From a virus, in IMG/VR virus record IMGVR_UViG_3300034683_000182, positions 1-35,103 of that record: DNA of 35,103 nt; one strand, 5' to 3'. Below are positions 1 to 35,103 of this stretch, one piece after another (the first letter of the stretch is position 1; each line of letters opens with the position of its first letter). Made by a program: the position numbers and the translations under genes. The notes under the pieces are model-generated. The model was not told the DNA's origin, searched no databases, and saw only the letters and a program-made list of their open reading frames with translations.

Positions 1-23
1 AATTTTCATTTAATCTTCCTCCA

Positions 24-67
24 TATACATTACACGCAGAAATTTAAAAAAATTTTTGTAATGTATA
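24..67. repeat. 44-bp dyad with perfect 11-bp arms
   Basis: TATACATTACA (24-34) is the exact reverse complement of TGTAATGTATA (57-67), with a 22-base AT-rich spacer. The dyad lies between the tail-operon terminator and the ribosome site (GGAGGAAG) of the zinc-ribbon/recombinase pair that follows on the minus strand. It could be an operator, an mRNA leader hairpin, or the target of the adjacent tyrosine recombinase. A second copy lies at 34991-35034 because of the terminal repeat. The structure is seen; its role is inferred. Confidence 0.55.
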
Positions 68-81
68 AAAAGGTTTCCTCT

Positions 82-114
82 AAAAAAATAACGAGGGAAA
101 ATTATCCCTCGTTA
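82..114 (-). terminator. Intrinsic terminator of the tail/late operon
   Basis: A perfect 10-bp stem (89-98 with 105-114) has a 6-base loop and, on the minus strand, is followed by a run of seven T (complement of 82-88). It lies just past the last tail gene. Reaching the recombinase and lysis genes beyond it would need read-through or a new promoter. Confidence 0.85.
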
Positions 115-137
115 CTTCACAATTTTTAACTATTGTG

Positions 138-272
138 CTATACAATCTCTGCGAATATCTGCTCTACAACATCTCTTAAATTAAATAATCTCGGCACTTC
201 TTGAGCCGTATATATCCCCATCATTACAAGCGAAACCCATGTCTTTACGATAATAGAATCTTTATTAAACAT
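138..272 (-). CDS. Small CD1375/XkdX-like phage protein, copy 1
   Basis: A 44-residue protein beginning MFNKDSIIVKTW and containing GIYTAQEVPRLFNLRD. Peptides with a 'YT..xVP.LFNLR' core are common as the last small gene after the tail fibre in PBSX-like Firmicutes phages (XkdX or CD1375 family); no molecular function is known. It follows its paralogue by 1 base, and its ribosome site (GGGAGG) sits inside the 3' end of that gene. The ATG at 272 fits the spacing. It is the last gene before the terminator. The family call is from memory of the pattern. Confidence 0.75.
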   Translation of the reverse strand: MFNKDSIIVKTWVSLVMMGIYTAQEVPRLFNLRDVVEQIFAEIV

Positions 273-273
273 A

Positions 274-411
274 CTATACTACCTCCCTGTCTAAAATTGA
301 ATAAACTATATCTCTAAGATTAAAAAGTGCTGGAACATCCTCTCTTTTGTAAACACCCATTTTCACTAAATCAACCCAAGTTTTAACAACCATTGAATTT
401 TCGTTAAACAT
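274..411 (-). CDS. Small CD1375/XkdX-like phage protein, copy 2
   Basis: A 45-residue protein, MFNENSMVVKTWVDLVKMG then ...VPALFNLRDIV. By eye about half of its residues match the gene at 138-272, with the same W, YxxxxVPxLFNLRD core and length, so the two are a tandem duplication. The ATG at 411 directly follows the TAG of the upstream gene (412-414), and its GGGAGG site lies inside that gene, implying tight translational coupling. Function is unknown; the position suggests a tail-associated or assembly role. Confidence 0.75.
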   Translation of the reverse strand: MFNENSMVVKTWVDLVKMGVYKREDVPALFNLRDIVYSILDREVV

Positions 412-798
412 CTACATACCTCCCATTGCCATTATTAGATTTGTTAATTCTGCTATTGCAATCATATTATCCATTTGCATCTGTGCCATAGCCATTGTCA
501 TTTCCATAGTCAACTGTTGTTCGCTTGTCGGCTGTGGTGGTAAAGTTGGAAACAAATTCTCTTTTTCTTCTTCTGCAAGCTCCAATAATCCACCATCAAA
601 TTTGTAGTTAAACCTACCCTTATTGTCAATTAAACCTTTTTCTAAATATTGACTTTGTGCATGTGAGTATTTATCTCCATATCCTTCGTCGATTTCAATA
701 TAATCATTTATATCTGTTAAAAAAATTGATGAATTTATTTGCTTTACTACTTTACTTTCATCCAATTTTACATATACTTTAATCTTTTGTGATTCCAT
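412..798 (-). CDS. Hypothetical protein following the tail fibre
   Basis: A 128-residue protein. The N-terminal half is a mixed soluble region (MESQKIKVYVKLDESKVV...), then a proline-rich hinge (FPTLPPQPTSEQQ near residues 84-96), then a hydrophobic, methionine-rich helical tail (MEMTMAMAQMQMDN...LIMAMGG). The fold 'soluble domain, PPQPT linker, short helix' and the place right after the fibre resemble small fibre-associated or fibre-chaperone proteins of clostridial phages, but I do not recognise a named family. Start ATG 798 has a full AGGAGGTG site. Confidence 0.7.
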   Translation of the reverse strand: MESQKIKVYVKLDESKVVKQINSSIFLTDINDYIEIDEGYGDKYSHAQSQYLEKGLIDNKGRFNYKFDGGLLELAEEEKENLFPTLPPQPTSEQQLTMEMTMAMAQMQMDNMIAIAELTNLIMAMGGM

Positions 799-809
799 TA
801 ATTCACCTC

Positions 810-1817
810 CTAGTAAATTTCAGCATCGGCTACACCACTGAAAGTAAATCTTGTACCAATAGCTAGATTTGATAATGTGTATCCGAAAAATGAATTAACA
901 TTAGGAGCTCCCATAGTAATGTAACTACTTGGTGTTTGCATCGCTCCATCAATTTGTAACGAGGTTATAGTTTGCACTGGTTCTATCCTTTTTGTTGCCT
1001 TATAAGGAAAACAAAATTCATAAGCTGATAGAGTAGATGGGTTAATTGGTAGTCTTTCTGAATGGTAAAAAGTCTCATAATATCTCTGACAACTAGCCAA
1101 CTCTTCCGCATAGCTCTTAGGATGAAATGGTGTTGCAACAGAACCAAATTCAAGCTTTACATTTGAAATATCAATAGTTCTACCAGCTACATTATCTCTA
1201 AATAAATAAAGAGTTAAATAGTGCTCGGTACCAAACGTCTTGTTTTTTAAATCTGGAACTTGAATCGTTACTTCATACTTTTTAAAGTTTTCAGTTACAT
1301 CAAATTCTGAATAATGAAAAATTTCTTCTGTCCCCAATCCATAATTTCCAGCGAGTGCCAATCCAGTTCTAAAATTATTTCCTATGACCCTCGCCCAGAA
1401 AGAAAGAGTCAAAGTTTTGTTAGAAAACTGTTTAAGATTTTCTATATTTTGTGTCAAACTTCCCAAGAAATTACTATTTCTTGTAACCCTTATGATGCTA
1501 AGCTCGGGGCGAAGAGCAGAACTTTCTCTTATAATGGTATGTGAACATCCTGCAGTCCCTCTTATCATCCATCTATCAGCAGAATAAAAGTCTATAGTTT
1601 TGTTTACAAATTCTGTCCCTCTCTGCCAAATTTGAAAATCTCCATTGATAAGCAGATTTGGATTCGTTAATTGTGCCAATTGCGTAGCAGTCTGACCAGC
1701 ATTTTGGTCTATTTTATCCCAGTTTTCATTCATCATAGTTGTGATATTAAAGGTCTGGTCCTTATCTGCTATAGGGTCTTTTTTGTATAAATTTAAATTA
1801 GTTGTATTGCTAGCCAA
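810..1817 (-). CDS. Tail fibre / receptor-binding structural protein
   Basis: A 335-residue protein if translation begins at TTG 1817, which lies 8 bases after AGGAGG; an upstream in-frame TTG at 1838 precedes the ribosome site and is unlikely. The N-terminus (NLNLYKKDP..DKDQTFNI..MMNENWDKID) is the signature of Firmicutes tail-fibre N-termini that dock on the baseplate. The middle (LLINGDFQIWQRG..., residues 54-220) resembles a beta-sandwich carbohydrate-binding module, so the C-terminal two thirds likely recognise a host surface glycan. It overlaps the 3' end of the XkdU-like gene by 8 bases. Confidence 0.8.
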   Translation of the reverse strand: MASNTTNLNLYKKDPIADKDQTFNITTMMNENWDKIDQNAGQTATQLAQLTNPNLLINGDFQIWQRGTEFVNKTIDFYSADRWMIRGTAGCSHTIIRESSALRPELSIIRVTRNSNFLGSLTQNIENLKQFSNKTLTLSFWARVIGNNFRTGLALAGNYGLGTEEIFHYSEFDVTENFKKYEVTIQVPDLKNKTFGTEHYLTLYLFRDNVAGRTIDISNVKLEFGSVATPFHPKSYAEELASCQRYYETFYHSERLPINPSTLSAYEFCFPYKATKRIEPVQTITSLQIDGAMQTPSSYITMGAPNVNSFFGYTLSNLAIGTRFTFSGVADAEIY

Positions 1818-2355
1818 TAGGCTCACCTCCTGAAGCAAATTTATCTAATGTTAATGACTCCATTTGCTCTAATGTTAAAACTTCATGGATGTCTTTTATA
1901 AGCAGATATTTGAACAAATAAATAACCCCTAGATGAGCGGGTTTAGCAAGGTCTATTTCTTTTTTAAGACTATTAACATCACTTGGTGCTCCATATTCTC
2001 CTATAAATTTAATCTGTATTCTACCATTAACAAATCCTACTTCTATTTCTCCATTTTTCCAGCTATCTGCTATCGCTTGAAGTAGATATATATCTGATTT
2101 ACCACTGTTTTTCCATCTAGCTTCTAAAATACTTCTCTTGTCTTCTAATGATGTACTAGCAGGAATCTTGATATCTAACTGCTTAGCTAATATATCAGCG
2201 CCCCAAGTCATCGTATCAAACCAGAATTGCTTTTCAATATCCTCTAAAGCTAGCTCTATTTCATCAATCGATAATTCTATAGAGTTAGTAAGGTCTATAA
2301 CATAAGGGTCTTTTCTTACTAACTTATGCATTAATTCTATAATTTTATTTTCCAT
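1810..2355 (-). CDS. Baseplate protein, XkdU/YmfQ-like (DUF2313)
   Basis: A 181-residue protein with the family feature of a conserved 'LE..W..DTMTWGADILAKQLDI' segment (residues about 40-62) followed by 'LEDKRSILEARWKNSGKSDIY'. The PBSX XkdU / Mu gp48 group sits at the baseplate wedge next to the J protein, and this gene lies exactly there, between the J homologue and the fibre. ATG 2355 has an AGGAGGCC ribosome site. Confidence 0.82.
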   Translation of the reverse strand: MENKIIELMHKLVRKDPYVIDLTNSIELSIDEIELALEDIEKQFWFDTMTWGADILAKQLDIKIPASTSLEDKRSILEARWKNSGKSDIYLLQAIADSWKNGEIEVGFVNGRIQIKFIGEYGAPSDVNSLKKEIDLAKPAHLGVIYLFKYLLIKDIHEVLTLEQMESLTLDKFASGGEPIG

Positions 2356-2365
2356 ATCAGGCCTC

Positions 2366-3466
2366 CTAAGTTAAAGTAACAGAGCCTAATATAGCGACTT
2401 GCTCATTACCAATATTTACATTAGCAGTAGTATTATTTAACTTTAAATTCTGATAATCTGCTACCCCATCAGTTTGCACTATAATACTTCCTACTATCGC
2501 ATAACTTATATAGTTTTGCTTGAAAGCTATAGCTTGCAGATATGCAGTAATATTTTCTTCAATATTTGTTTTTACTTCTTCCGCAAGATATCCTTCTTCT
2601 TCCATAATGTCTACTGACACATTAAGCACGAAACCTACAGCACTTATTACAGTACAGTAAGCTCCTATTGGTGCTTGTCCTGAACCAGTACCCCATAATG
2701 TCCATCTGTTTTCTTCTGCTATGAAGCTTCCTTTAGGATCTATATATTCCTGGACTGCATTTACAATATCGCTTGAAGCTGGTTCTTTATTAGCATTAAT
2801 AACTACTACCTTTACAGTATTATCTCCATTCCATAAAGATATAACTTTAGCGTCTCCAGTTCCAGGAACTTCTTTTGCCCAAACCATATAGTGAAATACA
2901 TTACCACTAGTAGCAGGTCTTTGAATTGCTTCATAATATCTTTCTCTAAGAGCTGAATCTGATTCCTCTGCAAATCCATCATAGCTAGGTGCGATATTTG
3001 TAATAGATACTACACCTTGTATTGTGACTGGCATTAAAGTTATAGTATTTGCTCCTACATTTCCAGATTCTCCTGGAATTACAGCTTCAGCTAATATATT
3101 TCCACTACCTAGTATAGAAATTGCTTGAGTAGATGAAAACTGAGTACCTGCTTGAGTCTCAAACAAATCTCCTATATTTATATTAGCTTCACCTGTAATA
3201 GTTAATATAGCTTTAGCTTTTGTAGCTAGTTTTCTTTTTAGCCCTCTTCTTTGCTTTACATACCTAGTTAAATCCTCGCCCTCAAGATTATCTACATTAA
3301 CTTTATCAGTAAGCTCTTTAAGCTTATCATAAGTCTTATTTAGAACTATAGCTGTAGCTGCAGGAATATCATAAGTCAAATTCCCTTTGCTTTTTTCATA
3401 ATCATTTGATACATTATCTAAAATATCTTGCCTTAGCTGGTCTGTGGTCTTATACTCAAAACTCAC
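2366..3466 (-). CDS. Baseplate J-like wedge protein (XkdT-like)
   Basis: A 366-residue protein of the baseplate J / gp47 family: N-terminal 'LRQDILDNVSNDYEKSKGNLTYD', central 'GESGNVGANTITLMP' with 'ESDSALRERYYEAIQRPATSGN', and a C-terminal beta-rich domain. J proteins form the wedge that joins sheath contraction to fibre release. Start is GTG 3466, overlapping the TGA of the preceding XkdS-like gene as GTGA, so translation is probably coupled. Length fits XkdT relatives. Confidence 0.88.
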   Translation of the reverse strand: MSFEYKTTDQLRQDILDNVSNDYEKSKGNLTYDIPAATAIVLNKTYDKLKELTDKVNVDNLEGEDLTRYVKQRRGLKRKLATKAKAILTITGEANINIGDLFETQAGTQFSSTQAISILGSGNILAEAVIPGESGNVGANTITLMPVTIQGVVSITNIAPSYDGFAEESDSALRERYYEAIQRPATSGNVFHYMVWAKEVPGTGDAKVISLWNGDNTVKVVVINANKEPASSDIVNAVQEYIDPKGSFIAEENRWTLWGTGSGQAPIGAYCTVISAVGFVLNVSVDIMEEEGYLAEEVKTNIEENITAYLQAIAFKQNYISYAIVGSIIVQTDGVADYQNLKLNNTTANVNIGNEQVAILGSVTLT

Positions 3467-3912
3467 GCTGCAATCACCACGCTTTCACTAAATACAATGT
3501 TTTCATTCTCAGATGTAACTAAAGTAAATTCAACAATAAGCCTACTACCTTCTCTTTTTCCACTGTAATTAATTACTCTATTAATAAGTGGATATGCTGT
3601 TAGTTGCTCTTCAATCTGTCTTTTTAGCTCAGAGTTTACGAAACCTAAAGGTAAATTCTTATAACCTATAAAGCTGTAATCCATGCCATAATCATCGCTA
3701 TATATGATATATTTTTTAATTAAAGTTTTTAATGTCCACTTTACAAATTGCTGTATAGCTTCTGTCTTTGTAGTTTCAATTAGTTTGCCATCTTCCAATA
3801 AATAATTACCATTTTCAAAATCAAATTTATAAACCTTTCCAATGCGTGGGGCTATCTCTTCTGTCTGTTCCTGCAATATAAGGTTTATATCTGCGTTTGG
3901 AAATATATCCAT
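3463..3912 (-). CDS. Baseplate protein, XkdS-like (DUF2634, gp25-related)
   Basis: A 149-residue protein. Features recalled for this group are seen: an early 'YKFDFENGNYLLEDGKLIETT', then 'AIQQFVKWTLKTLIKKYIIYSDDYGMD' and a C-terminal beta strand pair. XkdS acts with XkdT at the baseplate inner ring. ATG 3912 has a GGGGGG site 6 bases upstream. The gene order XkdR-XkdS-XkdT is conserved with PBSX. Confidence 0.82.
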   Translation of the reverse strand: MDIFPNADINLILQEQTEEIAPRIGKVYKFDFENGNYLLEDGKLIETTKTEAIQQFVKWTLKTLIKKYIIYSDDYGMDYSFIGYKNLPLGFVNSELKRQIEEQLTAYPLINRVINYSGKREGSRLIVEFTLVTSENENIVFSESVVIAA

Positions 3913-3925
3913 GTCATGCCCCCTC

Positions 3926-4198
3926 TTATAGTTTTACTGCTTTATTTATTAAAAAATAAGTTTGAGAATCTTGAGTAGCAATTAATAACACTTCTTGTCC
4001 TGCTTCAAAATTAAATGTATCAGCTCCATTTGCTAAATAGAGATGCTCTTTTCCTAGCATTGCCTGCCCATCTAGGATAGATATTTTAGGAGGCACTTTA
4101 GATACTACAAGTCCAACAATAGCTCCAGTGTTAATTGCTTTTATACTTGCTTTTCCTTCTTCTTTCATCAGTTTTGCTAATTCGATATCCCAGTTCAC
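3926..4198 (-). CDS. XkdR-like baseplate protein (DUF2577)
   Basis: About 90 residues. The pattern 'ELAKLMKEEG...GAIVGLVVSKVPPKISILDGQAMLG' followed by a short beta C-terminus that ends KAVKL matches DUF2577 (XkdR), a small protein always found between the hub protein and XkdS. GTG 4198, 7 bases after GGGGG, is the better start; an in-frame TTG at 4204 is too close to the ribosome site. Confidence 0.8.
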   Translation of the reverse strand: MNWDIELAKLMKEEGKASIKAINTGAIVGLVVSKVPPKISILDGQAMLGKEHLYLANGADTFNFEAGQEVLLIATQDSQTYFLINKAVKL

Positions 4199-4200
4199 AA

Positions 4201-5196
4201 TCAAACCCCCTCTATAGTAAGGCTCATCTTGTGTATTCTGTTCTTATAGGTATGAGTACATTCTTTAACTAAATATTTCCCATTTAAGCCAGTTATAGGC
4301 TCTATAATTTCTAATATTCTTCCAGCTCTTACTAAATCTGAACCTAAAAGCTCTATAGTAGTATCTTCTGCAATCTTATTAAGCTCGGCAAGTTTGTTTT
4401 TAGCAATGTTCCTAGCTTGTGCTATATCTTTGCTATCTACACTTTCTATTTCTTGTAATAGCCCATATTTTTTAATACTAGAACTATCCTCTGCTTTAGC
4501 TGCTACTCTAGTGCTTTTTTCTTCTGAAGATACAATAAGGATACTGTTTTTCATATCAGCTATACTTCTAGACCTGCTCACGCTTCCTATTGCCTTAGTA
4601 ACATCAAAAGCTTGTATGTTGCTAGCAGGTTTAAACAAGCCTTTTACTATCAAATCAGTATATTTTTCTATATAAAATTTTCCAATTCTCATTTCTTTTC
4701 TAAATTTTATTCCTAATTCCTTTGTCACTTGCTCTAATATGTCTTCAATAATCTCTGCTATAGTCTTATCTTTGTATATAGCTGATATTAAAGTTGATAT
4801 AGGACAAATAGTACCTATAGCTATATTGAATTGATTACAGAGCTTTTTAATAGCTTCATCAGCTCGCATTTTATTAAATTGTATTATCGTTTTAGATTTA
4901 TTAAGATAAAAAGCAAAATCAAAAGCTGTAAAACTTCTGCTAAACCTTCCATCTATACTTTCATCTGTAACTATTCCTCTAAAAACTTCTACTCCGTTAT
5001 TGCTCAAAACAATCAAATCCCCCAGCTGCACTACTAGCTTAGGAAAATATCTAGCATCACTATTTGCGGTTGTAAACTGTAACTCCATGCCAAGAGTATC
5101 AATACTATCTCTCCAGCTTAAATCTCCACATAAGCCACTTATATCAAATCCTGCTCCTTCTCTAATTAAAAACACGCTGTAGTTATCTATAAGCAT
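4201..5196 (-). CDS. Baseplate hub protein, XkdQ-like
   Basis: A 331-residue protein of the hub family (gpD/gp27-like, PBSX XkdQ). Typical segments are 'LSWRDSIDTLGMELQFT', 'GVEVFRGIVTDESIDG', 'AFDFAFYLNKSKTIIQF', and 'VSRSRSIADMKNSILIVS', which are the two barrel domains and the loop that contacts the tube. It would form the trimeric ring between tail tube and spike. It lies between the XkdP- and XkdR-like genes, as in PBSX. ATG 5196 is preceded by GAAGGTGA. Confidence 0.85.
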   Translation of the reverse strand: MLIDNYSVFLIREGAGFDISGLCGDLSWRDSIDTLGMELQFTTANSDARYFPKLVVQLGDLIVLSNNGVEVFRGIVTDESIDGRFSRSFTAFDFAFYLNKSKTIIQFNKMRADEAIKKLCNQFNIAIGTICPISTLISAIYKDKTIAEIIEDILEQVTKELGIKFRKEMRIGKFYIEKYTDLIVKGLFKPASNIQAFDVTKAIGSVSRSRSIADMKNSILIVSSEEKSTRVAAKAEDSSSIKKYGLLQEIESVDSKDIAQARNIAKNKLAELNKIAEDTTIELLGSDLVRAGRILEIIEPITGLNGKYLVKECTHTYKNRIHKMSLTIEGV

Positions 5197-5197
5197 A

Positions 5198-5617
5198 TTA
5201 AGTCACCTTCACAAACACATATTCTTTAAACTCTAGTGTGTACTTGATATCTCCAGCCTTATCTAAAGAGTAAGTAAAGTTTTCAACTGTACATGGCATA
5301 TTCAATCTTTCTTGGCCATCTTTTGTAGTTATTACTATTCTGATAGGCACTCTTGCAGCTCTCCATCTATCAAGAAAATCTACATAAGCCCATCCGTTAG
5401 AAATGGCTCCTTGCTTAATCCAGCTGTATGCTTTATTTGGAAAAAACGAGTCTATAGATAGCGTTCTAAGACCTAAGGTACCTATTAGATTTAATTCGCC
5501 TTGACTTATGGTTTCAAATACTTCATTCTTTGCAGGCTTTTCAACCCCAGTATCAGGGGGCACAACTGGAAATACTAATATTTCTTGATTATTATTTGCA
5601 CTTACTACAATATCCAC
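5198..5617 (-). CDS. XkdP-like baseplate/tail protein lacking LysM
   Basis: A 139-residue protein beginning at GTG 5617 after GGGGGG. Residues 30-139 (ISQGELNLIGTLGLRTLSIDSFFP...FLDRWRAARVPIRIVIT) match the N-terminal domain of XkdP-type proteins that follow the tape measure. PBSX XkdP carries a C-terminal LysM domain; here the protein stops after the '..LEFKEYVFV' strand and no LysM is visible. It is probably the minimal baseplate or tube-associated version. Confidence 0.75.
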   Translation of the reverse strand: MDIVVSANNNQEILVFPVVPPDTGVEKPAKNEVFETISQGELNLIGTLGLRTLSIDSFFPNKAYSWIKQGAISNGWAYVDFLDRWRAARVPIRIVITTKDGQERLNMPCTVENFTYSLDKAGDIKYTLEFKEYVFVKVT

Positions 5618-5631
5618 GATATACCCCCCTT

Positions 5632-7440
5632 CTACATATTAGCTCTTGCGAGTTTAACTCTATTACTTATTGCACTTCCTACTATATTTACAAGATCATC
5701 TACTCCGTAAACATTTCCGTATATCTGAATAATAATTGGGCTATCAGTATTATTATTGTTATTAATGATTTTCTTGCTCTTATCAGCTGGGATAATAGTT
5801 TCTCCTGAAGATAATTGTCTAAGCTCTCCACCCTTTTCGTGAATCTGTGCTAAACCACCTTTAGAATAACTTGTTCCACTTGCATAAGCTGGAACTCTAG
5901 GTATATTCATGCTAAACTTCTTACCACCTATAATTGGTAACCAGTCTGGAGCATTAAATTTAAGACCATTCATTCCATCTATGACCCTATTTAATCCATT
6001 CACAAAGAAATTTATAAATGATCTAAAACTAGATTTTGCACTTTCAAAAACACCATTAAAGAAGGCAGGCACTTGTGAAAATGTAGCCTTTAAGCTACCC
6101 CACAATTCAAAAGCTTTTGCTTTTATTGTGTCCCAATTTTGATATAGTAGTATTCCTGCTCCAATAAGAAGGCCTATGGCTGTTATTATTAGTCCTATTG
6201 GATTAGCATTCATAACAGCATTTAATGCACCTTGAGCAACAGCTAGAATCTTTGTTTTAGCTGCTAAAAGTAATGTGGCTGTTTGAGTTGCTATTAAATA
6301 AGTTTTATAAGTTCCCCAAGCTAAACTAAGGCCTATTATAAAAGGTTTTATCGTAGACCAATTAGTTTTTATATAATTAAACATGTCTATCATTACTTTG
6401 ATTGAATCCAAAATTATATTTTTTGTTTTTAAAATAGTACTATTCAAAACTGGTAAAATCTTTTCTGATATTTCTTTAATAGGACCTTGCATCTTCAACC
6501 ATCCAGCTCTAACTTTTGGCAATAAATTATTAGAAACAAAATTTAAAACTGGAACCATGTTTTTTCTTATTGAGTTTGAAATTTTTACAATTGTATCTAT
6601 TAAAGCTAAAGTTTTAGTTTGAATTTTAGGAATTTTATTAAAAAACCAGTTAGCTACATTGGCCATAATAGGAAGAACTTTTTTTCCTACTTCTTCTTTG
6701 TAGTCTCCCCAGCTATTAGTCATTTGCTGAATTTTACCCTGGTCAGTCTTGGCCATGGCATCATTAACTCCACCTACATTCATTTTTAGAACTTCGGCTA
6801 AAGTTGCTGCTTTTTCTTCTTCGGTTCCAAATTTCAATACTTTTTCTTGAGCTTTAGTAAAATTAATACCAACTCTAGATAGTGCTCCTACTTGTCCATT
6901 CATTACTTTTCCAAATAAATTACCTATCTGAGTAGCATCTTGTTGAGTAGCGTTCAATCCTTTAGTTTGTGCTAGTAAATCTAGCATTCCTGGAGTTAAC
7001 TTTTCTATAGTTGATGCTTGAAGCTGAAAAGTCCCTAATTGTTGCATTCCAGATATAGTGACTTCATCACCTATAACACCTATGTTTTGTTGTGCGCTAG
7101 CATATTTTTTAAGACCTTCTATATGCTTATCAGTCATACCTTTTGTATTTTTAAGCACTGCACTTAATTTAGTTTCTGCTTCAATTTGTGCCTTAGCTCC
7201 TGCCACACTATCGGCTAAGAAATTTTTAGCAGAACTAAAACCCATGTATGCAGCTCCTAAACCTATAGCACCTTTAGCCATGCTTTTAAAAGAACCTACT
7301 GCTGTATTGCTCATTCTTTTAATTTGGCTTGTAGCTAATTTTGCCTGTTTAGTAAATTTCTTTGTATTGTCAGTAGTTTTCTTCAAAGGGCTAGAAAATC
7401 TATCCTTCAAATTTAAAATCGTATTAATTGCCTTTGCCAT
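5632..7440 (-). CDS. Tail tape measure protein
   Basis: A 602-residue protein. The N-terminal 60 residues are basic and helical (LNLKDRFSSPLKKTTDNTKK), followed by a Gly/Ala hydrophobic stretch and the conserved tape-measure core 'SGMQQLGTF...NATQQDATQIGNLFGKVMNGQVGALSRVGI' (about residues 125-195). Hydrophobic segments occur near residues 365-435. The C-terminus has the 'YASGTSYSKGGLAQIHEKGGE' motif that precedes the baseplate end. It sets tail length by spanning the tube. At 602 residues it is short for a myophage and predicts a short tail. ATG 7440 follows AGGTAGGTG. Confidence 0.9.
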   Translation of the reverse strand: MAKAINTILNLKDRFSSPLKKTTDNTKKFTKQAKLATSQIKRMSNTAVGSFKSMAKGAIGLGAAYMGFSSAKNFLADSVAGAKAQIEAETKLSAVLKNTKGMTDKHIEGLKKYASAQQNIGVIGDEVTISGMQQLGTFQLQASTIEKLTPGMLDLLAQTKGLNATQQDATQIGNLFGKVMNGQVGALSRVGINFTKAQEKVLKFGTEEEKAATLAEVLKMNVGGVNDAMAKTDQGKIQQMTNSWGDYKEEVGKKVLPIMANVANWFFNKIPKIQTKTLALIDTIVKISNSIRKNMVPVLNFVSNNLLPKVRAGWLKMQGPIKEISEKILPVLNSTILKTKNIILDSIKVMIDMFNYIKTNWSTIKPFIIGLSLAWGTYKTYLIATQTATLLLAAKTKILAVAQGALNAVMNANPIGLIITAIGLLIGAGILLYQNWDTIKAKAFELWGSLKATFSQVPAFFNGVFESAKSSFRSFINFFVNGLNRVIDGMNGLKFNAPDWLPIIGGKKFSMNIPRVPAYASGTSYSKGGLAQIHEKGGELRQLSSGETIIPADKSKKIINNNNNTDSPIIIQIYGNVYGVDDLVNIVGSAISNRVKLARANM

Positions 7441-7477
7441 TGTTTCACCTACCTTCTAGGCAAAATAAAGAGAAGGG

Positions 7478-7654
7478 TTATTCCCCTCCTCTAAATAATT
7501 GGCTATATTTTTCTTCTTCATCTTTTAAAAATTTTTCCATGCTAGCATGATAAAACAAGCTTTCTGAGTAACTTAAATTTAAAAGATGGTCTAAATTGTG
7601 ACCTCTAGGAAGATAAAAAGCAACCATTTTCATCTTTCCATCTTCCTCTATTAG
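7478..7654 (-). CDS. -1 frameshift extension of the tail-assembly chaperone
   Basis: Reading on from the slippery site in the -1 frame, C7654 starts CTA ATA GAG... and 58 residues follow before TAA at 7478-7480. An internal ATG at 7633 in the same frame would give a free 51-residue protein (MKMVAFYLPRGHNLDHLL...), but no good ribosome site precedes it. The segment is the counterpart of the T part of lambda gpG-T and of E' in P2: it binds the tape measure while the shared N-terminal part binds tube subunits. Fusion length would be about 185 residues. Confidence 0.82.
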   Translation of the reverse strand, partial: LIEEDGKMKMVAFYLPRGHNLDHLLNLSYSESLFYHASMEKFLKDEEEKYSQLFRGGE

Positions 7655-8034
7655 TTTTTTATATCAGAAACCAGCTTATCTAATCCATGAAGAGTAAGAA
7701 CTTCATTTCCAATCTCATATATTTCTCCTAGCTCAAACATTTCAGTAACTATATCAAAAGGTTCTACAAGTTTAAACTGTTCCTGAAGTTCTTTTTCTTT
7801 TAACATAGGAATACTGTCATATACTAGTTCTTTATAGACATTTACTGAATTAGCCATAGAATCATCTAATGTAAGCTTATCCATAGCATCAATTACTTGA
7901 TGTACTGATATTTTCTGTAACATTACTTCTCCGCCTAAACTAGGAACAAACACTGCTTTAGCTTTGAACTTATCCTGCTCTTTCTGCTTAGCTTTTGCTA
8001 TAAAATCATTTAATGTCAATTTTTTATTATCCAT
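7651..8034 (-). CDS. Tail-assembly chaperone (XkdN-like)
   Basis: A 127-residue protein from ATG 8034, which follows GGGGGCAAGG; an in-frame upstream start at 8076 would overlap the tube gene and lacks a ribosome site. Sequence 'LTLNDFIAKAKQKEQDKFKAKAVFVPSLGGEVMLQKI' and the short helical C-terminus fit the XkdN group between tail tube and tape measure. The gene ends ATA AAA AAC TAA, and that end is a textbook frameshift site, so two products are expected: this one and a longer fusion. Confidence 0.85.
   Translation of the reverse strand: MDNKKLTLNDFIAKAKQKEQDKFKAKAVFVPSLGGEVMLQKISVHQVIDAMDKLTLDDSMANSVNVYKELVYDSIPMLKEKELQEQFKLVEPFDIVTEMFELGEIYEIGNEVLTLHGLDKLVSDIKN
7654..7660 (-). promoter_or_regulatory. 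Slippery heptamer A AAA AAC for -1 frameshifting
   Basis: On the minus strand the last codons of the chaperone gene read ATA AAA AAC TAA. The heptamer A AAA AAC has the X XXY YYZ phase in the zero frame, and the -1 frame is open for 58 codons. Programmed slippage between the two tail-chaperone frames is conserved across tailed phages. A downstream stimulating structure was not identified by eye. Confidence 0.85.
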
Positions 8035-8044
8035 ACCTTGCCCC

Positions 8045-8464
8045 CTATATTTTATCCAGGTAATTATAATCTCCAAACTTAAATGGAAGTTCTTCTTCTG
8101 TTATAGACTTGTCTTCAAACTTCATTAAAGTAAATTCGTCAAAAGTAACTTCTAAAATTTCAACTCTTTCATGGCCTTTTGCAGCTGGGTCAGCCAATTT
8201 ACTAACTATCTTAATATCTGGCATTACTCCAGTCTTAAAGGCATCAGCTAAAAGATTACCACCTCTAGAATATACTTTGTGAAGAACCATAGTGCCTTCG
8301 CCAGCAAATCCTAAAAGCTTTCTATGCGTTCCCATTTCTTCACAAAAGCTTATATCTTCCCATTCTCCTACTATTTTAGATTCAAAGCTCTTGCACTCTG
8401 CCCAAAGCTCACCATTTACCCAAATTCTTCCCCACTTACCGCTAATCACTTCATTTGCTTTCAT
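8045..8464 (-). CDS. Tail tube protein (XkdM-like)
   Basis: A 139-residue protein directly after the sheath gene. 'MKANEVISGKWGRIWVNGELWAE...' and 'GTMVLHKVYSRGGNLLADAF' are characteristic of the XkdM / DUF2001 tube family, which polymerises into the inner tube through which DNA passes. ATG 8464 has GAGAGGAG upstream. Length and neighbours (sheath before, chaperone after) match PBSX. Confidence 0.88.
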   Translation of the reverse strand: MKANEVISGKWGRIWVNGELWAECKSFESKIVGEWEDISFCEEMGTHRKLLGFAGEGTMVLHKVYSRGGNLLADAFKTGVMPDIKIVSKLADPAAKGHERVEILEVTFDEFTLMKFEDKSITEEELPFKFGDYNYLDKI

Positions 8465-8479
8465 AGCTTAGCTCCTCTC

Positions 8480-9565
8480 TTACATATTCACTATAAAATC
8501 TAAGTCTTCCATAGCATCAAGTATCTTAACTTTTCCTGCTAAGAATAAATTAGATCTAAATGTATTCAGCTTTACTTGTAAATCTGTCCATGTTTCAGCT
8601 TCTGTCTTTCCTATTCCAAGCCATGCAAGTCTTTGTTTTTCTACATTAATGTCTGACAAATTCGCAAAATTTCTATCCAATATACTCTCAAGTGCAAGCT
8701 GTCTAAAATAGCTATTAATAGCACTTAAAAACAGTACTTGATTGTCATAAACATTTTTATATTTCCCTACATAGAAATTTTTAAATGTACTTGAAATGTC
8801 GGTTTTTATAAGGTCCATAGCTTCTACTATTGTGATTTTCTTCATGTCATCAGTAAGTGGCTGAGCAACTGTAATAAGTGAGTTAATTGCTCTTGCTACT
8901 CTTACTACAGGTTCATAGTTAAATTCATCATTGAATAAAACTAATTTTCCAGCATTAACAGCAGTTTCCACATCGGCTGGTTCTGTTACACTTTCTAGGT
9001 CCTGCATGATATAGTAAGTTGCTGATTGAGTAAAAGGAAGTCCAGCAAATAAACCTAGTAGTCTTGCTATATACTTATCTCCAGTTATTTCAGCTTTATT
9101 TTTTGGTTTCACTTTTTCGTTAGTGAAATTCACTATGTGCATATCATCAGTAACAGTGGCATTGTAAGTTATAGCCTTATATGCCTTTTTCTCATTTTGA
9201 TTTACAGATTTAATCCAAGTAGCTAAATCATCTTGCTCTTGCTGTATACCTTCTGCAAGGCCTATCCAGTTGAAAAACTTAGTTTTTACTTTTAGCAGTA
9301 CAGCACTTAGAAGTTCTTCTGATTTCTGAGTAGCTACAATGACTTTTGATGGATTTCCAACAAATGCATCTTTTATATATGCAACATTTTCAGCTGTAAA
9401 CTTACTATCATCTATTTGGTCAGCAGTTTTGTATTCAGCAAAATCAAAAGTAGCTGCATCTTCCTTTACTATTAAAACTACTATTCCTTTCGCTGAGCGA
9501 TTAATCGCACTTACTGCCAAACCTTGAAAAATAACATCAATTTTCGGCATACCTATATTCGCCAT
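8480..9565 (-). CDS. Contractile tail sheath protein (XkdK-like)
   Basis: A 361-residue protein. The start 'MANIGMPKIDVIFQGLAVSAINRSAKGIVVLIVKED' and the later 'AEGIQQEQDDLATWIKSVN', 'PFTQSATYYIMQDLESV' and 'GKLVLFND' are typical of the phage sheath subtilisin-like and C-terminal domains. It is the outer contractile layer and establishes that the particle is a myovirus. ATG 9565 is preceded by GGAAGG. Confidence 0.92.
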   Translation of the reverse strand: MANIGMPKIDVIFQGLAVSAINRSAKGIVVLIVKEDAATFDFAEYKTADQIDDSKFTAENVAYIKDAFVGNPSKVIVATQKSEELLSAVLLKVKTKFFNWIGLAEGIQQEQDDLATWIKSVNQNEKKAYKAITYNATVTDDMHIVNFTNEKVKPKNKAEITGDKYIARLLGLFAGLPFTQSATYYIMQDLESVTEPADVETAVNAGKLVLFNDEFNYEPVVRVARAINSLITVAQPLTDDMKKITIVEAMDLIKTDISSTFKNFYVGKYKNVYDNQVLFLSAINSYFRQLALESILDRNFANLSDINVEKQRLAWLGIGKTEAETWTDLQVKLNTFRSNLFLAGKVKILDAMEDLDFIVNM

Positions 9566-9568
9566 AAT

Positions 9569-10009
9569 TTAACCTTCCTTTCTGATTTCCATATCCAATT
9601 CCTCTATTAGTGGTTCTGGTGTTTCTCTTTCTAATTGCTCTACCGTTTCTAAATCAAAACTAAACTGTAGACCACCGTTCACAATATTGGTTTCAGTTTC
9701 ATTTATGGTAATAACAAAGCTTTCTTTTACTTGCAGCATATCCAGAAAAATATCTTCCAGTTTGTCTTGTTTTTCTAGAATTTCAATTCGATTTTTATAT
9801 CTACTACTAGGAAAATAGTAGATTATTACTGTAATAACCCTATTTTTATAAAAATTCATCATTTCACTTGCAGATATTCTTGAAAATTCCACAAAAAAAG
9901 AAGGCCTTGCAAAACCTTCAGTGATATCTTTAGATTGAATTGGTATATCTGGAAATGCCTCAGTTATCTTTGTATTTATTGCTTCTAAAATATCTGTGTA
10001 TTTAATCAT
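9569..10009 (-). CDS. Tail terminator / neck-type protein
   Basis: A 146-residue protein from ATG 10009 after AGGTGG. 'MIKYTDILEAINTKITEAFPDIPIQSKDITEGFARPSFFVEF' with 'VITVIIYYFPSSRYKNRIEILEKQDKLEDIFLDML' matches the small proteins before the sheath that fold like tail terminators (gpU-like), capping the tube and joining it to the head. The stop lies 3 bases before the sheath start. Family-level identification is by position and pattern. Confidence 0.72.
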   Translation of the reverse strand: MIKYTDILEAINTKITEAFPDIPIQSKDITEGFARPSFFVEFSRISASEMMNFYKNRVITVIIYYFPSSRYKNRIEILEKQDKLEDIFLDMLQVKESFVITINETETNIVNGGLQFSFDLETVEQLERETPEPLIEELDMEIRKEG

Positions 10010-10024
10010 ACAATAACCACCTAT

Positions 10025-10039
10025 AACGCTATAAGCGTT
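10025..10039 (-). promoter_or_regulatory. Perfect hairpin in the longest gap of the late operon
   Basis: AACGCT (10025-10030) and AGCGTT (10034-10039) form a 6-bp stem with a 3-base loop, 6 bases from the AGGTGG ribosome site of the tail-terminator gene. It lies in a 146-base gap (10010-10155), the longest inside the head-tail operon. No gene is seen in the gap. A leader structure tuning translation or an mRNA processing site is possible. Confidence 0.4.
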
Positions 10040-10155
10040 GAAATTACTTGATTTAACCAAAACAAAACAGTCTTATATTTTGACTTCTAAGCCTTTTTAA
10101 AATAATAGTAAGCTAATTACAAAACCCCTAAAATAAAAGTGTCTTAAAAACGATT

Positions 10156-10575
10156 TTAAAGCTTCAAAATATTTACAGCAAAATCTTCAATATCGCTTAT
10201 AAACTCACTTTGAAATTCTTTCCTAGTGCTTTCAAATATTCTATTGCCTTTTACAAACTTGCCTGTAGGCTTCTTATCTTTAGTCAATTGTTCATGTCCA
10301 TACTCTATCAAATGAGCATGTGGAGCAGAGTTATAAACTCTTACTGCCAATTCATCGCCATGATATTTATAAACTCTACCATCTTTAATACCTTTAAAAT
10401 AATTTCCTTCTTTCTTTTTCACCGTTTTCTTCGCCTTTGTTACTGTCTTTCGTTTTAATTTCTTAGCTTCTTTCTTCATAAACTTTTTAATTTGCTTAGG
10501 CTCTGTCTTTTGAGCTGCTTTTAAAAGTTTTTCTGTTAGCTTATCTATGTCTTTTACATCAAATCCAATTTCCAT
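10156..10575 (-). CDS. HK97 gp10-type head-tail connector / neck protein
   Basis: A 139-residue, lysine-rich protein from ATG 10575 (site AAGGGTG). 'MEIGFDVKDIDKLTEKLLKAAQK' followed by 'YKGDELAVRVYNSAPHAHLIEYGHE' is the HK97 gp10 signature, with the 'APHAHLxEYGH' loop near residues 82-94. Relatives sit at the neck. The 3' end carries a weak AT-rich hairpin (10153-10170) followed on the minus strand by a T run. It starts 4 bases after the stop of the preceding connector gene. Confidence 0.82.
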   Translation of the reverse strand: MEIGFDVKDIDKLTEKLLKAAQKTEPKQIKKFMKKEAKKLKRKTVTKAKKTVKKKEGNYFKGIKDGRVYKYHGDELAVRVYNSAPHAHLIEYGHEQLTKDKKPTGKFVKGNRIFESTRKEFQSEFISDIEDFAVNILKL

Positions 10576-10579
10576 GGAA

Positions 10580-10915
10580 TCACCCTTGTATTTCTTCGAC
10601 AAATATCTCTAAAATAACATGCTTGAAATAAGGGTCTAATATATACTTAATATCAAACCTTCTACCATAAAACATAATCCAGTTGTCTTGTTTTATGTCA
10701 TGGCCAGCAGAATATCTGCATTTTATTTTATGAGTTGTATTACTTAAAATCGTATCTGCTTGTTGCTTTTGTAATGCTCCAGTTTGTGGCACTACTTCAG
10801 CCCAAATAGTTTTAATTTTTTTATCAGTATAATCAGTTTCTTTATAATCATTAATTATTTTTTCTTTTCCCCACACTTCAATCCTGTGTTTAAGCTTTCC
10901 TACTTCAATATCCAT
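10580..10915 (-). CDS. Head closure / head-tail adaptor protein
   Basis: A 111-residue protein from ATG 10915, which shares an A with the TAA of the upstream gene. 'MDIEVGKLKHRIEVWGK', 'KTIWAEVVPQTG' and 'THKIKCRYS' with 'YGRRFDIKYILDP' are hallmarks of the SPP1 gp16 / HK97 gp7-like head-tail joining family (PF05521). It seals the portal after packaging and docks the tail. Confidence 0.85.
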   Translation of the reverse strand: MDIEVGKLKHRIEVWGKEKIINDYKETDYTDKKIKTIWAEVVPQTGALQKQQADTILSNTTHKIKCRYSAGHDIKQDNWIMFYGRRFDIKYILDPYFKHVILEIFVEEIQG

Positions 10916-11238
10916 TAGCTTTCCCACCCATACTTTAGTTGAGTTGCTAGAATTTGCAATACCAATGCTGTTCCTTCAGTTGTATTAGCTGTAAATTTTC
11001 TGCTATCATACCATTCAGTGATTAAGGCTAGACAATAAATTTTGGCTTGTTGCAGCTTTCCTTTGTTGACTGGTTCTCCATTTTCGGTTAATACAATCCT
11101 ATTGTAAATCTCAGTGCCAACTCCAGTTTTAAGATATTCGTCTGCTGCAACAATAAAGCCATTTATCATACTATCCTCAAGCGTGTATTCTTCTTCTAGC
11201 CTTAAGTAATCCTTAGTTTCCTGTAATGTCAGTATCAT
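10915..11238 (-). CDS. Head-tail connector (HK97 gp6-like)
   Basis: A 107-residue, all-helical protein. 'MILTLQETKDYLRLEEEYTLEDSMINGFIVAADEYLKTGVG' is the gp6-like connector (PF05135) pattern that forms the ring under the portal. ATG 11238 has AGGTGA upstream, and the 3' end overlaps the adaptor gene by one base. Confidence 0.87.
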   Translation of the reverse strand: MILTLQETKDYLRLEEEYTLEDSMINGFIVAADEYLKTGVGTEIYNRIVLTENGEPVNKGKLQQAKIYCLALITEWYDSRKFTANTTEGTALVLQILATQLKYGWES

Positions 11239-11260
11239 TGTATCACCTACTTATAATAAT

Positions 11261-11280
11261 TAAAGGGGCAATGCCCCCTT
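11261..11280 (-). terminator. GC hairpin after the capsid gene
   Basis: GGGGC (265-269 of 11 kb) and GCCCC (273-277) form a stem with an AAT loop, flanked by an imperfect AA/TT extension and followed on the minus strand by TTTAATTATTATAAG. It lies 2 bases after the capsid stop codon. The T run is weak, so partial termination or a 3' stabiliser that raises capsid yield is likely. Confidence 0.5.
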
Positions 11281-11282
11281 AA

Positions 11283-12416
11283 TTAAGCTATTGGAATTAA
11301 AACACGCTTAGCAAATTTAGCAATGTCTGGGTCATCATTATTAATTAGCTTTTGAACATCAAAACGCTCTAAAACTCTAACAAGTGTTTGATTAAGAGTA
11401 AATCCTGCATCTTTTGAAGTTCCTATTTCATATCCTTTTCTATCGAAAAACATAACAAGTTTTCTAAGGTCTACAACATAGAAAGGAATAGCATCTGTAG
11501 TTGTGTCACTCATTTTTTCATTTGGCAAAAACTCTGTGTCTACTTCAACTACTTCAGCAGTTTTAAATCTTATTTCCCCACCTTCAGTTAATGATTTTAG
11601 AAGTGGTCTACCTTCTAAATCTACTAACTCATCTAAATATGCATATCCATTTGAGTTAGTGATGATTATAGCTCTATTTCTAGCTGCTGGAGCTAACTTA
11701 TTGATAGCTTTTTGAATATCTTTGTAATCAGTTCCATCTGCAGGATTTACAAGAGCTTTAAGAATTTGTATAATCTCATAGTTCTCTGTATTTACTGCAT
11801 TTTCTGCAAACTCTTCATCAACTAGACCTAGAAAATCTGTTGTAGTATCATCTAAAACCGAATTGTCTATAGGTACTATTTTTCCATAGTCAGAAGTAGA
11901 GTAAGCAACTGGATCTACAGATACCATTTCTTTTACAAGTTCTGTATCCTTTTGTAGATTAGCAAGTTTCTTTGTGTCTGTTCCTCTTGATAGTGGTAAT
12001 CTTCCAGTGTTTGTAGTAACTGGAATTACTCTGCAATAAGGCTTTAAAGCTTTGTAGCCTTTTCTTAGATTTTCGATTGTTGTTGAAAATGATTGCGGCA
12101 ATACAGCTCCTGAATCTGTAAGATGAACGCTTGCTCTTTCTTCTTCTGTCAGCTGCTCTCTTGTTAATATCTTTCTTATTGCTCTTTTTTCTATTTCAAT
12201 TTTACTTTCAGTTCTTTTTTCTTGCTGCGGCTCTGTAGGCACTTGGCTTCTTTCTTCTTCAAATAACAGTGTTTCCATTTCTATCTGCTTATCTAGGCTT
12301 CTTATTTCTTCTGCTTTTTTTTCTGCTTCATCAAGGTTGTTAGAATTCATTAAGCTTCTCATTTCAGTTGCTATAGTGCTTCTTTTTGCAAATAGTTCTC
12401 TTAGTTTTTTATTCAT
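11283..12416 (-). CDS. Major capsid protein, HK97 fold
   Basis: A 377-residue protein. Residues 1-90 form a charged coiled-coil delta domain (RELFAKRSTIATEMRSLMNS...EEERSQVPTEPQQEKR) expected to be removed by the protease. The mature part has the HK97 pattern 'VLPQSFSTTIENLRKGYKALKPYCRVIPV...GRLPLSRG', '...NSNGYAYLDELVDLEGRPLL' and C-terminal 'PFYVVDLRKLVMFFDRKGYEI'. It assembles the icosahedral shell. ATG 12416 follows AGGAGGA. Confidence 0.93.
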   Translation of the reverse strand: MNKKLRELFAKRSTIATEMRSLMNSNNLDEAEKKAEEIRSLDKQIEMETLLFEEERSQVPTEPQQEKRTESKIEIEKRAIRKILTREQLTEEERASVHLTDSGAVLPQSFSTTIENLRKGYKALKPYCRVIPVTTNTGRLPLSRGTDTKKLANLQKDTELVKEMVSVDPVAYSTSDYGKIVPIDNSVLDDTTTDFLGLVDEEFAENAVNTENYEIIQILKALVNPADGTDYKDIQKAINKLAPAARNRAIIITNSNGYAYLDELVDLEGRPLLKSLTEGGEIRFKTAEVVEVDTEFLPNEKMSDTTTDAIPFYVVDLRKLVMFFDRKGYEIGTSKDAGFTLNQTLVRVLERFDVQKLINNDDPDIAKFAKRVLIPIA

Positions 12417-12429
12417 GTGTACATTCCTC

Positions 12430-13047
12430 CTAAAGTGTTTTTAATATAATATTTAGCTTTTGTTTTCTAATTTCCATTTCAGTATTTACGCTGCTATTTC
12501 TAAACTCTTCTAAACTTCTACAATCAACTTCTGTATCACTATAAGCTGGAAAAGGGGTAGGACTTATTTCAATAAGTTTTACATCAGTCAAAGTCCTTTT
12601 CATTATTTCTTTGCCTTCTTGTTCGACTTTGCTCCATACATCAGACCTGACTTTAAATCCAAAAGAATTCCCTTCAATGTCTTTTCTCTTAACGCTCTCG
12701 TAAAGGTCATTTGCTACTTGAGTATTTGGCAATTCTAGCTCATATCTCAATCCTTTAGAGTCACTAATAAGTTTTAATGTTCCACTTTTAGTAGCACCTA
12801 ATATATGGTCTGGATTGTGATTATATAAGGCTCTTACATTATCCTCATTTAAAGACTTTTCAAAAGCTCCTTGTGCTATTTCTTCTAAAAACTCATCACC
12901 CCACCAATCACGAATTGTAGTAGGACTATTGTAAATAGCAGCATAGCCTACAATAGCTTTTTTATTATCGTCGCTTTCTTCTGCTCTTATTTCTATTGGC
13001 AGTATAATATTTCTTACTTCTTTTTCTACTTTAGGCTTTTCATTCAT
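12430..13047 (-). CDS. Prohead protease, HK97 family (S78)
   Basis: A 205-residue protein from ATG 13047 with AGGAGG 11 bases upstream; an in-frame GTG at 13059 overlaps that ribosome site. 'AIVGYAAIYNSPT' opens the fold; His77 in 'LYNHNPDHILG' and Ser128 in 'EGNSFGFKV' are the likely catalytic pair. It cleaves the capsid delta domain during maturation. It overlaps the portal gene by 8 bases and precedes the capsid gene, the usual HK97 order. Confidence 0.92.
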   Translation of the reverse strand: MNEKPKVEKEVRNIILPIEIRAEESDDNKKAIVGYAAIYNSPTTIRDWWGDEFLEEIAQGAFEKSLNEDNVRALYNHNPDHILGATKSGTLKLISDSKGLRYELELPNTQVANDLYESVKRKDIEGNSFGFKVRSDVWSKVEQEGKEIMKRTLTDVKLIEISPTPFPAYSDTEVDCRSLEEFRNSSVNTEMEIRKQKLNIILKTL

Positions 13048-14245
13048 TATCTTTCTCACCTCCTTTCATGTATTGAATGCCTGCTTGAATGAGCTTCATC
13101 ATGTTTCCATTTACAATAAGCTCGTCTCCACCTTCTTGTGGTTCTTGGTCTTCTTTTGCTCTTGCTTCATTTGGCGTTAAAAAACCAGATTGAATACCTG
13201 TTCTATAGGCTTCATATCTGGTTTTTATATCTGATCTAAGAATTACATCAATATTAAATTTTAAAAAATAATCTTTTTCAATTTCGCTATCTAACAATAA
13301 TTTAGAAATTAATTCTTGCTCATACATCGTTAAGATAGGCTGAAGAGTATCAATATAAAATTCTTGTTGCTGTTGCTCCATATTATTAAATGTAGAACGC
13401 TCTAAATTGTTAATTTGGTGCATTTTTACACCAAAAGCACTTGCTATTTCCTGTATAGTCATCTTATTATTTTCTAAAAATTGAGCATCAGCTAGTTTTT
13501 GAGATATGGATTGATACTGATATCCTATTGGCAGTAAAGAAATTCTATGCGCATTTTCTAATCCATTAGCCATTTGTTCAAATTTATTTCTAAAATTCTC
13601 TTCTGCTTTTGGACTTAAATCCCCTACATACTGAATTATCCCTTTTGTCTGCATTCCATTCTTATAGAATTTGTTAGTATAAGACTGAGCTGCTTTACCA
13701 TTTTCAAATATTTCTTTTAAATAATCTAATGGACTAATTCCAAGCAATCCATTTTCTGTTAACCCCTTGAAATGTAGCATTTGCTCATGGTGTACTTTTC
13801 TCAATTCTCTTCCAGTATTAACTACATACCAAAAGTCTTTTATTTTTAGCCCTTGTTTGTCAATGTATGGTTCTACTTTAGAAGAATCTAATGGATATAA
13901 GCCTAATATTCTTCCTCTTGAGTCCATATCAATGTATGCATATCCATTGCCAGTTAAATTCCTTTGGAATTCTATAGATTTCCAGAAATTAATAGCTGTC
14001 ATATATGGATTTGGCTTATATTTAAGCAATTTCCCTAAATAATGATTGGTTGGTTGCTTATTTTGGTATATCTTTATAGGTATTTTCCCTATGTTTTCAG
14101 TTAAAATCCTAAAGCAAGCATATACCGTTGCGATTTTCAAAGCATTTTTACCATTTACATTTGATTCTACTTCAATGCCAAGAAAATCTAGCAGGGTTTT
14201 ATCTGCTAAACTATAGCTGTCCCTGTTTTCTCTCCTAAATATCAA
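13040..14245 (-). CDS. Portal protein, HK97 family
   Basis: A 401-residue protein starting at TTG 14245 after GGGGGTGAAA. 'ALKIATVYACFRILTENIGKIPIKIYQ' and 'NPYMTAINFWKSIEFQRNLTGNGYAYID' are core HK97 portal motifs, followed by 'EMLHFKG' and 'GISPLDYLKE'. The C-terminal end 'SGFLTPNEARAKEDQEPQEGGDEL' is also typical. It forms the dodecameric DNA channel at one vertex. Confidence 0.92.
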   Translation of the reverse strand: MIFRRENRDSYSLADKTLLDFLGIEVESNVNGKNALKIATVYACFRILTENIGKIPIKIYQNKQPTNHYLGKLLKYKPNPYMTAINFWKSIEFQRNLTGNGYAYIDMDSRGRILGLYPLDSSKVEPYIDKQGLKIKDFWYVVNTGRELRKVHHEQMLHFKGLTENGLLGISPLDYLKEIFENGKAAQSYTNKFYKNGMQTKGIIQYVGDLSPKAEENFRNKFEQMANGLENAHRISLLPIGYQYQSISQKLADAQFLENNKMTIQEIASAFGVKMHQINNLERSTFNNMEQQQQEFYIDTLQPILTMYEQELISKLLLDSEIEKDYFLKFNIDVILRSDIKTRYEAYRTGIQSGFLTPNEARAKEDQEPQEGGDELIVNGNMMKLIQAGIQYMKGGEKDNE

Positions 14246-14251
14246 TTAATT

Positions 14252-14473
14252 TCACCCCCTTTTTGTAGGGAAAATAGAGAAATATATTCCCAAAATTAAA
14301 AGCGTAAAACCAGTAGTATATAGTCCTACGCTTAATGTTATTGTATAGGAAGCCCAATTAATAAAGGCTAAACCTCCAGTAATAAGAATATCTTCTGAGT
14401 AATCTTTAAATAAATCTTTGATTTTTTCTTTAATTTTTATTATTTTTTCCCTAAACTTTTTTATTTTTTTCAC
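14252..14473 (-). CDS. Small membrane protein between TerL and portal
   Basis: A 73-residue protein from GTG 14473 (site AAAGGTG). The N-terminal 23 residues are strongly basic (KKIKKFREKIIKIKEKIKDLF), followed by two hydrophobic stretches (about 28-46 and 50-68) that could form one or two membrane helices. I do not recognise a family. It lies between the large terminase and the portal, where short hydrophobic genes occur in some Firmicutes phages. Role unknown. Confidence 0.65.
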   Translation of the reverse strand: MKKIKKFREKIIKIKEKIKDLFKDYSEDILITGGLAFINWASYTITLSVGLYTTGFTLLILGIYFSIFPTKRG

Positions 14474-14477
14474 TTTA

Positions 14478-16238
14478 TCACCTTTTGCCCCATAATTTAT
14501 CTAAGAACTCATCTTCTGCATACTTAGATATATCTATTTCAGTATCTTGATTAAAGTGCGTCATAGCTCTTGTATGTGAATTTATAGTAGCTGCTAAACC
14601 ATCTATTTTTTTCATAGTATTAGATTTATCCAAAATTATATTTCCATTGTGGTCTGTTTTTTCTACTGCATTTAATACATTCCAGTTTAAAACTGGGTTA
14701 TTTTCATGGATAACATTCTTATTGTATGTTTGTTCTCTAAAATCCTTAGTAGGCTCAGACAAAGTTTTCATACCCTGCCTTATTTCAACTGTGATATAAC
14801 CTCTACTACTTAAGTTTTGAGCTATTTGATTACCAGAATAAGGGTCATAATCAATTTCTTTAATAATAAAATCATTTTTAGTGGAAAAATCTACTAAAAA
14901 ATCCTCAATTTGTTGATTTCTTATAGTTAAACCTTCGCATTCAATTAAAAATCCTTCTTCAATCCATCTGCTATATGGTGCCCCATCTGTAGCTTCTTTC
15001 TGTTTTACTCTAGCTCCTGGAATAAAAGTTCTAGTTATTACTGCATAATATTCTCTTTCTAGTGGAAATTCGAAAGAAATACTAGATAAATCGTGCTTCT
15101 GTGATAGGTCCATTCCTACATAACATTCTTTTCCTTTGCATATTTCTAGTAATTCTTGTGGATCTATTCCATTTTCTTTCCAAAGTTCATAGTTCATGTA
15201 GCCATTTTCTTTCATGTCGACCCACTTATTAAGAGTTTTGGTCAACATATTTCTAAAATGAGCTTGATTATCTAAACCTTCTTGAACTTTGATTCTTAGC
15301 TTTTCTATTTCTCCTAAAGCTCTAAAAAGTGGATTTGCTTTTAACCAATTCTTAGGATTTTCAATTTCATCTTCTTTATCCATTTCTGCTATATAAATAA
15401 ATCTATTTTCATTGTTCTTTTTTCTAGATAAAATATCTTTGCAGTACTCATACTCTTCAAAACATGGAGAATCCAAATCAAATCCAGCTGTAGTAATTAT
15501 AAAGATTAGAGGTTCATCTTGCTGAACTGCTCCATCGTCTAGCAGCTTATAAATTTGATTGTTCTTATGAGCATGGTATTCATCTATTACTCCACAATGT
15601 GGGTCAAATCCATCTAAGTTTTTAGTCTCACTGGATAAAGCTTTTAATATTGAATACTTCTTAGCGTAATAAATTTCACTTACACTTTCTCTAATTTTCA
15701 ATCTTTTCAATAGAGGTTTACTGATTTTAACCATTTTCACACAATTGTTGTATGCTATCTTGGCTTGGTCTTTAGCATTAGCTGCAGTATAAACTTGGCT
15801 ACCAAAATAGCCATCTCCCATTTGCATATATAAACTAACCCACGAAACTAGATAAGTTTTTGTATTCTTTCTAGCAACTTGAATATAGGCTTGCCTAAAT
15901 CTTCTATATCCTGTATTAATATTTGTCCAGCCAAATAAACTCCCTAAAATAAAAAACTGGAAGTCCACGAGTTCTACGGGTTCTCCAGCTAATTTTCCAT
16001 CAGTAAATTTTGTGTATTTTGTAATAAACTTTATAATACCTTCATGAGCTAGTTTATAATCGAATTTGTAAGGAAAATCTTTAGTGCCTTGATTGACTAA
16101 ATCTTCTAAATGTCTTCTGCATCCTAATTGTTCTGTTTCTCCAGCGATAATCTCATTGTTCACTATTGCTTTTGCAAATCTAGTTACAGGATCATCTCTT
16201 AAAACATTAGCGTTAGATAAAATCTCTGTCAAAGTCAT
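14478..16238 (-). CDS. terL: Terminase large subunit
   Basis: A 586-residue protein from ATG 16238 (GAAGGTGA upstream; an in-frame start at 16247 is less well placed). The ATPase domain has the Walker-A-like 'VARKNTKTYL' (about 121-130) and Walker B 'HCGVIDEYHAH' (acidic pair near 214-216). The nuclease domain starts at 'CYVGMDLSQKHDLSSISFEF' with the first metal-binding Asp and continues to 'IKEIDYDPY'. It is the packaging motor and cuts the concatemer. The family is the phage terminase large subunit seen with HK97-type heads and P27-type TerS. Confidence 0.93.
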   Translation of the reverse strand: MTLTEILSNANVLRDDPVTRFAKAIVNNEIIAGETEQLGCRRHLEDLVNQGTKDFPYKFDYKLAHEGIIKFITKYTKFTDGKLAGEPVELVDFQFFILGSLFGWTNINTGYRRFRQAYIQVARKNTKTYLVSWVSLYMQMGDGYFGSQVYTAANAKDQAKIAYNNCVKMVKISKPLLKRLKIRESVSEIYYAKKYSILKALSSETKNLDGFDPHCGVIDEYHAHKNNQIYKLLDDGAVQQDEPLIFIITTAGFDLDSPCFEEYEYCKDILSRKKNNENRFIYIAEMDKEDEIENPKNWLKANPLFRALGEIEKLRIKVQEGLDNQAHFRNMLTKTLNKWVDMKENGYMNYELWKENGIDPQELLEICKGKECYVGMDLSQKHDLSSISFEFPLEREYYAVITRTFIPGARVKQKEATDGAPYSRWIEEGFLIECEGLTIRNQQIEDFLVDFSTKNDFIIKEIDYDPYSGNQIAQNLSSRGYITVEIRQGMKTLSEPTKDFREQTYNKNVIHENNPVLNWNVLNAVEKTDHNGNIILDKSNTMKKIDGLAATINSHTRAMTHFNQDTEIDISKYAEDEFLDKLWGKR

Positions 16239-16719
16239 CAAATTCACCTTCTGAATGTACTTGTATCAGCTTTAATCTTGCAGCTGGATTAAGCCCTACT
16301 AACATAGAATACTCTTTTACCATTTTGGAATACTTAATCTGAATATTAATAAGTGGGTCTTCTACCTCATTTTCTGCACCAAACTTATTTATATGAAAAG
16401 TAGTAAATCTCTTTCCTCCAGCACCTTTTTCAAACCTTCTAGCATCTAGTTGTATTGTTACTTCAATGAAATTATCTAGTCCTTCTGATAATATACCTAT
16501 GTTGTACACATCCACATTCGCTAATATGTCTACAGCTTCAAGGCTAGTTACTATGTCTCTGAATATCTTTTTTCCTCTAACAGATAACCAGGCTGGGGGC
16601 TTTAGTTTATCTTTTGGAAGTTGTTTTAAAATATCTTCTTGCTCTTGTCTTTCTCTTATTTGTTCTTTAGTCAAATGTCCTTCTAATTGTGATACTGGTT
16701 TCCTTGGTCTTCCTGCCAA
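16213..16719 (-). CDS. terS: Terminase small subunit, P27 family
   Basis: A 168-residue protein. The best start is TTG 16719 (MAGRPRKPVSQLEGHLTKEQIRERQ...), 7 bases after GGGGG; a TTG at 16725 overlaps the ribosome site. 'LKPPAWLSVRGKKIFRDIVTSLEAVDILANVDVYNI' is the P27 family core. It recognises the packaging site and activates TerL. It overlaps terL by 26 bases. Confidence 0.9.
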   Translation of the reverse strand: MAGRPRKPVSQLEGHLTKEQIRERQEQEDILKQLPKDKLKPPAWLSVRGKKIFRDIVTSLEAVDILANVDVYNIGILSEGLDNFIEVTIQLDARRFEKGAGGKRFTTFHINKFGAENEVEDPLINIQIKYSKMVKEYSMLVGLNPAARLKLIQVHSEGEFDDFDRDFI

Positions 16720-16860
16720 AATCAAACCCCCTTTCTGTTATTTTTTTATCATCTGTTTTTTTGTTAAAATCAAAGTGGGCTGTACCCCTCAAACTTGAAT
16801 TTTAGGAAATTTCCACAATCAAACTACCCTATACGGTCATCTAGGTATGGGCTAAAACTT
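16720..16860. other. Intergenic region upstream of terS, candidate cos site
   Basis: This 141-base gap between the small membrane gene and terS follows an HNH gene. HNH next to terS/terL is associated with cos packaging, and in such phages the cohesive-end site lies near here. Seen: a GGAAATTTCC palindrome near 16805-16814 and an imperfect dyad with CTATAC (16830-16835) opposite GTATGG (16846-16851). No ends can be deduced from sequence alone. The terS ribosome site GGGGG occupies its low end. Confidence 0.35.
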
Positions 16861-17070
16861 TCAGATATACCCCTCCCCTTTAAAGATTATTAATAATACT
16901 GCCAAGAGTAACAATGCAGCTGGAATAAAGTAAAATATTTTACTCATAGAACTATTTAATACTTCTTCTGACTCAGGCAATTCAAATCTTGGTTCTCCAA
17001 TCCAACACTTAAAAGCTCTAGCTTTATCATGATGTGATTTCCTGCTTCGGATTACTTTCTTTGTTTCCAT
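16861..17070 (-). CDS. Small single-pass membrane protein
   Basis: A 69-residue protein: a basic N-terminus (METKKVIRSRKSHHDKARAFK), a middle acidic patch (ELPESEEVL) and one clear membrane helix (FYFIPAALLLLAVLLIIF, residues 46-63). ATG 17070 has GAAAGGAG and overlaps the HNH gene by 19 bases. Family not recognised. Position between HNH and terS is unusual for a membrane protein. Confidence 0.6.
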   Translation of the reverse strand: METKKVIRSRKSHHDKARAFKCWIGEPRFELPESEEVLNSSMSKIFYFIPAALLLLAVLLIIFKGEGYI

Positions 17071-17441
17071 TTACTTTCTCCTTTCTTGTGTCTCTTATTA
17101 TGGCAACTATTACATAAGCTAATAAGGTTCTCTATATCAAACCGCTTACTCCAATTGTCTTTAACTTCGATGATATGATGAACTGTTTCAGCTATTGTAA
17201 TCTTATGACTAGATAAGCAATCTTGACATAACTTACTATCCTTAATCAATCTTGCTTGCCTAGTTCTTATCCATGCTTTCGAGTGATAGAATTTAATTAT
17301 TTTGTCCTCTCTCATATTCTTATCATAGTATCTATTGCGTTCCTGCTTATTGTCAGTTTCAACATGTTTATGCTTATCACAGTACTTTTCAGATATTTTT
17401 ACTAAGTTATTGCAACCCATTTTATTACATAGCTTATACAT
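17052..17441 (-). CDS. HNH endonuclease of the packaging module
   Basis: A 129-residue protein from ATG 17441 (AAGGAAG upstream). An N-terminal cysteine cluster (CNKMGCNN...YCDKH) precedes the HNH core: zinc cysteines C72/C75 and C110/C113, 'VHHIIEVKDN' (H88-H89), Asn105 and 'CHNKRH' (H118). HNH proteins beside terminases are needed for specific cos cleavage in several phages such as HK97 and phi12 relatives. It overlaps the upstream zinc-ribbon gene by 8 bases. Confidence 0.9.
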   Translation of the reverse strand: MYKLCNKMGCNNLVKISEKYCDKHKHVETDNKQERNRYYDKNMREDKIIKFYHSKAWIRTRQARLIKDSKLCQDCLSSHKITIAETVHHIIEVKDNWSKRFDIENLISLCNSCHNKRHKKGESKWKQRK

Positions 17442-17676
17442 GAACTGACTTCCTTTGCTTATGCCTGTAATGTTCAGCTTTACATTCATCACAGAATCTT
17501 AAACCTTCTATAATCTCTTTTCCGCATTTCTTGCATTCATTGATAGTATCTATTCTTATTTTCAATTGCTCTAATATAATAGAGCCACAAGCTTTGCAAT
17601 CAGTATGCTTATACTCTTCTGAATATGCTTTGTTGCAATTACTGCATACTATTACAGTTACAGTCTTAGCTGACAT
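17434..17676 (-). CDS. Double zinc-ribbon protein
   Basis: An 80-residue protein with two ribbons: CSNC...CKAC (residues about 11-30) and CKKC...CDEC (about 48-65), then a basic tail (HYRHKQRKSV). It probably binds nucleic acid or a protein partner; function unknown. It comes just before the HNH gene and overlaps it by 8 bases, so the two are translated together. Start ATG 17676 follows GAGGAGG. Confidence 0.7.
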   Translation of the reverse strand: MSAKTVTVIVCSNCNKAYSEEYKHTDCKACGSIILEQLKIRIDTINECKKCGKEIIEGLRFCDECKAEHYRHKQRKSVHV

Positions 17677-17688
17677 ACAAAAGCCTCC

Positions 17689-17868
17689 TCATCTAACTCC
17701 AAAATACTTTCTTCTAGTTTTTCTATTGCTCATGCACTTATTCATTCTGTCTATAACACATTGATTTAAATCATAGTTTAGTTGATTTTTCATTCTCTTC
17801 TTATGCTTAATTTGTAGCTGGTCAAATAGCAATCTCTTTGTAGATTCTTCTTTAGACATTGATGGCAT
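17689..17868 (-). CDS. Small basic hypothetical protein
   Basis: A 59-residue protein (MPSMSKEESTKRLLF...NRKTRRKYFGVR), helical, lysine/arginine rich at both ends with two cysteines. AGGAGG lies 8 bases before ATG 17868. It ends 12 bases before the zinc-ribbon gene. No family recognised; its placement at the head of the late operon suggests a DNA-binding or packaging accessory role. Confidence 0.65.
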   Translation of the reverse strand: MPSMSKEESTKRLLFDQLQIKHKKRMKNQLNYDLNQCVIDRMNKCMSNRKTRRKYFGVR

Positions 17869-17879
17869 CAGGAAACCTC

Positions 17880-18254
17880 CTAATTTTTCAAAACTGCTTT
17901 CATTGCTCTGTGCAGTCTTTGTTCAAAGTTGGCTTTGCCTGTGTAATTTACCATGTGACAAACTATTTTTACTAAATCATCATTTACTCCAATATGATTT
18001 TTAGAATCTAAAACAAAATCTCTTATATCTGTAGTTTGCCATTTTCTACCTTTGTACTTTGTGTTAATTTTGTAACCCTTATTTTGCAACCATTCGACAA
18101 GGTTTTTTGCTCCTTTTTGCAAAATATACTCTTTAAAAACAATATTTTGGAACAAATCGCCCTTTTCTAGTTCTAAAATACTATTAATTTTTTTTTGCAT
18201 AATTTTCTTATATTCAATTTTATTTTTATTAGTATTTTCAATACTTTGACCCAT
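17880..18254 (-). CDS. First gene of the late operon, unknown
   Basis: A 124-residue protein (MGQSIENTNKNKIEYKKIMQ...). The N-terminal half is a lysine-rich helix; the C-terminal half (KGYKINTKYKGRKWQTTDIRDFVLDS...FEQRLHRAMKAVLKN) is basic and helical. No family recognised. It is the first gene after the putative late promoter (18274-18302), where ArpU/RinA-type regulators often sit, but it lacks a visible helix-turn-helix. The leader is short: GAGGGTG lies 5 bases before ATG 18254. Confidence 0.65.
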   Translation of the reverse strand: MGQSIENTNKNKIEYKKIMQKKINSILELEKGDLFQNIVFKEYILQKGAKNLVEWLQNKGYKINTKYKGRKWQTTDIRDFVLDSKNHIGVNDDLVKIVCHMVNYTGKANFEQRLHRAMKAVLKN

Positions 18255-18273
18255 TTTTTCACCCTCTTTGCGA

Positions 18274-18302
18274 ATTATACATAATCTTTAAATTGTGTAT
18301 AA
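18274..18302 (-). promoter_or_regulatory. Putative late promoter with 28-bp dyad operator
   Basis: TATAAT (complement of 18274-18279) is a consensus -10 placed 20 bases before ATG 18254, but no good -35 exists at 17 bases, as expected for an activated promoter. An 11-6-11 dyad spans it: TTATACATAAT (18275-18285), ctttaa, ATTGTGTATAA (18292-18302), with 10 of 11 arm positions complementary. A dimeric regulator binding here would cover -10 to -35. A dif-like recombination site is an alternative because the geometry is the same. Confidence 0.5.
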
Positions 18303-18363
18303 CTCAAAATTAATTAATAAATCATGTATTTTTCAATACTTTCAACTCAATCAAATATTATCA

Positions 18364-18390
18364 GTTATACATTTTCTCAATATGCGTAAC
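18364..18390. promoter_or_regulatory. Second related dyad upstream of the late promoter
   Basis: GTTATACATTTT (18364-18375) faces AATATGCGTAAC (18379-18390), complementary at 9 of 12 positions. The half-site GTTATACA is shared with the dyad at 18275-18302, about 90 bases nearer the gene. Together they suggest a pair of binding sites for one regulator in the 178-base gap 18255-18432, which has no gene. Confidence 0.4.
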
Positions 18391-18432
18391 TTATTTTGTT
18401 TTAAAAAAATAATCCTCAGTGTATTTGTCCCT

Positions 18433-18984
18433 TTATCTTGAATAAGTAAAGGTCCTCATTGCTCTATTAATAGCATCTTGTTGGATACCAATATAGGCTA
18501 ATGTAACACTAGGATCACTATGATTAAAACAACGCTGAAGCATAACTATATCTTTTGTTTTCTTGTAGTAATGAAATCCAAAAGTCTTTCGTAATGTGTG
18601 CGTTCCTAAATTTTCTACTCCAAATCTATCACCAATATCTCGTAATATCTTATATGCTGTATCTCGTGTGATAGGTTTATTTTCTTGCTCTCTGCTTTTA
18701 ATAAGATATTCATAATTTTCTTTATCCTTGCAATACCATTCCAATTCTTTTTTTAGAGCTGGATTTATTGGTATAATCTTTTGCTTTCCTGTTTTCTTTT
18801 CTCTCAATGTAATGTTATTTCTATTTTTTACATCTCTAACTTTTAATCTGAGTATGTCCGAAATTCTAAGCGCAGTATATATACCAACTAAAAACATCAT
18901 ATAGTTTCGTTGGTTAGTTCTTTTTAAGTATTCAAGGATATCTGCTAACTTGTCATAATCTCTAATAGGCTCGACATAATTCAT
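18433..18984 (-). CDS. Short tyrosine recombinase-like protein (catalytic domain only)
   Basis: A 183-residue protein that consists only of a tyrosine recombinase catalytic domain. The whole set is visible: Arg40 (TALRISDIL), Lys63/64, His129-x-x-Arg132 (THTLRKTFG), His155 (FNHSDPS) and Tyr164 (TLAYIGI). The N-terminal core-binding domain of true integrases is missing. Genes of this type lie just before the terminase region in many clostridial phages; a late-gene regulator or resolvase role is possible. ATG 18984 follows GAGGGAG. It is one of three recombinases here. Confidence 0.82.
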   Translation of the reverse strand: MNYVEPIRDYDKLADILEYLKRTNQRNYMMFLVGIYTALRISDILRLKVRDVKNRNNITLREKKTGKQKIIPINPALKKELEWYCKDKENYEYLIKSREQENKPITRDTAYKILRDIGDRFGVENLGTHTLRKTFGFHYYKKTKDIVMLQRCFNHSDPSVTLAYIGIQQDAINRAMRTFTYSR

Positions 18985-19013
18985 AATTCTCCCTCATTTT
19001 TTATATAAATAAA

Positions 19014-19041
19014 AAAAGCCACAAAGTTATTTGCAGCTTTT
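19014..19041 (-). terminator. Terminator between the early operon and the recombinase gene
   Basis: A 12-bp stem (19014-19025 with 19030-19041, including two G-U pairs on the minus-strand RNA) has loop TAAC and is followed by a run of seven T. It lies 30 bases upstream of the recombinase start codon, so read-through or anti-termination would control that gene. Confidence 0.8.
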
Positions 19042-19098
19042 GAATAAAGTTTTCATCAATCTAAAATTTTGCATCTTAACTATAACATTATCAATTTC

Positions 19099-19140
19099 GT
19101 GAAAAAAGTGAAAAAAGGTGAAAAAAAGTGAAAAAATGTG
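19099..19140. repeat. Phased A-tracts, predicted curved DNA
   Basis: Four A-tracts of 6-7 bases (19102-19107, 19111-19116, 19121-19127, 19131-19136) are separated by GTG. The five GTG triplets recur at 9, 10, 10 and 10 bases, one helical turn, so the bends add up. The element lies in a 278-base gap (18985-19262) with no gene, between the end of the early operon and the terminator before the recombinase gene. It may position a promoter or bind an architectural protein. Confidence 0.75.
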
Positions 19141-19262
19141 CAAACTTTTAGAGTTTTTTATGTTTTTTTCTAATTTTTCTACATAAATTTTATTTCTTTA
19201 CCTGTAGCTAAACCATAGTTGTATTCTCTATTTGCTCCCTTTTCTATTATTTGCTATTCTTA

Positions 19263-19430
19263 TTATTTTTCAAATATAATTTTTAATATATTTATTGCTA
19301 TAATTGATAAGGCTCCTAATCCATACATAAACAAATTAAAATTTGTATAATAAAAATGCTTCATAAAAAATATAGTAAGTAAAATTCCTGCTATCATTAT
19401 GATGTTGTTATTCTTAATGTTATTCTTCAC
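19263..19430 (-). CDS. Small two-helix membrane protein
   Basis: A 55-residue protein from GTG 19430, which shares its first base with the TAG of the upstream gene (TAGTG), so it is probably translated by coupling. The sequence is MKNNIKNNN then IIMIAGILLTIFFM and, after a short polar YYTNFN turn, a second hydrophobic segment ending IIAINILKIIF. No family recognised. It is the last gene of the early operon. Confidence 0.6.
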   Translation of the reverse strand: MKNNIKNNNIIMIAGILLTIFFMKHFYYTNFNLFMYGLGALSIIAINILKIIFEK

Positions 19431-19630
19431 TATTCTTCACCATCGCTTTCTCTAATTTTTCTTATGGAACCAACTCTTAAAAGGCTTATGATTTTGCTTA
19501 GATGTTCATTAAATTCTTCTGTTTCACTTACTGTCAAATTGTCAAAACCCATTCCCCACAAATCTACTTCTATATTTCCTGCCATAAACTCGTTGATATC
19601 ACCATTTACTATTAACAGTTCTACTTCCAT
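19430..19630 (-). CDS. Small acidic hypothetical protein
   Basis: A 66-residue protein (MEVELLIVNGDINEFMAGNIEVDLWGMGF...). It is acidic at both ends and contains strands followed by a C-terminal helix (ETEEFNEHLSKIISLLR). ATG 19630 follows AGGAGGG. Family not recognised; it may act as a small inhibitor of a host protein, as early phage proteins often do, but nothing in the sequence shows this. Confidence 0.65.
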   Translation of the reverse strand: MEVELLIVNGDINEFMAGNIEVDLWGMGFDNLTVSETEEFNEHLSKIISLLRVGSIRKIRESDGEE

Positions 19631-19662
19631 TATTAAACCCTCCTATTTAATTTATAATCTGG

Positions 19663-20307
19663 TTAGTTTTTTTCATTTTCTAAAACTTTTTTAAATCTCA
19701 TTACATATATGTCTCTGACATGAAAAATAGTTTCAATGTTTTCTGGAAATTCGACCTCATCCTCTATTAAGGTCTTTTCATCTTCATTCACTCGCCACAT
19801 GCGACCAAGACAATCATCTTTATATTTATTGCCTGCTTGCCATTCTATTTCAGATATTTCTAGCCATGGTTGTTCATCTTTATTAAGTTCATTAAGAAAT
19901 TCTGTAGCTGCTGTTATTCTATCTATAAGTTCCTTTGATTCATCTGTATCTTGGGGTATATAACAGTCTATTGCTTGATTTATTCTATTAGCTGCTTCCT
20001 GCCATCCTCTTTCATATGCTCCAAAGGTATCATCCTCAGCTTTATTCATGCTCATAGTCTCTCTCACTGCTTCTACCAATGCTTGATATCTTTCAGTAAT
20101 TTCAAGTATTTCTTCTAAATACAAAGGATGTTTTCCAGAAATGAAAGCTTCACATGTTTCATCAGAATATTCCATAGGATTTATTTTCAATGGTCCATCT
20201 TCTAATAAGTACATGCAGGAATCCTCAAAGTAATTTATGCATTTATGATTTGTGCAATAAGGCATCTGTTTCTTCAAGCTGTCTCCTATTTCATTTTTAG
20301 TATGCAT
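19663..20307 (-). CDS. Hypothetical early protein
   Basis: A 214-residue protein. The N-terminus has a cysteine set (CTNHKC...CMYL...CEAF, residues 18-50) that could bind zinc, a helical middle (ITERYQALVEAVRETMSMNK), and a C-terminal acidic part with several tryptophans (PWLEISEIEWQAGNKYKDDCLGRMWRV). No family recognised. ATG 20307 has GAGGAGG. It is co-transcribed with the small genes around it. Confidence 0.65.
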   Translation of the reverse strand: MHTKNEIGDSLKKQMPYCTNHKCINYFEDSCMYLLEDGPLKINPMEYSDETCEAFISGKHPLYLEEILEITERYQALVEAVRETMSMNKAEDDTFGAYERGWQEAANRINQAIDCYIPQDTDESKELIDRITAATEFLNELNKDEQPWLEISEIEWQAGNKYKDDCLGRMWRVNEDEKTLIEDEVEFPENIETIFHVRDIYVMRFKKVLENEKN

Positions 20308-20343
20308 AGAAACCTCCTCAATGTTAATTTTTGTTAATCAAAC

Positions 20344-20964
20344 TTATTCGATTTTATCTCCAAGCTTGTATATCTTCTCATGCAATTTTGCAATCATAAT
20401 TCCGCTTTTACTTAATTCTCGATCTTGTGTCATTAATTTTTGTCTATTAATAATCAGCAGCTCTGACCTTGTTACAAGTGCAAGATTTTCTATATTTACA
20501 TTGGTTATATCTCTATCTAAAAATACAACAGCATGACCTTTTGGTATTGGTCCATTGTGTTCTTCCCATATAACCTTGTGTTTTGCCTTCCAATTCTTCT
20601 GTAGCTGTCCGTCTGCTACTTTTACTAGAATATATCCGTCTTTGCTGCATATTCGTTCTGAGCCTAAAGGTTTCCAATTGGCAGGTTTATTTCCTTTTTT
20701 AAATTCCGTAGCAGGAGAATTTCTTGTGCCTTTTGGCACGATATAAATTGGCTTTTGTCCTTTTACAAATTGTCCCTTGTTAGTTCTTGGTTTTTGATAT
20801 CCTGACTTAAGACCCAACCTATATTTTGTTCTTGATATCTGGCCTTCATTAAAATTAGTACCAAATTTTTCATTTATCATATTCGTTATATCTTCATTAA
20901 ATTTACCAAGGTATATTTCTCTAAGATACTCTTCTTGTTCCTTTGTAAATACCTTCCTAGACAT
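20344..20964 (-). CDS. HNH endonuclease, homing type
   Basis: A 206-residue protein from ATG 20964 (GGAGGG upstream; in-frame upstream codons lack a site). The N-terminal 50 residues look like a helix-turn-helix (YLREIYLGKFNEDITNMINEKFG), the middle is basic, and the HNH_3 core follows: His129 in 'KAKHKVIWEEHNG', 'PIPKGHAVVFLDRD' (H144, D150) and 'NIENLALV' (N160). Free-standing genes like this occur as homing endonucleases that spread themselves within phage early regions. It overlaps no gene but starts 1 base after the preceding stop. Confidence 0.85.
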   Translation of the reverse strand: MSRKVFTKEQEEYLREIYLGKFNEDITNMINEKFGTNFNEGQISRTKYRLGLKSGYQKPRTNKGQFVKGQKPIYIVPKGTRNSPATEFKKGNKPANWKPLGSERICSKDGYILVKVADGQLQKNWKAKHKVIWEEHNGPIPKGHAVVFLDRDITNVNIENLALVTRSELLIINRQKLMTQDRELSKSGIMIAKLHEKIYKLGDKIE

Positions 20965-20965
20965 A

Positions 20966-21214
20966 TTAACCCTCCAACATTTTAGGTAAGTTATTGTCGA
21001 TATCCATTCTATTGTCCCTAAATTTCTTGGCATCTAAAGCAAGACTTCCATTGTCTATTATTGTTTTTGCAATTACCGCTATAGATTTTGCCCTATCTAT
21101 TTCCTCAGAAAGAGCTTCTCCTTTTAATTCTTCATCACTTAATCTTTCAAGTTGAGCAAATAAGTGATTGTTTAAATCTATAAGTGTATTTTTCACTCCA
21201 AGTTCCTCCTTCAC
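20966..21214 (-). CDS. Small helical hypothetical protein
   Basis: An 82-residue, mostly helical protein (LNNHLFAQLERLSDEELKGEALSEEIDRAKSIAVIAKTIIDN). Small proteins with the 'LxxHLFAQLERLxD..L.GE.L..EI.RAKAI' pattern are common in Firmicutes prophages, function unknown. The HNH gene begins 1 base after its stop. ATG 21214 has AGGAGGAA. Confidence 0.7.
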   Translation of the reverse strand: MKEELGVKNTLIDLNNHLFAQLERLSDEELKGEALSEEIDRAKSIAVIAKTIIDNGSLALDAKKFRDNRMDIDNNLPKMLEG

Positions 21215-21234
21215 AATCTGGTTATATTGCGTTT

Positions 21235-21423
21235 CTAAATTCCTCTCTTCTCCATTTCTTTAAGACATAATTTACAATTAACTTCTCTAGGGTCATGTCT
21301 AACATTTTTTCTCTGATATCCGCATATAGTTCCTCTGTAACCCATTAATTTATTTCCATCCGACTTAGGTATTTTGGAGTCATGCTCATGCCAATATAAA
21401 TGTGTCTTAGGAGGTTTTTTCAT
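21235..21423 (-). CDS. Small cysteine-containing hypothetical protein
   Basis: A 62-residue basic protein (MKKPPKTHLYWHEHDSKIPK...). Cysteines occur at 'GTICGY' and 'VNCKLCLKEM', giving a possible zinc site with the histidines of 'WHEHD'. The start overlaps the upstream stop as TAATG, so translation is coupled. Family not recognised. Confidence 0.6.
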   Translation of the reverse strand: MKKPPKTHLYWHEHDSKIPKSDGNKLMGYRGTICGYQRKNVRHDPREVNCKLCLKEMEKRGI

Positions 21424-21821
21424 TACTCTCCCTCGCTTTCTTTCCCAGTTTCAAGATTATACTTACTAATTTTCATAAATTTTCCAAAACTAGGATTATT
21501 ATTAGTTTCCTCTAGCCAATCAATTAAAACTTTATTTAATCTCTCTTCTAATATCTCTTCTTGTTTTTTATTGAGTCCATCAAGCCAACCTTCGCAACAT
21601 TCTCCACATTCTTCGTATGCTTGTTCTCGTATGCTGTCTATTAAATAATCAGCATAAACTATAGGTTTATAAGGCTCTACTTCCCCTATAAAGACATGGT
21701 TCTCTGCTATTTCTCTATCTTCTTTTTCCCATTTGGCTTCTTCTATGCAATCCTCAATCGTTGGACAAGAGTTTTGCCAAACTTCCTCATGCTCGTTAAA
21801 GTTCCAAAAGTATTTATTCAT
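21423..21821 (-). CDS. Acidic hypothetical protein
   Basis: A 132-residue protein rich in Glu, Trp and Cys (MNKYFWNFNEHEEVWQNSCPT...CGECCEGWLDGLNKKQEEI). The C-terminal part is helical and ends SEGE. No family recognised. ATG 21821 follows AGGAGGAA; the 81-base gap upstream holds no gene. Role unknown. Confidence 0.65.
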   Translation of the reverse strand: MNKYFWNFNEHEEVWQNSCPTIEDCIEEAKWEKEDREIAENHVFIGEVEPYKPIVYADYLIDSIREQAYEECGECCEGWLDGLNKKQEEILEERLNKVLIDWLEETNNNPSFGKFMKISKYNLETGKESEGE

Positions 21822-21901
21822 ACATTTTCCTCCTTCTCAATATCAACCTATTGCGTTATTCTTTGTATTCATCTAGGCTTGCATAACTTTCAATGCTACT
21901 T

Positions 21902-22219
21902 TTAAAAATATATCTCTTCTTCATCAAAATTATTATCATCATTTAATTTTTCAAATTTTTTACAACTATCTTCTGGCTTAACATCTCTTTGATTTAATCC
22001 ACATTCCCAATTTAAAACTCTGTCTGAGTCCCATTCCTCTACTTGAATAACATTTTTACAGAAAGCACAAGTATTATTCTCCATTATTTTTCCTCCAGGT
22101 ATATTTACAACGCTTTGTATTTCATCTTCTGAAAGTTCTATTTCTTGAATGCTTTTCTTTATTTCTTTGCCCTTAAAATACTCATTGATTACATACTCAA
22201 TTTTTTCTTCTAATGACAT
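21902..22219 (-). CDS. Hypothetical protein with a four-cysteine C-terminal module
   Basis: A 105-residue protein. The N-terminal half is helical and acidic (KIEYVINEYFKGKEIKK...). Residues 45-90 contain CAFC, a single C in WECGLN and C in SCKKF, a possible zinc-binding module seen in small phage proteins. The C-terminus is very acidic (NDDNNFDEEEIYF). ATG 22219 follows AGGAGG. Function unknown. Confidence 0.65.
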   Translation of the reverse strand: MSLEEKIEYVINEYFKGKEIKKSIQEIELSEDEIQSVVNIPGGKIMENNTCAFCKNVIQVEEWDSDRVLNWECGLNQRDVKPEDSCKKFEKLNDDNNFDEEEIYF

Positions 22220-22230
22220 ATATAATCCTC

Positions 22231-22812
22231 CTAGTAGTTATTTTCTTGTCTTTCATAATTCTTTTTCATCTTAGCTTTGTAAGCTTCTTCAATTTCCTCA
22301 ATTTTGAAACTGCCTGCTTCATATATGCTAGTAGTTCCACTCATACTTACAAAATAATTTAAAAGGTTCTTCCACTGTGAATACAGCTCTTCTTTATCAT
22401 GCTTTTTTTCTTTTTTCCAATATTTCCAGTTACTAATGTAATTTGTAAAATTGCTAAGAATAATTAAAAAATCTATTTTTTTAGGTACATGTAAAAACTC
22501 TTTTAATTCATGATTTTCTATATAATCTTCTAAATCCAAAGCATTAGCTATTGAAAATACAAAGTGCATACAATCTACATATTCTTCTAAAGCTTTTTCT
22601 ATTGCTTTGTCTCTTATGTCTCGGTTTCCCATAGGATTTATCTTGCAATTTGCACCAGCTTTTCTTCTTTCCTCTGAAAGTTCACCAAGTTCAACAAACA
22701 ATGCTAAGAGTCTTGTAGTCAATAAAGTTTTATTATCTACCTCCAATTCTTTCTTTTTAATGATTAGATCATCTAAATCCTTTTGCATTTTGTATATTTC
22801 TTTTATTGTCAT
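22231..22812 (-). CDS. dut: Dimeric dUTPase, all-alpha (MazG superfamily)
   Basis: A 193-residue protein that hydrolyses dUTP to dUMP to keep uracil out of phage DNA. The metal ligands of the dimeric family are visible: 'VELGELSEERRKAG' (E41, E44) and 'EKALEEYVDCMHF' (E76/E77, D80), with the C-terminal 'AYKAKMKKNYERQENNY' strand for nucleotide binding. ATG 22812 overlaps no gene; the stop of the upstream membrane-protein gene precedes it directly (TAGATG), implying coupling. Confidence 0.85.
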   Translation of the reverse strand: MTIKEIYKMQKDLDDLIIKKKELEVDNKTLLTTRLLALFVELGELSEERRKAGANCKINPMGNRDIRDKAIEKALEEYVDCMHFVFSIANALDLEDYIENHELKEFLHVPKKIDFLIILSNFTNYISNWKYWKKEKKHDKEELYSQWKNLLNYFVSMSGTTSIYEAGSFKIEEIEEAYKAKMKKNYERQENNY

Positions 22813-22962
22813 CTAATCACCTCTGTATATGTTTATAGTTTTTATTTTTCTTAAGCTTTGCATTCTTTTGTAGTTTTTATACATTTTTGATACAAAATAG
22901 GCTAAAATTACACCAATTATTGGACTAAATGAGTAAAAAACATATAAAAAAACCATTTTCAT
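22813..22962 (-). CDS. Small membrane protein
   Basis: A 49-residue protein: MKMVFLYVFYSFSPIIGV then ILAYFVSKMY forms one hydrophobic helix, followed by a basic cytoplasmic tail (YKNYKRMQSLRKIKT). ATG 22962 follows AGGAGGC. Its TAG abuts the dUTPase ATG. Family unknown. The gene is too short to be found by length alone, but the ribosome site and coupling support it. Confidence 0.6.
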   Translation of the reverse strand: MKMVFLYVFYSFSPIIGVILAYFVSKMYKNYKRMQSLRKIKTINIYRGD

Positions 22963-22972
22963 AGTTAGCCTC

Positions 22973-23182
22973 CTAAAATAAAATTATTTTTCCGTTGGCA
23001 TCTTTTCTGAGTAATCTATGTATTGAATAGAAGAAATCAATCCTCAGAATGTATTCACTTTTTCTAAGCATAGTGACACTTTTTACTTGCTGCTTATCAT
23101 CATTAGTCAATTTATTGTAATAATCATCAAATAAAGCTTTAGCATTTGAAGTTAATTGAGAATATCCTTTTATTTTTTCCAT
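22973..23182 (-). CDS. Hypothetical early protein
   Basis: A 69-residue protein (MEKIKGYSQLTSNAKALFDDYYNKLTNDDKQQVKSVTMLRKSEYILRIDF...). It is mainly helical with a C-terminal strand. No family recognised and no strong ribosome site is seen, so it may depend on the gene upstream, whose stop lies 2 bases before the ATG at 23182. Confidence 0.6.
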   Translation of the reverse strand: MEKIKGYSQLTSNAKALFDDYYNKLTNDDKQQVKSVTMLRKSEYILRIDFFYSIHRLLRKDANGKIILF

Positions 23183-23184
23183 AT

Positions 23185-23631
23185 CTATACAGACTCCTTT
23201 TTGAATTGTTCACATATAATTTCAATTGCTTTGTCATGTAGGTTGTAACAGTTTCTAGTACTGTATTTTATTTTCTTTGCAATATGAATCCACTTATATC
23301 GTTTGAAATACTTAAGTTCTATTATTTGTTTTTGGTTATGATCTAGTTTTTCGAAACTTGTTTCAATTGCATTCTGTATTTTATATAGATTATTTATCTT
23401 ATTTTTTATTGCATTTGCTCTAGTATCATATATTTCAGCTATTTTTATTACTGCATCTCCAGTTTTATCTGATATTGGTCTATTGCTGCTTGTAACGCCA
23501 TTCAATTGTGCTGTAATGCTTGTTTCGTATTTGCTCCCTAGCAAGTCTTGGAGTTCTTTATTTAAACGCTCTCTTTTTTCCTCAGTATATGGATAGTCGT
23601 AAAGTATATCTTTAACTTTATCTATATTCAT
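23185..23631 (-). CDS. Sigma-region-4-like phage transcriptional regulator (RinA/ArpU type)
   Basis: A 148-residue protein. The N-terminal 95 residues are coiled-coil-like (YTEEKRERLNKELQDLLG...AEIYDTRANAIKNKI), and residues 96-140 (HNQKQIIELKYFKRYKWIHIAKKIKYSTRNCYNLHDKAIEI) form a sigma-70 region-4-like helix-turn-helix. This is the arrangement of RinA/ArpU-type late regulators (DUF1492-like). It is a good candidate to activate the -35-poor promoter at 18274-18302. ATG 23631 follows AAGGAGGC. Confidence 0.78.
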   Translation of the reverse strand: MNIDKVKDILYDYPYTEEKRERLNKELQDLLGSKYETSITAQLNGVTSSNRPISDKTGDAVIKIAEIYDTRANAIKNKINNLYKIQNAIETSFEKLDHNQKQIIELKYFKRYKWIHIAKKIKYSTRNCYNLHDKAIEIICEQFKKESV

Positions 23632-23657
23632 CCTTGCCTCCTTATTTTGTCCAAAAT

Positions 23658-24044
23658 CTAGTTAAACGGCACATCGTCATCTTCTATAGGAGAAAAAACA
23701 TTATCATCATTACTGCTTTTTTTCTCTCCCCATTCTAGTATTTGAACATTTTCTGAAATAATCTCAGTGATATATCTTGTCTGGCCATCTTTTGTATCAT
23801 AAGTTCTGTTTTGTATTGAGCCTTTTACTGCAGCTAATCTTCCTTTAGCAAGATAATTCGCACAGTACTCTGCGCTCTTGCCCCAAACCACTATATTGAA
23901 AAAATCTGTCTGTTTTTTACCATCTTTGCCGCTAAAAGCTCTATCTACTGCTATTGAAAATATAGTTAGAGCATTTCCAGTTGAAGGAATATATCTTAGC
24001 TCTGGGTCCTTAGTCAGTCTGCCTATTAGTATTACACTATTCAT
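23658..24044 (-). CDS. ssb: Single-stranded DNA-binding protein
   Basis: A 128-residue SSB. The OB fold begins 'MNSVILIGRLTKDPELRY', continues with 'TDFFNIVVWGKSAEYCANYLAKGRLAAVKG' and 'RTYDTKDGQTRYITEI', and the acidic C-terminal tip DDDVPFN recruits replication proteins. It covers phage single strands at the fork and acts with the replisome organizer two genes upstream. Confidence 0.95.
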   Translation of the reverse strand: MNSVILIGRLTKDPELRYIPSTGNALTIFSIAVDRAFSGKDGKKQTDFFNIVVWGKSAEYCANYLAKGRLAAVKGSIQNRTYDTKDGQTRYITEIISENVQILEWGEKKSSNDDNVFSPIEDDDVPFN

Positions 24045-24530
24045 TTATTTTCCTCCCTTAAATAGATGTGCTGTATATTCTCCGTAGCTCATGCCCTTTT
24101 CTCTTGCTGCAGCTTCCACTTGATGTAACTTTAGATATTTAGGGTTTTTAGTTGCTTTTTTGCTATCTTTTATAAGTTTCAACTGCTTTTCTTTATCTTC
24201 TCGCTGTTTTACTAACCTTAAATGCTCATTTTTAGTTAATGATGCTGAGCAAATAGCTGAGCAATATGCCTTTTTATTACCTTCTAAGCGTTTGCCACAT
24301 ACTAGGCATGTTCTATCAACTATATCCATATACTTTTTTACTTTTTTAATTAACTCCTTTTCAGGCATTTCTAAGATAATAGATAATTTACTTATAAAGC
24401 CCATATCAATAGTTTTTAGGTTGCATCTCTCAAAATTGCTGTATTTTTCTGGATTACATTGAATCTTTACGCTCATTTGCTTTATTGTGTAGCCTAGTTC
24501 AGTTCTTTTATTTATAATGCTTTTAATCAT
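24045..24530 (-). CDS. HTH protein with a zinc-finger-like middle
   Basis: A 161-residue protein. Residues 1-60 resemble an XRE helix-turn-helix (INKRTELGYTIKQMSVKIQCNPEKYSNFERCN). A cysteine cluster follows (CLVCGKRL...KAYCSAICS, residues 75-95), then a lysine-rich helix and a conserved-looking end (AAAREKGMSYGEYTAHLF). It is probably a DNA-binding regulator or replication accessory. Its stop abuts the SSB start. ATG 24530 follows AAGGAGC. Confidence 0.7.
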   Translation of the reverse strand: MIKSIINKRTELGYTIKQMSVKIQCNPEKYSNFERCNLKTIDMGFISKLSIILEMPEKELIKKVKKYMDIVDRTCLVCGKRLEGNKKAYCSAICSASLTKNEHLRLVKQREDKEKQLKLIKDSKKATKNPKYLKLHQVEAAAREKGMSYGEYTAHLFKGGK

Positions 24531-24541
24531 ATCTTTGCTCC

Positions 24542-25441
24542 TTATATAGCTTTATTTCCTCTTTTCTTTATGAGCATATCTTCTAGATCATTATTGCTTG
24601 CTGAAACATATGCGCCTTGTAAGTTTTGATTATTCTTCTTAAAATCTGATTTTTTAACATTGTCTTTGTAATTGCCGTCCAAAACCTTTGAAAAATTATT
24701 TGGCTTAACTAACCAATCCAGAGTAATAATAAAAGATGTTTTGCTTTGACCTCTTAAAAAGCTAGATTCTTTGATGTTGTCTATAGCTCTTAAAACCTCT
24801 TCTAGTCCATATTCATTAATGCGAGACTTTAGCATTTTATACCTTAGAGTATTGGGCTTAATTGCTTTTATTTGAGACAAATTAAGACTATTCCATCTAT
24901 GAATTATGCTAGTTAAATTATCTTTAGATAATTTACTAATCTTTTCTATATCTATATCTTTATCTATTTCTATATCTAATTCTTTATCTATATCTGTTTC
25001 GTTACCTTGCGTTACTGTAGCGTTACATAATTCGTTACATGGTGATGGTAAAAGTTTTTTTTGTCTTTCCCTGTAATTAGCAACCCTTTTTCTAGTCTGT
25101 TCTTTTATCTTTTCCATGCCCTCAATGTTTTGATGTTTCTCCCAGTTAGCAATTTTTATAAAGTCTCCATCTAGTACAATCATTTCTAAGTTGTTAAAAG
25201 TTTGTAATGCTAGTTTTACAACATTTATAGGCCTTCTAAATTTATGTGCCAACATTTCGTATGTGTATGGTATGTTTTCAGTTAAGAAAATAAACCCATT
25301 TGAATTACATTTGCCAGCTAATGTCAGCAGCTTTATCCAGATGATTAATATCGCATCAGCTTCAGGCAGACTTTCTATATAATCTATTTTTTCATCCTGG
25401 AACATCCCAGTAGTGATTTTTATCCATTTAATTTCAGACAT
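24542..25441 (-). CDS. Phage replisome organizer / replication initiator
   Basis: A 299-residue protein. Residues 1-120 form the N-terminal winged-helix domain of phage replisome organizers ('KWIKITTGMFQDEKIDYIESLPEADAILIIWIKLLTLAGKCN...'). A low-complexity linker (residues 140-170: repeated D-I-D/E) is encoded by the iteron array. The C-terminal part (LTSIIHRWNSLNLSQIKAIKPN...) is DnaD-like and probably loads the host helicase. No dedicated loader or helicase gene is visible, so the host's is likely recruited. ATG 25441 overlaps no neighbour. Confidence 0.85.
   Translation of the reverse strand: MSEIKWIKITTGMFQDEKIDYIESLPEADAILIIWIKLLTLAGKCNSNGFIFLTENIPYTYEMLAHKFRRPINVVKLALQTFNNLEMIVLDGDFIKIANWEKHQNIEGMEKIKEQTRKRVANYRERQKKLLPSPCNELCNATVTQGNETDIDKELDIEIDKDIDIEKISKLSKDNLTSIIHRWNSLNLSQIKAIKPNTLRYKMLKSRINEYGLEEVLRAIDNIKESSFLRGQSKTSFIITLDWLVKPNNFSKVLDGNYKDNVKKSDFKKNNQNLQGAYVSASNNDLEDMLIKKRGNKAI
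24940..25038. other. Probable phage origin of replication
   Basis: Inside the replisome organizer gene, CGTTAC occurs four times (25000-25005, 25010-25015, 25021-25026, 25033-25038) at 10, 11 and 12 base steps, roughly one per helical turn. Next to it, 24940-24999 is an AT-rich tract of TATCT/TATATC repeats that could melt. Phage origins inside initiator genes are known (lambda O, Tuc2009-type rep). The iterons are seen; origin function is inferred. Confidence 0.65.
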
Positions 25442-25462
25442 ATTTTTCTCCTTTCTCTGAAG

Positions 25463-25690
25463 TTAATACCAAGTTCCATTAATATTGAAAATTTGATAAT
25501 CTCCATTTTTTAGATCTACTCTAATTTCGGTTTCGGAGTTATTAATATGGCTTACTTTTACTGGCTGTCTATATGGTCTATACAGTAGCCCCTGAGCTGC
25601 TATAAACTTAGGGGCTGTATTTTCAAATAATTTTTTAAACTCATTATTGAGATTCCCAAATCCTTCTACTTCTTCTGTTTTAAATTCCAT
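25463..25690 (-). CDS. Small hypothetical protein
   Basis: A 75-residue protein from ATG 25690 (GGAGGTAG upstream; the in-frame ATG at 25702 sits inside that ribosome site). A helix (GFGNLNNEFKKLFENTAPKFIAAQGL) is followed by two strands (IRVDLKNGDYQIFNINGTWY). The family is not recognised. It lies between the antirepressor and the replisome organizer. Confidence 0.65.
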   Translation of the reverse strand: MEFKTEEVEGFGNLNNEFKKLFENTAPKFIAAQGLLYRPYRQPVKVSHINNSETEIRVDLKNGDYQIFNINGTWY

Positions 25691-25701
25691 AACTACCTCC
25701 A

Positions 25702-26457
25702 TTACTGTACTTTTTCAATCAAGGGGACTATTTGATTATCTTTTAGTATTTCATATAAGAATAATCTTCCTTTTTGAGTCCACTTTGTATGAAGTTCAAG
25801 TCTAGGAGTACCACAAGTTGAAGGTATTTCTATAGTTTCTGAATGAGTATATCCTTTACTGTGATATTTGGAATATAAGAGCCATTGTCTGCCTTGCTTA
25901 TATTGGATTCCTAGCTTATATAAAATTCTATTTAATGCTATTCCAGACATTCCATAATCTTTTGCTATCTGATTTATATTCATAAGGCTTTTAGATTTTA
26001 AAATCTTATCAACATAGTCAGCTTTAGGCTTAAGTTCTGAAATTTGCTGGTCCTTTACTTTGTTTGCAATTAATAAGCGTTGTGTTTCTTCTGCTTTATC
26101 TGCTAATGCTCTAAGCGCTGAAGGATAGTCTTTAGGCAATTTATTTATAAGACTATTTTCTAATTTATCTATATATGAAATTACTGATTTTCTTACAAAT
26201 TTTGATTCTCTAACTAAGACCTGTCTTGATTGAGCTAGATTTAATACGAACATAGGGTATTCCTTGCCTCTGTCATTTTTGTAATTTGACTCCTGAATTT
26301 TTAGGAGTGAGATTTCTTCTTCAAACTCATCTCTTATTATCTGCAATAAATTGTCATGTCTTAAAGGGTTCTTGTTACCCTCTTCATTTCTGTACTGATT
26401 GATTAACTCAGTTAGTTCTAAACTTGTAAAAGTATCTCTTTCTTGTAAATTAGTCAT
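25702..26457 (-). CDS. Antirepressor, Rha N-terminus with KilAC C-terminus
   Basis: A 251-residue protein from ATG 26457 (GGAGGACA). Residues 1-100 match the Rha family (RHDNLLQIIRDEF...KNDRGKEYPMFVLNLAQSRQVLVRES). Residues 130-250 match KilAC (LKPKADYVDKILKSKSLMNINQIAKDYGMSGIALNRILYKLGI...LHTKWTQKGRLFLYEILK). Such proteins antagonise the CI repressor and favour lytic growth. Early position behind Cro fits. Confidence 0.88.
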   Translation of the reverse strand: MTNLQERDTFTSLELTELINQYRNEEGNKNPLRHDNLLQIIRDEFEEEISLLKIQESNYKNDRGKEYPMFVLNLAQSRQVLVRESKFVRKSVISYIDKLENSLINKLPKDYPSALRALADKAEETQRLLIANKVKDQQISELKPKADYVDKILKSKSLMNINQIAKDYGMSGIALNRILYKLGIQYKQGRQWLLYSKYHSKGYTHSETIEIPSTCGTPRLELHTKWTQKGRLFLYEILKDNQIVPLIEKVQ

Positions 26458-26472
26458 CAAGTGTCCTCCTGT

Positions 26473-26658
26473 TTATTTTAGAAATTCAATTATCTTCCTA
26501 TTCTCATAATCAAATATCACGCCTCTTGTATTAAATGCCATTCCATTATTTAACCAATGCCTGTATTCCTGCTCAGATTCAAAATTTATGATTACTACCT
26601 TTTCGCCACTAAGAATTTCAACTCTAAATTTGTTGTAGCCAACCACATCACCTATCAT
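26473..26658 (-). CDS. Small hypothetical protein
   Basis: A 61-residue, beta-rich protein (MIGDVVGYNKFRVEILSGEKVVIINFESEQEYRHW...). It overlaps the upstream gene by 4 bases (ATGA), and AGGAGGG provides the ribosome site inside that gene. Family not recognised. Confidence 0.65.
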   Translation of the reverse strand: MIGDVVGYNKFRVEILSGEKVVIINFESEQEYRHWLNNGMAFNTRGVIFDYENRKIIEFLK

Positions 26659-26822
26659 GATTTTCCCTCCTTAGTTTCTTGTAAATGTTTTATATAGCTA
26701 TCTGCTAAAAACCTACAGAATAAATTTATATTAGATTTGTTATCTGTATTTTCTAGTTTTTCTGTTTTTACATTTAAAACGCTTCCATCTTTTCGGTCCA
26801 TGGTTATTATTATTCTTTCCAT
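26655..26822 (-). CDS. Small early hypothetical protein
   Basis: A 55-residue protein (MERIIITMDRKDGSVLNV...FCRFLADSYIKHLQETKEGKS). AGGAGG lies 6 bases before ATG 26822, and the 3' end overlaps the next gene as ATGA. The pattern of a strand pair then helix resembles other small genes after Cro in Firmicutes phages. A perfect copy of the CI/Cro operator (26840-26854) lies just upstream, so this gene may have separate control. Confidence 0.6.
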   Translation of the reverse strand: MERIIITMDRKDGSVLNVKTEKLENTDNKSNINLFCRFLADSYIKHLQETKEGKS

Positions 26823-26839
26823 AAGCCCTCCTAATATAA

Positions 26840-26854
26840 TTTCTATTTTAGAAA
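26840..26854. promoter_or_regulatory. CI/Cro operator, downstream copy
   Basis: TTTCTATTTTAGAAA is a perfect 6-3-6 palindrome identical to the copy at 27113-27127. It lies immediately after the stop of cro and 18 bases before the next gene's start. A remote operator like this could allow looping to the main operator region or regulate the downstream genes on its own. Confidence 0.75.
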
Positions 26855-26855
26855 T

Positions 26856-27059
26856 TTAATTAATAAAAAAATTTTTCATATCACAATTTAATATTTTAGA
26901 TAAAACTGGAAGCATAGAAGCTTTGAATGAATATTCTCCAGTTTCGTATTTGTAGTAGTTAGATGCATTCTTGAAACCAAGCTTTTCAGCCATTATTTGA
27001 TTAGTATAGCCTAATTCTAATCTTCTCTTTTTTATGAAATCCAAATTTATTTGAATCAT
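26856..27059 (-). CDS. Cro-like repressor
   Basis: A 67-residue protein that is only a helix-turn-helix: 'RRLELGYTNQIMAEKLGFKNASNYYKYETGEYSFKASMLPVLSKIL'. It is divergent from the CI-type gene, with the operator array between them, and is the first gene of the early lytic operon. It probably shuts off CI expression after induction. The start at ATG 27059 follows GGGGA, a modest ribosome site. Confidence 0.85.
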   Translation of the reverse strand: MIQINLDFIKKRRLELGYTNQIMAEKLGFKNASNYYKYETGEYSFKASMLPVLSKILNCDMKNFFIN

Positions 27060-27075
27060 ATATAAAAATATCCCC

Positions 27076-27215
27076 TTTCTATTTTAGCAATTTCTATATT
27101 CTTATATTATCATTTCTATTTTAGAAATGCAAATTATTTTTTTCTATTTTATAAATTTATTATTTCCGAAACGGAAAAAGAGGTATTATATATACATATT
27201 AGAAATTAATAGAAA
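27076..27215. promoter_or_regulatory. CI/Cro operator array
   Basis: The 174-base space between cro and the CI-type gene holds 15-bp palindromes of the form TTTC(TA or CG)NNN(TA or CG)GAAA. They are 27076-27090 (one mismatch), 27113-27127 (TTTCTATTTTAGAAA, perfect), 27141-27155 (one mismatch) and 27163-27177 (TTTCCGAAACGGAAA, perfect but CG type). Two half-sites TAGAAA occur at 27200-27205 and 27210-27215, next to the CI gene ribosome site. Graded sites of this kind set the lysis/lysogeny switch. Confidence 0.8.
27104..27132 (-). promoter_or_regulatory. Early lytic promoter (PR-like)
   Basis: On the minus strand TTGCAT (27127-27132) and TAATAT (27104-27109) are separated by 17 bases, and the perfect operator TTTCTATTTTAGAAA covers the spacer. 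Repressor bound here would block RNA polymerase directly. It drives cro and the early operon. Confidence 0.75.
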
Positions 27216-27233
27216 ATATTAGGAGGTGTTATT

Positions 27234-27590
27234 GTGAATATTGGTCAAAGAATAACTGATATTAGAGAGAGACTTCAACTTAATCAGAAAGAATTAGCAG
27301 AAAAAACTGGTTTAAACGAAAGTGTAATGAATAGAATTGAAAAAGGAACTAGAGCAGTTAGAGATGATGAAATAATAAAAATAGCTCAAGTTTTAGGAGT
27401 AACTACAGACTTTCTTTTGACTGGAAATAATAAAAATAACGAAATTGGAGAAATAGAAATTTATATGCAACAAAGAGACAATAATATAAATGAAGTTATT
27501 GACGGTTATAAAAAATTGGACCAAGAAGAAAAAGAAACTATTTTGAATTTAATTAATAGCCTAAAAAAAGCAAAAGCGAGTAAAAAATAG
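27234..27590 (+). CDS. CI-type repressor, short form without peptidase domain
   Basis: A 118-residue protein. Residues 1-65 are an XRE helix-turn-helix ('IRERLQLNQKELAEKTGLNESVMNRIEKGTRAV'), followed by a linker and a C-terminal helix (KLDQEEKETILNLINSLKKAK) likely used for dimerisation. The S24 autocleavage domain of lambda-type CI is absent, so RecA-driven self-cleavage is not expected. Inactivation is probably by the ImmA-type protease encoded next to it. GTG 27234 follows AGGAGG. It maintains lysogeny by binding the operator array upstream. Confidence 0.87.
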   Translation: MNIGQRITDIRERLQLNQKELAEKTGLNESVMNRIEKGTRAVRDDEIIKIAQVLGVTTDFLLTGNNKNNEIGEIEIYMQQRDNNINEVIDGYKKLDQEEKETILNLINSLKKAKASKK

Positions 27591-28588
27591 TGACTCCATA
27601 TCCAAAAGATATAGATTATAGTGATATTCAGATTAAGGCTTATAAAATACTTCTTGATAGTCCAAAAGTATCTATTCCAATAGCATTAGATGATATTATT
27701 AGCTGTATTCCTGGACTGTATTTATGTTCATATTCTTTCTACGCATATAATAAAAAAATACACTTAAATGATGTAATTAATGAATTCAATACAGATGAGG
27801 GAGTATTAATATCAGTTAATATAGATAATAGTCAATTAAAAGAACACATAATTTATTACAATGATAAAAAAGATAGTTTAAGAATAAGATGGACTATAGC
27901 TCATGAGCTTGGTCATTATATTCTTAAACATAGAGAAAAAACAAATGAAATTGTTAAAAAAAATGGATTTATTTCAAAAAATGAAAGAAAAAAGCAAGAA
28001 ATTGAAGCAAATCATTTTGCCAAACATTTATTAGCACCTTTCCCTTTAATATCTGAAATATATGATACTTATGGAGAAATTTCAGAAAAAACACTTAAAG
28101 AAATATTTGAAATCAATCATACTCCTGTTTCTTATATTATGGAAAACTGGGATAAAATAAAAAAATATAAAAAACTCAGAAAAAAAATTGATTTAACTCA
28201 TAAATTTAGTAAAAATTTAAAAAAAATACTTTTTACAAATATTTGTAAAGTTTGTAGACATGAAATCATTGAAAAAAAACCTTTCACATGCAGTATATGT
28301 AGAAATTCTGATTTTATAAGAATCGGAAACTCTAATTTCTCAGAATTTAAAGCTTATAGGGAGGATACTATTATGATATATCCAGAGCAAAATTATATGT
28401 TTTGTCCAAAATGTGAAAATGAAGATATTGAAACTAATGATACTTATTGTAAAATTTGTGGAGAGCCTTTATGGAATGAATGCACAAACTGTTCAGAAGA
28501 ATTGACTAAAAATGCTAGATACTGCACTATATGCGGTGGAGAATCCACATATTTAAAAGCTAAAGTTTTATTACCTTGGGACAATTAA
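27590..28588 (+). CDS. ImmA/IrrE-type metalloprotease with C-terminal zinc ribbons
   Basis: A 332-residue protein starting at GTG 27590, which shares the G of the repressor's TAG, so the two are translationally coupled. The zinc protease motif is 'WTIAHELGHYILKH' (H105, E106, H109). Family members such as ICEBs1 ImmA cut the partner repressor to trigger induction. After residue about 220 come three cysteine-rich modules: CKVC...CSIC, CPKC...CKIC and CTNC...CTIC. This long zinc-ribbon tail could sense a ligand or hold a partner. The protease role is established for the family; the target is inferred. Confidence 0.88.
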   Translation: MTPYPKDIDYSDIQIKAYKILLDSPKVSIPIALDDIISCIPGLYLCSYSFYAYNKKIHLNDVINEFNTDEGVLISVNIDNSQLKEHIIYYNDKKDSLRIRWTIAHELGHYILKHREKTNEIVKKNGFISKNERKKQEIEANHFAKHLLAPFPLISEIYDTYGEISEKTLKEIFEINHTPVSYIMENWDKIKKYKKLRKKIDLTHKFSKNLKKILFTNICKVCRHEIIEKKPFTCSICRNSDFIRIGNSNFSEFKAYREDTIMIYPEQNYMFCPKCENEDIETNDTYCKICGEPLWNECTNCSEELTKNARYCTICGGESTYLKAKVLLPWDN

Positions 28589-28614
28589 TTTGATTTTTAG
28601 AAAGGATAATTATT

Positions 28615-30132
28615 ATGAAAGCTGTTGCATATGCTAGATTTTCTTCTGATAATCAAAGAGATGAATCTATTGAAGCGCAAATTAGAGCTATAAAAAAATA
28701 TTGTTCTGAAAATGATTATGAGCTAATACATGAGTACGCTGATTATGCTCTCACTGGAAGAAGCGACCATAGGCCAGAATTTCAAAGAATGATTGATGAT
28801 TCTTATAGACAAAATTTTGATGCTGTTATAGTTCATAAATTTGAAAGATTTGCTAGAAATAAATTTGATTCTGTGATGTATAAGCATAGATTGAGACAAA
28901 ATGGAATTAAGGTTATATCTGTACTAGAAAAATTAGACGGCTCTCCAGAGTCCGTCCTTTTAGAATCACTATATGAAGGCATGGCTGAATACTTTAGCCT
29001 TAACTTGTCACGAGAAGTTATGAAAGGCATGATGGAAAATGTAGAGCAGAACTTAACTACTGGAGGAACTCCACCTCTAGGATTTGACTTTGTAAATAAA
29101 AAATATGTAATAAATGAATATGAAGCCGAAGCTGTTCGAATTATATTTAATATGTATATAAATGACAATTCTTATCAAAAAATAATAGATACTTTAAACC
29201 AAAAAGGGTATAAAACTAAATTAAATAGAGACTTTAAAAAGACAGCATTGCATGAAATTTTAAAAAATGAAAGATATGTAGGAACCTACATTTATGGTAA
29301 ACGAATTAAAGTAAATGGGAAAAGAAATACTCATAAAGAAAGTAAAAATGTAATAAGAAAAGAAAACGCTATACCAGCAATTATAGATAAAGAAACATGG
29401 GAGATTACTCAAATGAAAATGAAAGATAAAGCACATAAAAATAAACCTGGTAAAAATAAAGCTAAAGTAAATTATAGATTGACTGGTAAAATATTTTGCG
29501 GGTGTGGCGGAGCTATGCATGGAAATACTAGAAGTGGTGGAAATGGTGGTAAACATGTATATTCTTCTTATATCTGCTCTAATAAGTGTGGAAATAAAGG
29601 GGTAGAAAAAAATAAAATAGAAAATTATGTGATGGATAAAATAAAATCATATTTTACTGAAGATAGAAAAAAAGAATTAATATATCAGGCTACTGAAATA
29701 TATTTAAGCGAAAAAAAGGAAGCTCCAAGAGAAAAAGATATTTTAAATAAAGAACTTAGAGAAACAGAAAGAAAAATAGAATCTATTTTGGAAGCAATTA
29801 CTAATGGAATGTATCATGAATCATTAAAAGAAAAACTAACAGATTTAGAATTAAAGAAAAAAGAGATTCAAAATAGAATCTCTAAAGCAGAAATAAGAAC
29901 ATCTTATTCAATTGATGATGTGCATGAATATATACAATCAATTCTTGATTTTGAAAATGAGGATGCTAGAGAAAAATCTATTCAAATATTTGTTGAAAAA
30001 GTAGTAATTCATAAAGAAAAAGTAGATTTATATATTATATTTTCATTTGCTGAAAATAGTCGTGGGTTTGAGTGGTGCACCCAAGGCGAACCCTTTCAAA
30101 TACACGACTTAATAAGTTTCAGCCGAATATAA
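28615..30132 (+). CDS. int: Large serine integrase
   Basis: A 505-residue recombinase. The N-terminal catalytic domain starts 'MKAVAYARFSSDNQRDESIEAQ', with Ser10 as the likely nucleophile, followed by 'FERFARN'. The recombinase domain (PPLGFDFV...) and zinc ribbon domain (KIFCGCGGAMHGNT...YICSNKCGNK) come next, then a long coiled-coil segment (residues 365-430) as in phiC31/A118-type integrases. The last 24 residues are encoded by a GC-richer dyad that looks like an attachment site. It would insert the phage into the host chromosome. ATG 28615 follows AAAGGAT. Confidence 0.92.
   Translation: MKAVAYARFSSDNQRDESIEAQIRAIKKYCSENDYELIHEYADYALTGRSDHRPEFQRMIDDSYRQNFDAVIVHKFERFARNKFDSVMYKHRLRQNGIKVISVLEKLDGSPESVLLESLYEGMAEYFSLNLSREVMKGMMENVEQNLTTGGTPPLGFDFVNKKYVINEYEAEAVRIIFNMYINDNSYQKIIDTLNQKGYKTKLNRDFKKTALHEILKNERYVGTYIYGKRIKVNGKRNTHKESKNVIRKENAIPAIIDKETWEITQMKMKDKAHKNKPGKNKAKVNYRLTGKIFCGCGGAMHGNTRSGGNGGKHVYSSYICSNKCGNKGVEKNKIENYVMDKIKSYFTEDRKKELIYQATEIYLSEKKEAPREKDILNKELRETERKIESILEAITNGMYHESLKEKLTDLELKKKEIQNRISKAEIRTSYSIDDVHEYIQSILDFENEDAREKSIQIFVEKVVIHKEKVDLYIIFSFAENSRGFEWCTQGEPFQIHDLISFSRI
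30058..30109. other. Candidate attP at the 3' end of the integrase gene
   Basis: AGTCGTG (30058-30064) is the exact complement of CACGACT (30103-30109), and TTTGA (30067-30071) of TCAAA (30096-30100), both centred on 30083.5. Inside is the palindrome GGTGCACC (30074-30081). The segment is GC-richer than its surroundings and codes for the odd tail ...GFEWCTQGEPFQIHDL.... A roughly 50-bp imperfect palindrome beside the integrase gene is typical of serine integrase attP sites. Only 26 bases lie between this gene and its upstream neighbour, so attP is not there. Confidence 0.5.
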
Positions 30133-30133
30133 G

Positions 30134-30161
30134 AAAAATACCCTATTTCAAGGGTATTTTT
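30134..30161. terminator. Bidirectional terminator between integrase and Ltp-like gene
   Basis: AAAAATACCC (30134-30143) and GGGTATTTTT (30152-30161) form a perfect 10-bp stem with an 8-base loop. A T run follows on both strands, so it can serve the convergent integrase (plus) and Ltp-like (minus) genes. It begins 1 base after the integrase stop. Confidence 0.85.
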
Positions 30162-30172
30162 GTTGTTATATA

Positions 30173-30670
30173 TTATAACCCTATTGTATCTAATGCATAA
30201 GTAGCTTCTTCATCAGTAAATCCTTCAAATGTTAACTGATCATATAAACCACTTCTTGAAAAAGCAGACATATCTAAATACTCTTTTCCTTTTTTAACTG
30301 CTTGCTCTTTCCAGTCAACTTGTATATTTTCTACAGCATATGCACTATCTTCTTCACTAAATCCTTCAAAAACTAATTGTTTTATTAATCCTGACTTTGA
30401 AAAACCAGTTAAGTCTAAATATGATTCAGCTTTTCTTATTGCATTCTTTTTAGACATTGTTTGTTCTGGTTGAGCTGGTTCTTCTTGCTTTACTTCTTCT
30501 GCAGGTTCTTCAGTAGTTGCTGATTCTTCTTGAGTTGCAGAAACTTCTGGAGCTCCTTGAGTGTCTTCTTTGTCTCCCCCACCACCAAGTGCACCTATAA
30601 CTAAAACGGCAACAATTAAAATAAACCACCATCTTTTAAAAATAGGCTTCTTTTCTTTGCTTTTTTCCAT
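30173..30670 (-). CDS. Membrane-anchored Ltp-like superinfection-exclusion protein
   Basis: A 165-residue protein. A basic start (EKSKEKKPIFKRWW) leads into one membrane helix (FILIVAVLVIGALG, residues 16-29), a long acidic and Pro/Glu/Thr linker (residues 33-70), then two Ltp-type repeats: 'ESYLDLTGFSKSGLIKQLVFEGFSEEDS' cut as ESYLDLTGFSKSGL then KQLVFEGFSEED, and KEYLDMSAFSRSGL then DQLTFEGFTDEE. In Streptococcus phage TP-J34 the lipoprotein Ltp with such repeats blocks DNA entry of other phages. Here no lipobox cysteine is present; the membrane helix is the anchor. Adjacent to int, as lysogenic conversion genes are. Confidence 0.8.
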   Translation of the reverse strand: MEKSKEKKPIFKRWWFILIVAVLVIGALGGGGDKEDTQGAPEVSATQEESATTEEPAEEVKQEEPAQPEQTMSKKNAIRKAESYLDLTGFSKSGLIKQLVFEGFSEEDSAYAVENIQVDWKEQAVKKGKEYLDMSAFSRSGLYDQLTFEGFTDEEATYALDTIGL

Positions 30671-30730
30671 TTTAATTCCCCCTTTTTGTAAGTTAATATA
30701 AGTATACCTTATATTCTAAATAATTTGAAA

Positions 30731-30783
30731 ATAAAAATAACCCCTTCGTCAGGTCATGCCTGGCCATAATCGGCTGAAGGGGT
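30731..30783 (-). terminator. Branched (three-way junction) terminator
   Basis: An 8-bp outer stem (30740-30747 with 30776-30783) encloses two small hairpins: CAGG/CCTG (750-753 with 759-762 of 30 kb) and GCC/GGC (763-765 with 772-774). On the minus strand, GAAGGGGT is followed by TATTTTTATTTT. It ends the small-gene operon at 30805-31641. The branched shape is unusual for an intrinsic terminator and might be an independent small RNA. Confidence 0.65.
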
Positions 30784-30804
30784 ATTGTCTTTATAATTAT
30801 TATA

Positions 30805-31089
30805 TCACTTTTCATGCTTAATATCATCTAAATTAATTTCATATAATTCATTCTTTCTTGCTTTTATAAGTTCTTCTAATTCTTCAATATCTTCAATCTT
30901 AGCTTGCTTTTTTATAAAATTCCTTGCAGTACTTCTATTTCTTAAATATCTAGCATGTTCTCTATTTTTTTCTTGCCACTTTTTATTCGCTTCAGTTTGA
31001 GCCTTAGTTTCCATATTATCTCCTTCATCATCTGGATCATAGTCAGGTACCATTAAATTAAAATTGAACCAATCTAAGTTATTTTCCAT
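30805..31089 (-). CDS. Third gene of the pseudoknot-leader operon, unknown
   Basis: A 94-residue protein from ATG 31089 (GGGGGTAAG upstream; an in-frame ATG at 31104 overlaps that site). The N-terminal third is acidic (VPDYDPDDEGDN), then comes a basic helical part 'KWQEKNREHARYLRNRSTARNFIKKQAKIEDIEELEELIKARKNEL'-type segment (described in pieces: KWQEKNREHARYLRNRSTAR, then IEDIEELEELIKARKNE). Similar small proteins with 'RSTAR.FI' occur in Firmicutes phages and plasmids without known function. Confidence 0.7.
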   Translation of the reverse strand: MENNLDWFNFNLMVPDYDPDDEGDNMETKAQTEANKKWQEKNREHARYLRNRSTARNFIKKQAKIEDIEELEELIKARKNELYEINLDDIKHEK

Positions 31090-31110
31090 AATGCTTACCC
31101 CCATTTTATA

Positions 31111-31139
31111 TACGGTTTTGAAGGATTACCGTAAACCTT
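31111..31139 (-). promoter_or_regulatory. Pseudoknot leader B (before the third operon gene)
   Basis: On the minus-strand RNA the order is AAGG (31139-31136), UACGGU (31133-31128), CCUU (31124-31121), CAAA, ACCGUA (31116-31111). AAGG pairs with CCUU and UACGGU with ACCGUA in an interleaved order, an H-type pseudoknot. It starts 7 bases after the preceding stop and ends 22 bases before ATG 31089. Confidence 0.55.
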
Positions 31140-31145
31140 TTAAAA

Positions 31146-31346
31146 TTATTTTTCCCAGTTATTTTCTTCTTCCCACTCTTTTTCTAATTCTAGCATTTCT
31201 TCATAATTCACTTCTCTGCCAACAAATTCGCTAAAATTTTCTTGAACTGAAGGTTCTCCACAATCATATGCTTTTTGTCCTTCTTCTTCTATAAATCCAT
31301 TAGCTATTAATCTCCACTCGCTATACTTCTGTTTTAAGTTCATCAT
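31146..31346 (-). CDS. Second gene of the pseudoknot-leader operon, acidic
   Basis: A 66-residue, strongly acidic protein (18 Asp/Glu against 7 Lys/Arg by count), rich in helix (NLKQKYSEWRLIANGFIEEE, then EEMLELEKEWEEENNW). A 'YDCGEPSVQENF' turn contains its only cysteine. No family recognised. Small acidic phage proteins often inhibit host nucleases by DNA mimicry, but no specific evidence is visible. ATG 31346 follows GGAGGG. Confidence 0.65.
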   Translation of the reverse strand: MMNLKQKYSEWRLIANGFIEEEGQKAYDCGEPSVQENFSEFVGREVNYEEMLELEKEWEEENNWEK

Positions 31347-31370
31347 TTTAATCCCTCCATATTTTTATTT

Positions 31371-31398
31371 TGGCGGTTTTTAGGTTTACCGCCAACCT
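31371..31398 (-). promoter_or_regulatory. Pseudoknot leader A (before the second operon gene)
   Basis: Minus-strand RNA order: AGGU (31398-31395), UGGCGGU (31394-31388), A, AACCU (31386-31382), AAAA, ACCGCCA (31377-31371). AGGU pairs with ACCU and UGGCGGU with ACCGCCA, interleaved as an H-type pseudoknot with a 4-base A-rich third loop. Compared with leader B, the second stem changes on both sides (GGCGGU/ACCGCC against UACGGU/ACCGUA), so pairing is preserved. Confidence 0.6.
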
Positions 31399-31404
31399 TT
31401 TATT

Positions 31405-31641
31405 TTAGTATTCTAGTTCTACTGTTGTTATTTCAACTTCTTCTTGTTCTTCTATGTCCCAAACTTCTACTGGAGAGTTCCAATTTGCCGCATCTGATAA
31501 GTCTGGATTGGTGTCTAGATCAAAATCTTCGAAAACTTTAAATGTTACTGAATACTCTTTTCCACTTTCATCTTTTCCAAAATCTTTAACCATTCTGTCT
31601 TCGATTACTTGAGCTTGTCCATTCATTTTAATTTTTAGCAT
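31405..31641 (-). CDS. First gene of the pseudoknot-leader operon, acidic
   Basis: A 78-residue protein with 21 acidic against 7 basic residues by count. It reads as beta-rich (MLKIKMNGQAQVIEDRMVKD, then YSVTFKVFEDFDL), and the C-terminus is VEVWDIEEQEEVEITTVELEY-like with alternating acidic/hydrophobic residues. No family recognised. It is first behind the consensus promoter at 31696-31725, so it is probably strongly expressed when that promoter is free. Confidence 0.65.
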   Translation of the reverse strand: MLKIKMNGQAQVIEDRMVKDFGKDESGKEYSVTFKVFEDFDLDTNPDLSDAANWNSPVEVWDIEEQEEVEITTVELEY

Positions 31642-31670
31642 TTTTCATATCCCCTTTGGTTTTATTTAGG

Positions 31671-31685
31671 AGGTTTTGTTAACCT
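31671..31685 (-). promoter_or_regulatory. Leader C hairpin (before the first operon gene)
   Basis: AGGTT (complement of 31681-31685) pairs with AACCT (complement of 31671-31675) across a 5-base loop, the same first stem as leader A. The second pseudoknot stem is missing here. It lies near the predicted mRNA 5' end, so it may protect or expose the transcript. Confidence 0.45.
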
Positions 31686-31695
31686 TCTATAATTA

Positions 31696-31725
31696 TATTA
31701 TACTATCGATAGTATAATAAGTCAA
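31696..31725 (-). promoter_or_regulatory. Near-consensus promoter with a 24-bp palindromic operator
   Basis: On the minus strand, TTGACT (31720-31725), 17 bases, then TATAAT (31697-31702). A perfect palindrome of 24 bases at 31696-31719 (half TATTATACTATC) fills the whole spacer and -10. It differs from the CI/Cro operator, so another repressor, phage or host, should bind. Expression of the three-gene operon would be silent when occupied. Confidence 0.8.
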
Positions 31726-31754
31726 CACTATTTTAAAAATAAATTAATTTTTTC

Positions 31755-31788
31755 CAAAAAAAATAAACCCCTGCGTTTGCAAGGGTTT
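31755..31788 (-). terminator. Terminator of the lysis cassette
   Basis: Arms 31765-31774 and 31779-31788 form a 10-bp stem with one G-U pair and a 4-base loop; on the minus strand it is followed by ATTTTTTTT. It separates the lysis genes from the accessory operon and its own promoter. Confidence 0.85.
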
Positions 31789-31798
31789 GATAATACTA

Positions 31799-32011
31799 TT
31801 ATATATTTATATTGTTTTCTTCTCTTTTTCCATCGACATATCCTTCTGTAAGGATATATATAATCAGAGTAGCAAATGCTGAAACTATAGCTGTTATTTG
31901 AGCTATTTCAGCTTCTGTAAAATTAATAGCTACAAGAATGGCCGTTATAAAACCTATAAGAGCTGCCCAAAACTTCCTGCTAGATAACTTCCTTTTCCAG
32001 TCTATTTTCAT
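31799..32011 (-). CDS. Holin (phi LC3-like family)
   Basis: A 70-residue protein. 'MKIDWKRKLSSRKFWAALIGFITAILVAINFTE' gives one membrane helix (residues 14-28), 'AEIAQITAIVSAFATLIIYILTEGYVDG' a second, followed by a charged C-terminus (KREENN). This is the layout of small class II holins of Firmicutes phages. It overlaps the endolysin gene by 4 bases (ATGA) and follows GGAGGTG, so the two are produced together. Confidence 0.85.
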   Translation of the reverse strand: MKIDWKRKLSSRKFWAALIGFITAILVAINFTEAEIAQITAIVSAFATLIIYILTEGYVDGKREENNINI

Positions 32012-33054
32012 TTAGCACCTCCACATTTTTCCGCTATATTATTTTGAACTACCCACATTTTCCAGTCCCAAGGATATTCTCTAAGGTCCTTTATGTGGCG
32101 CTCTGGACTATTTATTATATTAAGTTTTGCTAGATTATTTATTGCAGCTATCCCATGGTTCAAATCTTTTTCAGTTACTGGTTTTCTTTCCATTTCTCCA
32201 CCATCCTCTAATTTAACATTTGTGAAACTAATTCCTTTAAATCTTCGAGCATAAGGAAACATATTAGTTCTTTCTAAAGTTATGCCGTTTCTACTAAAAT
32301 TGCAATGAATCCACTTTCCATCTCCTGCATAAAGACCTACATGATTTACTCCAGGAGAATCTGGAGTTTGCATAAAGCCTAAATCTCCTAATCTTAAATC
32401 TGTAGGTTTTATTGAATTACTATCATTAAATTGGTGATATGTCCCATCTTTTACATTAACTCCTGCAGATAAATAACAATATCTTATAAATCCAGAGCAA
32501 TCCAAATGAGTAGGAATTCTAGGCGGAACAGCCTTTGCACCTAATTTATATTTTATATTTTTCGATTGTAGCATTATTGCTGTATCAATTATTTTATTTC
32601 TATTAACCAAAACTACACCTTCTTTCTGGTCATATTCGTATAGTTTATTTGATTCAATAACACTTATAAGTTTTGATGGATATCTTGGGTCTGTCGCATA
32701 GCCAGCCTTATATACTTCATTACAAGCTAATTTATAATCTTTTATTCCTGGTATTTTGCTATACCTGCTTACTTTTGTAAATCTTCTGACTTGATCATTA
32801 ACAGAATCTTGCCAGCTGTTATATAATTGAAATTCTGCCTTTACGGTCACATATTCATTTTTTAAGTACTCTTTAGTATTGATTGTGTATCCTTTGCCTT
32901 TAACTCCAAATAGATTTTTAGCTTCAATAGCTAGTTTTGATTTACCATAATTACTTTCAAGACATGCTTGAGCAAGAATCAATGAAGGTAAAATCTTTTG
33001 TTCTGGGTCAGCTATATAAATACATCTTGCTATTTCATTTATGAAAGGTTTCAT
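32008..33054 (-). CDS. Two-domain endolysin (glucosaminidase + NlpC/P60)
   Basis: A 348-residue protein from ATG 33054. Residues 1-140 are a GH73-type glucosaminidase ('LPSLILAQACLESNYGKSKL' with Glu33 catalytic; 'FGVKGKGY'; 'RYPSKLISVIE'). Residues 150-260 are an NlpC/P60 cysteine peptidase: Cys186 in 'HLDCSGFIRYCY', His238 in 'GVNHVGLYAG', His250 in 'KWIHC'. The last 65 residues (LNHGIAAINNLAKLNIINSPERH...) are probably a wall-targeting or accessory module. It cuts glycan and peptide bonds to release progeny. Confidence 0.9.
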   Translation of the reverse strand: MKPFINEIARCIYIADPEQKILPSLILAQACLESNYGKSKLAIEAKNLFGVKGKGYTINTKEYLKNEYVTVKAEFQLYNSWQDSVNDQVRRFTKVSRYSKIPGIKDYKLACNEVYKAGYATDPRYPSKLISVIESNKLYEYDQKEGVVLVNRNKIIDTAIMLQSKNIKYKLGAKAVPPRIPTHLDCSGFIRYCYLSAGVNVKDGTYHQFNDSNSIKPTDLRLGDLGFMQTPDSPGVNHVGLYAGDGKWIHCNFSRNGITLERTNMFPYARRFKGISFTNVKLEDGGEMERKPVTEKDLNHGIAAINNLAKLNIINSPERHIKDLREYPWDWKMWVVQNNIAEKCGGAK

Positions 33055-33425
33055 CAAACACTCTCCCTAAAATCCTCAGCTCCATAATCTACACTTTCAT
33101 TATTATTTATCTTAGAATCTATTATTTTTTCTCTTATTTTGCCTTTTCTTACATTTTCAAAGCCTGATTTTACGATTAAAGCAGTAAGCACTGGAGCTGA
33201 AAATAATACTGCTTGTTGCAAAGTAGCTATAGATAAATCAGTTGAATATGTTTTAACAGAAATATACAAACAAGTAAAAAATACAATAAATACTAAAAAA
33301 ATCACTAAAAACATTACTTTTTTACTTGCTTCAACATACATTTTCTCTTTTTTCTTGCTTTTTTCTTCATCTTTTAATTTTTTAATTTCAGCTTCAAGTA
33401 CTTCTATAGATTTTCTTGGTGACAT
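33054..33425 (-). CDS. Lysis-cassette membrane protein, holin-like
   Basis: A 123-residue protein: an N-terminal coiled coil (SIEVLEAEIKKLKDEEKSKKKEK), two hydrophobic segments (KVMFLVIFLVFIVFFTCLYI, about 36-55, and AVLFSAPVLTALIV, about 72-86), and a charged tail. It overlaps the endolysin gene and the XhlA-like gene at their ends. A holin-like or phage superfamily membrane role is plausible; I do not recognise the family with confidence. The second of two adjacent ATG codons (33425) is better spaced from AGGAGG. Confidence 0.7.
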   Translation of the reverse strand: MSPRKSIEVLEAEIKKLKDEEKSKKKEKMYVEASKKVMFLVIFLVFIVFFTCLYISVKTYSTDLSIATLQQAVLFSAPVLTALIVKSGFENVRKGKIREKIIDSKINNNESVDYGAEDFRESV

Positions 33426-33772
33426 CATTGCCTCCTTTCATTTCTTAATTCACACTTTTTTTCAACCCCATCAATTCTTTTATGGGCAGACTTTGAAGAT
33501 TCTTCTACAACAGTTACTCTTCTATCCAAAGAATCAAATTTTGTATCCATTGAATCCATTTTTTTCGTCATAGACTGAACATCTACACCAATATATTCAA
33601 TGGATTTCCTAAGCTCAATATGTCTTTCAGTTTGTTTTTCTTTTTCAGCTACGATTTCTTTTTCTCTAATTTCTTGAAGCCTTTTATTCTCAGTAGTTAT
33701 CTTGTGATAAGTTGCATAAACCCCAAGTAAAGCTACCCCTGTGCTAAACAATATACTAAGTTCTATTTGCAT
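33425..33772 (-). CDS. XhlA/BhlA-like lysis protein
   Basis: A 115-residue protein from ATG 33772 (GGAGGTGC; an in-frame GTG at 33778 is inside the site). One N-terminal membrane helix (IELSILFSTGVALLGVYATY) precedes a long coiled coil (RLQEIREKEIVAEKEKQTER... and SMTKKMDSMDTKFDSLDRRV). The layout matches XhlA-type proteins that accompany holins in PBSX-like phages. Lysis genes follow it. Confidence 0.75.
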   Translation of the reverse strand: MQIELSILFSTGVALLGVYATYHKITTENKRLQEIREKEIVAEKEKQTERHIELRKSIEYIGVDVQSMTKKMDSMDTKFDSLDRRVTVVEESSKSAHKRIDGVEKKCELRNERRQ

Positions 33773-33790
33773 GAGCACCTCCGTTTTTTA

Positions 33791-33818
33791 GAATAAAAAA
33801 GAGCCCTGCGGCTCTTTT
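33791..33818 (-). terminator. Terminator after the tyrosine recombinase
   Basis: AAAAGAGCC (33797-33805) and GGCTCTTTT (33810-33818) form a 9-bp stem with a 4-base loop; on the minus strand TTTTTTATTC follows. It ends the zinc-ribbon/recombinase pair and stands before the lysis genes, where no promoter fits, so read-through must supply the lysis cassette. Confidence 0.85.
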
Positions 33819-33820
33819 GG

Positions 33821-34816
33821 TTATGATATTAATTTACGATATTCTGACTTGATATGGTCCTTATTCATTACAGCATAAATCTGAGTAGTTGCTACACTTT
33901 CGTGACCCAAAATACTCTGAATTACAGTTATATCCATACCTGAGTTAAGAGCAAGTGTAGCAAAAGTATGCCTTAGTAGATGGGGATGCACTTTTCTATT
34001 AAGCTTAGCTGCTTCTCCAAGTCTTTTAATTTCTAGTTGTATTGCTCTTGCTCCTAAACGCATATAAGGCGCACGATAAGAAACGAATAGAGCGGGGTTT
34101 TTATCCTTCCTAGAGTTAATATACTCTTGTATAAATAACTTTGCTCTAGGGCTAAAATAAACCACTCTTTTCTTATTTCCTTTACCAAGTACCTCAACAC
34201 ATCTTTCATTGAAATCGACATCAGATATATTGAGTTGCTGAAGCTCTGTAAGTCTACACCCTGAGCTAGATAAAAACTCAACTAATGATTTCTCTCTGAT
34301 TGTCTTGCATGCATTTCTAACTTTTTCTAATTCTTCGCTTGTTAGAGCATGTCTTAAATCCCTTTTATTTAAGCTTGGAGTCTTAAGCTTCCTCATAGGG
34401 TCTTTATCAATGATTTCCTCATTGGCCATCCAGCTAAAAAACGATTTTAAGACGCTGAAATTTGTGGCCATAGTGCTTTCTTTTAAAACTTTTTCTTGGC
34501 TAATCAGAGCTAAATAATATCTTATATCGTGCGTGGTTATCATGCTGCATGGTTTTACTACCCTATCAGCAAAATGTTGCAGTTTTAGATTGTAGTTGTA
34601 AAGAGTATTAAGCTTTACTCCATCGATTTTCTTGGCGGCTAGGAAATAAGCTATCTTTTCTTTTAAATCGCTAACTACTAGATCATAGCTTTCCTTTTCA
34701 ACTAAATATCCGTTAAATGCTTCATCTAGGATAGCTCTCATGATTTTGGAATCAATATCAGCTATTTCTCCTAAATTTGCCATTATCTTGATTATTATTA
34801 GCTCTTTATTGTCCAT
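33821..34816 (-). CDS. Full-length tyrosine recombinase (XerC/D-like)
   Basis: A 331-residue protein from ATG 34816 (GGAGG 8 bases upstream; a GTG at 34825 overlaps that site). An N-terminal SAM-like core-binding domain (residues 40-135) precedes the catalytic domain with Arg188 (SGCRLTEL), Lys212 (GKGNKK), His279-x-x-Arg282 (HPHLLRHTF), His305 (LGHESV) and Tyr314 (TQIYAV), so it should be active. The phage already has a serine integrase, so a different job (dimer resolution, DNA inversion or mobilisation) is likely. It sits between tail and lysis genes with its own terminator. Confidence 0.92.
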   Translation of the reverse strand: MDNKELIIIKIMANLGEIADIDSKIMRAILDEAFNGYLVEKESYDLVVSDLKEKIAYFLAAKKIDGVKLNTLYNYNLKLQHFADRVVKPCSMITTHDIRYYLALISQEKVLKESTMATNFSVLKSFFSWMANEEIIDKDPMRKLKTPSLNKRDLRHALTSEELEKVRNACKTIREKSLVEFLSSSGCRLTELQQLNISDVDFNERCVEVLGKGNKKRVVYFSPRAKLFIQEYINSRKDKNPALFVSYRAPYMRLGARAIQLEIKRLGEAAKLNRKVHPHLLRHTFATLALNSGMDITVIQSILGHESVATTQIYAVMNKDHIKSEYRKLIS

Positions 34817-34976
34817 GCTCAGCACCTCCAGAAGGTAAAATAACCTTATCGGTTAAATCTAATTCGTGGCCAGCATTCCAAGCACATTCAAAACAAACTA
34901 CATTATCCCAAGCAAAAGCATAAAAAGGATAGTCGATTCTTTTCCCACATACATCACATACAGTTTTAATTTTCAT
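34806..34976 (-). CDS. Small zinc-ribbon protein paired with the recombinase
   Basis: A 56-residue protein (MKIKTVCDVCGKRIDYPFYAF...VVCFECAWNAGHELDLTD...). Two CxxC pairs (CDVC, residues 7-10; CFEC, residues 28-31) form a zinc ribbon. GGAGGAAG lies upstream. It overlaps the recombinase gene by 11 bases, so the two are one bicistron; it may assist recombination or regulate it. The gene begins inside the terminal repeat, so its start appears again at position 9 of the window. Confidence 0.75.
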   Translation of the reverse strand: MKIKTVCDVCGKRIDYPFYAFAWDNVVCFECAWNAGHELDLTDKVILPSGGAEHGQ

Positions 34977-35103
34977 TTAATCTTCCTCCATATACATTAC
35001 ACGCAGAAATTTAAAAAAATTTTTGTAATGTATAAAAAGGTTTCCTCTAAAAAAATAACGAGGGAAAATTATCCCTCGTTACTTCACAATTTTAAACTAT
35101 TGT
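34968..35103. repeat. Terminal direct repeat, right copy
   Basis: Identical to positions 1-136 except for A at 35094 where position 127 has T. The first 126 bases match perfectly; the mismatch lies only 10 bases from the end of the window. That pattern fits an assembly overlap with a read-end variant or error, rather than a biological repeat, but a minor variant in the population is possible. Confidence 0.9.
35049..35081 (-). terminator. Second copy of the tail-operon terminator
   Basis: The same stem and T run as at 82-114, present because of the terminal repeat (35056-35065 with 35072-35081). In the circular molecule there is only one. Confidence 0.8.

Follow-up and report, generated by a model that had tools for sequence, protein, structure and literature searches.

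Two small RNA elements in the analyzed phage DNA, here called pseudoknots A and B, are true H-type pseudoknots and belong to a widespread phage RNA element for which we found neither an Rfam match nor a paper. Copies of this element share a conserved H-type fold whose shape is kept by matched mutations, and most of them stand a few nucleotides past the stop codon of the gene upstream. From the structure, the spread and the position of the copies we infer a function: tentatively, and with confidence just short of even, we read A and B as copies of a phage 3′-UTR pseudoknot that caps the upstream cistron.

Organization of the window and its small-gene operon

The window, i.e., the whole stretch of DNA analyzed, is a 35,103-base IMG/VR virus record with tailed-phage genes, most of them on the minus strand. 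The terminases nearest to its own are those of Geobacillus phages (about 40% identity). A small minus-strand operon, flanked by the lysis genes on one side and the recombinase region on the other, has the order promoter, g1, pseudoknot A, g2, pseudoknot B, g3, and intrinsic terminator. The sigma-70-type promoter (31697..31725, minus strand; TTGACT-N17-TATAAT) is overlapped by an operator-like palindrome of 20 bp, TTATACTATCGATAGTATAA (31698-31717), and both are identical in another virus record, L008. Gene g1 (31405..31641, minus strand) encodes an acidic protein of 78 aa and stops 6 nt upstream of A, while g2 (31146..31346, minus strand) encodes a protein of 66 aa and stops 6 nt upstream of B. 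Both proteins are of unknown function; no family was found for either, and PADLOC gave no defence-family match. The final gene, g3 (30805..31104, minus strand; likely start 31089), encodes a phrog_2277 protein and ends, without a pseudoknot, in an ordinary intrinsic terminator (30725..30783, minus strand; ACCCCUUC...GAAGGGGU followed by a U-rich tail; -20.6 kcal/mol, z -3.97). The phrog_2277 family also occurs in Listeria and Streptococcus phages.

The whole cassette (30732-31835) shares 96.5% identity with L008, and outside it a single other match to the 12.9-kb piece of L008 was found, one stretch with 88.8% identity. This high identity inside, with little similarity outside, makes the cassette moron-like, and its promoter, palindromic operator, three small genes, and terminator probably form a self-contained moron. 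The neighboring gene (30173-30670, minus strand) encodes an Ltp-type lipoprotein of the superinfection-exclusion family phrog_4980.

Pseudoknots A and B

Pseudoknot A (31371..31398, minus strand; AGGU.UGGCGGU.AA.ACCU.AAAA.ACCGCCA) lies 3′ of g1 and consists of stem 1, AGGU(U)/(A)ACCU, stem 2, UGGCGGU/ACCGCCA, and loop 3, AAAA. Pseudoknot B (31111..31139, minus strand; AAGG.UU.UACGGU.AAU.CCUU.CAAA.ACCGUA) lies 3′ of g2 and consists of stem 1, AAGG/CCUU, stem 2, UACGGU/ACCGUA, and loop 3, CAAA. Both were found where an earlier sequence-only reading of this DNA had located them, with a gap of 6 bases between the UAA stop and the element. The 3′ end of A is 24 nt from the start of g2, and that of B is about 21 nt from the likely start of g3 (31089) and 6 nt from its first ATG (31104). 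Neither knot overlaps the Shine-Dalgarno site of the next gene, and both are followed by A-rich RNA with no U tract, the terminator of the operon being separate. B has a second stop codon immediately present.

When folded without the knot, the minimum-energy structure is the stem-2 hairpin (A: -11.9 kcal/mol, z -3.0; B: -5.8 kcal/mol, z -1.0), and stem 1 arises when the loop of this hairpin pairs with the sequence preceding it. The interleaving of the two stems in A and B is beyond chance. In the window the core pattern is confined to A and B, barring their own 2-mismatch complements and background.

The sequence-only reading had counted three related elements, which stands for A and B. The third, ‘leader C’ (31671..31685, minus strand), is a simple 5-bp 5′ hairpin (AGGUU-AACAA-AACCU) by the expected transcript start. 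We rejected it as a member of the family because it has no second stem, folds no better than shuffled sequences (z -0.23), and marks the 5′ end of the operon transcript, not a position after a stop codon. Its sequence is unchanged in the close relative L008.

Search for related elements

Relatives were sought in a public virus collection by exact patterns combined with a pairing test, which we judged sharper than a covariance model for so short a motif; the resulting counts are lower bounds. The first strict pattern yielded 12 virus contigs and relaxed patterns yielded more. A relaxed pattern with loop 2 left unconstrained gave at least 119 stretches vs 30 for the backwards-read control, for which the scan was complete. 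The final set holds 106 distinct copies from 101 loci, mostly of uncultured phages, with a flanking GC content of 24-50%. Chance matches resembling terminators (L168/L235) and coding matches (L016, L018, L021, L024-L026, L031) were discarded.

A 14-base pattern was applied to the 27 whole records of the first matches and found one or two copies in 25 of them, against none for the backwards control. With usually one or two strict copies per phage, most genes thus do without the element. Phages of the L007/L010/L022/L027 type carry several copies per locus, each after one of several small genes.

No Rfam family matched the element; PreQ1 in particular had no match in the window region at E<=10 and none on 62 other copy-bearing loci at the gathering threshold. 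A BLAST search of 34-mers against 50,697 phage records returned weak partial matches only. We found no description of the element in the open-licence literature, although reports in subscription journals may exist. The earlier remark that no described family with this exact shape was known agrees with these searches of Rfam and the literature.

Consensus structure and covariation

The element is 27 nt in size and follows the consensus xGG-UU-(U/G)-NN-GGU-N-A-N-CC-x′-n(1-8)-AA-ACC-NN, in which the stems xGG/CCx and NNGGU/ACCNN interleave. In the 106-copy set, stem 1 has 3-5 bp and stem 2 has 4-7 bp. Apart from the GGU/ACC of stem 2, no position was fixed in every scan, and a dedicated search for stem-2 variants without GGU found none. 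A resemblance to the tRNA T-arm (GGUU..AANCC) was dropped once loop 2 proved to be NAN.

Both stems covary. Of 46 copies that lie outside ORFs, 45 have a Watson-Crick outer pair in stem 2, where 15.1 would be expected, and all four pair types occur (G-C 21, T-A 12, A-T 8, C-G 4, and one mismatch). This count is the cleaner test, since the search pattern behind it did not force that pair. In 73 aligned copies, whose selection itself demanded some pairing and from which the variable part of loop 3 was removed, 88.9% of cells pair and 57 cells are changed on both sides vs 16.6 in shuffles. The covariation score is 0.204 vs 0.063 in shuffles (reached in 0 of 500) and at most 0.077 when the partner is slid. 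The outer pair of stem 1 also covaries, with AU, GC, CG, and UA all seen. The interleaved, covarying stems proposed for A and B are thereby confirmed; homologues, on whose existence the sequence-only reading had staked its case, occur in other phages with their stems compensated.

Conservation also extends beyond pairing. The GG/CC, the loop-1 UU, the middle A of loop 2, and the A-rich loop 3 are all kept where the searches left these bases free, which would suit a binding site for a phage or host RNA-binding protein, an RNase, or a small ligand, i.e., a regulatory aptamer, possibly a relative of the class-I preQ1 scaffold with its UU after the 5′ strand of P1 and its A-rich loop 3. We consider such a binding site improbable. 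Where preQ1-I has its specificity C, just before the second strand of stem 1, the phage element shows any base (U, A, or G, and rarely C), the neighboring genes are unrelated with no queuosine gene noted, and the carrier phages look so diverse that a shared phage protein is unlikely.

Position relative to neighboring genes

Among 135 copies, 94 lie 5-16 nt past the stop of an ORF that has 40 codons or more, called by simple ORF rules, vs 3.3% of random positions in the same loci; many of the remaining copies are chance matches, lie at contig edges, or follow shorter ORFs. The distance from the stop to the GG has a median of 10 nt and the mode of the spacing is 7-10. In L066, L072, and L053 the copies are farther from a stop or closer to a start codon. 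The orientation of the copies follows the upstream gene, which together with the interleaved covariation disfavors a DNA operator or origin. The 103 upstream proteins fall into 78 clusters, are mostly unknown, and have a median length of 95 aa, nicotinamide phosphoribosyltransferase being the sole recurrent known family. The flanking proteins on both sides are unrelated to one another, and no queuosine family is among the 25 most-matched PHROGs shown for the downstream proteins. This placement at stop codons, combined with unrelated flanking proteins, ties the element to gene ends and not to a gene.

On the downstream side the surroundings vary. The start of the next gene is 9 to >200 nt from the knot, mostly 24-32 nt in tight operons. 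About 14 copies are directly followed by a TTGACT-type sigma-70 promoter of the next gene, whose -35 box may overlap the last base of the knot. In L023 and L259 a tRNA gene lies about 10 nt or less downstream of the copy, and in L217 (7844-7963, plus strand) a Twister-P5 ribozyme (RF02684) follows about 40 nt downstream, between two genes of an uncultured phage. In a 180-kb phage (L170:4082-4994, minus strand) a tRNA/tmRNA island contains a copy that has a tRNA gene on one side and a ROOL RNA on the other.

The sequence-only reading had taken A and B for leaders of the following genes, and the next ribosome-binding site does lie 10-30 nt on, both in the window and in many operon-like junctions. 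A role as a 5′ leader that regulates how the next gene is translated is nevertheless very unlikely, since the constant neighbor is the upstream stop, while the next start is so variable and sometimes has a promoter of its own, a tRNA gene, or a ribozyme in front of it, and since the Shine-Dalgarno site is free of the knot in A and B. The setting is also wider than the small genes of Firmicutes phages named in that reading, as the recurrent phosphoribosyltransferase illustrates.

In phages of the L007 type other genes close with ordinary terminator hairpins that alternate with copies of the element, and 23 of the 106 copies have at least six T within 8 nt after stem 2. A transcription terminator of unusual shape could account for such copies, and we regard it as the least probable reading because the U tract is absent in 83 of 106 copies and A and B, followed by A-rich RNA, stand inside an operon with its own terminator. 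In L007, L010, L022, and L027 (about 47-112 kb) almost all small genes have promoters of their own (TTGACTTTCTCTAAAAC-N-TATAAT-like), an unusual layout. L010 (near 10,117-10,150, plus strand) and L027 (near 1,090-1,127, plus strand) also contain a second type of pseudoknot with stem 1 reversed, e.g., GCCUUGGGGUGAGGAUAAAAAGCCCC, which likewise lies past the end of a gene and ahead of the following TTGACT promoter. Pseudoknots at gene ends may form a larger class.

A position just past the stop codon could also serve a ribosome-directed role, in which the knot, met at the mRNA entry side, would slow or stall ribosomes at the stop, cutting the output of the upstream gene or blocking sliding and reinitiation at the next one. 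Pseudoknots of the H type are well known as roadblocks to ribosomes. Where junctions are compact, the knot also stays clear of the footprint of a ribosome initiating on the next gene (most starts being 24-32 nt off), and the spacing of 5-16 nt nearly equals the range of at most 15 nt within which REPs are reported to lower translation (PMC12306157). We nonetheless hold this role to be rather unlikely, since plain stalling leaves the strict base identities in the loops unexplained and the sites before promoters, tRNA genes, and the ribozyme fit an mRNA end better. Stop-codon readthrough or frameshifting is rejected as a general role, because the extensions are short and B and several other copies have an immediate second stop.

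Distribution among phages and bacteria

The start-site contexts suggest that the carriers infect Firmicutes, Bacteroidetes, and other bacteria. Scanning 84,980 species genomes gave 17 loci. Seven of these are in Clostridia metagenome-assembled genomes, all uncultured, from five lineages (L117, L118, L120, L122, L123, L119, L112), with one copy per genome and the stem-2 variant UAGGU/ACCUA; some of the copies lie in chromosomal operons (pyrH|frr; Mur ligase|GatD-like). Capture from a phage and convergence are both possible origins of the Clostridia copies. The same scan gave two single matches, in Proteobacteria and in Psychroflexus, and its Pseudomonas matches, DnaA-box-like and in the oriC region, look like chance. 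In 391 Clostridia genomes we found one new match vs one for the backwards control, and in 395 Bacteroidota genomes one vs two. With matches at control level in these 786 further genomes, the element belongs essentially to viruses, perhaps with a small branch in Clostridia.

A putative 3′-UTR cap

In the reading that we favor, the RNA would fold, with no ligand, as a compact knot around a triple-stranded core, where adenines of loop 3 would occupy the minor groove of the GG/CC stem and touch the loop-1 UU. Such a core would resemble the quintuple base motif, which occurs in class-I preQ1 riboswitches, in the dENE fold for RNA stability, and in the Cas9 tracrRNA complex (PMC11625349). It is predicted because the conserved GG/CC, the UU, and the consecutive loop-3 adenines match the bases of this motif. 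The lower edge of the observed spacing, 5-7 nt, agrees with the edge of a terminating ribosome, and a knot beginning just beyond that edge would stay folded during translation of the gene. After downstream cleavage or run-on transcription, 3′-to-5′ exonucleases would halt at the knot, leaving the upstream coding region intact and the cistron stabilized. REP hairpins in 3′ UTRs act comparably, blocking exoribonucleases and stabilizing mRNA (PMC12306157). In the operon of the window every cistron would have its own 3′ structure, namely A, B, and the terminator.

Such a cap would explain the position, the orientation, and the gene independence of the element as well as the promoters, tRNAs, and ribozyme found nearby. 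The same data are compatible with ribosome stalling; we favor the cap since copies precede RNA-processing sites and alternate with terminators. Several points weigh against it. The stems are short for an exonuclease block (3-5 and 4-7 bp) unless the predicted triplex core is real, the spacing is tighter than would be required merely to stop an exonuclease and would fit an action on the ribosome as well, most phages have only one or two strict copies, and some copies are off the stop-codon spacing. Of the examples of a control element offered by the sequence-only reading, ‘stability element’ fits best, whereas control as the leader of a following small gene does not. It is possible, though we advance it with some reserve, that the copies represent an undescribed phage-specific class, a triple-helix pseudoknot of 27 nt that would serve as the standard 3′ cap for single cistrons, independent of gene family and host, in phages apparently of several bacterial phyla.

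A covarying fold in about 100 phage loci that yet has no Rfam match suggests a common, overlooked phage control of both the end and the lifetime of single messages. If true, the cap would be to individual genes what terminator hairpins are to operons. The element offers a compact, testable model for how a pseudoknot may block exonucleases or ribosomes, its sequence signature could be used to annotate phage gene ends, and it could become a stability part for laboratory constructs.

Comparison with known systems

The RNAs of type III toxin-antitoxin systems (ToxI-like) resemble the phage element in being H-type pseudoknots of about 30 nt, but ToxI occurs in tandem beside a toxin gene whereas the phage element is single-copy; no tandem array of it was found and PADLOC showed no defence-family match. 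The STAXI motif (RF01728) likewise comprises small pseudoknots near phage-type genes and differs from the phage element, which is solitary, anchored to stop codons, and without an Rfam match. STAXI pseudoknots are arranged in tandem with two to three repeats, near DNA-handling genes of phage or mobile-element type (PMC2864571).

With dENE and other triple helices the element would share a triple-stranded core, A-minor and U contacts, and protection of an RNA end, as predicted from its conserved bases only. However, dENE, a fold of eukaryotic RNAs, engages a poly(A) tail that is separate from it, while the A-rich strand of the phage mRNA is internal. Class-I preQ1 riboswitches are similar in size, H-type topology, the GG/CC atop stem 1, the loop-1 UU, and the A-rich loop 3 (PMC11625349). 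In contrast to these riboswitches, the phage element has no conserved specificity C before the 3′ strand of stem 1, its stem 2 of 4-7 bp is closed by an invariant GGU/ACC, it follows stop codons, and it is unlinked to queuosine genes among the families shown and has no PreQ1 match in Rfam.

REP elements of E. coli are intergenic and located 3′ of genes, a subset of them at most 15 nt from the stop. They are reported to block exonucleases, stabilize the upstream mRNA, or stall terminating ribosomes (PMC12306157). A structured RNA close past the stop codon is likewise what the phage element provides (94 of 135 copies). REPs are, however, hairpins formed by imperfect palindromes and present in hundreds of copies on a cellular chromosome, whereas the phage element is a 27-nt pseudoknot with interleaved stems and fixed loop bases, usually with one or two copies per phage and at chance level in 786 bacterial genomes. 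REPs are the closest measured precedent for the phage element, and both of the roles weighed here, an exonuclease block and stalling within 15 nt of the stop, have been reported for them.
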